Below are positions 1-64,000 of a stretch of DNA of 64,000 nucleotides, in pieces. The stretch's first letter is position 1. Each line of letters starts with the position of its first letter. The position numbers and the translations under genes are program-made. The DNA is from Hypericibacter terrae. Lineage in GTDB: Bacteria; Pseudomonadota; Alphaproteobacteria; Dongiales; Dongiaceae. Under the pieces are notes generated by a model that was not told the origin of the DNA, ran no database searches, and was given only the letters and a program-made list of their open reading frames with translations. The DNA is taken from assembly GCF_008728855.1 (NCBI RefSeq), contig NZ_CP042906.1:1984001-2048000 (forward strand), written 5' to 3'.

Positions 1-40
1 GCAGGTATTTCGGAACGAACTCGGTGATGAAATAGATCAC
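1..40 (-). CDS. 5' end of a probable amino-acid ABC permease (runs off the window)
   Basis: Only the first 13 codons are visible, starting from a GTG at position 40 on the minus strand and reading VIYFITEFVPKYL. An AGAAGGG ribosome-binding site lies about 10 bases upstream. A polar amphipathic start followed by the edge of the window fits the N-terminus of a polar amino-acid ABC permease, and the gene lies directly downstream of a family-3 solute-binding protein on the same strand. The assignment rests mainly on position. The frame is open further upstream, so a longer N-terminus is possible. Confidence 0.35.
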   Translation of the reverse strand, partial: MIYFITEFVPKYL

Positions 41-86
41 GGGGGAAACACCCTTCTCGAAGACCGCGCGAGGCCGGATAAAGGAC

Positions 87-115
87 GGGCGCCGCGGCTG
101 GGAGCCGCGACGCCC
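87..115 (-). terminator. Hairpin between binding-protein gene and permease gene
   Basis: Two 12-base arms (87-98 and 104-115) pair at 11 of 12 positions around a 5-base loop. On the minus strand the hairpin is followed by GTCCTTTATCC, which is only weakly T-rich. It sits 57 bases after the stop of the solute-binding protein gene and 47 bases before the permease start. It may work as a partial terminator or 3' stabiliser that makes binding protein more abundant than permease. Confidence 0.5.
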
Positions 116-172
116 ATCGATCCTACAACGCCACCTGTCCTGCAACGATTGTGACGTCATCCGCCGAGGCGG

Positions 173-1063
173 TTATTTCGTCATCATCGCTTCCTTGGAG
201 AGCGATTCGTCCCAGACGCCATATTTGGTCAGGATCGCCTTGCGGGTCCCGTCCGCATCCATGGCGTCGAGCGCGTCGTTGAGCGCCTTGAGGAGGGCGG
301 TGTCTTCCTTGCGCACGCCGGCGCCGTCGCCGCCATATTTGTAGGGCGCCTTGGCCTGGGCGTCCTGCCACTTGGCATCCGCCGCCAGACTATAGACGCC
401 GCCGATGGTGCGCAGGTCGGGCGTCACCGCGAGCTGGCCGCCATAGCTGGTATTGTCCATGATCACCGCATCGACCTGACCGCTATGCAGGGCCAGGAAG
501 CAGCCGGCGGGATCGTTGAAGGTCTTGATGTCCTTGCCGATGCCCTTCTCGACCAGGGTCTTGGCCTGAATCTCCTCGACGGTGCCGAGCGGCGCGGCCA
601 GCGTCTTGCCGGCCAGATCCTCGGGCTTCTGGAACGGCGAATCCTGCTTCACCACGATCCGGTCGCTCTCGAAATAATAGGGGCGGGTAAACTCGATGCC
701 CGCACCCTGGCGGCGTTCCTCGGTCACGGTCATGCCCGAGAAGATGATGTCCCAGCGCGCGGCCTTGAGGCCCGGGATCAGCGTCTCCCATTCGACCGAG
801 ACCAGTTCGACCTCGGCGACGCCGAGCTTCTTGATGATGTATTGCAGCATGTCCCATTCCATGCCCCCATAGGTGCCGTCCTCGTTCTTGAAGAGCCAGG
901 GCCGCAATCCCATGACGCCGGTGCCGACAATCAGCTTGTTGCGCTTCTTGATCTCGTCGAGCGTGTCGGCGAAGGCGGACTTGGCGAGCATCCCCGTTGC
1001 CATGACGGCGGCGGTGGTCGCGAGGAAGGTCCGGCGGGTGAATTTCTGGAATTCGGCAGTCAT
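173..1063 (-). CDS. Amino-acid ABC transporter substrate-binding protein (family 3)
   Basis: A 296-residue periplasmic binding protein of the SBP_bac_3 type. The N-terminus carries a Tat-like signal (FTRRTFLATTAAVMATG, residues 7-23) ending near SAFA-DTLDE. It is followed by the family's lobe-1 start IVGTGVMGLRPW, the PYYFESDRIVV segment and a C-terminal KYGVW. The start at 1063 was preferred over the longer frame because GGGGAG lies just upstream and the signal peptide then sits at the N-terminus. The next gene downstream is a probable permease, so this would be the first gene of a polar amino-acid or opine importer. The ligand cannot be read from the sequence. The divergent GntR gene is a candidate regulator. 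Confidence 0.9.
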   Translation of the reverse strand: MTAEFQKFTRRTFLATTAAVMATGMLAKSAFADTLDEIKKRNKLIVGTGVMGLRPWLFKNEDGTYGGMEWDMLQYIIKKLGVAEVELVSVEWETLIPGLKAARWDIIFSGMTVTEERRQGAGIEFTRPYYFESDRIVVKQDSPFQKPEDLAGKTLAAPLGTVEEIQAKTLVEKGIGKDIKTFNDPAGCFLALHSGQVDAVIMDNTSYGGQLAVTPDLRTIGGVYSLAADAKWQDAQAKAPYKYGGDGAGVRKEDTALLKALNDALDAMDADGTRKAILTKYGVWDESLSKEAMMTK

Positions 1064-1427
1064 GGTGGTTGCTCCCCTGTTGCGTGGCGGACCGCGCCCC
1101 GGGGAGTTCATCCCCTGCCGGCCGGCCTCCATTCTTGTTTGCCGGCCATGACCTTGGCCGGCGGAAGACGCAGATCCAGATGGCCGGTCTCTGATCGACA
1201 CCGCCGGCTTGCCCCGGTCCCCTCGAAGGGGAACCCGGGGGCGGGCCCGCTCCCTGATCGGCGGACCCAGACATTAGTGATATGTGATCACTCAATTGGA
1301 GATATTATGGGTTGCCTGAAGGTCGAGTCAATCGAGACCTCGGGCGGGGCCGGCCGGAAGGGACTTGACCGGGCCCCGCAGCGCCCGGCACACAGGGCGG
1401 CAAGGTCCCATCGACGGATTCGCCATC
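1064..1427. promoter_or_regulatory. Divergent promoter region with a GntR-type operator candidate
   Basis: This 364-base gap separates the minus-strand binding-protein gene from the plus-strand GntR gene. It contains an inverted repeat AGTGA-N7-TCACT at 1276-1292, which encloses the perfect 8-base palindrome GTGATCAC (1284-1291). FadR/FCD-type GntR regulators commonly bind short palindromes of this kind. An alternative TTG start for the regulator lies at 1365 behind GGAAGGGAC. No gene was seen in the gap. Confidence 0.5.
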
Positions 1428-2132
1428 ATGAAGACTCTGGATGCCGATCTCGCGCCGGCCGGTTTTCCGGTCTCGAAGCTCGAGCGCGAGACGCTGCATG
1501 ATCGCGCCTATCTCGAACTGAAGCGCGCGATCATGTCCGGCGCGATCCGGCCCGGCGCCACCATCACGATCCGCGCGATGGCCGCGGCCCTCGGCACCAG
1601 CCCGATGCCGGTGCGCGAAGCATTGCGCCGCCTGGTGGCGGAGCGGGCACTCGACATGCTGCCGACGCGCTCGGTCACGCTGCCGGTGATCACGCCGGAC
1701 CGGTTCGACGAGATCTGCCGCATCCGGGTCACGCTCGAAGGGCTGGTCACGGAAGCGGCGGCGGCCCTGATCCGGCCCGAAGAGCTGCGGCAGATGCAGC
1801 AGGCCAACGCCGAGATGTGGCGGCTGAAGCGCCAGCAGACGGCGGTCTATCTTGCCAAGAACCAGGAGTTCCATTTCGTGCTGTATCAGGCGGCGCGCAT
1901 GCCGACCGCGATGCAGATGATCGAATCCCTCTGGCTGCAGGCGGGGCCGCTGCTCAATCTCGCGCTCTCCGAATTCGGCCTCAGGGTCGGACAGGATCAT
2001 CACCAGAGCCTGCTCGATGCGCTGGCCAGGCGCGACGGCAAGGCGGCCCGCCAGGCGATCCAGGACGACATCAGCGATGCAGCCATCGTCATTCGCAAAT
2101 TCCTGGAGTCGCGCGACAACTCCGCGGCCTGA
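1428..2132 (+). CDS. GntR family transcriptional regulator, FCD type
   Basis: A 234-residue regulator. The N-terminal winged helix-turn-helix covers residues about 20-90, with the recognition segment LGTSPMPVREALRRL (55-69), which is nearly the family consensus. The remainder is an all-helical FCD ligand-binding domain with histidines (FHFVLYQAA and DHHQSLLDAL) in the positions usually used for metal or ligand binding. Such proteins usually repress catabolic and transport genes and are released by a small organic acid or amino acid. It is divergent from the amino-acid importer and 53 bases upstream of an SDR gene, so both are likely targets. The ATG at 1428 has a weak ribosome site; the TTG at 1365 would add 21 residues. 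Confidence 0.9.
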   Translation: MKTLDADLAPAGFPVSKLERETLHDRAYLELKRAIMSGAIRPGATITIRAMAAALGTSPMPVREALRRLVAERALDMLPTRSVTLPVITPDRFDEICRIRVTLEGLVTEAAAALIRPEELRQMQQANAEMWRLKRQQTAVYLAKNQEFHFVLYQAARMPTAMQMIESLWLQAGPLLNLALSEFGLRVGQDHHQSLLDALARRDGKAARQAIQDDISDAAIVIRKFLESRDNSAA

Positions 2133-2185
2133 GGCCGCGACGCCGCGCGCCTCGGGATCGACGCCTCAGATTCGAAGGAACGAAC

Positions 2186-2941
2186 ATGCTTGAAGGACGT
2201 GTTGTCATCGTCACCGGTGCCGCCCGCGGCATCGGCCAGGCCTATGCGCAGCGTTTCGCCGCCATGGGCGCGAAGATCGTCGCCACCGACGTCAGCCCCT
2301 GCGACGAGACCCTGGCCGCGATCAAGGGCGCAGGCGGCGACGGCATCGCGCTCAAGGTCGACGTGGTCGATATGGCCTCGGTGAGCGCCATGGCCGAGAA
2401 GACGGTCGCGACCTATGGCAGGATCGACGGGCTGGTGAACAACGCGGCGCTCTATGGCGCCCTGCGCGGCGGCAAGTTCGACGCGATCGAGGAGAGCCAG
2501 TGGGATGCCGCCATGGCGGTGAACGTCAAGGGCATATGGAACTGCTGCAAGGCGGCGGTGGGGCCGATGCGCAAGGCCGGCGGCGGCAGCATCGTCAATA
2601 TCGCGTCGCTCGCGGCCACCTACGGCATGCCCTACGCGCTCCATTACACGACTTCGAAGGCGGCCGTCATCGGTCTGACGCGGGGCCTCGCGCGCGAGCT
2701 CGGCCGCGACAATATCCGCGTCAACAGCGTGGCGCCGTCGGCGGTGATCACCGAGGGCACGCGCGAGTTCTTCGGCGCCAAGCATGACAAGGCGCTCGAG
2801 ACCGTGCGCGACAATCAGAGCATCAAGCGCACGCTCGATCCCAGCGATCTGGTCGGCACCGTCGCCTGGCTGCTCTCCGACATGAGCGGGTTCGTGACCG
2901 GCCAGACCATCTCGGTCGATGGCGGCACGGTCTTCAGTTGA
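2186..2941 (+). CDS. SDR family NAD(P)-dependent oxidoreductase
   Basis: A classical short-chain dehydrogenase of 251 residues. It has the dinucleotide motif TGAARGIG (10-17), NNAA (85-88), a catalytic serine in IVNIASLA, and the Y154-x3-K158 pair. The C-terminal TGQTISVDGG closes the Rossmann fold. GAAGGAA precedes the ATG at 2186. It probably oxidises or reduces a hydroxyl or keto group on the compound taken up or released by the neighbouring genes. The aspartate after the second strand (VATDVS) suggests NAD preference. Substrate unknown. Confidence 0.92.
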   Translation: MLEGRVVIVTGAARGIGQAYAQRFAAMGAKIVATDVSPCDETLAAIKGAGGDGIALKVDVVDMASVSAMAEKTVATYGRIDGLVNNAALYGALRGGKFDAIEESQWDAAMAVNVKGIWNCCKAAVGPMRKAGGGSIVNIASLAATYGMPYALHYTTSKAAVIGLTRGLARELGRDNIRVNSVAPSAVITEGTREFFGAKHDKALETVRDNQSIKRTLDPSDLVGTVAWLLSDMSGFVTGQTISVDGGTVFS

Positions 2942-3031
2942 AACGGGACGCCCGATCCGCGACCCTCGCTCGCCCGACCCGCTTCTGCCGCCTCCCCAGA
3001 ATATGAACTGGCGTTAATCAAAGGACGAGCC

Positions 3032-5050
3032 ATGCGTATCGTGACTGAATTCCCCCGCAAGATCCGGATGCAGGACGACGTGGTCATTCCGCTCAAGGAC
3101 GGCACCAAGCTGGCCGCCCGGATCTGGCTCCCGGTCGATGCCGAGCGCGATCCGGTTCCGGCGATCCTCGAATATCTGCCCTATCGCCGCCGCGACGGCA
3201 CGGCCGAGCGCGATGCGCTGACCCATCCCTATACCGCCGGCCATGGCTATGCTTGCGTGCGCGTCGATATCCGCGGCACCGGCGACAGCGAAGGCGTGCT
3301 GCTGGGCGAGTATCTGAAGCAGGAGCAGGACGACGCGCTCGAGATCATCGACTGGATCGCGCGCCAGCCCTGGTGCAGCGGGTCGGTCGGCATGATCGGC
3401 ATCTCCTGGGGCGGCTTCAACGGCCTCCAGGTCGCGGCGCGCCGTCCGCCGGCGCTCAAGGCAATCGTGACCATCGCCTCGACCGACGACCGCTATGCCG
3501 ACGACATCCATTTCATGGGCGGCTGTCTCCTCGGCGACAAGCTTTCCTGGGGCTCCACCATCTTCTCGATCAATGCGGCACCGCCCGATCCCGAGATCGT
3601 GGGCGATCGCTGGCGCGACATGTGGCTGCAGCGGCTCGAAGGCGACGGACTCTATTTCATCGACTGGCTGAAGCATCAGCGCCGCGACGCGTTCTACAAG
3701 CATGGCTCGGTCTGCGAGGACTGGAACGCGATCCAGTGCGCCGTCTATGCGGTGGGCGGCTGGGCCGACGGCTATTCCAACACCATCTTCCGCATGCTCA
3801 AGAACCTGAAATGCCCGCGCAAAGGGCTGGTCGGCCCCTGGGCGCACCGCTATCCGCATTTCGGCCTGCCGGGCCCCGAGATCGGCTTCCTGCAGGAATG
3901 CCTGCGCTGGTGGGATCACTGGCTCAAGGGCAAGGAGACCGGCATCATGGACGAGCCGATGCTGCGCGCCTGGATGGAAGATCCGATCGCGCCGAGCCCG
4001 TCCTATGCGGAGAAGCCCGGCCATTGGGTCGCGGAGACCTCATGGCCGAGCCCGCGCATCAGGCCGCAGACCTGGTCGCTCATGCCCGGTCGCCTGACCG
4101 AAGGCGAGCAAGCCAAGGGCGAGGTGCTGAAGATCCGCTCGCCGCAGGCGACCGGGCTCGCCTCAGGCAACTGGTGTCCCTATGGCATCGGCAACGACAT
4201 GTCGCTCGACCAACGCATGGAAGCCGGCGGCTCGCTCTTGTTCGACAGCGCACCCCTGGCGCAGGATCTCGAATTGCTGGGGGCGCCGGTCGTCAATCTC
4301 GAGATCGCAGCCGACCGCCCAAACGCGCTCGTCGCCTGCACTCTCTCCGAGATCATGCCGGACGGGGCCGTCGCCCGCATCAGCTACGGCGTGCTCAACC
4401 TGACCCATCGCGAGAGCCACGAGAATCCGACGCCGCTCGAGCCCGGTAAGTTCTATTCGGTCAGCATCCAGCTCAACGAGCTGGGGCACCGTTTCGCCGC
4501 CGGCAACAAGCTGCGCCTCGCCATTTCGTCCTCCTACTGGATCACGGTCTGGCCGTCGCCGGAGCCCGTCACGTTGAGCATCCGGACGGGCGCCAGCCGC
4601 ATCGGCCTGCCGGTGCGCCCGAAGCGTGCCGAAGACGCGGCCCTGGCACCGTTTCCGCCCTCGGAAGGCTCGTCCAGGCTGCGCAAGACGATGCTGGAGG
4701 AGGGGGCCCCCCATCGCACCATCAGCACCGACGTGGCGACGGGCCGGACCCTCTATCAGCGGGTCGACGATACGGGCCTGTTCCGGGTCGACGATATCGA
4801 CCTGACCATCCGCATCATGCGCGACCACAAATCAACGATCCTTCCCGACGATCCGACCTCGGCCAGGACCGTCACCCATTGGAAGCGCAGCTATGGCCGC
4901 GGGAAATGGCAGGTGTCGGCCGAGAGCTGGATCACCCTCACCAGCGACCGCGAGAACTTCAAGGTCACGGCGACGCTCGATGCGTTCGAAGGCGACCGGC
5001 GCATCTTCTCGAAGAACTGGGACGAGACCATCAAGCGCGATCTGGTTTAG
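3032..5050 (+). CDS. CocE/NonD family serine hydrolase (X-Pro dipeptidyl-peptidase S15-like)
   Basis: A 672-residue alpha/beta hydrolase. The nucleophile elbow GISWGG places the serine at residue 125; D246 (GGWADGY) and H272 (GPWAHRYPH) are the likely rest of the triad. The last 300 residues match the jelly-roll C-terminal domain of the cocaine esterase and X-Pro peptidase family, with extra C-terminal sequence beyond the usual 550-600 residues. No signal peptide is visible, so it should act in the cytoplasm. Family members cleave esters or amides. With the importer, the GntR regulator and the SDR it could process an imported N-acyl or ester compound. AAAGGACGAG precedes the ATG. Confidence 0.88.
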   Translation: MRIVTEFPRKIRMQDDVVIPLKDGTKLAARIWLPVDAERDPVPAILEYLPYRRRDGTAERDALTHPYTAGHGYACVRVDIRGTGDSEGVLLGEYLKQEQDDALEIIDWIARQPWCSGSVGMIGISWGGFNGLQVAARRPPALKAIVTIASTDDRYADDIHFMGGCLLGDKLSWGSTIFSINAAPPDPEIVGDRWRDMWLQRLEGDGLYFIDWLKHQRRDAFYKHGSVCEDWNAIQCAVYAVGGWADGYSNTIFRMLKNLKCPRKGLVGPWAHRYPHFGLPGPEIGFLQECLRWWDHWLKGKETGIMDEPMLRAWMEDPIAPSPSYAEKPGHWVAETSWPSPRIRPQTWSLMPGRLTEGEQAKGEVLKIRSPQATGLASGNWCPYGIGNDMSLDQRMEAGGSLLFDSAPLAQDLELLGAPVVNLEIAADRPNALVACTLSEIMPDGAVARISYGVLNLTHRESHENPTPLEPGKFYSVSIQLNELGHRFAAGNKLRLAISSSYWITVWPSPEPVTLSIRTGASRIGLPVRPKRAEDAALAPFPPSEGSSRLRKTMLEEGAPHRTISTDVATGRTLYQRVDDTGLFRVDDIDLTIRIMRDHKSTILPDDPTSARTVTHWKRSYGRGKWQVSAESWITLTSDRENFKVTATLDAFEGDRRIFSKNWDETIKRDLV

Positions 5051-5060
5051 GGGCGCATTT

Positions 5061-5096
5061 CTTTCCTCTCCCTCGCTCCTCGGGTGGAGAGGAAAG
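5061..5096 (+). terminator. Perfect 11-base-pair hairpin after the CocE gene
   Basis: CTTTCCTCTCC (5061-5071) pairs perfectly with GGAGAGGAAAG (5086-5096) around a 14-base loop, starting 10 bases after the stop codon. No T-run follows on the plus strand, so termination efficiency is uncertain. It may instead be a 3' end stabiliser. Confidence 0.45.
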
Positions 5097-5141
5097 AAGG
5101 AAGAGGACTGCGAAGGGCAGGCGAGGTGAAGAAACCACTCC

Positions 5142-5240
5142 GTTGTCATCCCGGCGAAGGCCGGGATCCATGAACACAGGCCGTTCCTAATTTTGCGCGA
5201 TGGGTGTTCATGTTGGGGTGGACGGCCCCCAACGGCATGA
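5142..5240. repeat. REP-like intergenic palindromic repeat
   Basis: The left half holds the stem CCCGGC-GAAG-GCCGGG (5150-5165) followed by ATGAACAC (5170-5177). The right half holds GTGTTCAT (5204-5211) and then a degenerate GC-rich arm ending in CATGACGAACGAGG. This layout matches the dispersed intergenic palindromes built around TCATCCCGGCGAAGGCCGGGA-type sequence that are common in alphaproteobacterial genomes. The right arm has decayed. Only one copy was found in this window. Confidence 0.55.
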
Positions 5241-5639
5241 CGAACGAGGGTGTTGCGCGCGGCCAGTATTCTCCCGTTGACGCCCCAGGATCATCTCCCT
5301 ATCTTCCGCGCCCACGATCCAATCGCCGATGAGGACGACTTTGCCGTCGCGCTGACCGATCTCAGTGACTCCCCGTTGTCCGGGGTGAATCCGGCCGCAA
5401 GGCTTTAGGGATTCGTCCGGGCGCTGTCGTGCGGCAGGTGGGTGGGCTTGAGATCGGGAAGGCAGGATCCCCGGCTTCTTCGCCGCCCGCCGAACGTCTC
5501 TCGCGCTCGGCCCCCCTCGGCGAATTCTCCCACCGGCCGCTTCATCTCCTCCACCGCCTGACCGTCGGTCCGCCAGCATGCGGATCTATCTCCAGCATCC
5601 CGGCCTGCAGCACTTCCCGATCGGAAGGCTGTTATCGGT
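5241..5639. other. Intergenic stretch without a supported gene
   Basis: About 400 bases between the palindromic repeat and the DUF1062 gene. A minus-strand frame through 5208-5579 contains a protein-like patch (VVLIGDWIVGAEDREMI) but no convincing start, and the rest is proline/arginine-rich low-complexity translation. It might be an eroded gene. No promoter or RNA gene is evident. Confidence 0.4.
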
Positions 5640-6299
5640 ATGCAATCCCTCTTGCAGGTCCAGTGGCGGGTGACGCCGCTGAAGACTCCCCGCCCGTGGC
5701 TCCATTGCCCGCGCTGCGACGCCCGGACGCCCTTCGTCAGCAGCGGCAAGTTCCGGGTCAACGCCCAGAAGAAGCGCCTCGATGCCTGGCTGGTCTATCG
5801 CTGCGCCCGGTGCGAGCAGAGCTGGAACTTTCCGCTGCTGGAGCGTTGCCCGGTCAATGGCATCGAGCCCGCCACACTGCGCGCGCTGACGGAGAACGAT
5901 GCGGCGCTCGCCTGGCATCATGCCTTCGACCTGACGCGGCTGGGCCGGCACAGCAGCCAGATCGAGAGTTTCGCGGAACTCTCGGTCGAGAAGCAGTTGC
6001 TGTCGCCGCGCGATGGCGTCGCGACGCATGCCGAGATCGCGATCGCCGCGCCCTACGATTGCGGAGTGCGGCTCGACAAGCTTCTCGCAAGCGAGTTCGG
6101 CCTGTCTCGAAGCGCGATCGAGCGGCTGGCCGACGCGAAGGCGTTGATCGTTCTGCCGGCGAGCCGTCGCACGCTGAAGCAGGGGGCCCGCGATGGGCAG
6201 AAGATCACGCTGGATTTGGGGGCACCTGCTTTCGCCGAGCCCTCGATGCTCACGAGACTTTGGGCTGCTCCTTCGACACCGGAGGCACCTCGGCCGTGA
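5640..6299 (+). CDS. DUF1062 domain-containing protein with zinc ribbon and S4-like end
   Basis: A 219-residue protein matching the DUF1062 family. Two CxxC pairs, C23/C26 (CPRC) and C55/C58 (CARC), form a probable zinc ribbon around the family segment SGKFRVNAQKKRLDAWL. The C-terminal third (about 142-190) reads like an S4 RNA-binding fold: RLDKLLASEFGLSRSAIERL then DGQKITLDL. This combination suggests a nucleic-acid or ribosome-associated role, but the function is unknown. Its last 50 bases overlap the 3' end of the convergent AI-2E transporter gene. Confidence 0.75.
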   Translation: MQSLLQVQWRVTPLKTPRPWLHCPRCDARTPFVSSGKFRVNAQKKRLDAWLVYRCARCEQSWNFPLLERCPVNGIEPATLRALTENDAALAWHHAFDLTRLGRHSSQIESFAELSVEKQLLSPRDGVATHAEIAIAAPYDCGVRLDKLLASEFGLSRSAIERLADAKALIVLPASRRTLKQGARDGQKITLDLGAPAFAEPSMLTRLWAAPSTPEAPRP

Positions 6300-7344
6300 C
6301 ATCCTCGTCCATCCAGGCCTGCAGCAGCGTGTAGCCGACGGCGAGCACCGTCGGGCCGATGAAGATCCCGATCAGGCCGAAGGCGATCAGCCCGCCGATC
6401 ACGCCGGTGAGGACGAGGAGCAGCGGCAGATCGGCCCCCATCTTGATGAGGATCGGGCGCAGCACGTTGTCGAGGCTGATGGCGAGGACGCTGAACACCA
6501 GCAGCACCGTGGCCCAGCTGTAGTCGCCGCCGGCATACATCCAGATCACGGCAGGTGCCAACACGAGCGTGGGGCCGATCTGCGCGATGCACATCATGAA
6601 CATGAGGGCGGTGAGCACGGCCGCGAAGGGAACGCCGGCGACCGCCAGACCGATGCCGCCGATGGCGGCCTGCACCAGCGCCGTCACCACCACGCCCAAC
6701 GCCACGCCCCGGATGGCCTGCGCAGCGAGCCTGACCGACTGGGCGCCGCGCTCTCCAGCCAGGCGATGGCCGAAGCGCAACACCGCGGCGGCAGCGCGTT
6801 CGCCCCGCGCATACATGACGGCCGAGATCGCGACCGTGAGCAGGAATTGAATCAAGACCATGCCGAAGCTGCCGACCGCGCCGATGAACCACTGCGTGAC
6901 CATGGCGGCGTAGGGCCTGACCCGCTGCAGCACGTCCTGAAGGCCGATGTCGGCGATCTTCTGCCAGGCTTCTACCGCCCGCGGGCCGATGAAGGGAAGA
7001 TCGCCGAGCCAGGCCGGGGGCGGCGGCATGGTCATGGTCGCAACGGACTCCGCCCAGGCGAGGATCCGGTCGGAGTTTTTGACGATCGTCCCGATCGCGA
7101 GCCAGAACGGCACGACGAAGACGAGCAGCAGGGCGAGCGTCATGATGATGACCGCCAGCGCGCGGCTGTTCCAGAGCCGGGCCTGGACCTGGTGCATGAT
7201 CGGCCAGGTCGCGATAACCAGTGTCGTCGCCCAGACGACCGCCGGCAGGAAGGGCCCGAGGATCCAGAGCGAAACCCCGATCAGGGCGGCAATGAAGAGG
7301 ATGGCCAGCGTAATCCGGGTCAGATCATGCCTGACATCTGCCAT
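6250..7344 (-). CDS. AI-2E family transporter
   Basis: A 364-residue polytopic inner-membrane protein of the AI-2E (TqsA/PerM) family. Two N-terminal helices (ITLAILFIAALIGVSLWIL, then VVWATTLVIATWPIM), a central soluble segment, and five or six further helices including the conserved region around IAQIGPTLVLAPAVIWM fit the family. The start at 7344 was chosen because MADVRHDLTRIT is the usual N-terminus; the longer frame adds 89 low-complexity residues. Family members export small molecules or act as Na+/H+ antiporters, and the substrate cannot be deduced. It overlaps the DUF1062 gene tail to tail. Confidence 0.87.
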   Translation of the reverse strand: MADVRHDLTRITLAILFIAALIGVSLWILGPFLPAVVWATTLVIATWPIMHQVQARLWNSRALAVIIMTLALLLVFVVPFWLAIGTIVKNSDRILAWAESVATMTMPPPPAWLGDLPFIGPRAVEAWQKIADIGLQDVLQRVRPYAAMVTQWFIGAVGSFGMVLIQFLLTVAISAVMYARGERAAAAVLRFGHRLAGERGAQSVRLAAQAIRGVALGVVVTALVQAAIGGIGLAVAGVPFAAVLTALMFMMCIAQIGPTLVLAPAVIWMYAGGDYSWATVLLVFSVLAISLDNVLRPILIKMGADLPLLLVLTGVIGGLIAFGLIGIFIGPTVLAVGYTLLQAWMDEDVTAEVPPVSKEQPKVS

Positions 7345-7509
7345 CGTCGTTCCCCGAACCTCCCACCCGGTCGCGGCGACCTGGGTGCCCGGGGGCATGA
7401 TACCGGCGATCGGCATCGAAGGCTTGCAGGATTCGACGTTCGAGCGGAGTCTGGTGGCCGGCGGGGGGCCGCGCCGGCCTGGGCCGACCCCGAACATGGA
7501 GCGAGCATC

Positions 7510-8508
7510 GTGACCGATCCGATGGCGCCAGAGACGATCCAGCGGCTGCAGGCCGGTATTCCTACGGCCCTGGCCATGCTCGCCGGCATGCAACTCGAGG
7601 TTTTCACCCATCTGGCGGCGGGGCCTCGGCGTTCCACCGAACTGGCGGCGTCATTGGGCGTCGACGAGGAGCGGCTGTCGCGCCTGCTCTATGCCCTGGT
7701 GATTGCCGAGCTGCTGGAGTATCGCGACGACGGCTTCGCCAACCGCCCGGAAGCGGCCCGGTTCCTGGTCAAGGGGCAGCCGGGCTATATCGGCGGCATG
7801 CATGAGCTGTTGAGCCAGCTCTGGCATGCCGACATGCTGACGGCGAAATCGATCCGATCCGGGCACCCCGCGGCGCTGCATGACTATGCGGCCGTCTCCG
7901 ATGAAGAGATGGCGGCGATGCTGCGCGGCATGCATCCGAGTGCCGTCAGCGCCGCGCAGGATTTCATGCGGCATTTCGATTTCTCGCAATGCCGGTCGGT
8001 GGTCGACATCGGGGGCGGCTCGGGCGGGCTGGTGGCGACCTTGTGCGCGGCGCATCCGGGATTGCAGGGCACGCTCTTCGATCTGCCGCGCACGGCGTCT
8101 CTGGCGGCTCCGATCCTCAAAGAGACGCCCGGCGGCGACCGCGTCTCGATCGAGCACGGAGACATCGTCCGGGCCTCGCCGCGGGGCGAGCATGATGCGG
8201 TCGTCTTGCGCGCCCTGGTGCAAGTCCTGTCGCGGGATGCTGCGGCTCGCGCCATCGCCAACGCCGCCAGGGCGCTGCGAGCCGGCGGAACGATCTATAT
8301 CGCCGGCGGTGGCATTCTCGACGACGACCGGCTGGCGCCGCGGGCGGCGGTCTTCCTGAATGTGACCTTCATGAATCTCTACCCCGCTGGCGCGTCTTAT
8401 ACGGAATCCCAGCATCGGGAATGGTTGGCCGCGGCGGGATGCGGCCCGCTGCGCCGGGTCACCTTGCCCAGCGGAGGCGGCATCATCGCCGCCAGGAAGC
8501 TCGGCTGA
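7510..8508 (+). CDS. Class I SAM-dependent methyltransferase, plant O-methyltransferase-like
   Basis: A 332-residue methyltransferase of the O-methyltransferase 2 / hydroxyneurosporene-like type. The N-terminal half is a helical dimerisation winged-helix domain (ALAMLAGMQLEVFTHL, ELAASLGVDEERLSRLL). The SAM-binding motif VVDIGGGSGGL lies at about 164-174, followed by the acidic loop FDLPR and the later EHGDIV. GTG at 7510 is preceded by GGAGCG at a good distance; an in-frame ATG lies four codons later. The acceptor is unknown. It stands alone between minus-strand genes. Confidence 0.85.
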   Translation: MTDPMAPETIQRLQAGIPTALAMLAGMQLEVFTHLAAGPRRSTELAASLGVDEERLSRLLYALVIAELLEYRDDGFANRPEAARFLVKGQPGYIGGMHELLSQLWHADMLTAKSIRSGHPAALHDYAAVSDEEMAAMLRGMHPSAVSAAQDFMRHFDFSQCRSVVDIGGGSGGLVATLCAAHPGLQGTLFDLPRTASLAAPILKETPGGDRVSIEHGDIVRASPRGEHDAVVLRALVQVLSRDAAARAIANAARALRAGGTIYIAGGGILDDDRLAPRAAVFLNVTFMNLYPAGASYTESQHREWLAAAGCGPLRRVTLPSGGGIIAARKLG

Positions 8509-8524
8509 CCGGCAAGTCGGCCTC

Positions 8525-10057
8525 TTACTCCAATCCCTTCTTGCCGATCTCTTCCTTCCGCCGGCTCACATAGGCCTGCAGCGCCTCGCGGCGGTCCGGA
8601 GCCAAAGGCGGCGGCTGGTAGCTTGCCAGCAGCGACTTCCAGATCTTGAGTGCGCGCTGGGTGGCGTCGAGGCCGCCGGCCTCGCGCCAATTCTCGTAGC
8701 TGCGCCAGTCGGAGAGGAGCGGCTGATAGAAGGCCGTTTCGAACCTCTCCATCGTATGGGCCGCGCCGAAGAAATGGCCGCCTACACCCACCTCGACCTG
8801 CGCGGAGAAGGCGATCTGGTCCTCGTCCACGACCACGGGCCGCAGGAACTCGCCCATCATCTGCAGCATCTCGGCGTCGAGCACCATCTTTTCGAAAGAA
8901 GCGCAGAGACCGCCCTCCATCCAGCCGGCGGCGTGATGGATGAGATTGGCGCCGCCCATGATCGCCGACCAGATCGACATCTGGCTCTCATAGGCCGCCT
9001 GCGCGTCGACCGTGTTGGAGGCGTTCACGTTCGAGGTGCGGTAGGGCAGGTTGTAGCGCCGCGCCATCTGGCCGCCGGCCAGGACCGCGCGCGCATATTC
9101 GGGCGTGCCGAAGGCGGGCGCGCCCGATTTCATATCGACATTCGAGGTGAAGCCCCCATAGAGCACGGGCGCGCCGGCCTGTACCATCTGGTGGAAGGCG
9201 ATGCCGCCCAGGGCCTCGGCGTTCTGCTGCACCAGGGCGCCTGCGAAGGTGACCGGGCTCATGGCGCCCTGGAGCGTGAAGGGCGTCACGATCGCAGGCT
9301 GGCGCGAGCGGGCGAGCTGCATCAGGCCCGCGGCCATTTCCTTGTCCACCCGGCGCGGCGAGTTGATGTTCACCACCGACATGATGCCGGGCTCGGCCGC
9401 CAGCGCGTCGGGCTCCTGCCCGCGTGCGATCGCCACCATCGCGACGGCATCGGCCAGCCGGGTCCGCCCGATGGCGCGGCCGAAGAAGGGCCGATCGGTC
9501 AGGGTGAGGAAGGCGAAGAGCGTGTCGAGATGGCGCGAATCCGCCGGCAAATCCATTGCCTCGACCGGCGTGCCGCCACAGCAATGGAGCACGTTCAGCG
9601 ACTGCTCGAGGCGGATCAGGTCGCACTGGTCCTGATAGGTGCCGGGACGCCGGCCCCGTTCCAGGTCGGAGCAGTTGGGCGGGCCGCCGACACCGCAGAA
9701 CATGATCTCGCCCTCGCCGACGCCGACGCGCCGTTCTGGGTTCCAGCTATAAATCTCGGCTTTGGACGGGGCGAGCCCAACGAAATGCTCCACCACCTCG
9801 CGCGGATACCGGACCATGCCGCTGTCGAAATCCACCTTGCAGCCGTTGCGTTCCAGGATTTCCAGCGCCTCGCGGTTCTGGAACTCCATGCCCAGGTCCC
9901 AGAGCAGCCGCAGGCTCGCGGCATGGATCCGCTCGATCTGGTCCTGATCGAGGATCTCGACGGGGCGCATGCGATTGACGATCCGCCGCCAGGAGAGCTG
10001 GTGCGGATGGCCCGTGCGCCGCTCGCGCATGCGCCGGTCGCGTCCGGATTCGGTCAC
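8525..10057 (-). CDS. Trimethylamine methyltransferase family (MttB superfamily), no pyrrolysine
   Basis: A 510-residue TIM-barrel methyltransferase of the MttB superfamily, with characteristic segments such as CGGTPVEAMDLPADSRHLD, LQGAMSPVTFAGALVQQNAEAL and IMGGANLIHHAAGWMEGGL. The frame has no internal amber codon, so it belongs to the pyrrolysine-free branch. Characterised members of that branch demethylate quaternary amines such as glycine betaine, proline betaine or carnitine onto a corrinoid protein. No corrinoid protein or RamA-like activator gene was seen in the window. The GTG start at 10057 follows AAAGGA, 14 bases after the upstream oxidase gene, so the two are cotranscribed. The substrate is probably an N-methylated amino acid or amine. 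Confidence 0.87.
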   Translation of the reverse strand: MTESGRDRRMRERRTGHPHQLSWRRIVNRMRPVEILDQDQIERIHAASLRLLWDLGMEFQNREALEILERNGCKVDFDSGMVRYPREVVEHFVGLAPSKAEIYSWNPERRVGVGEGEIMFCGVGGPPNCSDLERGRRPGTYQDQCDLIRLEQSLNVLHCCGGTPVEAMDLPADSRHLDTLFAFLTLTDRPFFGRAIGRTRLADAVAMVAIARGQEPDALAAEPGIMSVVNINSPRRVDKEMAAGLMQLARSRQPAIVTPFTLQGAMSPVTFAGALVQQNAEALGGIAFHQMVQAGAPVLYGGFTSNVDMKSGAPAFGTPEYARAVLAGGQMARRYNLPYRTSNVNASNTVDAQAAYESQMSIWSAIMGGANLIHHAAGWMEGGLCASFEKMVLDAEMLQMMGEFLRPVVVDEDQIAFSAQVEVGVGGHFFGAAHTMERFETAFYQPLLSDWRSYENWREAGGLDATQRALKIWKSLLASYQPPPLAPDRREALQAYVSRRKEEIGKKGLE

Positions 10058-10071
10058 GCGGGTTTATCCTT

Positions 10072-11241
10072 TCAAGCCTGTGCCGGCGCGCTCGTCGGCG
10101 CGTCGGCCTGGATCCAGCCCCGGTCGCGGCGCCAGTCCGGATCGAGATTGGCGAAACGATCGAGGCGGCAGGAGGTGAGGTCGGCGAAGTCGCAGTGGCC
10201 GCGCAACACCAGCTCGGCGATGGCGCGGCCGCTTGCCGGCGAGAGTCCGAAGCCGATGCTCGACATGGTCGCGACCACCGCATTGGGATAGGTCTTGAGC
10301 CGATCCAGGATCGGCCGTCCGTCGGGCGTGTTTTCGACGATGCCGGCCCAGCTGCGGATCATGCGGACATGCGCCGCCTTGGGGAAGAGCTCGAGCAGGC
10401 GCCCGGCCAGATTGCGCGTCAAGGGTGTCGTCGCGGCGCGGGCGCCCGGCGGCGCCTCCTCGAGCCATTCATGCGGCCCGCCGCCGAAGACGAGATTGCC
10501 GCGCAGGGTCTGGCGGCCATAGAGCGCGTTGCCGTCGGTGCCGCCATGCTTCATCAGCGGCAGCGGCTCGGTCACGATCATCTCGGCGCGCGCCGGCGCC
10601 ACCGGGACCTCGGCGCCGAGCTGGGCCGCGATTTGGCCGAGTTGCGGTCCGGCCGCGATGACGAGATTGTCGCAGCCGAATTCGCCGCGGTCGGTCGCCA
10701 CACCGGTGACACGTCCGCCGCGGGTGAGAAACCCGGTCACGGCGCAATGCTGCAGGATGCGGCCGCCCCGATCCTGCAAGGCCCAGGCATAGGCCTGCAC
10801 CGTGCGCTGAGGATTGGCGTGGCCGCCATAATGATAGAAGGCGCCGCCGATGACATTGTCGCCCGCGAGCGGCACCAGCTCGCGCACCTGGTCGGGAGTC
10901 AGCACATCGGCCTTGAAGCCCTGGCGCGCGGCAATCGCCATCTGACGTTTGAACATCGCCATGTTCTCTTCGGTCAGGCCGATGCGCACGCGGTAGGGCT
11001 GGAACTCGGTGGGATAGCCGAGCAACTCGTCCATCTGCGGCCAGAGCCGCTGCTCTTCGAGGAACAGGGGGCTGAAGGAATGGCTGGCGCCGCCGCCATT
11101 GCGGCCCGAGGCCTCCCAGCCGACGATGCCCTTCTCCAGCACCAGCACCTCGGCGCCCAGGCGCGCGAGCCACCAGCCGGCGCTCAGGCCCGTCACGCCA
11201 CCGCCGACGATCACCACCTGGGCACCCTTCATGGCGGTCAT
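10072..11241 (-). CDS. FAD-dependent amino-acid/opine oxidase, beta-subunit type (DAO family)
   Basis: A 389-residue flavoprotein. VVIVGGGVTG (9-18) binds the ADP part of FAD, EASGRNGGG follows as in DAO enzymes, and the C-terminal VENTPDGRPILD and SSIGFGLSPASGRAIAEL complete the family pattern. It resembles OoxB, HcnC and the sarcosine oxidase beta subunit. Its ATG overlaps the upstream alpha-type gene by four bases (ATGA), so the two should form one complex. It would oxidise a C-N bond of a secondary amine or opine at the membrane or in the cytoplasm and pass electrons to the partner's Fe-S and FAD sites. Confidence 0.88.
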   Translation of the reverse strand: MTAMKGAQVVIVGGGVTGLSAGWWLARLGAEVLVLEKGIVGWEASGRNGGGASHSFSPLFLEEQRLWPQMDELLGYPTEFQPYRVRIGLTEENMAMFKRQMAIAARQGFKADVLTPDQVRELVPLAGDNVIGGAFYHYGGHANPQRTVQAYAWALQDRGGRILQHCAVTGFLTRGGRVTGVATDRGEFGCDNLVIAAGPQLGQIAAQLGAEVPVAPARAEMIVTEPLPLMKHGGTDGNALYGRQTLRGNLVFGGGPHEWLEEAPPGARAATTPLTRNLAGRLLELFPKAAHVRMIRSWAGIVENTPDGRPILDRLKTYPNAVVATMSSIGFGLSPASGRAIAELVLRGHCDFADLTSCRLDRFANLDPDWRRDRGWIQADAPTSAPAQA

Positions 11242-12698
11242 CGCTCGATCGTCCAATAAGGATCGAACTGGCCGTCGATGCCGAACCAGACATCCCAGCC
11301 CGAGCGCATGCCGGGATGCTCATGGCCGTCCCGCAGCACCGAGAGCGGCAGCGGACGCAAGGGCGCGCGGTAGCTCGGCAGCGGCACCGCTTCCGGCGCG
11401 ATGCCGCCGGCCAGCGCCAGCAGCGCCGTCACCTGCTCGCGGCAGCGCCGACCCTGGCAGGTACCCATGCCGGCGCGGGTCAATCGCTTGATCTGGTCCT
11501 GGTTGACCGGGCCGTCCGCCAGCAAGGTCTGCAGGTTCCGCGCGCGAAGGCCGGCGCTGTCGCGGTCGAGATAGCGCGGCGGCCGAACCTCGAGCAGATC
11601 GCGCCGCGTGACCTCCTCGCATTGGCAAACGGCCACGTCGAGGCCGCCGACCGCGAGCGCTGCCCTGGTCCAGGTCTGCAGCCTTTGCGGGCCGTCCTCG
11701 TCCGAGGCGATGCCGGCGCAATCGCCGATCGCGAACACGCCCTGGAGCGATGTTTTTCCGTCAGGAGTGAGCAGCGGCACATGACCGCCCTGGTTGGCGC
11801 GATAGGTCAGCTTGCAACCGAGCTGGTCGAGCAGCTCGATATTGGGCACGGCACCCAGGGCGAGGCAGATCGTGTCGCAGTCGATTGTGCGTTCGCTGCC
11901 GGCGATCGGCGCGAGCGCATCATCGAGGGCCACGACATGCGCGCGCCCGATGCCGGCGGCGCTGCCTTCGGCCCGAGCGATCGTCGAGGCGGCATGGAGT
12001 GCGATGCCAGCCGTCTCTGCCGCCTCGATCATGTCCTTCGGCGCCGAGAAAGCGGGCGCGGCTTCGACGATCGCGGCAACGTCGAATCCTTCACGCCTCG
12101 CATCGAGGGCGGTCCCGAAGCCGAGCCGGCCGCCGCCCAGCACCAGGATCCGGCGGCCGGCGAAGGCGTGGTAACGATGGATCAGCGCATGAAGGGCCGC
12201 GGCACCCATGACACCGGGCAGCTCCCAGCCGGGGAAGGCGAAACCGAGATCGCGACGGCCGGCGGCCACGATGAGCTTGTCGAAGCTCATCAGCCAGGAC
12301 CGGTTGAGGTCCGCGAGCGCGATCACCGGCTTCGGCAGGCCGTGCGCGGTCGGACCGTTGACGAAGCCGGCCCAGGCGGTGACGCCGAGCCGCACATCGA
12401 CTCCGGCCTCGAAAGCCTCGTCGAGGCGCGACCGCGACCTGGCGATCTGGTCGAGCGCGCGGCCCTGGTTCTGCACCGAGCCATTGGCGCGCTGGCCGAA
12501 ATGGAACGGGACGTCGAGGCCGAAGAGGGAAGGGTCGAGCGGATGCTCGTCGATCAGGACGGTCCGCGTGCCGGATCTTGCTGCATCGATCGCCGCAGCC
12601 ATGCCGGTGTCGCCGGCGCCGATCACCAGAACGGCCGCATGCTCGGCGATCTCGGGGGTCTTGCCGCCGACGGAATAGGGATCGATGAAGGCGCTCAT
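11238..12698 (-). CDS. Opine/amine oxidase alpha subunit, FAD/NAD(P)-binding with [2Fe-2S] domain (OoxA/HcnB-like)
   Basis: A 486-residue protein with an N-terminal FAD-binding motif VLVIGAGDTG (23-32), a second nucleotide-binding motif RILVLGGGRLG, and a C-terminal BFD-like [2Fe-2S] module. The cluster cysteines are probably C358-x-C360 (VCQCEEV) and C414-x4-C419 (GTCQGRRC). This is the architecture of OoxA, HcnB and similar dye-linked dehydrogenase alpha subunits. The separate small [2Fe-2S] subunit found in some relatives is absent here. The start at 12698 gives the family N-terminus; upstream frame sequence is low complexity. A CCGGAA-AA-TTCCGG palindrome at 12850-12863 lies in the promoter gap. 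Confidence 0.88.
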   Translation of the reverse strand: MSAFIDPYSVGGKTPEIAEHAAVLVIGAGDTGMAAAIDAARSGTRTVLIDEHPLDPSLFGLDVPFHFGQRANGSVQNQGRALDQIARSRSRLDEAFEAGVDVRLGVTAWAGFVNGPTAHGLPKPVIALADLNRSWLMSFDKLIVAAGRRDLGFAFPGWELPGVMGAAALHALIHRYHAFAGRRILVLGGGRLGFGTALDARREGFDVAAIVEAAPAFSAPKDMIEAAETAGIALHAASTIARAEGSAAGIGRAHVVALDDALAPIAGSERTIDCDTICLALGAVPNIELLDQLGCKLTYRANQGGHVPLLTPDGKTSLQGVFAIGDCAGIASDEDGPQRLQTWTRAALAVGGLDVAVCQCEEVTRRDLLEVRPPRYLDRDSAGLRARNLQTLLADGPVNQDQIKRLTRAGMGTCQGRRCREQVTALLALAGGIAPEAVPLPSYRAPLRPLPLSVLRDGHEHPGMRSGWDVWFGIDGQFDPYWTIER

Positions 12699-12961
12699 GA
12701 GGCGGGCTCGGAACTCTGCGCGAGACGGCGATCCCGGCAGGGAGGGACAGCGGCCGGGACCCGGATCGATCGGGGCGGCGAGATGGCGGAAGCCCTTCGC
12801 CAACGGGCAAGGTAACGGTGCGCCAGGCCAGGCGCAACGCATTCAAACTCCGGAAAATTCCGGCCGTTTCAAGTCTGTCCGGCAGGGTTTGTGATGACTA
12901 GCCCAGAGCCGACGATTTCATGTCATGGTTCGCCGAAACTCCAAGCCGCCTCGAGGCCCGC

Positions 12962-13999
12962 ATGAAGCTCTCCACCGTTCCCCTCGACTATGGTTCTCTC
13001 GGCGCCGCCGCGGCCCATCGCCAGCAGCATCTCATCACCAACATATCGACCGTGGCCCAGGCTGGCGCGCATCTCTGGCTCGCCTCGGACGAGGGCTTCT
13101 CGGTCGAGCGGCTTTCCTGGGACGGGCGCCGCTACGGCAAGGCCGCGAGCTATGACCTCTCCTTCTATTTCCCGCTGCCGAAGGGCGACAAGGAGATCGA
13201 TATCGAGGCCCTGTCGATCGATCGCGATCGGCTCTGGATCGCGGGCTCCCATAGCCTCGTGCGTCCGAAACCCGATCCCGACGCGCTCTCGCAGGATTTC
13301 CTGAAGGACCTGGCCATCATCGCGCGACGGCCTCGGCGCTACCTGATCGGCCGGCTCGCGCTTTCGGATGGCGGCGGCAAGATTCTCTCACCGCCGGATG
13401 GGAGGGCTCCTTGTCTCCCATTCGAGAAAGCCGGCAACAGCCTGACGCATGCGCTCGGCACCGATCGCCATCTCTCATCCTTCATGGGGCTGCCCGACAA
13501 GGAGAACGGCCTCGATATCGAAGGATTGGCTGCCAAGGGCGACGCGCTGTTTCTCGGCCTGCGCGGCCCGGTCATCCGCGGCCACGCGGTGATTCTCCAA
13601 ATCGCGCTGGAGGATGCGAAAAGCGGATTGAAGCTTGCCTGCATCGGTGCCCGCCGCGCTCCTTACCGGAAGTTCTTTCTCGATCTGGGCGGGCTGGGAA
13701 TCCGCGATCTCACGATGGAGAGCGAGGATCTGATCATCATCGCCGGCCCGACAATGGGATTGACGGGACCGTGGGCGGTATGGCGCTGGAAGAAAGCGCT
13801 GGGCGCGCGCCGCGAAGGGCTGGTCGACAGCGATGCGCTCAAGCTGGTGTCCGGTCTGGACTTCGCCGGCCCCGAGCGACCCGAAGGCATCACCCGGTTC
13901 CTGCATCCGGACGGGCGCCGGGGATGGCTGGTGGTCTATGACGGGCCCGCCAAATCGCGCGTAAAGAAGGGCATCTATCGCGCCGACTTCTTCAGCTAG
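12962..13999 (+). CDS. DUF3616 domain-containing protein
   Basis: A 345-residue protein matching DUF3616 across most of its length. The family repeats of the type EIDIEALSIDRDRLWIAGSH and GLDIEGLAAKGDALFLGLRG are both present, which suggests a beta-propeller-like fold. No signal peptide is visible. The ATG at 12962 follows GAGGCCCGC. An ATG at 12920 would add 14 residues (MSWFAETPS) but has no ribosome site. Function unknown. It converges with the LacI regulator gene 13 bases away. Confidence 0.75.
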   Translation: MKLSTVPLDYGSLGAAAAHRQQHLITNISTVAQAGAHLWLASDEGFSVERLSWDGRRYGKAASYDLSFYFPLPKGDKEIDIEALSIDRDRLWIAGSHSLVRPKPDPDALSQDFLKDLAIIARRPRRYLIGRLALSDGGGKILSPPDGRAPCLPFEKAGNSLTHALGTDRHLSSFMGLPDKENGLDIEGLAAKGDALFLGLRGPVIRGHAVILQIALEDAKSGLKLACIGARRAPYRKFFLDLGGLGIRDLTMESEDLIIIAGPTMGLTGPWAVWRWKKALGARREGLVDSDALKLVSGLDFAGPERPEGITRFLHPDGRRGWLVVYDGPAKSRVKKGIYRADFFS

Positions 14000-14012
14000 G
14001 CCGGCAGCGGCC

Positions 14013-15029
14013 TCAGATCTCCGGAATATTCTCGCGGAAGATCGCCTGGATGCGCACGGGGACCGCGCGCTGGCTGTCGTCGTTGCGGGCGGCGCGGATG
14101 AGGCGGTCGACCGCCTCGCGTGCCTCGACCCGGGGGTTCTGATCGATCACCGCATCCATGATGCCGGAGAGGAGGAAGCGGCGGGTATATTCGGTCAGCT
14201 CATGGCCGATGAACACGACCTGGCGCGCGCGCCCCGATTCCTCGAGCGCCTGAGCGATGCCGCGATTGCCGGCGCCGATATTGTAGATGCCGCCGAGATC
14301 CGTATAGGTGCGCAGCAGGGTCCGCGCCTCCTGATAGGCGCGCTGGGAATCGTCGCGGATCTCGCGCAACTCGACGATGGTGAGGGCCGGGAAGGCCTCG
14401 GCCAGCATATGACGAAAGCCCATCTCGCGCTCTTCATGGCCGCGATAGCTGAGCGACCCCGCAAACAGCGCGACCTTGCCGCGGCCTGCCCCCATGAAGC
14501 GTCCGAGCAGATGGCCGGCGAGGCGGCCCGCGGCGCGATTGTCGACGCCGACATAGCCGACGCGCGGCACGTTCGAGATGTCCGAGACCAGCGTCAGGAC
14601 CGGCACGCCCTCGACCGACAGATTGCGGATCGCCTCGCGCACGGTCGGATGATCGAGCGCGATGACGCCGACGCCATGGGTCTGGCCGCGGATCGCGTGC
14701 AGACGCGCCGCCAGCGCATCGGGATTGAAGCCCTCGATCAGATGGACGCGGATATGCGCATCCTTCTGTCGTTGCGCCGCCATCTCCTCGAGATGGCCGG
14801 CCAGCATCGTCATGAAGGTGTTGGAGCCGCCGGGCAGGACGAAGTCGAGCTCGATCTCGCTCTGCGGGTCGAGCAGGGTGCCGCCTTCCAGATAGCCCAG
14901 CCGTTCCGCGGCCGTGAGCACGCGGTCGCGGGTGCGCAACTTCACCCCCTCGCGCTTGTTCAGCACGCGGTCGACCGTCGCCGTGGAGACGCCGGCTTCG
15001 CGCGCGATATCGGCAATCGTGGTTCGCAT
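14013..15029 (-). CDS. LacI family transcriptional regulator
   Basis: A 338-residue repressor. The N-terminal LacI helix-turn-helix TIADIAREAGVSTATVDRVLN (residues 4-24) is followed by hinge residues and a periplasmic-binding-like effector domain (GVGVIALDHPTVREAI; VGYVGVDNRAAGRLAGHLL), typical of regulators that sense free sugars. It is divergent from the 12-gene sugar operon starting at 15510 and very probably controls it. Both promoters in the shared gap carry the same CATCA-N5-CATCA motif next to a TTGACA, which suggests autoregulation. The inducer is presumably the transported sugar or its first metabolite. Confidence 0.93.
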   Translation of the reverse strand: MRTTIADIAREAGVSTATVDRVLNKREGVKLRTRDRVLTAAERLGYLEGGTLLDPQSEIELDFVLPGGSNTFMTMLAGHLEEMAAQRQKDAHIRVHLIEGFNPDALAARLHAIRGQTHGVGVIALDHPTVREAIRNLSVEGVPVLTLVSDISNVPRVGYVGVDNRAAGRLAGHLLGRFMGAGRGKVALFAGSLSYRGHEEREMGFRHMLAEAFPALTIVELREIRDDSQRAYQEARTLLRTYTDLGGIYNIGAGNRGIAQALEESGRARQVVFIGHELTEYTRRFLLSGIMDAVIDQNPRVEAREAVDRLIRAARNDDSQRAVPVRIQAIFRENIPEI

Positions 15030-15161
15030 GCCGCTCTTTCGATCCTTCGGTTCGTTCAGCGCCGGCTTGCCGGGTTCATCCTATCACCCTGCAGATCGGC
15101 TCGATTCTTGATGTGTCCCATCATTTTCTGGCTATTCGGATGAAAAGCGCGATTCTATCTA

Positions 15162-15187
15162 TGATGTAAAATGATGGTTTCTGTCAA
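15162..15187 (-). promoter_or_regulatory. LacI-gene promoter element with direct-repeat operator
   Basis: On the minus strand TTGACA (15187-15182) is followed, after 5 bases, by CATCA-TTTTA-CATCA (15176-15162). The two CATCA units are 10 bases apart, one helical turn. The same arrangement occurs in the opposite promoter. No strong -10 box is evident. Confidence 0.5.
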
Positions 15188-15428
15188 CAACCCTGAAGGA
15201 CGGAGGGCAAGACTTTCAGAATTCAGAAGAAAAACCCTGCTCCAGAACGCGCACCCGTTTGCGATCTCAAATAACCTGTTATTTTGCAGTCAATTAACAT
15301 CAAATCGTCACGCCCAAAAATCAGGCGCCCGCCCTCGAATTCGATAGCAAAAGAATGTCCGCCTGCCAAGCCACCCGGCGCAGGCCTTGGGGAAATGATC
15401 AAAGATTAGGCGCTCTGCATCTTTTTTG

Positions 15429-15456
15429 TTGACAGAGAATGCATCAAATATCATCA
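15429..15456 (+). promoter_or_regulatory. Sugar-operon promoter element with direct-repeat operator
   Basis: On the plus strand TTGACA (15429-15434) is followed, after 7 bases, by CATCA-AATAT-CATCA (15442-15456). It mirrors the element in front of the LacI gene. A repressor bound here would cover the spacer between -35 and -10. Confidence 0.5.
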
Positions 15457-15509
15457 ATCTTTCCATCAAAACGGGGCGACCGAGACCCCAACATTGGGAG
15501 GACTGATCC

Positions 15510-17135
15510 ATGGCCGTGAGTGCCAAGACACCCGGACTGCGTTCATCGCTGAGCCGTCGCCGCGTTCTGAAGGCGGCGGGTTCGACGGCTGCCATTACGG
15601 CAGCGGTTGGGATCGCGCCTCGTTTCCTCACCATCCGCTCCGCGCATGCCGATACGGGCCTGGCGAGTGGGATGGTTGGCGGGCCGACCGGATTTCCGGG
15701 CGCCGAGCGCTACCAATATGGTCCCGACACGCCCGAGGCTCGCGCGATCGAAGCCCTCAAGGCGATGGTCGGCGCCGGCAAGGCGCCGAAGAAGCTCAAC
15801 ATGATGCTGTCCGACGGATCGGTCGGCCAGCTCACCAAGGCGTTCCCGGACGGGGCGCCCGCGGTGAAGGACCTGTTCGAGAAGGAAACCGGCATCGCGC
15901 TCGATATCGTCGGCGTTCCGTCCGGTCAGGAATTCACCAAGACGATGCAGGACATCTCGACCAAGGGCGGGTCCTTCGACGTCTATGCGACGGAGTGGAA
16001 CCGGCTGGGCGATCTGGCCGAGACCAATGGCCTCGTCAAGATGGACGAGTTCGTCGAGAAATATCGCCCGCAATGGAACGAGCCGGGCCGCGGCTATGTC
16101 GGCGGCAGGCAGGGCGTGGCGCTGCTCAACGAATATCGCGGTCATACCTACGGCGTGGCGCTCGACGGCGACTTCCAATGCTGGGTCTACCGCAAGGACC
16201 TGTTCGAGAGCGCCGACGAGCAGTCGGCCTTCAAGTCCAAATATGGCTATGACCTGGCCTTCCCGACCACCTGGAAGCAGATGGACGACGTGGCGACCTT
16301 CTTCCACCGTCCGGACAAGGGCCTGTTCGGCTGCACCGATCTGCGCAACCAGGGCTGGGGCTACACCAACTGGTATCAGCGCTTCTGCTCGACCGCCTCG
16401 CCCAACCAGTATCTCTTCAAGGATGACGGGACGCCGCTGATCAACTCGGAGCACGGCATCCTGGCGACCCAGGAATATGTCGACAGCCTGAAATACCATT
16501 CGCCCGACGCGATCTCGTGGGGCTGGCCGGAGCAGTATGGCAACATGGCGGCCGGCGGTGCCGCCATGACCTGCGCCTTCTCCAACATGCCGAAGTTCCT
16601 CGACAACCCCGGCAACGAGGGTTCGAAGGTGACGGGCAAGCTCGCCTCCTCGAAGCCGCCGGGACGCGAGATCGACGGCAAGATCGTCAGCCGCTCGGTG
16701 CTGTGGCTCAACATGACGGCTTCGATCTCGGCCCAGGGCAAGCATGCGGAGGTCTGCTACCTGCTGCTGCAATGGCTGGGCTCGAGCCGGATCTACAGCT
16801 GGATGACCGCCAACCCGGCCGGTTATTTCGATCCGTTCCAGCTCGCCAATTTCTCGGACCCGCTGGTGCAGGAGACCTATCACGCCTACCACGTGAAGAC
16901 GATCCAGGAGACGATCGCCCGCGCGGTGCCGACGATCAACTATCCGGGTGCGACCGCCTATCACAATGCGCTCGACGAGAATCTCGTGGCCGCTCTCACC
17001 AAGTCGAAGACGCCGGAGCAGGCGATGAACGACACGGAGAAGGAGTGGAAGAAGATCACGCGGCGCATCGGCGAGGAAAAGATCGTCGAGGCGATCAAGA
17101 CCAACAAGGCCGCCTGGCCCACCATCCTGGACTGA
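15510..17135 (+). CDS. Sugar ABC transporter substrate-binding protein
   Basis: A 541-residue extracellular solute-binding protein of family 1. A Tat signal (SRRRVLKAAGSTAAITAAVGI, about residues 15-35) directs it to the periplasm, ending near SAHA-DTG. The mature part is longer than a maltose-type binding protein and resembles the large glycerol- or polyol-binding proteins of rhizobial importers. GGGAGGACTGATCC precedes the ATG. It is the first gene of the operon and is followed by a strong hairpin terminator, which should make it the most abundant component. The ligand is unknown, but the downstream enzymes point to a sugar, sugar acid or polyol. Confidence 0.9.
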   Translation: MAVSAKTPGLRSSLSRRRVLKAAGSTAAITAAVGIAPRFLTIRSAHADTGLASGMVGGPTGFPGAERYQYGPDTPEARAIEALKAMVGAGKAPKKLNMMLSDGSVGQLTKAFPDGAPAVKDLFEKETGIALDIVGVPSGQEFTKTMQDISTKGGSFDVYATEWNRLGDLAETNGLVKMDEFVEKYRPQWNEPGRGYVGGRQGVALLNEYRGHTYGVALDGDFQCWVYRKDLFESADEQSAFKSKYGYDLAFPTTWKQMDDVATFFHRPDKGLFGCTDLRNQGWGYTNWYQRFCSTASPNQYLFKDDGTPLINSEHGILATQEYVDSLKYHSPDAISWGWPEQYGNMAAGGAAMTCAFSNMPKFLDNPGNEGSKVTGKLASSKPPGREIDGKIVSRSVLWLNMTASISAQGKHAEVCYLLLQWLGSSRIYSWMTANPAGYFDPFQLANFSDPLVQETYHAYHVKTIQETIARAVPTINYPGATAYHNALDENLVAALTKSKTPEQAMNDTEKEWKKITRRIGEEKIVEAIKTNKAAWPTILD

Positions 17136-17146
17136 CTTGATCAGCA

Positions 17147-17184
17147 GGCCGGGCAGCGCTCGTCGCTGCCCGGCCGTTCTTTTT
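17147..17184 (+). terminator. Strong intra-operon terminator/attenuator
   Basis: GGCCGGGCAGCG (17147-17158) pairs perfectly with CGCTGCCCGGCC (17164-17175) around a 5-base loop and is followed by GTTCTTTTT. It lies 11 bases after the binding-protein stop and 35 bases before the first permease start, so some read-through must occur to express the transporter. Confidence 0.8.
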
Positions 17185-17218
17185 CTGGAACCTCGCGCAA
17201 CCGGCCGGCTTCCCACCC

Positions 17219-18079
17219 ATGAAGCGTTCCATCGCCTTCGAGCTCGTTCGCTACGCGCTGATCCTCGCCGCGGTCGCGATCACGCTCGTGCCGATCGTCT
17301 GGATGGCCACCATGGCCTTCAAGCCGATTCCCGAATGGACCGCGAGCGGTGCCGACCTTACGTGGTGGCCGCGCAACCCCACCCTCGACAATTTCCGCTT
17401 CGTGTTCGGCGAAGAGACGTCTGAATTGATCGTGGCGCTGGACAAGAGCGCGATTCGCCCGATCGCCGCCTCCCTGCTGGCCTCGATCTTCGGGACCCTG
17501 ATCGCCATGATCTGCGGCACGGCTGCGGCCTATGGCCTGTCGCGCTTCAATGTCGGCGGCAACCTGCCGCTGGCCCTGATCCAGCTGCGCCTGTTCCCGC
17601 CGATGGCGGTGATGATCCCCATCATGATCATGTGGAGTTTCCTCGGCCTGGTGGACACCTGGTGGGGGCTGGCGCTGGTCTATGGCATCGTCACGCTGCC
17701 CTTCGCCTTCTGGCTGATGAAGACCTTCTTCGACGAGATGCCGCGCGAGATCGAGGAGGCGGCGCTGGTCGAAGGCTGCTCGCGCTTCCGCGTCTTCATG
17801 CGCATCACCCTGCCGGTGATGCGGGCACCCCTGGCGAGCTCGGCGCTCTTCGTCTTCATCCTCAACTGGTCCGACTATCTGATCGGCCTGCTGCTCACCA
17901 CCAAGGAGTGGGTGACGGTGCCGGTCTACATGGCCAGCCTGTCTTCTTCCATGACCGGGCAGCTCTATGGCGCCAAGGCGGCGCTGGGGCTGATCGCGGC
18001 CGTGCCGCCGGTCGTGTTGGGCATCGCGATCCAGAAATATCTGGTTCGCGGCCTGACCTTCGGCGCGCTCAAGCAGTAG
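17219..18079 (+). CDS. Carbohydrate ABC transporter permease, MalG type
   Basis: A 286-residue inner-membrane permease with six predicted helices, beginning with [20 protein letters not shown]. The EAA coupling loop [22 protein letters not shown] lies at about residues 178-199 and should contact one ATPase. It is typical of CUT1 importers, where MalF- and MalG-type permeases pair. The ribosome site is weak, which would fit lower expression than the binding protein. The MalG-type gene precedes the MalF-type gene here, the reverse of the maltose operon. Confidence 0.92.
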
Positions 18080-18097
18080 GCGGGAACGCGAAACGTC

Positions 18098-19030
18098 ATG
18101 ACCGCCACGACCTCGACCCCTGCGAGCCTGCCGCGGCAACTGACCCTGGACGAGGAGGGAAAGCGCCTCGGCTTCCGCATGACGCTGCCGACGCAGATCC
18201 TGATCCTCTTCATCGCCGTCTTCCCGCTGCTGATGCAGATCTATATCAGCCTGACGGACTGGTCGCCGCTCGACGGCGTGAGCTGGATCTCGGCCTATGA
18301 GAGCTGGAACAATTTCGCCAACTTCGTCGATCTGATCCAGGACGACCGGCTCTGGGCGGCGCTGCGGCGCACTTTCCTGGTCATGGCGGTCTGCGTCCCG
18401 GCGCAGTTCTTCCTGGCGCTGGGGTTGGCGGTGCTGTTCGTCGACAATTTCATCGGCAAGCGGCTGTTCTACTCGATCCTGCTGACGCCGATGATGGTGG
18501 TGCCTTCGGTCGCCGGCTACATGTTCTTCATGCTGTTCCAATCGGGCGGGCCCATCAACGGCATCATCTCCGGCGTCACCGGCATGGATTTCGCGGTCGC
18601 CTGGCTCTCCGACCCGCATCTGGCGCTGGTCGCGGTAATGATCGCCGATGTCTGGCAATGGACGCCGCTGATGTTCCTGATCCTGCTGGCGGGCCTGATC
18701 GGCGTGCCGGAGGACCAGCTGCGCGCGGCGACCCTGCTGGGCGCCTCCTGGTGGCAGCGCTTCACCACCATCATGCTACCGCGCATCAAGATCGTCATCG
18801 TGATCGCGCTGGCGATCCGGGTGGTCGAGATTTTCAAGATCTTCGATACCCTCTATGTGATGACGGGCGGCGGTCCCGGCGTCGCGACCGAGACCATCTC
18901 GGTCTATATCTACAAGATCACGACCCAGGACCTGACCTGGGCCTATGTCGCGGCCATCGCGCTCTTCATCCTGATCACGCTGTCGGTGCTGGCCAACATG
19001 GCGCTGCGCCGGATGGGACGGAGAAGCTGA
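18098..19030 (+). CDS. Carbohydrate ABC transporter permease, MalF type
   Basis: A 310-residue permease with a cytoplasmic N-terminus, six predicted helices (first ILILFIAVFPLLMQIYISL) and the EAA-type loop EDQLRAATLLGASWWQRFTTI near residues 206-226. This is the second half of the CUT1 channel. GGGAACGC lies upstream of the ATG. It ends 1 base before the first ATPase gene, so translation is coupled. Confidence 0.92.
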   Translation: MTATTSTPASLPRQLTLDEEGKRLGFRMTLPTQILILFIAVFPLLMQIYISLTDWSPLDGVSWISAYESWNNFANFVDLIQDDRLWAALRRTFLVMAVCVPAQFFLALGLAVLFVDNFIGKRLFYSILLTPMMVVPSVAGYMFFMLFQSGGPINGIISGVTGMDFAVAWLSDPHLALVAVMIADVWQWTPLMFLILLAGLIGVPEDQLRAATLLGASWWQRFTTIMLPRIKIVIVIALAIRVVEIFKIFDTLYVMTGGGPGVATETISVYIYKITTQDLTWAYVAAIALFILITLSVLANMALRRMGRRS

Positions 19031-19031
19031 C

Positions 19032-20129
19032 ATGGCCGCCATCCATCTCGAGAACCTGGTCAAGCATTTCGGCGGTTTCTCGGCCATCAAGCAGATGGAC
19101 CTCGAGATCCGCGACAAGGAGTTCATGGCGCTGCTGGGCCCCTCGGGCTGCGGCAAATCCACCACCATGAACATCATTGCCGGCATGGAGAGCCCGAGCT
19201 CGGGCCGCGTGCTGTTCGACGGCGTCGATGTCTCGCAGACGCCGATGGGCAAACGCGGCGTCGGCTTCGTGTTCCAGAACTACGCCATCTTCACCCATAT
19301 GACGGTCCGCCAGAACCTGGCCTATGGCTTGAAGATGCGCCGCCTGCCCAAGGCCGAGATCGACAAGGCCGTCGCCAAAGTCGCGCAGCTCTTGCAGCTC
19401 GAGCCCTATCTCGACCGGCCCGCGGCCAAGCTCTCGGTCAATATCCTGCAGCGCCTGGCGATCGGCCGGTCGGCGGCCGTCAATCCCTCGATCTTTCTGC
19501 TGGACGAACCACTGTCGAATGTCGATGCGGCCTTCCGGGCGGTCATGCGTACCGAGCTCAAGCATCTGCAGCGCGAGTTCGGTCAGACCATGGTCTATGT
19601 GACCCACGACCAGCTCGAGGCCATGACCATGGCCGACCGGATCGCGGTCATGGATCACGGCCTGCTGCAGCAGGTCGGCAGCCCGCTCGACGTCTATAAC
19701 AACCCCTGCAACACCTTCGTCGCACGCTTCCTCGGCGCCCCCGGCATGAATCTCATCGCCGGCGCGGTGGTCGAGGAGAATGGGAAGCTGTCGGTCGATT
19801 GCGGGCCGGCCGGCCGTTCCGGGACGCTGGCGGCGCCCCTGGCGGCCGGCGTTCGCAAGGCCGGGGCGAAGGATGTCCATTTCGGCATTCGGCCCGAGGA
19901 TCTCGAGTTCGCCGCGGAGGGCGGGGCGGGCCTCGTCATGCAGGTCGTGTTCGTCGAGCGGATCGGGCCGCGCGCCATCCTGCATCTGACGGCCGGGGAC
20001 CGGAACGCGAAGATCGTGGCCGAGAACCTGGCCGCGGTGAAGACGGGCGAGCGGCTGCGCCTCAGCCCACGGGCGGGCCGGATCCGGCTCTTCGATGCCG
20101 GCAGCGGCCGCGCGATCCTGGAGGCCTGA
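19032..20129 (+). CDS. Sugar ABC transporter ATP-binding protein with a degenerate signature motif
   Basis: A 365-residue MalK/UgpC-like ATPase. Walker A GPSGCGKST (36-44), Q-loop Q82, Walker B FLLDEP with D158-E159 and the H-loop YVTHD are normal, and a regulatory TOBE-like domain follows from about residue 240. The ABC signature that should read LSGGQ is LSVNI (134-138), so the two glycines that contact ATP across the dimer are missing. In a homodimer this would disable both sites. The next gene encodes a second ATPase with the complementary defect, so the two probably form a heterodimer with one working site. Confidence 0.92.
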   Translation: MAAIHLENLVKHFGGFSAIKQMDLEIRDKEFMALLGPSGCGKSTTMNIIAGMESPSSGRVLFDGVDVSQTPMGKRGVGFVFQNYAIFTHMTVRQNLAYGLKMRRLPKAEIDKAVAKVAQLLQLEPYLDRPAAKLSVNILQRLAIGRSAAVNPSIFLLDEPLSNVDAAFRAVMRTELKHLQREFGQTMVYVTHDQLEAMTMADRIAVMDHGLLQQVGSPLDVYNNPCNTFVARFLGAPGMNLIAGAVVEENGKLSVDCGPAGRSGTLAAPLAAGVRKAGAKDVHFGIRPEDLEFAAEGGAGLVMQVVFVERIGPRAILHLTAGDRNAKIVAENLAAVKTGERLRLSPRAGRIRLFDAGSGRAILEA

Positions 20130-20134
20130 CCCGC

Positions 20135-21235
20135 ATGGCCGAGATCGAATTCGTCAACGTCTCGAAAAGCTTCGGCAAGACCGTCGCGGTCAAGGATCTG
20201 TCCTTCCGCGTCGCCGACAACGAGTTCTTCTGCTTTTTCGGGCCGCCCTCCTCGGGCAAGACCACGATCCTGCGCCTGATCCTGGGGTTGGAGACGCCCG
20301 ACCAGGGCGAGGTCAGAATCGGCGGCCGGAACGTGACGCTCCTGCCGCCGGCCGCGCGCAATGTCGCGATGGTGTTCCAGAATCTCGCCCTCTTTCCGCA
20401 TATGACGGCGCGCGACAATATCCGTTTCCCGCTGGTTGAACGCAAAGTGGTGCCGGCGGTGGCCGAGGCGCGCCTCGCCGCCGTCGCCGAGAAGCTCCAT
20501 ATCGGCCATATCCTGCACAAGCTGCCAGCCCATCTCTCGGGCGGCGAGCGCCAGCGCGTGGCCATCGCGCGTGCCCTCGTGGTCGAGCCCAACGCCTATC
20601 TGATGGACGATCCGATTTCGGCGCTCGATGCGCGGCTGCGCGAGGAGACCCGCGTCGAGCTCAAGCGCATCCAGACCGAGCTCGGGCGGACCCTCGTCTA
20701 TGTGACGCATGACCAGGAGGAGGCGATGTCGGTCGCCGACCGCATGGCCGTGCTGGAGCATGGCGAGATCCGCCAGCTCGGCAGCCCGCGCGACATCTAT
20801 ATGACGCCGGCCAGCCGCTATGTGGCCCGGCTGGTGGGGTCCCCGCCGATCAATCTCATTCCCGGCCGCATGGACCAGGCGCAGTCGGTCTTTCGGGCCG
20901 ACGGCGGCGAGCTCAAGGTGCCGCTGGCCAACCGGTCGCAGGCGGGGGCAGGGGGGCTCGAGCTGGGCGTCCGTCCCGAAGATGTCCGCATCGTCTCGCC
21001 CGATCGCGCCGATGCCGCCCATGCCGAGGTCTATGAGCTGCAGCCGCTCGGCGGCTACACGATCGTCGACGTGAAATATGGCGGCCTCATCCTGCGCGCC
21101 CTGGTCCAGGGCCAGACCGCCTTGAAGCTCGGCGAGCGCATCGGCCTGCTGCTCGACCCGGCGCGGATCCATCTGTTCTCGAGCGAGGACGGTCGCGCCT
21201 TCGCCCACGGCACCTCCGCTACCGCCGCCGCATAA
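20135..21235 (+). CDS. Sugar ABC transporter ATP-binding protein with Walker B Glu-to-Asp change
   Basis: A 366-residue second ATPase of the same family, 5 bases after the first. Walker A GPPSSGKTT (36-44) and the signature LSGGE (134-138) are intact, but the catalytic glutamate after Walker B is aspartate (YLMDDP, D158-D159). A C-terminal TOBE-like domain is present (LGVRPEDVRIV). Paired with its neighbour it would contribute the intact signature to the neighbour's good Walker site and form a second, weak site of its own. The ATG at 20135 was chosen over the upstream out-of-context frame because it follows the previous stop. Rhizobial glycerol importers also carry two distinct ATPases. Confidence 0.92.
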   Translation: MAEIEFVNVSKSFGKTVAVKDLSFRVADNEFFCFFGPPSSGKTTILRLILGLETPDQGEVRIGGRNVTLLPPAARNVAMVFQNLALFPHMTARDNIRFPLVERKVVPAVAEARLAAVAEKLHIGHILHKLPAHLSGGERQRVAIARALVVEPNAYLMDDPISALDARLREETRVELKRIQTELGRTLVYVTHDQEEAMSVADRMAVLEHGEIRQLGSPRDIYMTPASRYVARLVGSPPINLIPGRMDQAQSVFRADGGELKVPLANRSQAGAGGLELGVRPEDVRIVSPDRADAAHAEVYELQPLGGYTIVDVKYGGLILRALVQGQTALKLGERIGLLLDPARIHLFSSEDGRAFAHGTSATAAA

Positions 21236-21252
21236 GGAGAGAGGAAACCCTC

Positions 21253-22350
21253 ATGACGGACGCACTCGGTTTTTCCCCGGACCCGGAGATCCGCTGCCGC
21301 GATTTCAAGATCGGCTGCATCGGCGCCGGCTTCATCATGGCCGACGTCCACCTGGCCTCCTATCACGAGGCGGGATTCCCGGTGGTGGCCATCGCCTCGC
21401 GCACCAAGGCGAAGGCGGCCGATGTCGCGAAGCGCTGGAACATCGGCACCGTCCATGACACGCCGGAGACGCTGATCGAGGATCCGCGGGTGGAGATCCT
21501 CGACATCGCCTATCCGCCCGACCAGCAGCCGGACCTGATCCGGCACGCCCTCAAGCAGAAGCATATCAAGGCGATCCTGGCGCAGAAGCCGCTCGCCATG
21601 ACCTTCGAGGAAGCCAAGCGGATCGCGGCCGAATGCAAGGCCGCGGGCAAGGTGCTCTCGGTCAACCAGAACATGCGCTTCGACCAGTCGATGCGCGTCT
21701 TGAAGCAGATCCTCGACAAGGGCTCGCTCGGGACGCCGGTGCTGGCCACGATCGAGATGCGGGCGATCCCGCATTGGCAACCTTTCCTGCATGAATATGA
21801 CCGCCTCACCCTGCTCAACATGTCGATCCATCACCTCGACGTGCTGCGCTTCCTGTTCGGCGATCCCAGCGACATCTATACGGCGGTCCGTTCCGATCCG
21901 CGCACGACCTTTCCCCATCGCGACGGTATCACCGTCTCCACCATGACCTTCCCTTCGGGCCTGATGGCGGTCTCGATGGAGGATGTGTGGAGCGGTCCGC
22001 GCGAGGAGGGCTACGAGTCCGACATCTATATCAAGTGGCGCGTCGAAGGCACGGAAGGTGTGGCCCAGGGCACCATCGGCTGGCCCGACTATCCGAAAGG
22101 CTCGCCCTCGACCCTGCGCTACTGCTCGAAGAAGGCGACCGGCGGCAAGTGGGTGCAGCCCACCTGGTCGACCATGTGGTTCCCCAATGCCTTCAAGGGC
22201 GTGATGGAGCAGCTGCAATATGCGCTCAAGACCAATACCCGGCCGCTGCTCGAAGGCCAGGACAATGTGAAGACCATGGCCCTGATCGAAGCCGGCTATC
22301 GCTCGATGGCCGAACGGCGCGCCGTGCGCCTCGACGAATTCCACATCTGA
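21253..22350 (+). CDS. Gfo/Idh/MocA family oxidoreductase
   Basis: A 365-residue NAD(P)-dependent sugar oxidoreductase. The Rossmann motif IGCIGAGFIMADVHLASY starts near residue 19. The AQKPLAM segment supplies the EKP-like lysine, and the C-terminal domain has the usual NMSIHHLDVLRFLFGD with a His-x3-His-like active-site region. These enzymes oxidise ring or side-chain hydroxyls of sugars and inositols. GGAGAGAGGAAACCC precedes the ATG. In this operon it may act with the TIM-barrel isomerase that follows. Substrate unknown. Confidence 0.9.
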   Translation: MTDALGFSPDPEIRCRDFKIGCIGAGFIMADVHLASYHEAGFPVVAIASRTKAKAADVAKRWNIGTVHDTPETLIEDPRVEILDIAYPPDQQPDLIRHALKQKHIKAILAQKPLAMTFEEAKRIAAECKAAGKVLSVNQNMRFDQSMRVLKQILDKGSLGTPVLATIEMRAIPHWQPFLHEYDRLTLLNMSIHHLDVLRFLFGDPSDIYTAVRSDPRTTFPHRDGITVSTMTFPSGLMAVSMEDVWSGPREEGYESDIYIKWRVEGTEGVAQGTIGWPDYPKGSPSTLRYCSKKATGGKWVQPTWSTMWFPNAFKGVMEQLQYALKTNTRPLLEGQDNVKTMALIEAGYRSMAERRAVRLDEFHI

Positions 22351-22379
22351 ACCGCACCATCATCGGAGGAGGATAACCC

Positions 22380-23288
22380 ATGATCCAGGTCGGTATTTTC
22401 TCAGGATACTTCCCCTACACGCTGAAAGAGCAGGCTCAGAAGATCCGGGCGCACGGCTTCAACACGGTGCAGCTCGACCTGGCGTTCAAGGACATCGACT
22501 TCTCGACGCCCGAATCGATCACCAAGGAAAAGGCCAAGACCGTCCGCGAGACCTTCCGCGATCACGATCTGCCGATCTGCTGCATCTCGGGCTACACCAA
22601 CATCACTCACCCCAATCCGGCCGAGCGCAAGAAGCGCCTAGACTATCTCAAGGCGATCATCCGCAACGCGCGCAACTTCGGCTCGCCCTACGTCATCTCG
22701 GAAACCGGCACTTTCAATACGGAATCCGACTGGGTCGCCCATCCGAAGAACAAGACCGAGGAAGGCTTCCAGGAATGCAAGGCGGTGATCAAGGAGCTGT
22801 CGCAGATCGCCTATGACCATGGCGCGCAGTTCCTGCTCGAGACCTATGTGAACAATGTGGTGGGCTCGGTCGAAGAGACGGTCCGCCTGTTCGCCGAGGT
22901 CGACCATCCGGGCCTAGGGCTGCTGATGGATCCGACGAACTATTTCGAATCCCACAATATCGAGAAGATGGACGGGGTGCTGAAGCAGATCTTCGACACG
23001 CTGTCGGACAAGATCCGCATCTCCCATGCCAAGGACGTGAAGCGCTCGGGCGGCGACAAATCGGAGAAGCATGCCGATATCGACGCCTCGGAATCCCACA
23101 CCTTCCGCGGCGTCGGCGAGATCGAGCTGCCGGCGCCGGGCCTGGGCTCGCTGAACTACGACTACTATCTGAAGCGCCTCAGCGAGAAGCACCCGAACAT
23201 TCCGATCATCATCGAGCATCTCGACGAGACGGATGTGCCGCGGGCGAAGAAGTTCATCGACGGCCGCCTGCGCGCCAACGGCGTCTGA
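22380..23288 (+). CDS. Sugar phosphate isomerase/epimerase family TIM-barrel protein
   Basis: A 302-residue xylose-isomerase-like TIM barrel (AP endonuclease 2 fold). The metal-binding glutamates and histidine lie in strands such as PYVISETGTFN, QFLLETYVNNV, LLMDPTNYFE, ISHAKDV and IIIEHLDE. This pattern is shared by IolE/IolI-like and hydroxypyruvate- or 3-keto-sugar-processing enzymes. GGAGGAGGATAACCC is a very good ribosome site. Together with the preceding Gfo/Idh/MocA enzyme it suggests keto-sugar chemistry. Confidence 0.9.
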   Translation: MIQVGIFSGYFPYTLKEQAQKIRAHGFNTVQLDLAFKDIDFSTPESITKEKAKTVRETFRDHDLPICCISGYTNITHPNPAERKKRLDYLKAIIRNARNFGSPYVISETGTFNTESDWVAHPKNKTEEGFQECKAVIKELSQIAYDHGAQFLLETYVNNVVGSVEETVRLFAEVDHPGLGLLMDPTNYFESHNIEKMDGVLKQIFDTLSDKIRISHAKDVKRSGGDKSEKHADIDASESHTFRGVGEIELPAPGLGSLNYDYYLKRLSEKHPNIPIIIEHLDETDVPRAKKFIDGRLRANGV

Positions 23289-23382
23289 TCGAGGGAAGGC
23301 GGCGGAGGCCGGCATCGTCGGGTGCTGGCCTCACGGTCCTTTCGCGTGCCCAAAGACTGGAACAGGCTTTCGAGGTCAGATC

Positions 23383-24582
23383 ATGGTGCAGCTATTCGGC
23401 CGCTCCTATACCCGCCGCGAGGTGGCGGCCCATGCCGGCATGCTGTCGCAGTTCGCCGGCGTGCGGCTGATGACATTGGGCGACGGTGTCGAGCGCGACA
23501 TCCGCATGCTCGAGTTCCGCACCGGCTCGGGCCTGCGCTTCACCGTGCTGCTGGACCGCGCCTTCGACGTGGCCGACTGCGAATATAAGGGCCAGGCCAT
23601 CGGCTGGAACTCGCCGAGCGGCTTCCGCCATCCGGGCCTGCATGAATATGAGGGCGAGGGCGGGCTCGCCTGGCTGCGTTCGTTCTCGGGCCTGGTCGTG
23701 ACCTGCGGACTCGACCACATCCTCTTCATGCATGAGGACAAGTCCGACCATTACCACTATGTCCATCGCAAGTCGGTCAACAGCTCGATCCATGGCCGTA
23801 TCTCAACCACCCCCGGCAAGCTGATCGCTTATGGCGAGCAGTGGGACGGCGACGAATGCACCTTGTTCTGCGAGGGGGTGATCCAGCAGTCGGCGGTGTT
23901 CGGCGAGGATCTCCATCTGATCCGCCGCATCGAGGCGAAGCTGGGCGCCAGCGAGTTCACGATCCAGGACCGGGTCGTCAATCACGGCTTCTACCGCACG
24001 CCGCATATGTTCTGTTACCACATCAATATCGGCCATCCGGTGCTGTCGGAGGGCTCGCGCTATCTGGCGCCGGTCGCCCATACGGTCTGGGCCGCCCATG
24101 CCGAGGACTATAAGAAGCAGGAGGTCGGCTATCGCCGCCTGCCGGGACCGCGCCACAACTTCCATGAGCAGGTCTGGCAGCATGCGATGGCGGCCGACGC
24201 CGCGGGGCAGGTTCCCGTCGCCATCGTCAATGACGCGCTGGGGTTGGGATTCCTGGTCGAGACCAACAAGAACGAGTTCCCCTGCCAGTTCCAGTGGCAG
24301 AATTTCCAGGAAGGGCAGTATGCGATCGGCATCGAGCCCTCGACCAACCATGTCTATGGCAAGTCCTTCGCGCAGGAGCGCGGCGAGCTGATCTGGCTCG
24401 AGCATGGCGAGGAGAAGCGCTACAAGACCCGCTTTGCCGTTCTCGACGGCGCCCAGGCCCTTGCGGCCGCGGAGAAACGCATCACGGCCATCGCCAGGCA
24501 GCCCGACAGCGACTATCCGGATCCCAGCAACCGCTGGGATCCGATCGCCGGCCGTGGGAAGTCAGCGGGAGTTCCGGCATGA
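23383..24582 (+). CDS. DUF4432 family protein (aldose 1-epimerase-like)
   Basis: A 399-residue protein of the DUF4432 family, related to galactose mutarotases. Visible family features include LLDRAFDVADCEYKGQAIGW, HILFMHEDKSDHYHY, FCYHINIGHPVLSEG and AIGIEPSTNHVYGK, with many histidines lining a probable sugar pocket. The ATG at 23383 follows CGAGGTCAG; the longer frame starts inside the previous gene. Its stop overlaps the next start as ATGA. It would act on the anomeric form of the imported sugar or of a keto-sugar intermediate (inference). Confidence 0.85.
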   Translation: MVQLFGRSYTRREVAAHAGMLSQFAGVRLMTLGDGVERDIRMLEFRTGSGLRFTVLLDRAFDVADCEYKGQAIGWNSPSGFRHPGLHEYEGEGGLAWLRSFSGLVVTCGLDHILFMHEDKSDHYHYVHRKSVNSSIHGRISTTPGKLIAYGEQWDGDECTLFCEGVIQQSAVFGEDLHLIRRIEAKLGASEFTIQDRVVNHGFYRTPHMFCYHINIGHPVLSEGSRYLAPVAHTVWAAHAEDYKKQEVGYRRLPGPRHNFHEQVWQHAMAADAAGQVPVAIVNDALGLGFLVETNKNEFPCQFQWQNFQEGQYAIGIEPSTNHVYGKSFAQERGELIWLEHGEEKRYKTRFAVLDGAQALAAAEKRITAIARQPDSDYPDPSNRWDPIAGRGKSAGVPA

Positions 24583-25331
24583 CGCTCAAGGGCAAGACGG
24601 TTCTTTATACGGGGGCTGCGGGCGGCCTCGGCCATGACACCTCGATGGCTATGGCGGCCGCGGGTGCCCGCGTCATCGCGATCGACAGCGATCCGGTCAA
24701 GGCCGAGCGGCTCGCCAACTCGGCCAAGCATGCGGGACCGGGCTCGATTGTCCTGGAAGCCATCGATCTGAGCGATCTCAAGGGGCTTGCACGCCGTCTG
24801 GCGGAGATCGCGAAGCGTGAAGGCGGCTTCGATATCGTCATCAACAATGCCGCGATCTATCCTTCCAAGCCGTTCGAGCAGTACACGATCGAAGAGCATC
24901 AGGCCGTACAGCGCGTCAATGTCGATGCCGGCATCGTCTGCGTGCAGACGGCGCTGCCCGACATGAAGCACAAGGGCTGGGGCCGGATCGTCAATATTTC
25001 GAGCGTGACCTTCTATGGCGGTTGGGCGCTGCTCTCGCCCTATGTCGCCTCCAAGGCCGCGCTGGTCGGGCTGACCCGCGCCTGGGCGCGTGAGTTCGGG
25101 CCGCATGGCATCACGGTGAACGCCATCGCGCCGGGCGCCTTCCCGACCGATGCCGAGAAGATCCATCCCGATCCCGAGGGCTATACCCGCTTCGTGCTGG
25201 ATCACCAGGCGCTCAAGCGGCGCGGCTCGGCGGCCGACATCGCCAATGCGATCCTGTTCCTCATCTCCGATCAATCCAGTTTCATCACCGGCCAGACGCT
25301 CAATGTCGATGGCGGCTGGGTGATGCATTAA
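24579..25331 (+). CDS. SDR family oxidoreductase
   Basis: A 250-residue classical SDR. TGAAGGLG (11-18) binds the cofactor, NNAA occurs in FDIVINNAAIY, the catalytic serine in VNISSV, and Y-x3-K in SPYVASKAALVG. IAIDSD after strand two suggests NAD. It starts inside the DUF4432 gene stop (ATGA), so it is translationally coupled. Expected role: oxidation of a sugar to a lactone, or of a hydroxy acid, inside this operon. It differs from the SDR at 2186 and belongs to this pathway. Confidence 0.9.
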   Translation: MTLKGKTVLYTGAAGGLGHDTSMAMAAAGARVIAIDSDPVKAERLANSAKHAGPGSIVLEAIDLSDLKGLARRLAEIAKREGGFDIVINNAAIYPSKPFEQYTIEEHQAVQRVNVDAGIVCVQTALPDMKHKGWGRIVNISSVTFYGGWALLSPYVASKAALVGLTRAWAREFGPHGITVNAIAPGAFPTDAEKIHPDPEGYTRFVLDHQALKRRGSAADIANAILFLISDQSSFITGQTLNVDGGWVMH

Positions 25332-25357
25332 TCGACGCATACGAGGTTTCTACGATC

Positions 25358-26551
25358 ATGGGTATTCTGACCGGCTATCGCGTTCTCGACTGCTCGATCG
25401 CCATGGCGGGGCCGTTCGCGGCCCAAAGGCTGGGCGATCTGGGCGCCGATGTCGTGAAGGTCGAACCGGTGACGGGCGAATGGCAGCGCCATGTCTCGGC
25501 GGGCGGCGCCAAGGGCAATCGCATCAACGTCTCCTTCCTCTCGCTCAACCGCAACAAGCGCTCGATTGCAGTCGATCTCAAATCGGCCGAGGGCAAGGCC
25601 GTTCTGATGGATCTGGTCAGGACCGCCGACGTGTTCCTGCAGAACTACCGTCCCGGCGTCGCCAAGCGGCTGGGCGTCGATTACGAGAGTCTCTCCAAGA
25701 TCAACCCCAGGCTCATCTATGTCTCGATGTCGGGTTATGGCGAGACCGGTCCCTATATCAACAAGCCCGGCCAGGATCTGGTGCTGCAGGGTATGTCGGG
25801 CGCGATGCTGTCGGCCGGCCGGGAAGGCGAGGCGCCGACGCCGGCGGGCCAGTATTTGGTCGATGCCGTCACGGCCTATACGGCCTTCGAGGGCGCCCTG
25901 GCCGCGCTGCTTCATCGCGAGCGCACCGGCGAGGGGCAGCTGGTGACCGTCAACATGCTCGACGCCATCACCACCCTGCAGATGCAGGAGCTGTCGATCT
26001 TCACCGTGGCCGGCAAGCCGCAGACGCGCTCGGCCGAGCCCCATGCCCATGTCTATATCCGCGCGCCCTATGGCGCCTTCGCGACCAGGGACGGGTCGAT
26101 CATCGTCTCCTTCCCAAGTCTCAAGAAGTTCGGCGGCCTGATCGGCGAAGACTCCTTCCTGACCATGGAGGACGAGACGGACTCCTGGACCCGGCGCGAC
26201 GAGATCTTCGCCAAGACGCGCGAACGGCTGAAGACCCGGACCAGCGCCGAATGGCTCGAGCTCTTTGCCGCCAACGACATCTGGGCGGGCCCGGTCTATG
26301 GCTATGAGGACCTGGTCAAGGATCCGCAGATCGAGCTCAACGGCACCTTCGTCGAGTATGACCATCCGACCGAGGGCCATGTGAAGACGCCGGGCTTCCC
26401 GATCAAGTTTTCCAAGGCGCCCTCGACCGTCGAGCGCGGAGCGCCGCTGGCGGGCCAGCATACGCGCGAGATCCTGAAAGCCGCCGGCTATGACGATGCG
26501 CGGATCGATGCGTTGATGAAGTCGGGCGCGCTCGCCGAAACCAAAGTCTAG
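25358..26551 (+). CDS. CaiB/BaiF family CoA-transferase
   Basis: A 397-residue class III CoA-transferase. The family N-terminus GYRVLDCSIAMAGPFAAQRLGDLGADVVKVE is followed by LNRNKRSIAVDLK. The catalytic aspartate is D169 in YLVDAVTAY, the residue that forms the acyl anhydride in CaiB-type enzymes. It moves CoA between a carboxylic acid and an acyl-CoA donor. A CoA-transferase in a sugar importer operon is unusual and suggests that a sugar-derived acid is activated before cleavage by the crotonase encoded two genes downstream. Confidence 0.92.
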   Translation: MGILTGYRVLDCSIAMAGPFAAQRLGDLGADVVKVEPVTGEWQRHVSAGGAKGNRINVSFLSLNRNKRSIAVDLKSAEGKAVLMDLVRTADVFLQNYRPGVAKRLGVDYESLSKINPRLIYVSMSGYGETGPYINKPGQDLVLQGMSGAMLSAGREGEAPTPAGQYLVDAVTAYTAFEGALAALLHRERTGEGQLVTVNMLDAITTLQMQELSIFTVAGKPQTRSAEPHAHVYIRAPYGAFATRDGSIIVSFPSLKKFGGLIGEDSFLTMEDETDSWTRRDEIFAKTRERLKTRTSAEWLELFAANDIWAGPVYGYEDLVKDPQIELNGTFVEYDHPTEGHVKTPGFPIKFSKAPSTVERGAPLAGQHTREILKAAGYDDARIDALMKSGALAETKV

Positions 26552-26553
26552 CC

Positions 26554-27705
26554 ATGCCGGCCTACCGGGGGCTGACCTGGGATCATCCGCGCGGCTACAA
26601 GGCGCTGCAGGCGGCGGCCGCGCGGCTTGACGAGGCGCGCGACGGTCTGAAGATCCACTGGGACCGCCAGCCGCTCGAGGGCTTCGAATCCCATCCGATC
26701 GACGATCTCTGCCGCCGCTACGACATCGTCGTGCTCGACCATCCGCATATCGGCGAGGCCGTCGCGAAACGCTGCCTGCAGCCGCTTGAATCCATCTTCG
26801 TAGGCGACGAGATCGCGGCCTGGGGACGGGACACGATTGGACCCTGCCTGACCAGCTATCGCTATGCCGGTTCCCATTGGGCGCTGCCGCTGGATGCGGC
26901 GACGCAAGTGATGGCGCTGCGCCCCGATCTCCTGGATCGCGACCCGCCGCGGAGCTGGGCGGAGATGCTGGCTCTGCCGGCGAACATTCCGCTCTGTCTC
27001 TCACTTGCCGGTCCCCATGCGATCCTGAGCCTCATGTCGATGTCGGTCGCGCTGGGCGAGGTGCCGGGCGCCGGCGATCCGAGCCGGTTCCTGGCGGCCC
27101 GGGCGGTGGCGGCGGCGCTGGATATCCTGCGGCCCTTGAGCGAGCGCAGCCTGCCGGCGGCGCGCGACCTCAATCCGATAGGGATCCTGAACCGGATGGC
27201 CGCGGGCGACGATCTGGTGCTCTGCCCGCTGGTCTATGGCTATGTGAATTATTCGGCGCCGCGCGATCCGAAGGCCAAGCGCGTCGCTTTCCATGATGCG
27301 CCCGCGGCCAAGCCCGGGGGCCGGCCCGGCTCGACCCTGGGCGGCACTGGGATCGCCATCAGCACGCGCTGCCAGGTTTCACCGGCGCTGCTCGATCATC
27401 TCCGCTGGCTGATAGGTCCCGAGGCCCAGACTGGATTCATCCCGGCCAACGAGGGGCAACCCAGCCGTCGCGAATCCTGGCAGGATGCGGGCGTCAACGC
27501 CGCCTGGGGTGATTTCTACCGGAACAGTGCCCGGACCCTGGAGCAGGCCTGGGTCCGGCCCCGCTTCGATGGCTATATCGCGTTCCAGACGCAAGCCTCG
27601 GCGATCCTGCGGGAGGGGCTGGACGAACGCCAGCCCGCAGCCGGGATCGCCGGGCGGTTACAGGATTGCTACACCGCCTTGCGCCCAACAGGCGCCGAAC
27701 TCTGA
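26554..27705 (+). CDS. Solute-binding-protein-like protein without a signal peptide
   Basis: A 383-residue protein that resembles family-1 extracellular solute-binding proteins in pattern: HWALPLDAATQVMALRPDLL near the hinge, the PRSWAEMLALP lobe and GGTGIAIS before the C-terminal lobe. The N-terminus MPAYRGLTWDHPRGYKAL is hydrophilic and no upstream start gives a signal peptide, because the previous gene's stop lies 2 bases before the ATG. It should therefore remain in the cytoplasm. It may bind or present an intermediate or act as a sensor, or it may be an enzyme built on the same fold. It sits between the CoA-transferase and crotonase genes. Confidence 0.75.
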   Translation: MPAYRGLTWDHPRGYKALQAAAARLDEARDGLKIHWDRQPLEGFESHPIDDLCRRYDIVVLDHPHIGEAVAKRCLQPLESIFVGDEIAAWGRDTIGPCLTSYRYAGSHWALPLDAATQVMALRPDLLDRDPPRSWAEMLALPANIPLCLSLAGPHAILSLMSMSVALGEVPGAGDPSRFLAARAVAAALDILRPLSERSLPAARDLNPIGILNRMAAGDDLVLCPLVYGYVNYSAPRDPKAKRVAFHDAPAAKPGGRPGSTLGGTGIAISTRCQVSPALLDHLRWLIGPEAQTGFIPANEGQPSRRESWQDAGVNAAWGDFYRNSARTLEQAWVRPRFDGYIAFQTQASAILREGLDERQPAAGIAGRLQDCYTALRPTGAEL

Positions 27706-27717
27706 CGGGGTCGAACG

Positions 27718-28488
27718 ATGGACGAGAACATCCTCTGCACGGTCGAAAACCAGGTCGCGATCATCACCTTGAACCGGCCGGCGAAGCTCAACGCCATGAC
27801 GCCGGAGATGATCCAGTCGATCATCGCGGCGACCGATCGCTGCAACCGCGACGACAATGTGCGCGTCGTGATCGTGACCGGAGCCGGGGAGAAGTCCTTC
27901 TGCGCCGGCTCCGACATCCGCGAGCTCGATACCTATCCCACACCCTGGGCCTTCCGCTCGCGCCCCGACTATTGCGACGCGGTGCGCAGGCTGGTGAAGC
28001 CTTCGATCGCCGCGGTCAATGGCTATGCCTTCGGCGGCGGGCTCGAGACGGCCATGAGCTGCGACATCCGGATCTGCTCGCCCAATGCGCGCTTCGCGGC
28101 GCCCGAGATCAAGCTGGGCTGGATCGGCGGCGGCGGCATGGCGGTCAACCTCGCCCATGCGGTCGGGCCGTCGAACGCGGCCCTCATGATCATGACCGGC
28201 GATCCGATCGAAGCCGAGAAGGCGCTGGCCTGGGGCCTGGTCAGCGAGGTCGTGGCGTCGGACAAGCTGATGGCCCGGGCGCGCGAGATCGCCGCCGCCA
28301 TCGCGGCGCGGGCCCCGATCGCCGCCGAGACCGCCAAGCTCAATCTGCGTGCGGCCTTCTCGATGCCGCTCGACAAGGCGATCGAATATGAGCGCGATCT
28401 TCAGACCGTCTGCTTCGCGACCGAGGACGCGACGGAAGGCCGCCAGGCCTTCAAGGAAAAGCGCGTGCCCGTCTTCAGGCGGCGCTGA
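27718..28488 (+). CDS. Enoyl-CoA hydratase/isomerase family (crotonase) protein
   Basis: A 256-residue crotonase-fold protein. The oxyanion-hole segments EKSFCAGSDIREL and NGYAFGGGLETAMSCD are present. FAAPEIKLGW keeps the first catalytic glutamate position of enoyl-CoA hydratase, but the second, which falls in GPSNAALMIMTGD, is leucine. It is therefore more likely an isomerase, lyase or hydrolase than a simple hydratase. It should act on the CoA ester formed by the CaiB-type transferase encoded two genes upstream. Confidence 0.88.
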   Translation: MDENILCTVENQVAIITLNRPAKLNAMTPEMIQSIIAATDRCNRDDNVRVVIVTGAGEKSFCAGSDIRELDTYPTPWAFRSRPDYCDAVRRLVKPSIAAVNGYAFGGGLETAMSCDIRICSPNARFAAPEIKLGWIGGGGMAVNLAHAVGPSNAALMIMTGDPIEAEKALAWGLVSEVVASDKLMARAREIAAAIAARAPIAAETAKLNLRAAFSMPLDKAIEYERDLQTVCFATEDATEGRQAFKEKRVPVFRRR

Positions 28489-28497
28489 GGACCGATC

Positions 28498-29685
28498 ATG
28501 AGCCATCCCCTGCCGTTGAGCCTGTCGGTCGCGACCACCCTGCCGGAGGATGCGGGATCGGCGACCCTGATCGGCCGTATCTGGCGGCCCGAGGTCGAGG
28601 GACCGTCCGTCGTGCGGCTCGAGGGCGAGACGCTGCTCGATATCACCAAGGCTTTCCCGACGGTCTCGCAGCTCTGCGAGGAGAAGGACCCGGCCAGGGC
28701 CGCGAAGGCAGCCAAGGGCGAGCGGGTAGGAAGTCTCGCCGATATCCTGGCCAACACCCCGACCGATCGCCAGGACACGACCAAGCCGTCGCTGCTGGCG
28801 CCGATCGACCTGCAGGCGGTCAAGGCCTCGGGCGTCACCTTCGTGACCTCGCTGATCGAGCGCGTCATCGAGGAACAGGCGCGGGGCGCGCCCGAACGCG
28901 CGGCTGCCGTCCGGTCCGAGATCCTCGCCGCCATCGGCAGCGATCTGCGGTCGTTGAAGCCCGGTTCGCCCGCGGCGGCGGCGCTCAAGGAACTGCTCAT
29001 CAAAAAGGGCATCTGGTCGCAATATCTCGAGGTCGGGATCGGGCCCGATGCCGAGATCTTCACCAAGGCCCAGCCGATGGCCTCGGTCGGCCATGGCGCC
29101 GAGATCGGCATCCATCCGGGCTCGAGCTGGAACAATCCCGAGCCGGAAGTGGTGCTGGCGGTTTCCTCGGCAGGCCGCATCGTCGGTGCCACGCTCGGCA
29201 ACGACGTCAATCTGCGCGATTTCGAGGGCCGCTCGGCACTGCTGCTGGGCAAGGCCAAGGACAACAACGCCTCCTCGGCGATCGGGCCGTTCCTGCGGCT
29301 TTTCGACGGCGGCTTCTCGCTCGATCATGTGCGCAAGGCGCATATCGGCCTGCGGGTGGAGGGGCCGGATCAGTTCCGGCTCCAGGGCGGCTCCTCGATC
29401 TCGGAGATCAGCCGCGATCCCGAGGAGCTCGTGGAGCAGCTGATCGGCGCCTATCATCAATATCCGGACGGCGTGGTCCTCTATCTCGGCACCATGTTCG
29501 CGCCGATCCAGGACCGGCGCGGGCCCGGGCAGGGCTTCACCCATGAGATCGGCGATATCGTCACGATTTCGACCCCGACCCTGGGCAGCCTGACCAACCG
29601 CGTCACCACCAGCGACAAGGCGCCGGCCTGGCGCTTCGGCGCCACGCAGCTCATGCGCAATCTGGCGAAGCGCGGCCTGCTTTAG
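28498..29685 (+). CDS. Fumarylacetoacetate hydrolase family 2-keto-3-deoxy-sugar-acid dehydratase, XylX-like
   Basis: A 395-residue FAH-fold protein that closely follows the pattern of Caulobacter XylX (2-keto-3-deoxy-D-arabinonate/xylonate dehydratase). Shared segments include GVTFVTSLIERVIEEQARG, SQYLEVGIGPDAEIFTK, WNNPEPEVVL, ATLGNDVNLRDFEGRSALLL and MFAPIQDR. The metal-binding acidic residues lie in PEPE and the later GND. The expected product is an alpha-ketoglutarate semialdehyde-type compound. XylD- and XylA-type genes are not in the window. It is the last gene of the operon and indicates that the pathway passes through a sugar acid. Confidence 0.88.
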   Translation: MSHPLPLSLSVATTLPEDAGSATLIGRIWRPEVEGPSVVRLEGETLLDITKAFPTVSQLCEEKDPARAAKAAKGERVGSLADILANTPTDRQDTTKPSLLAPIDLQAVKASGVTFVTSLIERVIEEQARGAPERAAAVRSEILAAIGSDLRSLKPGSPAAAALKELLIKKGIWSQYLEVGIGPDAEIFTKAQPMASVGHGAEIGIHPGSSWNNPEPEVVLAVSSAGRIVGATLGNDVNLRDFEGRSALLLGKAKDNNASSAIGPFLRLFDGGFSLDHVRKAHIGLRVEGPDQFRLQGGSSISEISRDPEELVEQLIGAYHQYPDGVVLYLGTMFAPIQDRRGPGQGFTHEIGDIVTISTPTLGSLTNRVTTSDKAPAWRFGATQLMRNLAKRGLL

Positions 29686-29699
29686 ACGCGGCCAGCGTT

Positions 29700-30011
29700 T
29701 CAGAAGATGCCGGAATTGAGGGTCAGCTGGGCCAGCCGGTCCAGGGCCTCCGTCATGCGGGCCAGCAGGAGGGCATCGGGTGGCGCCAGCGGATCGATCC
29801 GGGCGAAAGCCTCGGCGGCGGTGCGGAAGCTGTCGATCATCGGGGCGAGCGTGGCCCTGCAGCGCTCATCCTGGAGCGCCATCATCGACGCCAGGGCGGT
29901 ATTGAGGGCCTGCACGGCGCGGTCGCGCTGGGCGCTGAGCTGATCGCGATAGAAACCGAGCAGGCGGGTCCGGCCGAGATCCAAGGCCGGAAGACTGACG
30001 ATGTTCGTCAT
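29700..30011 (-). CDS. Small hypothetical protein
   Basis: A 103-residue, mostly helical protein (YRDQLSAQRDRAVQALNTAL; RATLAPMIDSFRTAAEAFARI). AGGATCGCCGCC lies before the ATG at 30011. No known domain is recognised and there is no signal peptide. It is downstream of the chemoreceptor gene on the same strand with a 98-base gap, so it may be cotranscribed with it. Its end lies 14 bases from the convergent sugar-operon end. Confidence 0.6.
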   Translation of the reverse strand: MTNIVSLPALDLGRTRLLGFYRDQLSAQRDRAVQALNTALASMMALQDERCRATLAPMIDSFRTAAEAFARIDPLAPPDALLLARMTEALDRLAQLTLNSGIF

Positions 30012-30109
30012 GGCGGCGATCCTGAAATGAAGAGACGATGACGGTGCCGAGGGCCGGAGCGGGCAGGGGCGTTGGTTATGCGGCCCATGCCCGCTCCGTT
30101 TCCTTGGCG

Positions 30110-32158
30110 TCAGGCGGCGCGGATGTTGTCCAGGAACTTGCTGACCTCGCCGCGCAGCACTTCCGACTGCTTGGCAAGATCGCCCGCCGTGGACAGAACC
30201 TGGGCCGAGGCGGCTCCGGTCTGGCCGGCGGCCTGGGTCACGCCGGTGATGTTGGTCGAGACCTCGGAGGTTCCGGCCGCCGCCTGCTGCACATTGCGCG
30301 CGATCTCCTGGGTGGCGGCTCCTTGCTCCTCGACGGCCGAGGCGATGGCGGTCGCGATCTCGCTGATCTTGGTGATGGTCGAGCCGATCCCCTCGATGGC
30401 GGTCACGGCCCCGTCGGTCGCTCCCTGCATCGCCTGGATCTGGCCGGCGATCTCCTCGGTCGCCTTCGAGGTCTGGGTGGCCAGCGATTTGACCTCGGAG
30501 GCCACCACCGCGAAGCCCTTGCCGGCTTCGCCGGCACGGGCGGCCTCGATCGTGGCATTGAGCGCCAGGAGGTTGGTCTGGCTGGCGATGTCGTTGATGA
30601 GCTGCACGACATTGCCGATCTTCTGCGCGGCATCGGCGAGGCCCCTCACGGCGCCGTTGGTCCGCGTCGCTTCATCGACGGCACGGCCGGCGATCTGGGT
30701 CGATTCCGAAACGCGCCGCGTGATCTCGCTGATCGAACTGGTCAGCTCCTCGGCCGCGGCCGCCACCGTCTGGACATTGGTGGAGGCCTCTTCCGAGGCG
30801 GCCGCGACGGCGGTCGACTGGCGCGAGGTCTCTTCGGCGGTCGCCGACATGCTCTCGGCCGTCGAACGCATCTCGGTCGCCGCGGAGGCGAGGATCCCGA
30901 GCAGACCCGAGACCGATTCGTCGAAGCTCTTGATATAGCCTTCGATTGCGCGTTGGCGTGCTTCCTTGCGTTCCTGCTCCTTGGCCTGCTCGGCAGCCAG
31001 GCGGTCCATCTCGATCGCGTTCTGCTTGAAGACCTCGACGGCATCGGCCATCTGGCCGATCTCGTCCTTGCGGCCGAGGGCGGGAACCGTGATCGCCTTG
31101 TCGCCGCCGGCGAGCCTGGTCATGGCGCCGGTCATGGCGACGATGGGACGCGAAATACCCCGGCCGATCAGCCAGGCGATGACGAGACCCAGCACCAGGC
31201 CGCCGGCGCTCAGCAACGTGGACAGGGTCTTGGTGCCGGCAATCACGCCGTCGGTGTCCGTGGCGTCCTGTTCCTCGTCAGAGGCCGCATCCTTCTTGAT
31301 CGCGTCGGCATCGCCCGTGATCGCCTTGACCTCGCCGGCAATGGTGACGGTGGTCAGCGATTCGAGGTTGTCGTCGAAGGTCTTGCTCTGCTGGAAGGCG
31401 TCCTCGTAGCTGGCAACCAGGGTCTTGATCTGGTCGACCTCGCTGCGAAGCGCAGGCGTCAGCGTCAGCTTGTCCAGATCCTCCAGGCTTTTCTTGACGC
31501 CCTGGAAGGCCTCCTCGGCCGCCTGGGCGTTGGACGATTCATGGCGGTCCAGCATCAGGTTCGCGTAGAGCCGGGCCTTCATCATCTCGAGCAGCGCGGT
31601 GCTGGCGAGGACCGAGGCGGCGCTATTGCCGTCCTGGCTCGCCTGCCGGCCGACATCGACGAAGTCGTCGGCGAGCTTCGGGCCTTCGACGTCGAGAACG
31701 TCGGTCGCAATGTGGGTCCGCTGCGTCTCGATATCGACGACCTTGTCGAAATCCGTCACCAGGTCCTTGAGCGACGTTCCGATGCCCTGGATGTCCTGCT
31801 TCTGCGCGTCGTCGATCGCTTCGCTGCTGCCCGTCGCGATGTCGTCCTCGAGCTGCTTCTCGATCTCGTGGGTGGCGTCGGCGTCGGCGGCATCGCCGGT
31901 CTCGACGAACATCTCGACATGGCGGCGCAGATCGGTGAGGTTGCGCTCGATCGTCTGGGCATCCGATGCGATGTTGACGACGTCGGTGTAGTTGGCGAAC
32001 TCGGTCGCGACCCTGCTGAAGCCGAAGAATCCCACCAGTGCAATTGCGGCGAGGATCGCCAGTACGCAGAGAAACCCGAGGATCACCCGGGTGCGGATTT
32101 TCATGTTCGCAAGGAAATTGCCGCGGCCCGGGAGGCTCGCAGCGGTGATGGCCGTCAT
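30110..32158 (-). CDS. Methyl-accepting chemotaxis protein
   Basis: A 682-residue transmembrane chemoreceptor. The first membrane helix is about residues 25-46 ([20 protein letters not shown]). A long helical periplasmic sensor follows, probably of the helical bimodular type. The second membrane helix is around 313-332, then HAMP, and a cytoplasmic signalling domain with the hairpin tip around [19 protein letters not shown]. No C-terminal CheR-binding pentapeptide is visible. Its position between two catabolic importer operons suggests sensing of their substrates (inference). The 582-base promoter gap upstream carries several palindromes. Confidence 0.95.
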
Positions 32159-32740
32159 TTTTCTCTCCTCTAACGCCGCGGATGCGGCGGCCTTGTCGCG
32201 GGTGATGTTTCCCCGTCGTTTGAAGCGCCCTCCAGAGGCACTACAACCTATACGGGAATTTCATAAAAATTGACTCGTATTGCGAGTCTCGGCGACAAAG
32301 ATTGAGAAGATGTGGATAAGTCTTCTATCCTTTCGGATAGGAATTTGGCGGTGATTTCTGGGCGATCTATATCTAAGGGTGTAGTTTTCGGTCGAAAACT
32401 GCCATGGCCTTGGGGATCGACCGGTGCAAAGGACAACGCGGAATTGCCCTACTCCAAATTTGATCGTCTGCCGTGGAGCTGCGGTCCAAGCAGCTGGGCG
32501 AAACCTTATAGGAACTTAAGCCTACAAGTCGCCCGGCGACCGGCGCCGATCCTGCCTCGGGCTCCGTGCGGGTGGGCCGCCTTCCGGGCCCGTGCCACGC
32601 CGCTTTTGCAGCGCCCCGGAACAGGAAAATTCCCAGTAATTTCAATCCTCAAAAGGCTCTCGACTTTGACCGGTCCGCTGCACATGATGGGCGCCCATTG
32701 ATTGGGCGGCCAACGGGCCGGTTGCAGGGAGGAATGAAGG
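32159..32740. promoter_or_regulatory. Gap with several palindromes between chemoreceptor and NicX-like gene
   Basis: This 582-base divergent gap holds no supported gene. It contains GACTCG-N5-CGAGTC (32272-32288), CTATCC-TTTC-GGATAG (32325-32340), the 18-base AGTTTTCG-GT-CGAAAACT (32383-32400) and the perfect 12-base palindrome ATGGGCGCCCAT (32687-32698), which overlaps a CGCCCA-TTGAT-TGGGCG hairpin. The last one lies 43 bases before the NicX-like start and is a good operator candidate. No regulator gene is adjacent. Confidence 0.5.
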
Positions 32741-33823
32741 ATGCGGACAGTCGCCGCCGTGCGCGCGCAGGAGATCAACCCGGCTCGGCTGACGGGGCTC
32801 TACCGCAGGGAATTCGAGCTCTGCCAGGTGAAATCTGGCGAGACCGTCGTGGTGCTGACCGATCTGGCGGCGCGGCGCGAATATGTTGAGGCCGCCTTCG
32901 CCGCGGCCGACGATCTCGGCGCCGACATCTATGAGATCTGCGTGAACGCGATCCCCTCCTGGACCAAGGTCGGGGTGCCGACGGTCGGCAAATGCAAGGG
33001 TACGCTCGACGCGATCCGCCAGGCCGACATCCTGGTCTGCCTCCATATCCCGCTCTTCACTGCCTGGCTCAAGGAGGTGATGAATGGCGGCACGCGCGTG
33101 CTGATGATCATCGACGCGCCGGACGATCTGGAACAGCTCCTGGCGCCGAAGGGTCTGAAGGAGGCGGTCAAGCATGCCCATGGCCGCCTCGCCCAGGCGC
33201 GCGAGATGCGCATCCTCAGCGACGCCGGCACCGATCTCACGGTCAAATGCGGCGAATATCCGGTGATGAGCCAGTGGGGCTATGCCGACGAGCCCGGTCA
33301 TTTCGATCATTGGGGCGGCGGGCATGTCCATACCTTCCCGAACGAGGGGACGGCGAACGGCACCGTGGTGGTGCAGCCGGGCGACATCGTCGTGCTGCCC
33401 TATTGCCGCTATGTGCAGGACCCGATCCGGCTCGAGATCCGCGACGGCTTCATCCGCAAGATCGAAGGCGGGCTCGACGCCAAGCTGATGAATGACTGGC
33501 TCGAGGACAACCGCGCGCATCCCGGCGACATGGACGGCCACGCCGTCTCGCATCTGGGCTGGGGTCTCAATCCGCAGGCGCGTTGGTACAATATCGCGCT
33601 CAATGGCGACGCGCCGGAACGCAGCCATGCCAGTGCCCGCACCTTCCCTGGCAACTTCCTGTTCTCGACCGGGCCAAACACGCAGGGAGGCGGCAAGCGC
33701 AGGACCAAGGGCCATTACGACGTGCCGATGCGCGACTGCACCGTGCTGCTCGACAACGCCACGGTCATCGAGCGCGGCAAGTTCGTCGATCCCGCCATGA
33801 TCGTTCAGCGCGAAACGCGCTGA
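32741..33823 (+). CDS. NicX-like 2,5-dihydroxypyridine 5,6-dioxygenase family protein (M29-like fold)
   Basis: A 360-residue protein with the pattern of Pseudomonas NicX: GYADEPGHFDHW, TFPNE, SHLGWGLNPQARW, GNFLFSTGPNTQGGGKR and GHYDVPMRDC. The three Fe(II) ligands of NicX (a histidine, then an H-x-D pair) correspond to H271, H325 and D327 here. NicX opens dihydroxypyridine rings with O2 to give an N-formyl amide. Generic pipelines may call such genes leucyl aminopeptidase because of the shared fold. GGGAGGAATGAAGG precedes the ATG. It heads a cluster with a Mo hydroxylase, a formamidase-like hydrolase and an importer, which supports an N-heteroaromatic substrate. The exact ring is unknown. 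Confidence 0.85.
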   Translation: MRTVAAVRAQEINPARLTGLYRREFELCQVKSGETVVVLTDLAARREYVEAAFAAADDLGADIYEICVNAIPSWTKVGVPTVGKCKGTLDAIRQADILVCLHIPLFTAWLKEVMNGGTRVLMIIDAPDDLEQLLAPKGLKEAVKHAHGRLAQAREMRILSDAGTDLTVKCGEYPVMSQWGYADEPGHFDHWGGGHVHTFPNEGTANGTVVVQPGDIVVLPYCRYVQDPIRLEIRDGFIRKIEGGLDAKLMNDWLEDNRAHPGDMDGHAVSHLGWGLNPQARWYNIALNGDAPERSHASARTFPGNFLFSTGPNTQGGGKRRTKGHYDVPMRDCTVLLDNATVIERGKFVDPAMIVQRETR

Positions 33824-33892
33824 ACCGGGCTTCGCTGGGGTTGGGCGCGAGGCCGGCGACGGCGATCGAAGGGATCGGGGTGGGCTAGGGTC

Positions 33893-34345
33893 ATGAAGAT
33901 CGAGGATGGGTTCACCGTGCGCGCGTCGCGCGACCGGGTCTGGGCCTTCATTACCGACCCCGAGCAGGTCGGCCCCTGCATTCCCGGCTGCACCGGCATC
34001 CAGGTGACGGGGCCGAACAGCTATAAGGCCGGCGTTCGCGTCGCCATCGGTCCGATCAAGGCCGAGTTCAAGCTCGATGTGCAGGTCGAGGAGCAGGTTC
34101 CGCCGAACTATCTGCGCTCCCTGACGAAGGGCGAAGAGGGGAGCCGCGCCTCCATGCTCCAGGCCAAGACGCTGCTGGAGCTGCAGGAGCCGGAGCCCGG
34201 CGTCACGGAAGTCCGCTACAGCACCGAGATTTCGATCGTGGGTCGGCTCGGCAAGTTCGGGTTGGGTGTGATGAAGAAGAAGGCCGAGGGCATCGGCGGC
34301 GATTTCGTGAAGACCATGCGCGAGAGGCTCGAGCCCGCCGCATGA
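33893..34345 (+). CDS. CoxG-like SRPBCC family protein
   Basis: A 150-residue protein of the CO dehydrogenase subunit G (CoxG) family: FTVRASRDRVWAFITDPEQVGPCIPGC at the N-terminus and a hydrophobic-pocket START-like fold. CoxG proteins help anchor or mature Cox-type molybdenum hydroxylases at the membrane. Its stop overlaps the FAD-subunit start as ATGA, so it belongs to the Mo hydroxylase operon that follows. It is shorter than CoxG proteins with a C-terminal membrane tail, and no such tail is visible here. Confidence 0.87.
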   Translation: MKIEDGFTVRASRDRVWAFITDPEQVGPCIPGCTGIQVTGPNSYKAGVRVAIGPIKAEFKLDVQVEEQVPPNYLRSLTKGEEGSRASMLQAKTLLELQEPEPGVTEVRYSTEISIVGRLGKFGLGVMKKKAEGIGGDFVKTMRERLEPAA

Positions 34346-35199
34346 GCGCACCTCTGCTCCATATGCCGGACAGCCTGAAAGAGGCGGCCCGCCTGCTGGC
34401 GGCGGATCCCGAAGCGAAATGCCTCGCCGGCGGCGCCACCCTCGTCGCGATGATGAATGCCGGGCTGGTGCAGCCCAGCGCCCTTGTCAGCCTGCGCAAG
34501 ATCGAGGGGCTGGCGGGCATCGAGCGCCGGGCCGACGGTTCGGTTCGGATCGGTGCGATGACGCGCCACCGCATCACGGCGAATTCGTCCGAGCTCGCGG
34601 CCGGCCAGACGGTCGTGAAGCAGGCGGCCTCCGTGATCGCCAATCCGCCGGTGCGCAATATGGGGACGATGGGCGGCTCGATCGCCTTCGCCGATCCGGG
34701 TGCCGATTATCCGCCGGCCCTGGTCGCCGCCGATGCGGAGATCGAGCTCCTCGGCGGCGGCGGCACGCGGCGCCTCAAGGCGGCCGAGTTCTTCACCGAC
34801 TGGTATCAGACGGCGCTGGAGCCGGGCGAGCTGGTCGCGGCGATCCACTTGCCCGCCGGCGATGCGCGGGCCATCGGTCATTACGACAAGCTGGCGCGGG
34901 TCGAGGGCGATTACGCGACGGCCTCGGTCGCGGTGGTGCTGACCCTCGCGGGCGGCATTTGCACCGGGATCGCGATCGCGGTCGGCGCCTGCGGGCCGAA
35001 GCCGGTGCGGTTGGCCGAGGCCGAGCGCAAGCTCATCGGCAGCGAGCTCGACGATGCCTCGCTCGCCGCGGCGGGTGTACTCCTGGCGGACGCCGCCGAT
35101 CCTGTCGACGATGTCCGCGCCAGCGCCGATTACCGGCGCCTCGTGATTCCGCGCCTGGTTCGCCGGGCGGTGCGTGCGGCGAGGGCGCTGGCCCGATGA
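34342..35199 (+). CDS. Molybdenum hydroxylase FAD-binding subunit (CoxM type)
   Basis: A 285-residue medium subunit of a xanthine-dehydrogenase/Cox-type hydroxylase. FAD-binding motifs of the family are visible: AKCLAGGATLVAMMNAG (the AGG motif, about 27-43) and NPPVRNMGTMGGSIAFADPGAD (the TxGG-like loop). A C-terminal CO-DH flavoprotein domain follows. It passes electrons from the [2Fe-2S] subunit to an acceptor. ATGA overlaps link it to the CoxG-like gene before and the iron-sulfur gene after. Confidence 0.93.
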   Translation: MSAPLLHMPDSLKEAARLLAADPEAKCLAGGATLVAMMNAGLVQPSALVSLRKIEGLAGIERRADGSVRIGAMTRHRITANSSELAAGQTVVKQAASVIANPPVRNMGTMGGSIAFADPGADYPPALVAADAEIELLGGGGTRRLKAAEFFTDWYQTALEPGELVAAIHLPAGDARAIGHYDKLARVEGDYATASVAVVLTLAGGICTGIAIAVGACGPKPVRLAEAERKLIGSELDDASLAAAGVLLADAADPVDDVRASADYRRLVIPRLVRRAVRAARALAR

Positions 35200-35669
35200 C
35201 CGACATCGCCGTCACCTTGAAGGTCAATGGCCGTGACCGGACCTGCCTTGTTCCGGCCGACGAGACCCTGCTCGAGACCCTGCGCGTGCGGCTCGGCCTG
35301 ACCGGCGCCAAGCGCGGCTGCAATCAGGGTGTCTGCGGCGCCTGCACCGTACTGATCGAGGGTCAGCCCGTGCGCGGCTGCCTCTCGCTCTCGGCCAATT
35401 GCGACGGCAGTGCCGTCACCACGATCGAGGGCCTCGCCAAGGGCCGGGCCCTGGCGCCGATCCAACGGGCCTTCGCCGACGCCGGCGCCGTGCAATGCGG
35501 TTTCTGTTCCGCCGGCATGATGCTGGCGGCGACGGCACTCGTCGCGGAGCATCCGAAGGCCACGGTCGACGAGATCAGGGCCGGGCTTGCCGGCAATCTT
35601 TGCCGCTGCTCGGGCTATCGCAAGATCGTCGAAGCCGTTTTGTCGGTCGTGACGGAAGGTGCGCCATGA
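35196..35669 (+). CDS. Molybdenum hydroxylase [2Fe-2S] subunit (CoxS type)
   Basis: A 157-residue small subunit. The plant-ferredoxin-type cluster cysteines are in GCNQGVCGACTVLIEG and the following VRGCLSL. The C-terminal helical cluster cysteines are in QCGFCSAGM and NLCRCSGY. This gives two [2Fe-2S] centres that carry electrons from the Mo site to FAD. The ATG at 35196 overlaps the FAD-subunit stop, and its own stop overlaps the large-subunit start. Confidence 0.95.
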   Translation: MTDIAVTLKVNGRDRTCLVPADETLLETLRVRLGLTGAKRGCNQGVCGACTVLIEGQPVRGCLSLSANCDGSAVTTIEGLAKGRALAPIQRAFADAGAVQCGFCSAGMMLAATALVAEHPKATVDEIRAGLAGNLCRCSGYRKIVEAVLSVVTEGAP

Positions 35670-38008
35670 GCGAGCCCGCCATGGCCGTGGGCCTGAGCCT
35701 GCCCAAGCTCGAGACGCTCGAGAAGGTGACGGGCCGCGCGCAATATATCGCCGACATGTCGCGACCGGGCATGCTGCATGGCGCGATCCTGCAGAGCCCC
35801 TACGCCCATGCGCGCATTCTCCGGTATGACACCAGCGCGGCGCTGGCGCTGCCGGGGGTCCATGCGGTCGTGACCGGCGACGATTTCGGCGAGCATCGCA
35901 TGGGGGCCTTCGTCAAGGACGAGACCGCCATCGCCAAGGCCAAGGTGCGCTATGTCGGCGAGCCGGTCGCGGCGGTCGCGGCCGACGACGAGGCGACCGC
36001 GCGCCAGGCCTGCCAGTTGATCGACGTCGACTACGAAGAGCTGCCCGCGATCCTGACGGTCGAGGAGGCGCTGGCGCCCGATGCGGCGATCATCCATGAG
36101 GGACTCGCCGATTATTTCAAGGTGTTCTCGGCCATCTCCAAGGGCAATTCGCTCTCCTATACCGAGATCAAGGAAGGCGACATCGAGCAGGGCTGGCGCG
36201 AGAGCGACCTGATCTTCGAGAGCATCTTCGAGACACCGGCCCAGGCCCATCTCGCGATAGAGCCCTGCGGCGCGCTGGCGGAGACCGACGCGCAAGGGCG
36301 CGTCACGCTCTGGTCTGCGAACCAGTCGGTGTTCCGGGTCCAGGCCAATGTCTGCGAATCGCTGGGCCTGCCGATGTCGAAGCTGCGCTGCGTGACTCCG
36401 CGCATCGGCGGCGGTTTCGGCAACAAGATGGAAGCCCATATCCAGCCGATCGCGGTCAAGCTCGCGATGGTCACCGGCCGGCCGGTCAAGATGATCCTCA
36501 CCCGCGAGGAGGATTTCCAGATGGTGCGGGTGCGCCATCCGGCGAAGATCCGCGTCAAGACCGGTGTCAAGCGCGACGGCACGCTGGTCGCGCGCGAATG
36601 CGAGCTCCATCTCGACGGCGGCGCCTTCGGCGACGACAGCCCGGGCGTGCTGGGCTATGCGCTGCTGATGTCGCGCGGGCCCTATCGCATCCCGCATGCG
36701 CGCGTCCACGGCCACGTCGTCTATACCAACAAGCTGCGCTCCGGGGCCTTCCGCGGCTTCGGCAATCCGCAAGTCTCGTTCGGGACCGAGACGCAGCTCG
36801 ACGAGATCGCCGAGGCGCTGGGCCTGGATCCGATCGAGCTTCGGCTCAAGAACATGATGAAGCCGGGCGATCATTGGCTGGGTGGGCAGCGGGTCGATTC
36901 CAATGGCTTGGCGGACTGCATCGAGGCGGTGCGAAAGGCTTCGGGCTGGGACCGGCGCCAGGCGCTGCCGGCGCCGCCGGAGGGAAAGCGGCGCGGCTTC
37001 GGCTTTGCCGTCGCCGGTCATATCAGCGGATTGCTCGGCACCGGCGCCATCGTGCGGCTGCTCGAGGACGGCTCGGTCGTGCTCAATACCGGGGCGGTCG
37101 ATATCGGGCAGGGGTCGGATACCGTCCTGACGCAGATGTGCGCCGAGGTGCTCAAGATCCCGATGGAACAAGTCTCGACCGCGTCGCCCGACACCGACGG
37201 CTCGCCTTATAACTGGGGCACGACCGCGAGCCGCGTCACCTACACCACGGGCCGTGCCGTGGTGGCGGCCTCGCGTGAGGTCGAGCGCCAGATCAAGGAG
37301 CAGGCGGCCGACATCTTCGAATGCAGCGTGGAGGATCTGGAGCTGCGGCCCGGCGGCCGCGTGGGCATCAAGGGTGTTCAGGCCAAGGAGCTGCCCTTCC
37401 TCGTGGTGTCGGCCCGCGCCCACTGGCGCAAAGGCGGACCCATCGTCGGCAGCAACACGCTGGTCTACGACACCCCGACGGTCGATCCCAAGCGGGCGAT
37501 CGCGCTCGGTCTGCCCTTCGCGCAGATCGGCGTCTACAGTTTCGCCGCTCTGGTGACGGAGGTCGAGATCGACGAGGCCACAGGCCAGACCGAGGTCAAG
37601 CGCCTCTGGACCGCGGTCGATGTGGGCAAGGCGATCAACCCGCGCCAGGTCGAAGGCCAGATCGAGGGCGGGGTAGTGCAGGGGATCGGCTTCGCGCTCA
37701 TCGAGGAAGTGGTCTGGGACGGGGCGCGCCTCGCGAACCCCACCCTCATGGACTACAAGATCCCCGGGACGATGGACATTCCCTACGAGCTCCATTCGAT
37801 CATCGTCGAGCATGCGCAGGGCGACGGGCCGTTCGGCGCGAAGGGCGTCGGCGAGATCTCGCTGGTGCCGGTGCCCTGCGCCATCGCCAATGCGATCCAC
37901 GACGCCGCGGGTGTGCGGCTGCGGCGCCTGCCGATGAATGCCGAGCGCGTCCTGCGCGCCTGCCTGGCCAAGGAAGACGGGGCGAAGGAGGACGGCCTTG
38001 CGCATTGA
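35666..38008 (+). CDS. Molybdopterin-dependent hydroxylase large subunit (xanthine dehydrogenase family)
   Basis: A 780-residue molybdopterin-cytosine-dinucleotide-type large subunit. VTGRAQYIADMSRPGMLHGA opens the aldehyde-oxidase hammerhead domain, GGGFGNKMEAH binds Moco, GAFRGFGNPQ lies near residue 360, VDIGQGSDTVL follows, and the catalytic glutamate is probably in GAKGVGEISL near residue 727. The form I CO-dehydrogenase loop AYRCSFR with its cysteine is absent, so this is not a CO dehydrogenase. It most likely hydroxylates a carbon next to ring nitrogen, as nicotinate- and xanthine-type enzymes do. ATGA-coupled to the iron-sulfur subunit. Confidence 0.93.
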   Translation: MSEPAMAVGLSLPKLETLEKVTGRAQYIADMSRPGMLHGAILQSPYAHARILRYDTSAALALPGVHAVVTGDDFGEHRMGAFVKDETAIAKAKVRYVGEPVAAVAADDEATARQACQLIDVDYEELPAILTVEEALAPDAAIIHEGLADYFKVFSAISKGNSLSYTEIKEGDIEQGWRESDLIFESIFETPAQAHLAIEPCGALAETDAQGRVTLWSANQSVFRVQANVCESLGLPMSKLRCVTPRIGGGFGNKMEAHIQPIAVKLAMVTGRPVKMILTREEDFQMVRVRHPAKIRVKTGVKRDGTLVARECELHLDGGAFGDDSPGVLGYALLMSRGPYRIPHARVHGHVVYTNKLRSGAFRGFGNPQVSFGTETQLDEIAEALGLDPIELRLKNMMKPGDHWLGGQRVDSNGLADCIEAVRKASGWDRRQALPAPPEGKRRGFGFAVAGHISGLLGTGAIVRLLEDGSVVLNTGAVDIGQGSDTVLTQMCAEVLKIPMEQVSTASPDTDGSPYNWGTTASRVTYTTGRAVVAASREVERQIKEQAADIFECSVEDLELRPGGRVGIKGVQAKELPFLVVSARAHWRKGGPIVGSNTLVYDTPTVDPKRAIALGLPFAQIGVYSFAALVTEVEIDEATGQTEVKRLWTAVDVGKAINPRQVEGQIEGGVVQGIGFALIEEVVWDGARLANPTLMDYKIPGTMDIPYELHSIIVEHAQGDGPFGAKGVGEISLVPVPCAIANAIHDAAGVRLRRLPMNAERVLRACLAKEDGAKEDGLAH

Positions 38009-38807
38009 GGATTATCCGCCGCAGGAGCCCTTCTCCGAGGTCGGCAAGCGCTACCATGACGAGGCGATGCGGCTGGGGGCCGGGATCGTCGGCGAGGATC
38101 ATCGTTATGGCGAGGATCCCTATCAGGGCGTGGCCCTCTACCGCCCGGCCAAGCCGAACGGTCGGGTGCTGGCCTTCCTCCATGGCGGCGGCTGGACCAA
38201 CGGCTACAAGGAGTGGATGGCCTTCATGGCGCCGGCCTTCACCGCGGCCGGCTATCTCTTCGCCTCGATCGGCTATCGCCTTGCGCCGCAGCATGTTTTT
38301 CCCGCCGGTGTCGATGACGCCGCGGCCGGTTTCGCCTGGGTCTGGCGGGAAAGCGGCGGCAAGCCGATCTTCATCGGCGGCCATTCCGCCGGCGGTCATT
38401 ACGCCAGCCTGCTGGCCGTGACCCGGGACTGGCAGGGCCGGCTGGGCATAGCGGGCGATGCGATCCGCGGCTGCCTGCCGATCTCGGGCGTTTACGATTT
38501 TGCGGCCGGGTCCGGCCTCGCCATGCGGCCCCGGTTCCTGGGGACCGGCGATACCGAACGGGCGGCCAGCCCGATCCATCGGATCGACGGGCGCCCGCGA
38601 CCCTTCTTCATGGCGCATGGCGAGCGCGACTTTCCGCATCTGATCCGGCAAGCTGAGGCCATGGAGGCCGCCTTGAAGGCAGCCGGGGCCGAGGTTTCGC
38701 GGATCGTGCTGCCGGGCCGCGACCATTTTACCGCCAGCTATGCGGGCGGCGAACCCGACGGCCCGTGGGTGCCGGCGGCCATCGACTGGATGAACAAGCA
38801 ACCATAA
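37998..38807 (+). CDS. Alpha/beta hydrolase, kynurenine formamidase-like
   Basis: A 269-residue hydrolase. The oxyanion motif HGGGW, the nucleophile elbow GHSAGGHYA, an acidic residue in MAHGERDFP and the histidine in GRDHFTA make up the usual machinery of the arylformamidase/HSL-like branch. The TTG start at 37998 overlaps the large-subunit gene by 11 bases and has AAGGAGG at ideal spacing; the next upstream start lies inside the previous gene. Between a NicX-like ring opener and an importer, a likely job is removal of the formyl group from the N-formyl amide product, as NicD does in the nicotinate pathway (inference). Confidence 0.85.
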   Translation: MRIEDYPPQEPFSEVGKRYHDEAMRLGAGIVGEDHRYGEDPYQGVALYRPAKPNGRVLAFLHGGGWTNGYKEWMAFMAPAFTAAGYLFASIGYRLAPQHVFPAGVDDAAAGFAWVWRESGGKPIFIGGHSAGGHYASLLAVTRDWQGRLGIAGDAIRGCLPISGVYDFAAGSGLAMRPRFLGTGDTERAASPIHRIDGRPRPFFMAHGERDFPHLIRQAEAMEAALKAAGAEVSRIVLPGRDHFTASYAGGEPDGPWVPAAIDWMNKQP

Positions 38808-38830
38808 AGACGACAGGGGAGGCGAAGACG

Positions 38831-40006
38831 ATGTTGAAGAAATGGATGGGAGCGGCCCTCGCGGTGGCGGGTCTCGCTCTTGCCGGTATGGCGACGGCCC
38901 AGGCGGCCGAGCCGGTCCGGATCGGATTCTCGATCGCGCAGACCGGCCTGTTCGCGGCCGCCGCGCCCTCGCAGCTCAATGCCTACGAGTTGTGGAAGGA
39001 GCAGGTGAATGCGGCGGGCGGGCTCGATGTCGGCGGCACCAAGCGGCCGATCGAGTTCGTCATGTATGACGACCAGTCCAATCCAGACCAGACCGTGCGC
39101 ATCTATGAGAAGCTGATCACCGAGGACAAGGTCGATCTCCTGCTCGCCCCCTGGGGCACGCCGATGCATTTCGCGATCGCGGGCGTGCTGGAGAAGTACC
39201 AGTTCCCGGTCGTCGGCAACTCCGCCGCCTCGGTGCAGCTGCGCGACCTCAAGCCCGGCAATATCTGGTTCCCGACCTCGGCCATCCCCGACCGGATGGC
39301 GGAGGAGTTGGCCAAGATGCTGACGGCCAACGGCGCCAAGACCGCCGCCGTCATCACCAACCAGCTGCCCTTCTCGCTGGAGATCAAGCAGTTCCTGATC
39401 CCGGCCCTCGACAAGGCCGGCATCAAAGTCGCCGTCAATGACGAGTATCCGCCCGACGTGAAGGACATGACGGCGCTGCTTGGCAAAGTGAAGGCCGCCA
39501 ACCCGGACGCGGTGCTGGCGCTCTCCTATCCGAACGATTCGATTCTCTATATGAACCAGGCCAAGGAAGTCGGCATCAAGGCGCCGTTCCAGTTCGTGCT
39601 GGTGGGCCCGACCATCGACTTCTTCGGCAAGATGTTCGGCAAGGATCTGGACGGCATAGTCACCATCGGCCATTGGACCCCGGCCAAGGCCGATTGGCCG
39701 AAGGCGAAACCCTTCTTCGACGCCTATGTGGCGAAGTTCAACGCCAATCCGGACTATCTGGATTCCGCGCTCGCCTACATGTCCTGCGAAATCCTGCAGC
39801 AGGCGGTGGCGACGGCAGGCCTCGACAAGGCCAAGATCCGCGAAGCGATCTCGACCATGACCTTCGACACGATCAACGGCCCGGTGAAGTTCGAGGGCGT
39901 TCAAAACGTGACCACGCCGACCTCGTTCCTGCAGTTCCAGGACGGCAAGGCGCAGCTGGTGTGGCCGCCGGAAGCGGCGACCGCGCCCTACAAGCCGCGC
40001 AGCTGA
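38831..40006 (+). CDS. Branched-chain-type ABC transporter substrate-binding protein
   Basis: A 391-residue periplasmic binding protein of the Peripla_BP_6 (LivJ-like) type. A Sec signal peptide MLKKWMGAALAVAGLALAGM ends near AQA-AEPVRIGFS. The ligand lobes include ELWKEQVNAAGGLDVGGTKR and LAPWGTPMHFAIAGVLEK. GGGGAGGCGAAGACG precedes the ATG. This subfamily often carries aromatic acids, amides or urea rather than amino acids. It follows the catabolic enzymes directly, so its ligand is probably their substrate. Confidence 0.92.
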   Translation: MLKKWMGAALAVAGLALAGMATAQAAEPVRIGFSIAQTGLFAAAAPSQLNAYELWKEQVNAAGGLDVGGTKRPIEFVMYDDQSNPDQTVRIYEKLITEDKVDLLLAPWGTPMHFAIAGVLEKYQFPVVGNSAASVQLRDLKPGNIWFPTSAIPDRMAEELAKMLTANGAKTAAVITNQLPFSLEIKQFLIPALDKAGIKVAVNDEYPPDVKDMTALLGKVKAANPDAVLALSYPNDSILYMNQAKEVGIKAPFQFVLVGPTIDFFGKMFGKDLDGIVTIGHWTPAKADWPKAKPFFDAYVAKFNANPDYLDSALAYMSCEILQQAVATAGLDKAKIREAISTMTFDTINGPVKFEGVQNVTTPTSFLQFQDGKAQLVWPPEAATAPYKPRS

Positions 40007-40023
40007 TCGCCTGAGAACCGAAG

Positions 40024-40069
40024 GGCGCGGGAGAAGCGGGCGACCGCCTCTCCCGCGCCGCTTCGTTTG
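40024..40069 (+). terminator. Hairpin between binding-protein gene and permease genes
   Basis: GGCGCGGGAGA (40024-40034) pairs perfectly with TCTCCCGCGCC (40049-40059) around a 14-base loop, then GCTTCGTTTG. It lies 17 bases after the binding-protein stop. The weak T-run suggests partial termination, in the same place as the hairpins in the other two importer operons of this window. Confidence 0.6.
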
Positions 40070-40099
40070 TGACCCTCCATACCGGCGAGATCTCGAGCC

Positions 40100-40993
40100 T
40101 TGGATCTGCTGCTCTCTCCCCAGCTCCTGGCGGCCGCGCTGATCGCGGGCGCGCTTTATGCGCTGGTGGCGCTGGGCCTGAACCTGATCTACGGCACCAT
40201 GCGCCTCCTGAACGTGGCCCATGGCGAGCTGGTGATGGTCGGAAGCTACGTTGCCTCCTGGTCCTTCAGCCTGCTGGGGCTGGGACCCTGGCCGGCGCTG
40301 GTTCTCTCGCCGGTCGCGGCAGGCCTCCTGGGTTATGGCCTCTATCGCGGTCTGTTCCGCCGGCTGCTCGCGAACCCCGCTTTGTCCCAACGCATCGAGG
40401 CCAATTCGCTGCTGCTGTTCTTCGGCATCTCCATCATCCTGCAGAACCTGGTCTCTCTGCTCTTCACGGCGACGCCGCGCGGCTATCAGCCCTTCGGCGG
40501 CGCCGTGATCGATCTGGGCGTCGCCTCGGTCACGGGCGGGCGGCTGCTGGTCCTCGTCGTTGCCGGCATCGTGACCGTCGCCGCCATGCTGCTGCTGCGT
40601 TTCAACACGGTGGGCCTCGCGGTCAAGGCGCTGATTCAGAATCGCGAGGCGGCCAGCCTGGCCGGGATCGATACCGAGAAGCTGGAGCGCTGGAGCTTCA
40701 TCGCGGGCTTCGCGGTCGCCGGTCTTGCCGGCGCGCTCGTCAGCATGGTGGAGCAGGTCTCGCCCTTCATGGGCTTCCCCTACATGATCGCCGCCTTCGT
40801 CATCATCATCCTGGGCGGGCTCGGCAATCTGACCGGGAGCCTGATCGGCGGACTGATCCTGGGGCTGCTCGAGACCTACGGCGTGGCGCTGACCTCGCCC
40901 AACTACCGGTCGATCCTGGTCTATGGCGTCTTCATCGCGGTGCTGCTGATCCGTCCGCAAGGCCTCCTGGGCCGGACCCGGATCGTGCGATGA
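40100..40993 (+). CDS. Branched-chain-type ABC permease (LivH-like)
   Basis: A 297-residue permease with about eight hydrophobic helices. Family landmarks are ALYALVALGLNLIYGTMRLLNVAHGELVMVG and IILGGLGNLTGSLIGGLILG. The TTG at 40100 gives the typical N-terminus LDLLLSPQLLAAALIAGALY; the ribosome site is weak. It overlaps the LivM-like gene by four bases. It forms half of the import channel for the compound bound by the upstream binding protein. Confidence 0.9.
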   Translation: MDLLLSPQLLAAALIAGALYALVALGLNLIYGTMRLLNVAHGELVMVGSYVASWSFSLLGLGPWPALVLSPVAAGLLGYGLYRGLFRRLLANPALSQRIEANSLLLFFGISIILQNLVSLLFTATPRGYQPFGGAVIDLGVASVTGGRLLVLVVAGIVTVAAMLLLRFNTVGLAVKALIQNREAASLAGIDTEKLERWSFIAGFAVAGLAGALVSMVEQVSPFMGFPYMIAAFVIIILGGLGNLTGSLIGGLILGLLETYGVALTSPNYRSILVYGVFIAVLLIRPQGLLGRTRIVR

Positions 40994-41889
40994 AGCCGTT
41001 CTCCAGCCTGTTGCCGATCCTCTTTTTCGCGGGCATGGCGATCCTGCCGCTTCTGGCCGGCGACTATTATCAGGGCGTCGGCTTCCAGCTGCTGATGTGG
41101 ATCGCGCTGACCCAGAGCTGGGTGCTGCTCTCCGGCTTCACCGGCTACATCTCCCTCGGCCATGCCGTGTTCTACGGGCTGGGCGGTTATCTCACCGTGC
41201 TCACCTGGCATATCGTTCCGCTGCCGCTCGCGATCCCGCTCTCCGGTCTCGTGGCCGCCCTGTTCGCAGGCCTGATCGGCTATCCCGTCATGCGCGTGCG
41301 CGGGCCCTATTTCGTGATCCTGACGTTCGGCCTCGCGGAGCTGGTCAAATACATCGTGATCAATGTCGAGGCGGCCCTGGGAAAATTCGGGCGGCTGATG
41401 ATGGGGGCGCCGGGCCTGTCGACGCTCTATTGGGTGATGCTGGCGCTCGCGGTCGCAGCGACATTGCTGGTGGTCCTGGTCGGCCGCTCGCGCTTCGGTG
41501 CGGGCCTGCGGGCGATCCGCGAGGACGAGCCGGCCGCGGAGACCGTGGGCGTGCCGACCGCGCGCTATAAGCTCGGGGCCTATGCGCTTTCCGCCGCCAT
41601 TCCCGGCATGGTGGGCGGGCTGGCGGCGCTGCGGACCAGCTATTTCGAGCCCCAGCAGATCTTCAGCCCGACCATCTCCTTCACCGTCGTGACGATGGCG
41701 ATGATCGGCGGCAGCGACCGCGCCCGCGGTCCCCTGATGGGCGCCTTGTTCCTGGTGCTGCTGTCGGAGCTGCTTTGGGCCAATCTGGCCGAGCTCTACA
41801 TGATCATCCTGGGGCTGCTGCTGATCGGCTTCGTGCTGTTCGCGCCGTCGGGGATCGACGGGCTGTTGCGGCGGAGGTTCGGGCGATGA
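40990..41889 (+). CDS. Branched-chain-type ABC permease (LivM-like)
   Basis: A 299-residue permease with multiple helices and the LivM landmarks LSGFTGYISLGHAVFYGLGGYLT and RAIREDEPAAETVGV before YKLGAYALSAAIPGMVGGL. ATG at 40990 overlaps the LivH-like stop (ATGA), and its own stop overlaps the next ATPase start. It is the second half of the channel. Confidence 0.93.
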   Translation: MKPFSSLLPILFFAGMAILPLLAGDYYQGVGFQLLMWIALTQSWVLLSGFTGYISLGHAVFYGLGGYLTVLTWHIVPLPLAIPLSGLVAALFAGLIGYPVMRVRGPYFVILTFGLAELVKYIVINVEAALGKFGRLMMGAPGLSTLYWVMLALAVAATLLVVLVGRSRFGAGLRAIREDEPAAETVGVPTARYKLGAYALSAAIPGMVGGLAALRTSYFEPQQIFSPTISFTVVTMAMIGGSDRARGPLMGALFLVLLSELLWANLAELYMIILGLLLIGFVLFAPSGIDGLLRRRFGR

Positions 41890-42611
41890 GCCTGCTCGAG
41901 CTTCAAGCCGTGGGAAAACGCTTCGGCGGGCTCAAGGCCCTCGACGATGTGAGCTTCACGATCGACAGCGGCGAAATGGTCGGTCTCATGGGCGCCAACG
42001 GTGCCGGCAAGACCACGCTCTTCAGCCTCGTCGCCGGCAATGAGCGGCCCAGCGCCGGCGAGATCCGGCTCGACGGTCGATCGCTCGTCGGCCGTCGTGC
42101 CGATCAGGTGGCGGCGCGCGGCATCGCGCGCACCTTCCAGATCGTGCGGCCCTTCCGCGGCCTCACCGTTCGCGAGAATGCCCGCATCGGAGCCCTGTTC
42201 GGCTCCGCCGAACGGCGGCCGGACGCGGCGGACGAGTTCGCACTGTCGATCCTGGCCGATGTCGGCCTGGCGGATCGCGCCGACGCGCTGGCGGGGAGCC
42301 TCACCCTGGCCGGCCAGAAGCGGCTCGAGATCGCCCGCGCGCTGGCGCAACGGCCGCGCCTGCTGCTGCTCGACGAGGTTATGGCCGGCCTGACGCCGAC
42401 CGAGATCGCCGACGCCATGGCCATGATCCGTCGCATCAAGGAGAAGCATGGGCTGACCGTGCTGGTGATCGAGCATGTGATGTCGGCCCTGATGGATCTC
42501 TGCCAGCGGATCATCGTACTGCATCACGGGATGAAGATCGCCGAGGGCACGCCGCAGGCGATTGCACGCGACCCCCGCGTGCTCGATGCCTATCTCGGGG
42601 TCGAGGCATGA
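41886..42611 (+). CDS. Branched-chain-type ABC ATP-binding protein (LivG-like)
   Basis: A 241-residue ATPase with Walker A GANGAGKTTLF, the LivG-type IARTFQIVRPFRGLTVREN, a signature region reading LTLAGQKRLEIARAL, and Walker B LLLLDEVMAGL. The signature LSLGQQ of many LivG proteins is LTLAGQ here, a modest variation. ATGA-coupled on both sides. Confidence 0.93.
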   Translation: MSLLELQAVGKRFGGLKALDDVSFTIDSGEMVGLMGANGAGKTTLFSLVAGNERPSAGEIRLDGRSLVGRRADQVAARGIARTFQIVRPFRGLTVRENARIGALFGSAERRPDAADEFALSILADVGLADRADALAGSLTLAGQKRLEIARALAQRPRLLLLDEVMAGLTPTEIADAMAMIRRIKEKHGLTVLVIEHVMSALMDLCQRIIVLHHGMKIAEGTPQAIARDPRVLDAYLGVEA

Positions 42612-43351
42612 GCGCCGTGGCGGAGAATCTGCCGGCGCAGTCTCCCTTGCTGGAGGCCCGCGATCTCGTCGCCGGCTATGGCGCGATCGAGGTGCTGCAC
42701 GGCGTCTCACTGTCGGTCCTGCCCGGATCGATCACGGTCCTGCTCGGCAGCAACGGTGCCGGCAAGACCAGCCTGATGCGCACGCTTGCGGGGCTGATGG
42801 CGCCGTGGCGCGGCTCGATCCGCTTCGACGGGGAGAGCCTCGATCGGCTGGCGGCCCATGAACGGGTCGGGCGGGGGATCGCGCTCGTGCCCGAAGGCCG
42901 GATGATCTTCCCGCATCTCACGGTCGAGGAAACCCTGCGGGTGGGAGCTTACGGAGCCTGGGCGCGGCCGCATTTTGCCGAGAGCCTGGCGCGGGCCTAT
43001 GCGCTGTTTCCGCGGCTGGCGGAGCGCCGGCGGCAATCGGCCGGAGCCCTCTCCGGCGGCGAGCAGCAGATGCTGGCGATCGCGCGGGCGCTCATGGCCC
43101 GGCCCCGGCTGATCCTGCTCGACGAGCCGACCTTGGGGCTGGCGCCCAAGATGGCGCGCTTCGTGTTCGATCTGGCACGGGAACTCAGGTCCGCCGGGCT
43201 GACGCTGCTCCTGGCCGAGCAGGACGTCCGGATGAGTCTCGCCATCGCCGACCAGGGTTATGTGCTGGAGAACGGCCGGATCGTCATGGCCGGCGCGGCC
43301 GGCGACCTGGCGGCCGATCCCCGGATCCGCACCAGCTATCTCGGTCTCTAG
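42608..43351 (+). CDS. Branched-chain-type ABC ATP-binding protein (LivF-like)
   Basis: A 247-residue ATPase with Walker A GSNGAGKTSLMRT, the family segment GIALVPEGRMIFPHLTVEENL-like (here EETLRVGAYG), signature LSGGEQQMLAIARAL and Walker B LILLDEPTLGLAP. The fifth and last gene of the importer. A clear terminator follows 44 bases after the stop. Confidence 0.94.
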   Translation: MSAVAENLPAQSPLLEARDLVAGYGAIEVLHGVSLSVLPGSITVLLGSNGAGKTSLMRTLAGLMAPWRGSIRFDGESLDRLAAHERVGRGIALVPEGRMIFPHLTVEETLRVGAYGAWARPHFAESLARAYALFPRLAERRRQSAGALSGGEQQMLAIARALMARPRLILLDEPTLGLAPKMARFVFDLARELRSAGLTLLLAEQDVRMSLAIADQGYVLENGRIVMAGAAGDLAADPRIRTSYLGL

Positions 43352-43384
43352 GCCGGAGCCGATCGCGCGGGGGCAATCGGCGGA

Positions 43385-43420
43385 CAAAAGAAAACGGCAG
43401 GCCTCCGACGAGGCCTGCCG
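43385..43420. terminator. Bidirectional intrinsic terminator
   Basis: CGGCAGGCCT (43395-43404) pairs perfectly with AGGCCTGCCG (43411-43420) around a 6-base loop. On the minus strand it is followed by TTTTCTTTTG, a good T-run, so it ends the convergent small secreted-protein gene. On the plus strand CTTCTC follows, giving weaker termination of the importer operon. Confidence 0.8.
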
Positions 43421-43460
43421 CTTCTCAGCAGACGGAGTCTATCGGTGAAACGAAGCGGTC

Positions 43461-43745
43461 TTAGTGCTCGTTGACCGGCAGGCCCAAAGCCTTGACCGCG
43501 CCCGTGATGGTCGCGATGCCTTCGTCATACTTGCCATGGGCGCACTCATCTTGCCCCTGCGCCAGAGACGCGCTCGCGGCGTCCGTCCCCGGAGCCTTGC
43601 CCAAAATCTGGAGGTCCCAACTCAGATCCTGCGCATAAAGCGTGCACCGGTTGTTGGGCGGAACGTTCGAGATCACGGCAGCCATCGCGCCCGTGGACAG
43701 AGCCATGCCGAGAGCGGCGGACGCGATCAGGAATTTTATCTTCAT
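43461..43745 (-). CDS. Small secreted hypothetical protein
   Basis: A 94-residue protein with a clear Sec signal peptide (MKIKFLIASAALGMALSTGA, cleavage near AMA-AVI). The mature part of about 70 residues has two cysteines (RCTLY and DECAHG) that may form a disulfide. AGAGGAG lies before the ATG at 43745. No known domain is recognised. It is monocistronic, with its own terminator at 43385-43420. Periplasmic role unknown. Confidence 0.75.
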   Translation of the reverse strand: MKIKFLIASAALGMALSTGAMAAVISNVPPNNRCTLYAQDLSWDLQILGKAPGTDAASASLAQGQDECAHGKYDEGIATITGAVKALGLPVNEH

Positions 43746-44364
43746 TTTTGAACTCCTCTTTTTACTGGGCGGGGATCTCAAGATTGGATCCGTAACAAAT
43801 CGGCAGGATGATAGACTCTACCAGCAGCCCCGTCTCGCCCGACTCCGAAGGATACACTGTTTTTCGTTCCGAGTCAGAGGCCTCTGCAACGAGACCGGTA
43901 TTCAGCTTTATCGTTAACGAATTTCTGCATCGGCCGGAAGGCCGAAATGACGGGCCTCACAAAAGCCCCCGTCGCCGACGGGGAGGGTGCGGCTGTTAAC
44001 GTCCGGGGGCGATTGGCGGTTCCTGGATTCGGGTCCCTCGACATATATCGGCGTCGCTCCGCATGCCTGCTCCATGCACGCCGCCTTGTCCTTAAGCGCC
44101 AGAAACGGCACCGAAGGCGCGCCGATCGGCGGTCGAGAAGTTTGGTAATTTATTGTTATAAAATGACAATTTCAGGATACGGCAATTGCGGGCTGGGCGC
44201 GAAGGCCGGGACGCGTCATGCTGGATAGGATCGAGATCCGGCCGCCGGATGGATCGGACCATTCGCGGGGGAATTCGGGAGGAATCGGGAAGGCCGGGCA
44301 GGGGGCAATTCGTTGCGGCCCGGCATTGCCGCTCACGCCAATCGCAGGGAAATGGAGCCGCAAC
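43746..44364. other. 619-base gap upstream of the orphan binding-protein gene
   Basis: No gene is supported. A 65-codon minus-strand frame at 43914-44111 has cysteine-containing sequence but no ribosome site or recognisable domain. A near-perfect hairpin CCCCGTCG-C-CGACGGGG lies near 43967-43983. The AT-rich patch at 44141-44175, with arms ATTGT (44152-44156) and ACAAT (44166-44170), probably belongs to the promoter of the gene at 44365. Confidence 0.45.
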
Positions 44365-45222
44365 ATGGTGGCGTACGGACGATCGCTTCGAGTGCTTGCT
44401 GGGGCCCTGGGCCTTGTTTTCGCCGTCTCCGCGACGGCGGGGGCAGGGACACTCGATGACCTCAAGAAGAACGGCACGATCAGGCTGGGCGTCCGCGAGG
44501 ACACCAAGCCCTTTTCCTATATGGATGCCGACGGGACCGCGAAGGGCTATGTCGTCGATCTCTGCAACGCGGTCGTCGAGAAGCTCAAGACCGCGTACAG
44601 CCTCCCGAACCTCAAGACCGAATATGTAAAGGTCACGACCGAAACCCGCTTCAACGCCATCAGCGAGGGCAAGGTCGATCTGCTCTGCGGCCCCGATACC
44701 GTGACGCTGAAGCGCCGCGAGCAGGTGAGCTTCTCGGTCCCGGTGTTCATCACCGGCGCCGCGGTGCTCTATCGGACCGACGGTCCGAGCTCGCTGTACG
44801 ATCTCAAGGACAAGAAGGTTGGCGTCAAATCGGGAACGACCACCGAAACGGTCCTCAACGGTGTCCTGAAGAAACTGGATATCGCCGCGCAGGTCGTCAC
44901 CTACGACAGCTATGAGGCGGGCGCCAAGGCGCTCGGCAACAACGAGATCTCCGTCTTCTTCGGCGATCGCGGCATTCTCGTGGATCTGTTGAAATCCTCG
45001 AGCAACGACCAGCTCAAGCTCGGCGACCTCATGCTGAGCGCCGAGACTTACGCGCTGGGCCTGCGACGTAATGACGAGGATTTCCGCCTTGCGGTCGACC
45101 GCGCCCTCAGTCAGATCTACGTTTCGAAGGATCTGACCCATATCCTGCGCACGAATTTCGGCGACCGTCCTCCCGGACCGATTCTGGAATCGCTGTTTCT
45201 GGCGAGTGCGTTGCCCGATTGA
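44365..45222 (+). CDS. Orphan amino-acid-type substrate-binding protein (family 3)
   Basis: A 285-residue SBP_bac_3 protein with a signal peptide (SLRVLAGALGLVFAVSATAGA, about 6-26). Lobe 1 starts IRLGVREDTKPFSYMDADG. It has two cysteines in DLCN and DLLCG, at the same positions as in the paralogue at 46953, which could form a disulfide. RREQVSFSVPVFITGAAVLYR matches the family's ligand-site region. No permease or ATPase gene is adjacent, so it may feed a distant transporter or act as a sensor. GGAG precedes the ATG at 44365. Confidence 0.88.
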   Translation: MVAYGRSLRVLAGALGLVFAVSATAGAGTLDDLKKNGTIRLGVREDTKPFSYMDADGTAKGYVVDLCNAVVEKLKTAYSLPNLKTEYVKVTTETRFNAISEGKVDLLCGPDTVTLKRREQVSFSVPVFITGAAVLYRTDGPSSLYDLKDKKVGVKSGTTTETVLNGVLKKLDIAAQVVTYDSYEAGAKALGNNEISVFFGDRGILVDLLKSSSNDQLKLGDLMLSAETYALGLRRNDEDFRLAVDRALSQIYVSKDLTHILRTNFGDRPPGPILESLFLASALPD

Positions 45223-45260
45223 GGTCGGCAGGTTTCACATCGCGATGGCATGAGGTTTTG

Positions 45261-45848
45261 ATGACGAAGGTTGCGAGCGCGGAAAGCGCTGGTCTCTCGC
45301 GGGCCCTTTCCCGTCGTCTGTTGCTGGGCTCGATGGCGGCGGCAGGAGCGGTGGCCGTCGGCCCCCGCTTCGCCGCCGCCGACGCCCAGATGGACGCCGA
45401 CGCGCTGGCGACCCTCAAGAAGCTCTATGCCTCGAACGAGGGCGCCCGCGTGCTGGGCGAAAAAGCCAAAGGCATCCTCGTCTTCCCGACGATCGCGAAA
45501 GGCGGCTTCATGATCGGCGGCGCCTATGGCGAAGGCACCTTGCTGGTCAACGGCAGGACCGCCGGCTATTACAGCTCGGCCGCCGCTTCCTACGGTCTCC
45601 AGATCGGCATTCAGCGGTTCAGCTATGCGCTGTTCATGATGACGGACAGTGCAATGCAGTACCTCAACAAATCCGATGGCTGGGAGATCGGCGTCGGTCC
45701 GACGATCGTCGTCGCCGATGAAGGATTCGCCACGAAGGCGACCACCACGACCCTGAAGGCCGAGATCTACGCCTTCATCTTCGGCCAGCAGGGCCTCATG
45801 GCCGGCCTCGGCATCGAAGGAACGAAGGTCACGCGGATCAATCGCTGA
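45261..45848 (+). CDS. SYLF (Ysc84) domain lipid-binding protein
   Basis: A 195-residue exported protein. The N-terminus SRRLLLGSMAAAGAVAVG is a Tat-like signal. The mature part matches the SYLF domain: AKGILVFPTIAKGGFMIGGAYGEG, then GYYSSAAASYGLQIGIQ and a C-terminal KAEIYAFIFGQQGLMAGLGIEGTKVTRI. SYLF domains bind phosphoinositides or other lipids. In bacteria the role is unclear but probably envelope-related. The start at 45261 follows GAGG; an in-frame upstream start at 45219 overlaps the previous stop. Confidence 0.87.
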   Translation: MTKVASAESAGLSRALSRRLLLGSMAAAGAVAVGPRFAAADAQMDADALATLKKLYASNEGARVLGEKAKGILVFPTIAKGGFMIGGAYGEGTLLVNGRTAGYYSSAAASYGLQIGIQRFSYALFMMTDSAMQYLNKSDGWEIGVGPTIVVADEGFATKATTTTLKAEIYAFIFGQQGLMAGLGIEGTKVTRINR

Positions 45849-45871
45849 AACAGGCAAATCTCAGTAGGACC

Positions 45872-46774
45872 ATGGATCTCAAGAGGATCGTCAAGCTCTC
45901 GCAAGGCTATTCGCGGGACTACCGTATTACCAAGGGCAAGAAGTTTCGATTGAAGGATTTCGACCCAGCCGATACGAGCGATCTGAAGGCTGCGGACAAG
46001 CCCAGGGCCAAGGAAGCACTGCAGGTCGGCATTCAGGCCTTGTCGGAATTCCAGGAGAAGCTCTATGCGCAGCAGCGGTGGGGACTGCTGCTGATCTTTC
46101 AGGCCATGGACGCCGCCGGCAAGGACGCGGCGATCAAGCATGTTCTATCCGGCCTCAACCCGCAGGGCTGCTCGGTCTCGAGCTTCAAGGCGCCCTCGAC
46201 CGAGGACCTCAATCACGATTTCCTGTGGCGCTGCCAGAAGCGGCTTCCGGAACGCGGAATATTCGGCATCTTCAATCGCTCCTACTACGAGGAAGTGCTG
46301 GTGGTCCGGGTTCATCCGGAATATCTGCATCGACAGAAGATTCCGCCCAAGCTCGTCACCAAGTCGATCTGGAAGGAGCGCTTCAGGGACATCCGCAATT
46401 TCGAGAGCTTCCAGGCGCGCAACGGGTTCGTGATCCGAAAATTCTTCCTCCATGTCTCCAAGGACGAGCAGAGGCGGCGCTTCATGGAGCGCCTCGACGA
46501 GCCGGCGAAGAACTGGAAGTTCTCGACGGCCGACGTGGCGGAGCGCGAGCATTGGGATGACTATATGTCGGCCTACGAGGACATGATCCGGGGGACGGCG
46601 ACCGAAGAAGCGCCCTGGTACGTCGTTCCCGCCGACAACAAATGGTTCACGCACATCATTGTCGCTGCCGCGATCATCGATGCAGTGGATTCGCTGGGCC
46701 TGGCCTATCCCGAGGTGGACGCCGACATGCGCAAGGAACTGGAAATGGCGCGGACCGCCCTCGAAGCGTCTTAA
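45872..46774 (+). CDS. ppk2: Polyphosphate kinase 2 family protein, class III-like
   Basis: A 300-residue PPK2. Walker A lies at FQAMDAAGKDAAI (76-88). The lid and Walker B-like segments FLWRCQKRLPERGIFGIFNRSYYEEVLVVRVHPE and FFLHVSKDEQRRRFMERLDEP follow, and EEAPWYVVPADNKWF closes the fold. The RFDP-type N-terminus (FRLKDFDPADTS) and the overall pattern fit class III enzymes, which phosphorylate AMP and ADP from polyphosphate. It would restore ATP when respiration is limited. It lies 23 bases after the SYLF gene, probably in one operon. Confidence 0.92.
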   Translation: MDLKRIVKLSQGYSRDYRITKGKKFRLKDFDPADTSDLKAADKPRAKEALQVGIQALSEFQEKLYAQQRWGLLLIFQAMDAAGKDAAIKHVLSGLNPQGCSVSSFKAPSTEDLNHDFLWRCQKRLPERGIFGIFNRSYYEEVLVVRVHPEYLHRQKIPPKLVTKSIWKERFRDIRNFESFQARNGFVIRKFFLHVSKDEQRRRFMERLDEPAKNWKFSTADVAEREHWDDYMSAYEDMIRGTATEEAPWYVVPADNKWFTHIIVAAAIIDAVDSLGLAYPEVDADMRKELEMARTALEAS

Positions 46775-46952
46775 CACTCCCTCGGGCGGACAAGGGTCCC
46801 CAAGGTCCGGCTGCGCTCTCCGACATTCATGGGACCGAGGGCGGCCTGGGCTGCCCCCGAGGGCCTCGCACCCTTTGCGGCTATCGCAAATGTCCGCCGC
46901 CGGTTACTCTGACAGCAGTCGGGCGGGACATGGGCCTTTGGCGGTGGCAGGG

Positions 46953-47852
46953 ATGGCGCCTCGCATTGTCGTGATGCTCGCCTTGGCGGGAGCGCTCTGT
47001 CTCTGCGTCTTTTCCGGCGCCGCGTCGGCGCAGACGCTGGATCGAATCGCCGCGAGCCAGACCATCCATATCGGCTTCATTCCCGATCAGGCGCCTTTCG
47101 CGATCCCGAACGCGGACGGACCGCCCACCGGCTATGCGATCGATCTCTGCAACCGGGTCGTGACCAGGATCCGGGGGATCGTTCCCGGGATCGCCGTCAG
47201 CTATGTCGAGACCAGCCTGACCGATGCCTTCGACGCGGTCGCGGCGGGCCGGATCGATCTTCTCTGCGGCGCGGTCACGGCGACGCTGGGGCGTCGCGAA
47301 ACCGTGGATTTTTCCGAACCGATCTTCGTCACCGGCGCGAGTGCCCTGCTGCGAACCGATTCACCGCGCGATCTTCGCGAACTGTTTCTGGGAGAGCGGA
47401 CCATCAGCCCGCCGCGGTCTTTGGAGATGCGCTCTTTTCAGACCAGCCATGTCGGCGTTCGTGCGGACACGACCACGGAAACGCTGCTGCGCCGCGCGGT
47501 CAGCGACGGCGGCTATTCGGCGACGGTCGTCCGCTACCCGACGCATGAGGAGGGATTGGCGGCGCTCGAGGCGCGGGAAATCGACGCCTATTTCGCCGAC
47601 CGCGCTCTCCTGATCGGCTTGCTGAACCGGGCGCAGCACCCGTCGCGCCTCGTCCTCGGCACCCGTCTCCTCACGCAGGAGGCGTATGGCATCGCCATGG
47701 CGCGAGGCGACGCGGATCTCAGGCTCCTGGTGGATCGCGTTTTGAGCGCCTTTTATGCGACTCCGGATTTCGCGCTGCTTTTGGCGACCTATTTCGGCGA
47801 CAAATCGGCCGAGTTTCAATTGCAGATCAAGGCTTCGGCAATGCCGGAGTGA
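46953..47852 (+). CDS. Second orphan amino-acid-type substrate-binding protein (family 3)
   Basis: A 299-residue SBP_bac_3 protein with a signal peptide (VVMLALAGALCLCVFSGAASA). It is a paralogue of the protein at 44365: both have IDLCN/VDLCN, DLLCG and the pattern RRE-x-V-x-FS-x-P-x-FVTGA/FITGA before LLRTD/LYRTD. The region ERTISPPRSLEMRSFQTSH is an insertion relative to that paralogue. No transporter partner gene is adjacent; an AdiC-like antiporter follows 25 bases downstream. The start at 46953 is the best signal-peptide start. Confidence 0.82.
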   Translation: MAPRIVVMLALAGALCLCVFSGAASAQTLDRIAASQTIHIGFIPDQAPFAIPNADGPPTGYAIDLCNRVVTRIRGIVPGIAVSYVETSLTDAFDAVAAGRIDLLCGAVTATLGRRETVDFSEPIFVTGASALLRTDSPRDLRELFLGERTISPPRSLEMRSFQTSHVGVRADTTTETLLRRAVSDGGYSATVVRYPTHEEGLAALEAREIDAYFADRALLIGLLNRAQHPSRLVLGTRLLTQEAYGIAMARGDADLRLLVDRVLSAFYATPDFALLLATYFGDKSAEFQLQIKASAMPE

Positions 47853-47877
47853 ACGGACGGAGCGGGGGTGGGGCTGC

Positions 47878-49200
47878 ATGTCGTCCAACGCGAGGCAGAT
47901 CGGGCTGTTCCCCGCGACCATGCTGGTCGCCGGCAACATGATCGGCGCCGGCATCTTCATGATGCCGACGGTGATGGCGAGCATCGGCGGCATCGCCACG
48001 CTGGGTTGGCTGGTGACGGCGCCCGGCGCCTTCATCATGGGCTATATGTTCGCGCGGCTGGGTCAGGTGCGGCCGAAGGCCGGCGGGCCCTATGCCTATG
48101 CGCGCGAGGGGTTGGGCGACTTCGCCGGCTTTCAGTGCAATCTTCTCTACTGGTTCTCGAACGTCATCGCGAACATCGCGATCGCCACCTCGATCACCGG
48201 CTATATGGCGGTGTTCCTGCCGGTGCTGCGCGAGCCCCTGCTCGGCGCCTGCTGCACCGTGCTGATGGTCTGGCTCTCGGCGGTCCTGAACATGATCGGG
48301 CCGCGGCTGGTGACGCGGTTCGAGACCGTCACCACCCTGCTGGGCATCGGCCCCATCGCTCTCGTCGGGATCGGCGGGTGGTTCGTCTTCGATCCCGAGC
48401 TGTTCCGGGCGGGCTGGAACCCGACGGGAATGAGCGCGGGAAGCGCGATCTCGTCGGCCGTCTCGATCATGTTCTGGTCTTTCATGGGTGTCGAAAGCGC
48501 GTCGGTCGCGGCGGCCGTGGTGAAGGACCCCGAGAAGAACGTCGGACGGGCGACCCTGCTCGGCGTGGTGATCGCCGCGGTGGTTTATGTTCTCAGCACC
48601 ACCGCGATCATGGGCATGATCCCGAACGACGAGCTGCGCCATTCGACTGCTCCCTTCGCCGACGCGGCGATGCGGGCGCTCGGACCCGTCGGCGCCGTGG
48701 TCATCACGATCTGCGCGATCGTCAAGGCCTCGGGCTGCCTCGGCGGCTGGACGCTGATCAATGCCGAGACGGCGCTGGCGACGGCGCGCGACGGGCTGTT
48801 CCCCGCGATGTTCGCCCGAACCGATTCGCGTGGCGTGCCGGTCCGCGGGCTGATCATCGTCTCCATCATCATGAGTGCGATCATCTTCCTGACGGTGTCG
48901 CCCACGATCGGCGAGACCTTCATGGTGCTGGCCGACATCGCCGTGCTGCTGGTGCTGACGCCCTATATTTTTGCCGCCGTGTCGGTGTCGTATTACGTGC
49001 AGCAGAAGATCGTGGCCCGCCCGCTGGTCTGGGTGGCGCTCATCACGATCGCCTATTGCCTCGGCGTGATCGTGGTATCGGCGGGCACCGCCGTGGCGGT
49101 CAGCATGGCCTTGGGCCTGGCGACGGCGCCGCTGTTCCGCGTCTTTCTCGCCTTCACGGAACGCGGCAACAAGGCCAAGGCAATCGCGCTCGTCGACTGA
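47878..49200 (+). CDS. APC family basic amino acid/polyamine antiporter, AdiC-like
   Basis: A 440-residue transporter with 12 predicted helices that tracks E. coli AdiC closely: GNMIGAGIFMMPTVMASIGGI, NLLYWFSNVIANIAI, FWSFMGVESASVAAAVVKDPEKN, VYVLSTTAIMGMIPN and GCLGGWTLINAET. The residues corresponding to AdiC Y93, W202, E208 and W293 are all conserved. It probably exchanges arginine, agmatine or a related cationic amine, which in AdiC consumes protons and protects against acid. No decarboxylase gene is adjacent. It follows an orphan binding-protein gene. The ribosome site is G-rich (GGGGTGGGG). Confidence 0.88.
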   Translation: MSSNARQIGLFPATMLVAGNMIGAGIFMMPTVMASIGGIATLGWLVTAPGAFIMGYMFARLGQVRPKAGGPYAYAREGLGDFAGFQCNLLYWFSNVIANIAIATSITGYMAVFLPVLREPLLGACCTVLMVWLSAVLNMIGPRLVTRFETVTTLLGIGPIALVGIGGWFVFDPELFRAGWNPTGMSAGSAISSAVSIMFWSFMGVESASVAAAVVKDPEKNVGRATLLGVVIAAVVYVLSTTAIMGMIPNDELRHSTAPFADAAMRALGPVGAVVITICAIVKASGCLGGWTLINAETALATARDGLFPAMFARTDSRGVPVRGLIIVSIIMSAIIFLTVSPTIGETFMVLADIAVLLVLTPYIFAAVSVSYYVQQKIVARPLVWVALITIAYCLGVIVVSAGTAVAVSMALGLATAPLFRVFLAFTERGNKAKAIALVD

Positions 49201-49361
49201 GCGGCGGCTGGCGCCCTTCTCCTGGGCCCCGGCCGCTACTCCTCGCGCAGCCTATTGAGATGCAACGCGAAAAGGCGTTGGCACCGCTTCGTTGCGCATG
49301 CTGGCGCGGGGTGTTGGAGATTCTGACCAGATAACGTCCGGCCGCGCTCCCGGCGGCATCC

Positions 49362-49375
49362 TTGACATACGTCAA
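49362..49375. promoter_or_regulatory. FNR/ANR-type palindrome upstream of DUF2252 gene
   Basis: TTGAC-ATAC-GTCAA is a perfect 14-base palindrome, 101 bases before the DUF2252 start. It fits the CRP/FNR-family consensus TTGAY-N4-RTCAA. Similar sites lie before the DUF2254 gene and arcD. Confidence 0.65.
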
Positions 49376-49476
49376 TGTGCCAACCTGCCCGCGATGAGAA
49401 TATTTTCGCATATTGCCCGCCCCCGGCCGAGGAGTCGGGAGCGAGATTGTCGGGCATCATTGGAGAGGTGCGTCGT

Positions 49477-51081
49477 ATGAGCGCAAAGGCGACATTCAAG
49501 CGTAGATCGCGTTCTCCAGCAGCCCGAAAAAAGCCGGCTGCTTCGATATCGAAGCAGAAGAAGGAGAAGGCCCAATCTACCTTTCTCGCATTGAAGAGTT
49601 TGGGTGCCGAAAGCGGCAGGTCCACGTCCATCGGTGCGAATGGAAATGCCGGAGAGGTTTCACGGCGCGACGCTGGCGCCGCCGAACCGAAACTCGCCAG
49701 CCCCGACCTCCCCTCGGTCCAGATGCTGGCGGCCGGCAAGGCCCTGCGAGATCGGGTGCCTCGCCAGATCCATGGAACGTGGAAACGCAACAAGGAAAAG
49801 GTGGATGTGCTCGCGATCCTGCGCGCCTCGGACAAGGGCCGGATAAAGCATCTGCTCCCGATTCGCTACGGGCGAATGCTTCAGTCGCCCTTCACCTTCT
49901 ACCGTGGTTCCGCGGCCCTGATGGCCGCCGACTTGGCGAACACACCGACCACCGGGATTCGAGTACAGGGCTGCGGAGATTGCCATCTGCTGAATTTCGG
50001 CGGCTTCGCGACGCCCGAGCGCAACATCCTGCTGGACATCAATGATTTCGACGAAACGTTACCGGCGCCGTGGGAGTGGGACGTCAAGCGGCTGGTTGCG
50101 TCCTTCGTTCTCGCCGCCCGAAGCCAAGGCCTGTCAGAATCCGATGCCCGCGACATGGCAGTTGGATGCGCACGCAGCTATCGGAAGCGCCTGCGCGAAT
50201 ATGCCGGGATGAGTCCTCTCGAGGTTTGGTATTCCCGCATCACCGTTGAGGACTTGGTAGCGGCGGCTCCGGCCTCGACCCGCCAGCGCTTTGAAGGACG
50301 CCTCCGGAAACGGATGGCCACGGAGATCGAGAAGAGCTCGGCGGAGATGGCCTATCCGCAACTCGCTGGGATGGTCAGCGGCAAGATCCGCATTCACGAC
50401 GCTCCTCCCCTGATCTTCCATCCAGGGGCCGACACTGGCGGGATCAGCGTGGAGGAGTTCCGATCGCGCGTGGAAGAGGGCCTGAAGGTCTATCGAGAGA
50501 CGCTGTCGGATGATCGGCGGGAGTTGCTCGATCAATATCGCCTGGTGGACGCAGCCATAAAAGTCGTGGGGATCGGAAGCGTCGGAACCCATTGCTTCAT
50601 CCTCCTGATGATGTCGGCCAATAACGACCCTCTGTTCCTGCAGATCAAGGAAGCCAGGCAATCCGTGCTCGAGCCCTACGCGGGCAAGAGCGCCTATCTG
50701 CACCCGGGTCAAAGAGTGGTTGTGGGGCAGAGGCTGATGCAGCCCGCGACGGACGTGTTCATGGGCTGGGCGACGGGCCGGGGAGGTCGACACTTCTATG
50801 TAAGGCAATTGCGCGACGCAAAGATCAAGCCGATGGTGGAAGCCATGGATACGGAGGTGATGAGCTTCTTCGCCAAGATGTGCGGGTGGGGCCTGGCCCG
50901 AGCCCACGCCAAGAGCGGTACCCAAGAACTGGTCATCAGCGGATATCTGGGCTCGCAGGACAATTTCGACGAAGCAATGGGCAGCTTCGCCGTCGCTTAT
51001 GCCGACCAGGCGGAGCGCGACCATGCGACCCTGAAGGCTGCCGTCCGAGCCGGCAAGATCGAAGTTCATATAGAGTCCTAG
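49477..51081 (+). CDS. DUF2252 domain-containing protein
   Basis: A 534-residue protein of the DUF2252 family. The N-terminal 45 residues are rich in lysine and arginine (FKRRSRSPAARKKPAA; SKQKKEK) and look like an extension. The family core begins around HLLPIRYGRMLQSPFTFYRGSAALMA, with GDCHLLNFGGFATPE and DINDFDETLPAPWEWDVKRL, which resemble the catalytic and metal-binding loops of aminoglycoside phosphotransferase/kinase-like folds. Function unknown. GGAGAGG precedes the ATG. A perfect FNR-type palindrome sits in its promoter region. Confidence 0.88.
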   Translation: MSAKATFKRRSRSPAARKKPAASISKQKKEKAQSTFLALKSLGAESGRSTSIGANGNAGEVSRRDAGAAEPKLASPDLPSVQMLAAGKALRDRVPRQIHGTWKRNKEKVDVLAILRASDKGRIKHLLPIRYGRMLQSPFTFYRGSAALMAADLANTPTTGIRVQGCGDCHLLNFGGFATPERNILLDINDFDETLPAPWEWDVKRLVASFVLAARSQGLSESDARDMAVGCARSYRKRLREYAGMSPLEVWYSRITVEDLVAAAPASTRQRFEGRLRKRMATEIEKSSAEMAYPQLAGMVSGKIRIHDAPPLIFHPGADTGGISVEEFRSRVEEGLKVYRETLSDDRRELLDQYRLVDAAIKVVGIGSVGTHCFILLMMSANNDPLFLQIKEARQSVLEPYAGKSAYLHPGQRVVVGQRLMQPATDVFMGWATGRGGRHFYVRQLRDAKIKPMVEAMDTEVMSFFAKMCGWGLARAHAKSGTQELVISGYLGSQDNFDEAMGSFAVAYADQAERDHATLKAAVRAGKIEVHIES

Positions 51082-51104
51082 GCTTAAATGCATTGGGGGG
51101 AGGC

Positions 51105-51857
51105 ATGAATCCGAGCAGTCGCGGCAGGGTGGCGTTCGCGCCTCAAGTCGTTGTCGCCACATCACTCTTCGTGATCGCCATGATGACCCCCGCGATCGCG
51201 CAGGCCGCCACGGACGCGGCCGCCGACCAGCCGATCATCAGCACGCGCAAGATCTTCATGATGCTGTTCCTGATGCTGGGCCCGCTCAAGATTCTGGTGC
51301 CTTTCGTCAATATGACGAAGGGCGCCGATGCTGCCTTCCGACGCCGCCTCGCAACCCGCGCCATCCTGCTGTCGGCGGCGGCGCTGGTGGTGGCTGGATC
51401 GCTCGGGCGCAGCTTCATCGAGAACTTCAATATATCGGTGCCGGTATTGGCGTTGACCGGCGGGATCATCCTCTTCCTGGTCGCGCTTCAAACCGTATTA
51501 CAGCAGACCTCGGGCGCGCCTCGCCTTCCTCAAGGCGAGCCCCAGCAAGGGCTGCATCTCGCCTTTAGCCCGCTGGCTTTCCCCACTATCGTCACGCCCT
51601 ACGGCATTGCCGCTGTGATCGTCTTCGCGGCACTGCTGCAGGACTATGACGCCAAGCTGATGCTGGCTGGTGCGGTCCTGCTGATTCTCGTCTTGGACTG
51701 GCTTGCCATGTTGTTCGCCGAGACCGTCCTGAAATGGGCGGGGCCCGCTCTGCTGCTCTTCGCCGTAGTGCTCGGCGTCACGCAGATCGCGTTAGGGCTG
51801 CAGGTGATCATGCACAGCCTGGCCACCATCGGCGTGTATGTCGAGCGCGTGAACTGA
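51105..51857 (+). CDS. MarC family integral membrane protein
   Basis: A 250-residue MarC-family protein with six predicted helices: FMMLFLMLGPLKILVPFVNM, LATRAILLSAAALVVAGSLG, ISVPVLALTGGIILFLVALQTV, and LAFSPLAFPTIVTPYGIAAVIVF. An N-terminal hydrophobic segment (VVVATSLFVIAMMTPAIAQA) looks like a cleavable signal, which is uncommon in this family. Function unresolved; once linked to antibiotic resistance and now doubted. GGGGGGAGGC precedes the ATG. It follows the DUF2252 gene by 23 bases. Confidence 0.85.
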   Translation: MNPSSRGRVAFAPQVVVATSLFVIAMMTPAIAQAATDAAADQPIISTRKIFMMLFLMLGPLKILVPFVNMTKGADAAFRRRLATRAILLSAAALVVAGSLGRSFIENFNISVPVLALTGGIILFLVALQTVLQQTSGAPRLPQGEPQQGLHLAFSPLAFPTIVTPYGIAAVIVFAALLQDYDAKLMLAGAVLLILVLDWLAMLFAETVLKWAGPALLLFAVVLGVTQIALGLQVIMHSLATIGVYVERVN

Positions 51858-51910
51858 GCGGCATCGATGCGCGAGATTCCCGTCGTCACTCCCCTTGCAC
51901 GGAGACTGGG

Positions 51911-53011
51911 ATGATCACCCGCTGCGGCCGGAAGGCTGTCTTCAGCATGTTCGTCGTACTGACGCTCTATGGTTGCAGCAGCATGGGGCCGGGCACCGTT
52001 CCGCGCGACCGCGTCGACTACTCCAACGCGCTGTCGGATTCCTGGAAGGACCAGATGTTGCTCAACATCGTGCGGCTGCGTTATGCCGATACACCGACCT
52101 TCATGGATGTGTCGTCGGTCATCGCCGCCTACACGATCCAGGTTGCGGGCAGCGCGGGCGCGGCCGGGAACATTGGCGTCTCGAGCAATTCGACCACGCT
52201 TCCGAACGCCACCGCGTCCGTAGGCGTCGTCGGAGGCTACAACGACCGTCCGACCATCTCCTACACCCCGCTCACCGGGCAAAAATTCGCCAAGAGCCTG
52301 TTGCAGCCAATTCCACCGGAAGCGATCTTTTCCTTGATCTCGGCGGGCTACCCCGCCGATGTCGTGCTGCTTACAACGGTGCGGGCGCTCAATGGCGTTT
52401 ATAACCGGACGGCGTCGGGAGGTACGCGGCGGCCGAGCGACCCGGCGTTCTTTCCCCTGATCGACGCCTTGCGGCGGATCCAGGCCTCGCGCGCCTTCAG
52501 CATTCGCATCGAGAAGCGCAATGACGACCAAGTGGCGATCGGAACCTTCGCGTCGAGACCGCTGGACCCCGAGGTCCAGCGGGACGTCGATTTCGTCAGG
52601 AAGACGCTCAACCTGCATGCCGACAATGGCGAGATGACCCTCGAGTACGGCGCCTTGCAACGCGATCCAAGCGAACTGGCCGTGCTCTCGCGATCCATGA
52701 TCGAGGTGATGAACGAGATGTCCGCCGATATCGAAGTGCCGGCCGGCGATGTGTCGAGCGGCCGCACCTATGCGTCGGCCCAATTGGCCGCTGACGCGTC
52801 TCCCTACGACCAACCCCGTGTCAGGATTCATTCCGGGATGAAGCCGCCGAGCGACGCCTTTACCGCGGTGCACTATCGAGACACCTGGTATTGGATTTCG
52901 GACCAGGACTTCACGTCGAAGCGTTCATTGACCTTCCTGCTGCTGTTCTTCGCGTTGGCGGAAACAGGCGTGGTACCGGAAGCGCCGGTTTTGACGATTC
53001 CGGTCCAGTAG
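51911..53011 (+). CDS. Putative lipoprotein of unknown function
   Basis: A 366-residue protein with a lipoprotein signal: hydrophobic stretch FSMFVVLTL and lipobox LYGC, acylated cysteine at about residue 22. The mature part contains a serine/threonine/asparagine-rich segment (GVSSNSTTLPNATASVGVVGG) and a helical region. A hydrophobic stretch LTFLLLFFALAETGVV lies near the C-terminus. No known domain is recognised. GGAGACTGGG precedes the ATG at 51911. It lies between MarC and the receptor-like gene, so a role in the envelope is likely. Confidence 0.78.
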   Translation: MITRCGRKAVFSMFVVLTLYGCSSMGPGTVPRDRVDYSNALSDSWKDQMLLNIVRLRYADTPTFMDVSSVIAAYTIQVAGSAGAAGNIGVSSNSTTLPNATASVGVVGGYNDRPTISYTPLTGQKFAKSLLQPIPPEAIFSLISAGYPADVVLLTTVRALNGVYNRTASGGTRRPSDPAFFPLIDALRRIQASRAFSIRIEKRNDDQVAIGTFASRPLDPEVQRDVDFVRKTLNLHADNGEMTLEYGALQRDPSELAVLSRSMIEVMNEMSADIEVPAGDVSSGRTYASAQLAADASPYDQPRVRIHSGMKPPSDAFTAVHYRDTWYWISDQDFTSKRSLTFLLLFFALAETGVVPEAPVLTIPVQ

Positions 53012-53074
53012 CGCTTGGCGCGGGGTGCCCGAGTGGGTTGTTCATTGATTCTATCGCCGAGAAAGAGTGGGAAA

Positions 53075-54175
53075 ATGCAAGCGTGGCGACGAGCCGCGAT
53101 GTGGTGCGGCGCTGCGGTCATGTTGCTTGCGATGATGCCGAGCAGCCCCGTCCGCGCGCAGGATCAGGGGACGGAGGTTCGCGCGCTTACCATTGTCGCG
53201 CCTCCCTTCGTCATCAAGCAAGGCGACGAGTTGACAGGCTTCTGCGTCGATCTTTGGAACGAGGTGGCGACGCGGTTGAACCTCAAGACGAATTTCCAAG
53301 AGGCGCCCGATGTCTCGACCCTGTTCGATTGGATGCAGGCGAACGATGCCGCGGTCCTTGTTGGGCCCGTCTTCTATTCGACCGATCGCGACAAGATCTT
53401 CGATTTTTCGCACCCCGTCCTTGAAGCGGGCATGCAGGTCCTGGTGCGCGGCGCCGGCGAAGGCGACAATGCGACGCCATTGAGGGATGTGCTCGCCCTG
53501 CTGTTCTCCCGATCGGCCGTCGTGTGGCTCGGCGTGGGCTTGATCATCATTCTGGTTCCGGCTCATTTGATCTGGCTGCTCGACCGGGGGCGCGAGGACA
53601 GCGTCAGCTCAGGCAGGGGCTATTTCCCGGGCATTCTTCAGGCGCTGGTGTGGGCGGCGACCGCCTTGGTCTCGCAGGTGCAGCAGCTGCCGGGCCATTG
53701 GCTGGCGCGGCTGTTCGGGCTCCTTTGGATGTTCGCCGGCGTCGTTTTCATCGCGCTCTATACCGCGCAGTTGACGGCGACGCTCACGACCCAGCAGATC
53801 CGGGGCGCCATCAACGGCCCCTCCGATTTGCCGGGCAAGCGCGTTGCCACGATCGCAAGCGGCCCCGCCGTCAATTATCTGCAGGAGATCGGGGCGCAGG
53901 TGCAGCAGTTCGAGACGCCGGATGGATTGTATGCGGCGCTGCTGGATCAGAAGGTCGATGCGGTGTTCGGCAATGCGCCGGCGCTCCGGTATTTCGCAGC
54001 GCATGACGGGGCAGGGCGCGCCAGCGTGGTCGGCCCGGAGATCAACCGGCAGGACATCGGCTTCGTATTCCAGCTTGACAGTCCCTTGCGCAGGAGAGTG
54101 AACCACGAGCTGCTCGCCATGCGCGAGGACGGAACTTATCAGCGGATCTACGAGAAGTGGTTCGGCACGGAGTAG
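53075..54175 (+). CDS. Ionotropic glutamate receptor-like protein (binding domain with inserted pore)
   Basis: A 366-residue protein with signal peptide (1-28) and a family-3 binding fold split by a membrane insert, as in bacterial GluR0. S1 covers about 33-140 and includes the ligand-site segment YSTDRDKIFDFSHPV (101-115). M1 is about 147-168, the pore loop about 184-205, and the last helix about 209-238. That helix ends in LYTAQLTATLT (228-238), which matches the SYTANLAAFLT signature of eukaryotic ionotropic receptors. S2 covers about 245-366. The K+ filter TVGYG of GluR0 is absent; the loop reads WAATALVSQVQQLP. It may be a ligand-gated channel of different selectivity, or a sensor. Confidence 0.85.
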   Translation: MQAWRRAAMWCGAAVMLLAMMPSSPVRAQDQGTEVRALTIVAPPFVIKQGDELTGFCVDLWNEVATRLNLKTNFQEAPDVSTLFDWMQANDAAVLVGPVFYSTDRDKIFDFSHPVLEAGMQVLVRGAGEGDNATPLRDVLALLFSRSAVVWLGVGLIIILVPAHLIWLLDRGREDSVSSGRGYFPGILQALVWAATALVSQVQQLPGHWLARLFGLLWMFAGVVFIALYTAQLTATLTTQQIRGAINGPSDLPGKRVATIASGPAVNYLQEIGAQVQQFETPDGLYAALLDQKVDAVFGNAPALRYFAAHDGAGRASVVGPEINRQDIGFVFQLDSPLRRRVNHELLAMREDGTYQRIYEKWFGTE

Positions 54176-54626
54176 GGGACAGAGGCGCCGTGAGATCTGT
54201 GAACCGTCCGCTTCTTGCAAACGGGGACGATAGGCATGGGGACATCGTCCGCGGTTCCTCTACATCGGCATGGGGTGACGTTGGGCCCGCTTCCTCGAGA
54301 ACGGCGGCCGTGTCTCCCACCGCCGCGGCCGTGGCACCCATGGTGGCATCGACACCAAGGGGTATCGGCATATCCGGCGATTCGCCGATTTCCGGGGTAA
54401 TCGCCGCCGAGCCAGGCAGTGGTTCGAAAATGTGATCATGGTTGGTTTAGAGGGCTGCCGTTTGACATAAGTCAGATCTCTCAAACGTCTCGGAGCGCAT
54501 CCTCTGCAAAGCGCCTTTTGCCGCTCGCAATGTTGAAAGGCGGACGCTCCAAATCTCGAAAACATTGCCGACGAAACGGGCTCTCGGCAGTGAAGCCTCA
54601 CAGGGGCCATAAAAAGGGGAACCGAG
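54176..54626. other. 451-base gap before the DUF2254 gene
   Basis: No gene is supported; the 92-codon plus-strand frame at 54157-54435 begins inside the preceding gene and is Ser/Ala/Gly-rich low complexity. The gap contains one FNR-type site (54462-54475) and the GGGGAACCGAG ribosome site for the ATG at 54627. No terminator was seen after the receptor-like gene. Confidence 0.5.
54462..54475. promoter_or_regulatory. FNR/ANR-type site upstream of DUF2254 gene
   Basis: TTGAC-ATAA-GTCAG matches the palindrome TTGAC-N4-GTCAA with one mismatch. It lies 151 bases before the DUF2254 start. Confidence 0.5.
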
Positions 54627-55904
54627 ATGCGCTGGAACCAGTGGTACAGTCTCAGGAGCTACGCCAAGTCCTCACTCTGGATCGTTCCGTTCGTCGCGCT
54701 CCTGCTTTATCTCGTCGTCATCCGCGTGGTCTATGCGATGGACGCGTTGATCGCCTGGGTGCCTTTGTTCCCTTGGGGGATAGCGGGAACGCAGGCGATG
54801 CTTCAGCTGATCATCACCCTGACGCTCACCTTCATTGTCTTCACCTTTGGCTCCCTCCTCGTCGCCATCCAGATCGCCGGCGGACAGCTCTCGCCGCGCA
54901 TCATCGCCACCACATTGCTGAGCGACAACGCCATCCGTTTCACCGTCGGCTTGTTCACCTTCACGCTTCTGTTCGCTGCGGGTGTGCTGGCCAGGCTGGA
55001 GACGACCGTTCCCCATGGCGTCGGGGGAATTGCAGGCCTTCTTGGCTTCAGCTCCCTCGCGGCCTTCCTCTACCTGATCGACTACGCGGCGCGATTGTTG
55101 CGGCCGGTCAGCATCATCTGGCGGGTCGGGGAGGGAGGGCGCGCGGTCATCGAAAGTGTCTATCCGGCGCCGGCCGAGATATCGAGCTCTCCGGGGAACC
55201 TGCCCCGAAAGCGGCCTGCGCCTGCCCGGACGATCCTGCATCAGGGTAGGTCCGCGATCGTTCTGGCGGTGAATCTGAAGGCTCTTGTCGCCGTGGCGCA
55301 GAAAGCGAATGCCGTCGTCGAGTTCGTGCCCCGCGTCGGCGACTTCGTCGCGACGGAAGACCCCCTGTTCCGGCTGTACGGGGATGTCGCCGCGATCGAC
55401 GATCGACGGCTCAGGGGCCTGGTCGCCTTCGGGCCGGAGCGAACGATGGAGCAGGATTCCACCTTCGCTTTCCGCATCATCGTCGATATCGCGATCAAGG
55501 CGCTGTCGAAGGCCATCAACGATCCGACCACCGCCGTACTCGCGATCGATCAGCTGCAGCGGCTGCTTCGGGTGGTCGGCAACCGGCACCTCTACGACGA
55601 GGAGATAAGAGATGGATCCGGGGAAATTCGTGTGATCTTCCGGACCCCGAACTGGGAGGATTTCGTACAGCTGACGTTCAGCGAGGTACGTCTCTACGGC
55701 GCCGAGAATTTCCAGATCGCGAGGCGGCTGCGCGCCATGATCCTCAATCTGCTGCAGACGCTGCCGGAGCATCATCGCGCCGCGCTGCGCAACGAACTGG
55801 AACTGCTCGACCGGGCGCTCGAGAAGGTCTATTCGCTGCCCGAGGACCTGGCCCTTGCCCGCGTTCCGGATCCACAAGGGTTGGGAGGATCGTCGGGGCA
55901 GTAG
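54627..55904 (+). CDS. DUF2254 family membrane protein
   Basis: A 425-residue protein with four predicted N-terminal helices: LWIVPFVALLLYLVVIRVVY, LQLIITLTLTFIVFTFGSLL, FTVGLFTFTLLFAAGVLA, and the GIAGLLGFSSLAAFLYLIDY region. A large soluble C-terminal part follows. The segments VAIQIAGGQLSPRI and AIKALSKAINDPTTAVLAIDQL are hallmarks of DUF2254. The role is unknown. The gene is monocistronic, with an FNR-type site upstream and the porin gene downstream. Confidence 0.87.
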   Translation: MRWNQWYSLRSYAKSSLWIVPFVALLLYLVVIRVVYAMDALIAWVPLFPWGIAGTQAMLQLIITLTLTFIVFTFGSLLVAIQIAGGQLSPRIIATTLLSDNAIRFTVGLFTFTLLFAAGVLARLETTVPHGVGGIAGLLGFSSLAAFLYLIDYAARLLRPVSIIWRVGEGGRAVIESVYPAPAEISSSPGNLPRKRPAPARTILHQGRSAIVLAVNLKALVAVAQKANAVVEFVPRVGDFVATEDPLFRLYGDVAAIDDRRLRGLVAFGPERTMEQDSTFAFRIIVDIAIKALSKAINDPTTAVLAIDQLQRLLRVVGNRHLYDEEIRDGSGEIRVIFRTPNWEDFVQLTFSEVRLYGAENFQIARRLRAMILNLLQTLPEHHRAALRNELELLDRALEKVYSLPEDLALARVPDPQGLGGSSGQ

Positions 55905-56200
55905 GGGGCGACCTCGGGGTGGTCGTGGCAATTCTGGAGCGCGCGCTCAGCGGGCAGACGCGAGGCGGCTTTCCCGGGCACCGACCCTGGCGATGAGGTT
56001 CGATCCGTATTGACTGGAGAAGTTTGCAGGATGAGATTGAGATCGATATCGCGCCGGTGAAGAGCGGCGCCGGGAGTTTCCTTCCGAAGGCTTCGTTGCG
56101 GGCGGTTTCGAGGCGAAGGACGGTCAGGATGACTGTCCTACCGTCGTGAGCAGGGCGTATCAGGCGTCGTTTCGAAGCACTGGGGGAAAAGCGGAAGCTC

Positions 56201-57337
56201 ATGAGACACTATCTTCTCGGCACGACTGCGATCGCCGCGGCGGGGCTCGCGGCCGGCTCGGCAATGGCGGCGCAAGGAGTCCAGTTGGGAATCGGCGGCT
56301 ATTACGGCGCCGCGGCGGGACTCCTGTTCAGCCAGGACAGCGGCACGGGGGACCCGGGCGAGCACACGCGCGATGTCGTCTTCCGGCAGGATGTCGAGAT
56401 CCATTTCAAGGGTGAGACGACGCTCGAGAATGGCCTGACGATCGGCGCCAGGATCGAGATGGAGGGGCAGCAGTCGGACGACCAGATCGACGAGGTCTGG
56501 GCCTATTTCAAGGGCGGATGGGGCGAGGTCCGGTTCGGCGACCAGGACGATGCCACCGAAGATCTGCAGTATCTGATCCCGTCGGCATCGAACATCTTCG
56601 GCGTCGACACGCCCTATTTCGAATTCTCCAACAACCACGGCAACAACTTCAGCAACGGCTCGTTCCAGACCAACACGACATTGCTGCAAATGTCGGGTGA
56701 CGCGACGAAAGTCATGTATTTCAGTCCGACCTTCGCCGGTTTTTCTTTTGCGGTGTCATTCGCGCCGGATCGCCGCGGCGAGGACTCCTACTCCTACTGG
56801 TCGCAGACCGGCGGCACGACGCTCAGCAACAACTCGGGCCAGATCCAGAACGTCGTCTCGGCGGCGGTGAACTTCGACCATGATTTCAATGGCGTCACCC
56901 TGGCGACGGGCCTGGGCTTCTCCGAAGGTCAGTTCGAATCGACCGGCGGCAATCACAATGTCGCCATGACCTGGGGCATGGACGGCCATCTGGACGTCAG
57001 TTTCTCCGGCTTCACGATCGGCGCCAGCGGGCTGTGGCGCGACAATTGGCAGAGCGCCAGTGGCGCCGATTACTGGGTCGCCGGCGTCGGCGGCACCTAC
57101 AACTGGGATGTCTGGACCGTCGGTCTCGCCTGGTCGCACGGCGATTACGAGTATGCCAGCAGCGGCAGCTCGTCGGACCTGATCGACATCATCGAGTTCA
57201 CCGGCCGATACGATCTGGGCCCCGGTATTTCTCTTGATGGCATGGCCGGCTATGTCGCCCAGAACTCCGGCGGCAATACGGGCCACCAGGACGACAATAC
57301 CTGGGAAGCCGGCGTCGGCTTCTTTATCGGCTTCTGA
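56201..57337 (+). CDS. Gram-negative porin
   Basis: A 378-residue outer-membrane porin. The signal peptide MRHYLLGTTAIAAAGLAAGS ends near AMA-AQGVQLG. The mature part is rich in alternating aromatic and small residues, has the typical TLENGLTIGARIEMEGQ and VWAYFKGGWGEVRFGDQDDAT loops, and ends in phenylalanine (GVGFFIGF), as required for BamA recognition. Such trimeric beta-barrels allow diffusion of small solutes. The gap before it (55905-56200) holds no gene. Confidence 0.92.
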   Translation: MRHYLLGTTAIAAAGLAAGSAMAAQGVQLGIGGYYGAAAGLLFSQDSGTGDPGEHTRDVVFRQDVEIHFKGETTLENGLTIGARIEMEGQQSDDQIDEVWAYFKGGWGEVRFGDQDDATEDLQYLIPSASNIFGVDTPYFEFSNNHGNNFSNGSFQTNTTLLQMSGDATKVMYFSPTFAGFSFAVSFAPDRRGEDSYSYWSQTGGTTLSNNSGQIQNVVSAAVNFDHDFNGVTLATGLGFSEGQFESTGGNHNVAMTWGMDGHLDVSFSGFTIGASGLWRDNWQSASGADYWVAGVGGTYNWDVWTVGLAWSHGDYEYASSGSSSDLIDIIEFTGRYDLGPGISLDGMAGYVAQNSGGNTGHQDDNTWEAGVGFFIGF

Positions 57338-57652
57338 TTGGGCCGGCTTCACGCCACTGCCTGAAAAGGACAGCATTGCTGTTATTGTTTGAGCGTCTGC
57401 ATCGGTCTGTTTGGCAGGCCGATCGCTTATTCGTGGGCTGAATTGGCGCCTCCGGACCAGCGAGCTGAAATGATTCGATCCGATCGGCGAGGGTGGCGAC
57501 GCAACCGGGGGAAACCTCTTCAATCTCCATGTGACAGGGGAATTAAATCTTGACCCAGGAAGTCTTTGCCCCATTGTCTTGATCTAGGTCAGGGGCCTGC
57601 TTCTCGAGCTTTGGTATCGGTTATCGAGCAGCAGCAGGGGATGGAGAGCAAC
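57338..57652. other. 315-base gap upstream of the arc operon
   Basis: No gene is seen. A short hairpin ACAGC-ATT-GCTGT followed by TATTGTTT near 57372-57392 may end the porin transcript weakly. The FNR-type site at 57579-57592 and a GGAGAG ribosome site before the ATG at 57653 belong to arcD. Confidence 0.5.
57579..57592. promoter_or_regulatory. FNR/ANR-type site upstream of arcD
   Basis: TTGAT-CTAG-GTCAG is a near-palindrome of the TTGAT-N4-ATCAA/GTCAA class, 60 bases before the arcD start. The arginine deiminase operon of pseudomonads is controlled by the FNR homologue ANR through such a site. Confidence 0.65.
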
Positions 57653-59131
57653 ATGGCCGCGACAACCGATACTGTGGCCGTTCCGACGGCAGCACCGGCC
57701 GACCACAAGCTAACGCTGATACCGCTGATCGCCTTGGTGGTCGGCTCGATGATCGGGGGAGGGGTCTTCAACCTGCCCTCGGATATGTCGAGGGGTGCGT
57801 CGCCCGGCGCGATCGTCATCGGATGGCTGGTGACGGGCCTCGGCATGCTGATGCTGGCCTTCGTCTATCAGGATCTCGCCGTCCGCAAGCCGGCGCTCAA
57901 TGCCGGTCCCTACGCCTATGCCAAGGCCGGCTTCGGTCCCTTCATCGGATTCAACAGTGCCTGGGGATATTGGATCAGCGCGTTCCTCGGCAACGTGGCC
58001 TATGCGGCCGCGATCTTCTCGGCGCTCTCCTATTTCCTTCCGATCTTCGGCGGCGGCAGCAACCTGCCGTCGATCGTCGGTGCATCGGTCGGCGTCTGGG
58101 CGATCCATTTCCTTGTCCTCAAGGGGATCCGGCAGGCCGCCTTCATCAACGTGGTCACGACGATCTCGAAGCTGGTGCCGATCTTCCTGTTCCTGCTGAT
58201 CGCGATCATCGCGTTCCATTGGGACAAGTTTACGTTCAACTTCTGGGGCCAGCCGGATGCGGCCGGGCAGGGTGGCCTGGGCTCGCTCTTGTCCCAGGTG
58301 AAGAGCACGATGCTGGTGACCGTCTGGGTCTTCATCGGAATCGAAGGTGCCAGCGTCTATTCCACGCGCGCGGCCAAGCGTTCCGATGTGGGGCGGGCCA
58401 CGCTCATCGGCTTCATCGGCTGCCTCGGGCTCTATGCGCTGGTGTCGTTGTTGGCGACGGGCATCATGAGCCAGACCGACCTCGCCGGTCTCAAGGTCCC
58501 GTCGATGGCCGGTGTGTTCGAATCGCTGGTCGGGCCCTGGGGCGCGGCCCTGATCAATCTCGGCCTGATCGTCTCGGTCGGAGGTGCCTATCTGGCATGG
58601 ACCCTGCTCTGCGCCGAGATCCCCTATGTCTGCGGCCGGGACGGGACCTTTCCGAAATGGTTCGCGGTGGAGAACCGCAACGGATCGCCGGCGAATTCGC
58701 TCTGGGTCACCAACGGATTGATCCAGCTCTTCCTGGTGCTGAGCTATTTCTCCCAGAGCGCCTATCAGTTCTTCTACTTCATCGCCTCGGTCGCCATCCT
58801 GCCGCCCTACGTGTTTTCGGGAGCCTATGCGCTGAAGCTCGCGATTACGGGCGAGGGCTACCAGGCCGGGGACAAGGCGCGCGGGCGCCAGCTTCTTGTC
58901 GGCCTGATCGCCACGATCTATGGCGTCTGGCTCGTCTATGCCGCGGGGCTGCAGTATCTGCTGATGTGCGCGATCCTGTTCGCACCCGGCATCCTCGTCT
59001 ATGCCAAGGCTCGCAAGGAGCAGGGCGGACGGATCTTCACCGGTGTCGAGATGATCATCGCCATCGCCCTTGTCGCAGTCGCGCTTTGGGCCGGTTGGCA
59101 AATGTGGATCGGCGAGCTCAGCCCTCTCTGA
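57653..59131 (+). CDS. arcD: Arginine/ornithine antiporter (APC family)
   Basis: A 492-residue transporter with 12-13 predicted helices. [55 protein letters not shown] and [21 protein letters not shown] match the ArcD/YdgI antiporter family. It imports arginine and exports ornithine without energy cost. The ATG at 57653 has GGAGAG at proper spacing; earlier in-frame starts would place the coding region over the FNR-type site. First gene of arcDABC. Confidence 0.92.
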
Positions 59132-59186
59132 AACGCGGCCTATGCCCGCGCCACCGGCGGCAGGCCCCCATCCAAGGAAGATCTCA

Positions 59187-60416
59187 ATGAGCGAACTAGG
59201 CGTCCATTCCGAAGTCGGCAAGCTTCGCACTGTGATGGTCTGCAGGCCAGGCCTCGCGCATCAGCGGCTCACGCCGGCCAATTGTCACGACCTGCTCTAT
59301 GACGATGTGATCTGGGTCCATGAGGCGCAGAAGGACCATTTCGATTTCGTGCTGAAGATGAAAGAGCGCGGCATCGAGGTGCTCGAGCTGCACGACATGC
59401 TGGCCGAAACCCTGGAGACGAATGAAGGCCGGAATTTCATCCTCGACCGCCGTCTTTCGGCGAATGCGGTCGGTATTCATACCGGCCGGGCCTTGCGGCC
59501 CTGGCTGAATACGATGGAGTCGAAGAAGCTGGCCGAGCATCTGATCGGCGGCATCGCCATCAAGGAACTGCCCGACATCGAGGGCAAGAGCGCGCTGCTC
59601 GAGACGCAGGGGGGGATGGACTTCGTCATCCCGCCGATTCCCAACACGCTGTTCCAGCGCGACCCTTCCTGCTGGATCTATAAGGGCGTCACCGTCAACC
59701 CGATGTTCTGGCCGGCCCGCCAGCCGGAAACCCTGCTCCAGCGCGCGATCTACAAGTTCCATCCTCGATTCAAGGGCGCGGATTTCAAGATCTGGTGGGG
59801 CGATTCGGATGAGAACTTCTCCGGCGCCTCGATGGAGGGCGGCGATGTGATGCCCATCGGCAAGGGCATCGTTCTGATCGGCATGGGCGAGCGCACGACG
59901 CGGCAGGCCGTTTCGCAGGTCTGCCAGAGCCTCTTCAAGAGCGAAGCGGCGACGCGGGTGATCGGCTGCGTCATGCCGAAGAGCCGGGCGGCGATGCATC
60001 TCGATACGGTCTTCACCTTCTGCGATCGCGACCTGGTGACGGTGTTCCGTGACGTGGTCGACCAGATCCGGTGCTACAGCGCCTATCCGACCGGAAAGAG
60101 CGGCGATTTCGAGTTCAGGAAGGAGGAGAAGCCTCTCCTGGATGTCGTTCGCGACGCGCTGGGATTGAACAAGCTGCGCGTGGTCCAGACCGGCGGCGAT
60201 GCCTACGAGGCGGAGCGCGAACAGTGGGACGACGGCAACAATGTCGTGGCGCTCGAGCCCGGCGTCGTCGTCGCCTACGATCGCAACATCTATACGAATA
60301 CCCTGCTGCGCAAGGCCGGGGTCGAAGTCATCACGATCCGCGGCTCGGAGCTCGGCCGCGGCCGGGGCGGCGGGCATTGCATGACCTGTCCGATCTCCCG
60401 CGATCCGGCCTACTGA
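59187..60416 (+). CDS. arcA: Arginine deiminase
   Basis: A 409-residue enzyme that hydrolyses arginine to citrulline and ammonia. Catalytic features are visible: FQRDPSCWI (aspartate), [11 protein letters not shown] (glutamate), MHLDTVFTF (histidine) and the nucleophile C398 in GGGHCMTC. It closely follows the Pseudomonas ArcA, with a shorter loop before [18 protein letters not shown] precedes the ATG at 59187. Ammonia release also buffers acid. Confidence 0.97.
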
Positions 60417-60458
60417 CCGGCCATCCCCGCATCAAAATCGAAATCGAGGAGCAACCCG

Positions 60459-61463
60459 ATGAGCTTCAATCTCCGCAATCGCTCGCTGCTGACCGTCCAG
60501 GACTATACGCCGCGGGAGTTTCGCTATCTTCTGGATCTGTCTCGCGACCTGAAGCGCGCGAAATACGCCCGGACCGAGCAGAAGCATCTCGACGGCAAGG
60601 AGATCTGCCTCATCTTCGAGAAGACCTCGACCCGGACACGCTGCGCCTTCGAGGTGGCCTGCCACGACCAGGGGGCGCATGTCACCTATCTGGATCCGGC
60701 GGGATCGCAGATCGGCCATAAGGAGTCGTTCAAGGACACCGCCCGCGTCCTCGGCCGCATGTTCGACGCGATCGAATATCGCGGCTCGTCGCAGAAGGGC
60801 GTCGAGCAGCTCGCGAAATATGCCGGCGTGCCGGTTTATAACGGCCTCACCGACGAATATCACCCGACCCAGATGCTGGCCGACGTGATGACCATGCGCG
60901 AGCACAGCGATAAGCCGCTGCATCAGATCAAATACGCCTATGTCGGCGATACCCGGTCCAATATGGGCCATTCGCTCATGATCGTCGGCTGCCTCATGGG
61001 CATGGACGTCCGCATCGCCGGCCCGAAGAAACTCTGGCCCTCGGACGACTACCGGAAGATCGCCGAGACCCTGGCCGAGGCCTCGGGAGCGAAATTGACC
61101 ATCACCGACGACCCGAAAAAGGCCGTCAAAGGGGTCGACTTCATCCACACCGACGTTTGGGTCTCGATGGGCGAGCCGAAGGAGGTCTGGAAGGAACGGA
61201 TCAAGCTCCTGATGCCCTTCCAGGTGAACGACAAGCTGATCAAGGCCAGCGGCAATCCGCAGGTGAAGTTCATGCATTGCCTCCCGGCCTTCCACGACAC
61301 CGAGACCAAGGTCGGCAAGGAAATGGCCGATACCTACGGAATCAAGGACGGACTCGAGGTCACCAATGCGGTGTTCGAGTCAGACTTGAATGTCGCGTTC
61401 GAGCAGGCGGAGAATCGCCTCCATACCATCAAGGCGATCCTCGTCGCGACCCTCGGAGATTGA
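60459..61463 (+). CDS. arcB: Ornithine carbamoyltransferase, catabolic
   Basis: A 334-residue enzyme that phosphorolyses citrulline to ornithine and carbamoyl phosphate. The carbamoyl-phosphate site [11 protein letters not shown], the HPTQMLAD motif and the ornithine-site cysteine in HCLPAFHD are all present. Length and location between arcA and arcC show the catabolic form. GAGGAGCAACCC precedes the ATG. Confidence 0.97.
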
Positions 61464-61466
61464 GCC

Positions 61467-62405
61467 ATGCGCGTGGTCATTGCGCTGGGCGGGAATGCGC
61501 TCTTGAAGCGCGGCGAGCCGATGACGGCCGAGACGCAGCGGCACAATATCCGCATCGCCGCGGAGGCCATGGCGCCCGTTGCGAAGGAGCACGAGCTGGT
61601 CATCAGCCATGGCAACGGGCCGCAGGTGGGATTGCTCGCTCTTCAGGGTGCCGCCTACAAGCCGGACGAGGCTTATCCGCTCGACGTGCTGGGTGCTGAA
61701 ACCGAGGGCATGATCGGCTACATGATCGAGCAGGAGATGGGCAATCTGCTGCCGTTCGAGGTGCCGTTCGCGACGCTGCTGACCATGGTGGAGGTCGACC
61801 CGGAGGATCCTGGTTTCAAGAACCCGACCAAGTTCGTGGGACCGGTCTATGAAAAGCCGGACGCCGACCGCATCGCCAAGGAGAAGGGCTGGGTGTTCAA
61901 GGCGGACGGGCCGAAATGGCGGCGCGTCGTTCCGTCGCCTCAGCCCAAGCGGATCTTTGAGATCCGGCCGATCAAGTGGTTGATCGAGCACAATACCGTC
62001 GTCATCTGCGCAGGCGGCGGGGGCATTCCCACCATGTATGAGCGCGGCGCCAGCCGGAAGCTCGTCGGGGTTGAGGCGGTCATCGATAAGGATTTATGCT
62101 CGGAGCTGTTGGCGCGAGAGCTCGAGGCGGATCTCTTCATCATGGCGACCGACGCACCCGGCGTTTACATCGATTTCGGCAAGCCCGAAGCCAAGGTGAT
62201 CCGTCAGTCGACGCCGGCCGCGATCGGGAAGTACAGTTTTCCGGCCGGATCGATGGGCCCCAAGGTGGACGCGGCCTGCCATTTCGCGACGGCGACCGGG
62301 AAGACCGCGGCGATCGGCGCCCTGGCCGACATCCCGGCGATCGTCCAGGGCAAAAAAGGAACGCAGATTTCGAAGCGCTTCGACGGCATCACGTTTCATT
62401 CGTGA
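61467..62405 (+). CDS. arcC: Carbamate kinase
   Basis: A 312-residue kinase that transfers phosphate from carbamoyl phosphate to [17 protein letters not shown] at the N-terminus, [18 protein letters not shown] and [16 protein letters not shown] are family signatures. It begins 3 bases after arcB. Last enzyme of the pathway; gives one ATP per arginine. Confidence 0.97.
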
Positions 62406-62486
62406 CGGTCGCGGGCGAGGCGCAGGATCGAACGTCAATAATGGCCGGCAATCCCGACCCGACGGGGCTGCGCAAAGGAGCAGTGA

Positions 62487-62921
62487 ATGAGCAGCAAGAT
62501 CAGTCCGCCCAAGGACCTTCGCAAGATCACCGAAGACGTGGAGATGGCCAAGGCCAAGGAAGCCCTGAGCCGAAGCGACACACTGGCCAACGCCGAGCGC
62601 GAGCTTCGCGAAGAATTCATGCAGAAGGATCTGCGGCCCGACGTTCATGAACGTGTCGAAACGGCATTGCGCCGGGCGGCAGAGATGGGCATGACTTCCG
62701 TCAAGGTGATGGAGTTCCCGGCGACCTATTGCACCGACAGCGGACGCGCCATCAACAATGCCGAGCCTGACTGGCCCAAATCGCTGCAAGGCTGGGCGGA
62801 GCGCGCCTACAAGTTCTTCCAGAAGGAGCTGGCGCCCAACGATTTCCATCTCCGGGCCGAGATCGTCGATTTCGATTCGGCCGGCCGGCCGGCCCATGTG
62901 GCCATCTATCTGGCCTGGTAG
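62487..62921 (+). CDS. Hypothetical protein downstream of arcC
   Basis: A 144-residue soluble protein. The N-terminal half is charged and helical (LRKITEDVEMAKAKEALSR; ANAERELREEF). The C-terminal half is more compact (MTSVKVMEFPATYCTDSGRAINN; FLHRAEIVDF-like FHLRAEIVDF). AAAGGAGCAGTGA is a good ribosome site. It lies 81 bases after arcC without an intervening terminator, so it may be expressed with the arc operon. No family is recognised. Confidence 0.75.
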   Translation: MSSKISPPKDLRKITEDVEMAKAKEALSRSDTLANAERELREEFMQKDLRPDVHERVETALRRAAEMGMTSVKVMEFPATYCTDSGRAINNAEPDWPKSLQGWAERAYKFFQKELAPNDFHLRAEIVDFDSAGRPAHVAIYLAW

Positions 62922-62922
62922 A

Positions 62923-62946
62923 GATCGGGTGCGCCGGCGCCCGATC
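62923..62946. terminator. Hairpin between convergent genes
   Basis: GATCGGGTGC (62923-62932) pairs with GCGCCCGATC (62937-62946) around a 4-base GCCG loop, with one G-U pair. It begins 2 bases after the hypothetical gene and ends 5 bases before the isochorismatase-like gene's stop. No T-run follows, so it may act as a structural 3' end. Confidence 0.45.
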
Positions 62947-62950
62947 GGCC

Positions 62951-63661
62951 TCACGCCGCGGTTAGGGAGCCCGGCCCGCTCTTGGCGACGTCGGCCAGCT
63001 CCGCGATGAGCTGATCGGTGGTGCGCTGCCGGCAATAGCCCTTGATCGCGCGCTCGGAGAAATCCTGCCGCTCCTGGCTGTAGGTGGCGCAGCAATCGGT
63101 CACCAGCGTCACCAGGTAGCCGAGATCGCCGCCGACCCTCACCGTGTTCTCGACGCATTGGTCGCTGAGCACGCCGAACACGATGATCTGGTCGAATCCC
63201 ATGTTGCGCAGCAGATAGTCGAGATTCGTGGTGCCGAAGGGCCCCGAGGCGGTCTTGCGGATGATGATGTCGTCCTCCTCCGGTGCCACCTCGTCGATCA
63301 CCGCCGCCTCCCAGGATCCGCGCGGATAATGCATCTGCGAGGCCTTGTGATCGATGCCGCGGTCGCGGCCGTCCCGGGTCAGGCTTTCGATCACGATATA
63401 GATGTTCTCGATCCCCATCTTGCGGGTCGCGGCCTGGAGCCGTCGCTGGTTCGGGATGACCAGTTTCTCGAGCCGGTCATAGAAATAGCGATAGCCGTCG
63501 TTCTTCGGCGTGGGCTCCAGGGGCCGATGCCGGACCTTCGCCGCGCAATCGGCATTCTGCATGTCGACGCTCAGCAGCGCGGTGCGGGCAGGGACGATGG
63601 CACGCTCGCGATAGCGCGGACCCATGGCTTCGGGGCTGTCGGGGCGGATCACATAAGTCAT
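62951..63661 (-). CDS. Cysteine hydrolase, isochorismatase family
   Basis: A 236-residue isochorismatase-fold hydrolase. The triad is probably D33 (LSVDMQN), K136 (IIRKTASG) and C169 (LSDQCVENTV). The family includes maleamate amidohydrolase (NicF), ureidoacrylate hydrolase, nicotinamidase and biuret hydrolase. Substrate is not readable here. A NicF-like step would be needed after the NicX/formamidase cluster at 32741-38807, but the gene is 24 kb away and alone, so a link is speculative. The ATG at 63661 lies behind GAGGACCGAAGGACC. Confidence 0.87.
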   Translation of the reverse strand: MTYVIRPDSPEAMGPRYRERAIVPARTALLSVDMQNADCAAKVRHRPLEPTPKNDGYRYFYDRLEKLVIPNQRRLQAATRKMGIENIYIVIESLTRDGRDRGIDHKASQMHYPRGSWEAAVIDEVAPEEDDIIIRKTASGPFGTTNLDYLLRNMGFDQIIVFGVLSDQCVENTVRVGGDLGYLVTLVTDCCATYSQERQDFSERAIKGYCRQRTTDQLIAELADVAKSGPGSLTAA

Positions 63662-64000
63662 CGGTTCGGTCCTTCGGTCCTCTCTCGGGCGCCGCTCGTC
63701 TCGGGGGCGGCCGGATTATAGGCGAGCTTCCGGCGGGGCGGGAGGCCCCCTTGAGGCGGGGACCGAGGCCGGTGACGGCTCTCGACAGGGGGCAGCAGCG
63801 TACCGCTCGCGCTATGCAACGATAGCGCGGGAATGACCGCGAGGGCGCAGCTTTCCGGCTCGCGATCTGGTTACCGCATGGATGGGGCGTAGGCTGGGTC
63901 TCCGCCTATCTCTCGCTCACGCCGTTCGGCGATGTCGGCGAGAGTTCTTTCGGACCGGATGCTGCGGTCTATTGAGCGCGATGCGCGCTTGAGCTAAAGC
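63662..64000. other. Right-edge stretch without a supported gene
   Basis: About 340 bases with no start-to-stop gene. An open frame near 63830-63975 reads LAIWLPHGWGVGWVSAYLSL and ends in a stop, but it has no start codon and an upstream TAG, so it may be an eroded gene end. Confidence 0.4.

Follow-up and report, generated by a model that had tools for sequence, protein, structure and literature searches.

Two adjacent genes of a CUT1 sugar importer operon in Hypericibacter terrae encode MalK-type ATPases with complementary defects: the first (ATPase1) has a ruined ABC signature, LSVNI in place of LSGGQ, and the second (ATPase2) has an aspartate in place of the catalytic glutamate. Both changes were found in all 76 of the close operon homologues in which the two genes could be read, and in a survey of tandem ATPase pairs all scored defects of the degenerate pairs were confined to one and the same composite ATP site. 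We consider it quite probable that the two proteins form an obligate heterodimer in which one site hydrolyses ATP and the other is degenerate, and that this asymmetric engine drives a MalFGK2-like importer.

A CUT1 operon with two ATPase genes

The window, which denotes the whole stretch of 64,000 nucleotides that was analysed, contains an operon that encodes a CUT1 importer (Table 1). The gene set of the MalK/UgpC type is complete, with an SBP_bac_1 binding protein, two BPD_transp_1 permeases and ATPases that combine ABC_tran with OB_MalK/TOBE_2, and the five genes are contiguous, with 5 bases between the two ATPase genes. The operon departs from the CUT1 type in one respect: instead of the single ATPase gene of a MalFGK2-like homodimer there are two distinct genes, the products of which were 39% identical when aligned. 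Both ATPases scored below the curated cut-off of 432 for the NCBIfam UgpC subfamily NF008653 (364 and 340 bits), and the closest PDB structures to both were MalK-type chains. For the binding protein the sole solved relative at an E value up to 0.001 was 5iai, a distant one (E 3e-7).

Table 1. Features of the window, with positions counted from its first nucleotide
Feature	Position	Strand	Basis
MttB-type methyltransferase, presumably (open frame resembling one)	8528-10063	-	
LacI-type regulator, divergent	14013..15029	-	Domain match
Extracellular sugar-binding protein, SBP_bac_1	15510..17135	+	Pfam SBP_bac_1, E 5e-25
Permease, BPD_transp_1, MalG/UgpE type	17219..18079	+	Best NCBIfam GlcU, MalG, UgpE, all sub-cut-off
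Permease, BPD_transp_1, MalF/UgpA type	18098..19030	+	Best NCBIfam GlcT, UgpA, all sub-cut-off
ATPase1 (NBD A), 365 aa	19032..20129	+	ABC_tran, OB_MalK, TOBE_2
ATPase1 signature LSVNI replacing LSGGQ, residues 134-138	19431..19445	+	Sequence; LSVNI in 76/76 homologues
ATPase1 Walker B D158-E159, catalytic Glu present	19503..19508	+	Sequence
ATPase2 (NBD B), 366 aa	20135..21235	+	ABC_tran, OB_MalK, TOBE_2
ATPase2 Walker A GPPSSGKTT, Lys and Thr retained	20240..20266	+	Sequence
ATPase2 signature LSGGE, residues 134-138, intact	20534..20548	+	Sequence
ATPase2 residue 159, Asp (GAT) replacing catalytic Glu	20609..20611	+	Sequence; Asp in 76/76 homologues
Gfo/Idh/MocA oxidoreductase, operon context	21253..22350	+	Domain match; gene order repeated in L204, L246
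Xylose-isomerase-like TIM barrel, sugar epimerase, context	22380..23288	+	AP_endonuc_2; L204, L246 record annotation
DUF4432, aldose-1-epimerase family, context	23383..24582	+	Domain match; L204, L246 record annotation
Short-chain dehydrogenase (SDR), context	24579..25331	+	Domain match
Four consecutive genes whose starts we take to be like those of an amino-acid antiporter, arginine deiminase, ornithine carbamoyltransferase and carbamate kinase	57554-62402	+	

In ATPase1 the Walker A motif (GPSGCGKST), the Q-loop (Q82), the Walker B Glu and the switch His (H192) are all intact, the D-loop reads LSNVDA and the signature is ruined. In ATPase2 the signature is intact, Q82 and H192 are present, the D-loop reads ISALDA and Walker B ends in D158-D159; given that the Lys and Thr of its Walker A motif are retained, this protein is expected to bind ATP. 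The sequence-only reading of the window had described the two ATPases in these terms, LSVNI with an intact D158-E159 in one and an intact LSGGE with D159 in the other, and both the residues and their coordinates were confirmed.

The ATP site of an ABC protein is a composite of both nucleotide-binding domains (NBDs), in which the Walker elements of one face the signature of the other (PMC7756269, available text). Since each site combines motifs of both NBDs, a heterodimer of ATPase1 and ATPase2 would have one canonical and one defective site. Neither homodimer would have a canonical site, because a pair of ATPase1 molecules brings together two ruined signatures and a pair of ATPase2 molecules has two sites without Glu.

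Conservation among homologues of the operon

Homologues were searched for with the binding protein only, so that the selection of loci was independent of the ATPase trait. From the 170 binding-protein relatives found, the best 80 were retained, and both ATPases were reached in 76 of these 80 loci, the contigs of the other four ending too early. All of the homologues containing both genes (76/76) combine an ATPase1 that has LSVNI and Glu with an ATPase2 that has Asp, including two (L029 and L034) in which the frame of the second ATPase is broken in the record and the Asp is still visible. Given that the pattern was identical in 76/76 homologues, it is neither chance nor sequencing error.

Codons were counted over 75 loci (L029 was left out), in which ATPase1 was 60-70% identical to the protein of the window. 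At each of the 18 counted motif positions at least two synonymous codons were in use and there was no amino-acid replacement at all; D159 of ATPase2, for instance, was encoded by 54 GAT and 21 GAC codons, and N137 of ATPase1 by 58 AAC and 17 AAT codons. Because the codons vary synonymously without replacement, we read the unusual residues of both ATPases as being under purifying selection.

The arrangement of the two adjacent genes also speaks for a heterodimer. In 20 of the operon homologues L021-L100 (including L025, L028, L030, L032 and L039) both ATPases lie in the same frame with just a TGA and a few codons between them, and ATPase genes split in this way are a natural near-fusion. When such an adjacent pair was folded as a single chain read through its own TGA, with the first of 19 homologous loci read through the TGA as input together with their alignment, the mean pLDDT was 63 and the pTM 0.34, and 237 of the 717 residues were under 50, a model too poor to support any claim.

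Survey of tandem ATPase pairs

Tandem pairs were pooled from the operon homologues, from searches of the window's own genome, order, class and phylum, from stretches cut from these, from plasmid records and from glycerol operons, the last located through DUF2160 in 30 genomes. ATPase frames were dropped if they scored below 340 or if their alignment covered 250 residues or fewer, which removed broken or cut ones such as that of L029 and pieces at contig ends. The pool comprised 157 tandem pairs, 131 of them different (26 repeats were removed), and 98 different unpaired ATPases. The elements scored were Walker A (Gly and Gly-Lys-Ser/Thr), the Q-loop Gln, the second signature Gly, the Walker B Asp and Glu, the D-loop Asp and the switch His; for the signature only the second Gly was considered and weaker changes count as intact. 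Site 1 was defined as the Walker, Q and H elements of the signature-less partner A combined with the signature and D-loop of partner B, and site 2 as the opposite composite.

The second signature Gly was lost in one partner in 113 of the 131 different pairs. Site 1 was free of scored defects in all 113 degenerate pairs, that of the window included, and further defects were present in 103 of them, every one located in site 2. Four states of site 2 were found. Signature loss was the sole defect in 10 of the 113 pairs; it was combined with the Walker B Glu to Asp change in 80 pairs, all from the family of the window, with loss of the switch His in 17 pairs, all glycerol importers, and with changes of the Q-loop, the His and the D-loop Asp in six pairs of a third family. 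In 131/131 pairs the Walker A motif of the partner retained both Lys and Ser/Thr. The composite-site logic that had been proposed for the window pair alone holds and also generalises, in that all scored extra defects of the 113 pairs lie opposite the presumptive working site. Sampling was mostly within the window's own class and the queries came from these same families, and the 113 pairs are not independent for that reason.

No scored defect at all was present in the 18 pairs in which the second signature Gly is still in place. These pairs (LSGGD, LAGGD or LSSGD with LSGGE) include weaker changes of the first ATPase signature, namely LAGGD and LSSGD. That every two-ATPase importer is degenerate is ruled out by these 18 of 131 different pairs. 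The unpaired ATPases, defined by having no partner within the stretch examined, were without scored defect in 96 of 98 cases, and the two exceptions (L034 and L250) do belong to pairs, the other member of which is broken or cut.

In the third family (L106, L201, L202, L242, L251 and L252) one ATPase has an LGASE-like signature and Glu for the D-loop Asp, and the other has Asp or Glu in the Q-loop and Pro for the switch His. Two extra genome searches for this family gave matches in 2/388 and 4/372 genomes, the 2 belonging to the window's own family. The stretch around a Rhodococcus match contains just one ATPase, which is intact, and the survey is otherwise one of Pseudomonadota. Locus L201 lies near a glutamine synthetase gene, and an alkene reductase gene is close to both L202 and L242.

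The genome of the window itself has three two-ATPase importers, one with LSVNI and Asp, one with LNMSE and Glu, and one near-consensus pair with LAGGD and LSGGE (L108, C1:1819000-1834000). The near-consensus importer adjoins genes that we take to be those of dihydroxyacetone kinase subunits, which they resemble.

Comparison with the glycerol importers

Rhizobial glycerol importers, which also have two ATPases, had been named in the sequence-only reading as a possible precedent. The importer examined is located on pRL9 between glpD and glpK (L239, RL_RS26255/RL_RS26260); GlpS (first) and GlpT (second) were assigned by the published order glpSTPQUV, both being recorded as "ABC transporter ATP-binding protein". 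The original paper on glpSTPQUV is reportedly that of Ding in 2012. GlpT has the signature LTADQ with Glu and His intact, and GlpS has LSGGQ, keeps Glu and has Thr at the position of the switch His. The same pattern was found in 17/17 different pairs, with signatures varying among LAADA, LTADE, LTADA, LSADA and LSPDN and with either Thr or Ser at the switch position.

The precedent was therefore borne out as regards polarity. Like the window system, GlpSTPQUV is CUT1-like, has two adjacent ATPase genes and has all scored defects of the pair in one composite site. It differs in that the second defect affects the switch His of GlpS, where Glu is kept, whereas ATPase2 of the window keeps H192 and loses Glu, and in that the order of the signature-less and signature-intact ATPase genes is reversed. 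A small membrane protein, DUF2160, is present in L239, whereas the gaps between the transporter genes of the window (at most 83 bases) leave no room for one. A Cupriavidus importer with two ATPases and two permeases has been likened to glpSTPQUV, according to the accessible part of PMC7912956.

Independence and order of the changes

For a tree of 96 ATPases the trait columns were left out. In this tree the signature-less proteins of the LSVNI/LSVNE, LNMSE and LGASE-like families, three in number, grouped in one clade (100/99) and GlpT was placed elsewhere. The changes required on the tree were two for signature loss, one for the Walker B Glu, two for the His, one for the Gln and one for the D-loop Asp. 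Given that the events on the tree are so few, the figure of 113/113 must not be taken as 113 independent tests. The tree suggests about five independent extra-defect events, all of them in site 2, and the chance of 5/5 falling there is about 0.02 (hand arithmetic, with the 13 remaining elements regarded as equally likely). The tree prefers two origins of signature loss, the loss in the glycerol importers then being independent of that in the window's clade, and a single origin is compatible with the data (p-AU 0.32).

More distant relatives of the window system (L101-L105, L180 and L203) have LSVNE in ATPase1 and retain Glu in ATPase2, and Glu is also kept in the second family, LNMSE, which includes L002 of the window's own genome. 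The Glu to Asp change was found only in the clade of the window and required one change on the tree. Because the LSVNE and LNMSE pairs have lost the signature and their partners retain Glu, the most likely order is that the signature was lost first and the Walker B Glu was replaced by Asp afterwards. Co-occurrence of the two changes, expected from the sequence-only reading, was found in 76/76 close homologues and failed in two groups, the LSVNE sister clade and the family with LNMSE (10 of the 113 pairs). Obligatory co-occurrence is ruled out by these two groups, which we read as an earlier stage of decay rather than as a refutation of the asymmetric heterodimer.

Two of the LSVNE sister importers (L110 and L112) sit among what we take to be other catabolic genes, including one for an epimerase-like dehydrogenase, and since their surroundings are of this kind the LSVNE-related family may span several substrates.

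Proposed mechanism and alternative explanations

In the mechanism that we propose, ATPase1 and ATPase2 would make up one obligate heterodimer. Site 1, formed by the Walker A, Q-loop, Walker B Glu and switch His of ATPase1 and closed by the LSGGE and D-loop of ATPase2, would be canonical and hydrolyse ATP. Site 2, formed by Walker A and B of ATPase2 and closed by the LSVNI of ATPase1, would have neither the signature glycines nor the catalytic Glu. As the Walker A Lys and Ser/Thr are kept, it would be predicted to hold ATP with slow or no turnover and to act as a static or regulatory clamp, and hydrolysis of a single ATP per cycle would reset the transporter. Such a site would have evolved stepwise, through the signature and later the Walker B Glu, and the same composite site would have decayed in parallel through other residues in the glycerol importers (GlpS/GlpT) and in the third two-ATPase family.

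Both sites of the heterodimer could instead hydrolyse ATP, with Asp159 and the altered signature merely slowing site 2, so that the asymmetry would be kinetic. The Glu to Asp replacement is conservative and seems compatible with slow hydrolysis (PMC7756269, available text), and among the degenerate pairs there are 10 that lost the signature only and 17 more that keep Glu and lose the His. Loss of the second signature Gly in every degenerate pair, and the accumulation of His, Gln and D-loop defects in other families, speak against two active sites; because the Gly is always lost and further defects accumulate, site 2 is apparently not selected for catalysis. On balance we regard two hydrolysing sites as unlikely.

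It is far less probable still that the two proteins work as separate homodimers, or that the permeases draw their energy from some other MalK-type ATPase of the genome, with one of the two acting as a regulator. Shared ATPases do exist, such as MsmX, which powers several importers of Bacillus subtilis according to the accessible text of PMC11466899, and the window genome has many further MalK/UgpC-like ATPases. Both genes are however inside the transporter operon in all 76 homologues that reach them, and homodimers would leave the complementary defects across the two proteins unexplained. Neutral decay, in which a duplicated ATPase pair loses function without selection, is already disfavoured: it would fit with the different substitutions that the families show at the degenerate site, but LSVNI and Asp159 are invariant in the 75 scored loci while the codons vary, and site 1 has no scored defect in any of the 113 pairs. 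We find it hardly credible as an account of this operon, and the obligate heterodimer with one hydrolytic site is the explanation that we prefer.

Relation to known ABC transporters

In exporters with a degenerate site the NBDs are joined to the membrane domains, whereas in the window system the MalK-type ATPases are separate proteins that carry an OB/TOBE regulatory domain, and a binding protein is present. The likeness to these exporters (the ABCC family and CFTR; TM287/288, TmrAB and BmrCD) lies in one NBD with an altered signature, a partner with mostly Asp for Glu and one canonical site (PMC7756269, available text). The same text gives a matching hierarchy for human degenerate sites, stating that the signature is altered in all of them, with Glu to Asp as the second change, and that loss of Glu frequently goes with a change in the H-loop. 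Among importers, the fused two-NBD proteins RbsA and NupO of Bacillus subtilis also have one degenerate ATP site as judged from sequence; they differ in that each chain carries two NBDs and the second Walker A is without Lys (PMC11466899, accessible part), whereas the window has two genes and Lys is kept. In E. coli the importer ATPases DppD and DppF are separate proteins too, and each has a catalytic Glu according to the available passages of PMC12136057.

The window system shares its domain layout and operon type with MalFGK2. In that system a defect in one MalK subunit is enough to impair maltose transport severely. MalFGK2 differs from the window system in having a MalK homodimer and hence two like sites (PMC7756565, available text). 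Among the open-access matches listed, none described a degenerate site in a CUT1 importer. Our comparison supports degenerate-site asymmetry in CUT1 importers, reached through different residues in different families.

Significance

The origin of the pattern with one dead site in ABC proteins has been called enigmatic (PMC7756269, available text), and it has been studied mostly in exporters. The same composite decay is now found in soluble, separately encoded MalK-type ATPases of small bacterial importers, at several graded stages. It is possible, and we hold this with somewhat less than even confidence, that an ATP cycle with one engine arose repeatedly among MalK-type importers and by the route of the exporters, with the signature lost first and then the Walker B Glu or the switch His. 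The presence of three two-ATPase importers in one genome makes site-by-site mutagenesis, stoichiometry and reconstitution practical and allows a direct comparison with two-site maltose import. If MalK-type importers did evolve such a cycle repeatedly, type I import would need no more than one hydrolytic site, and the degenerate one would be a selected, permanently ATP-loaded clamp and no relic.
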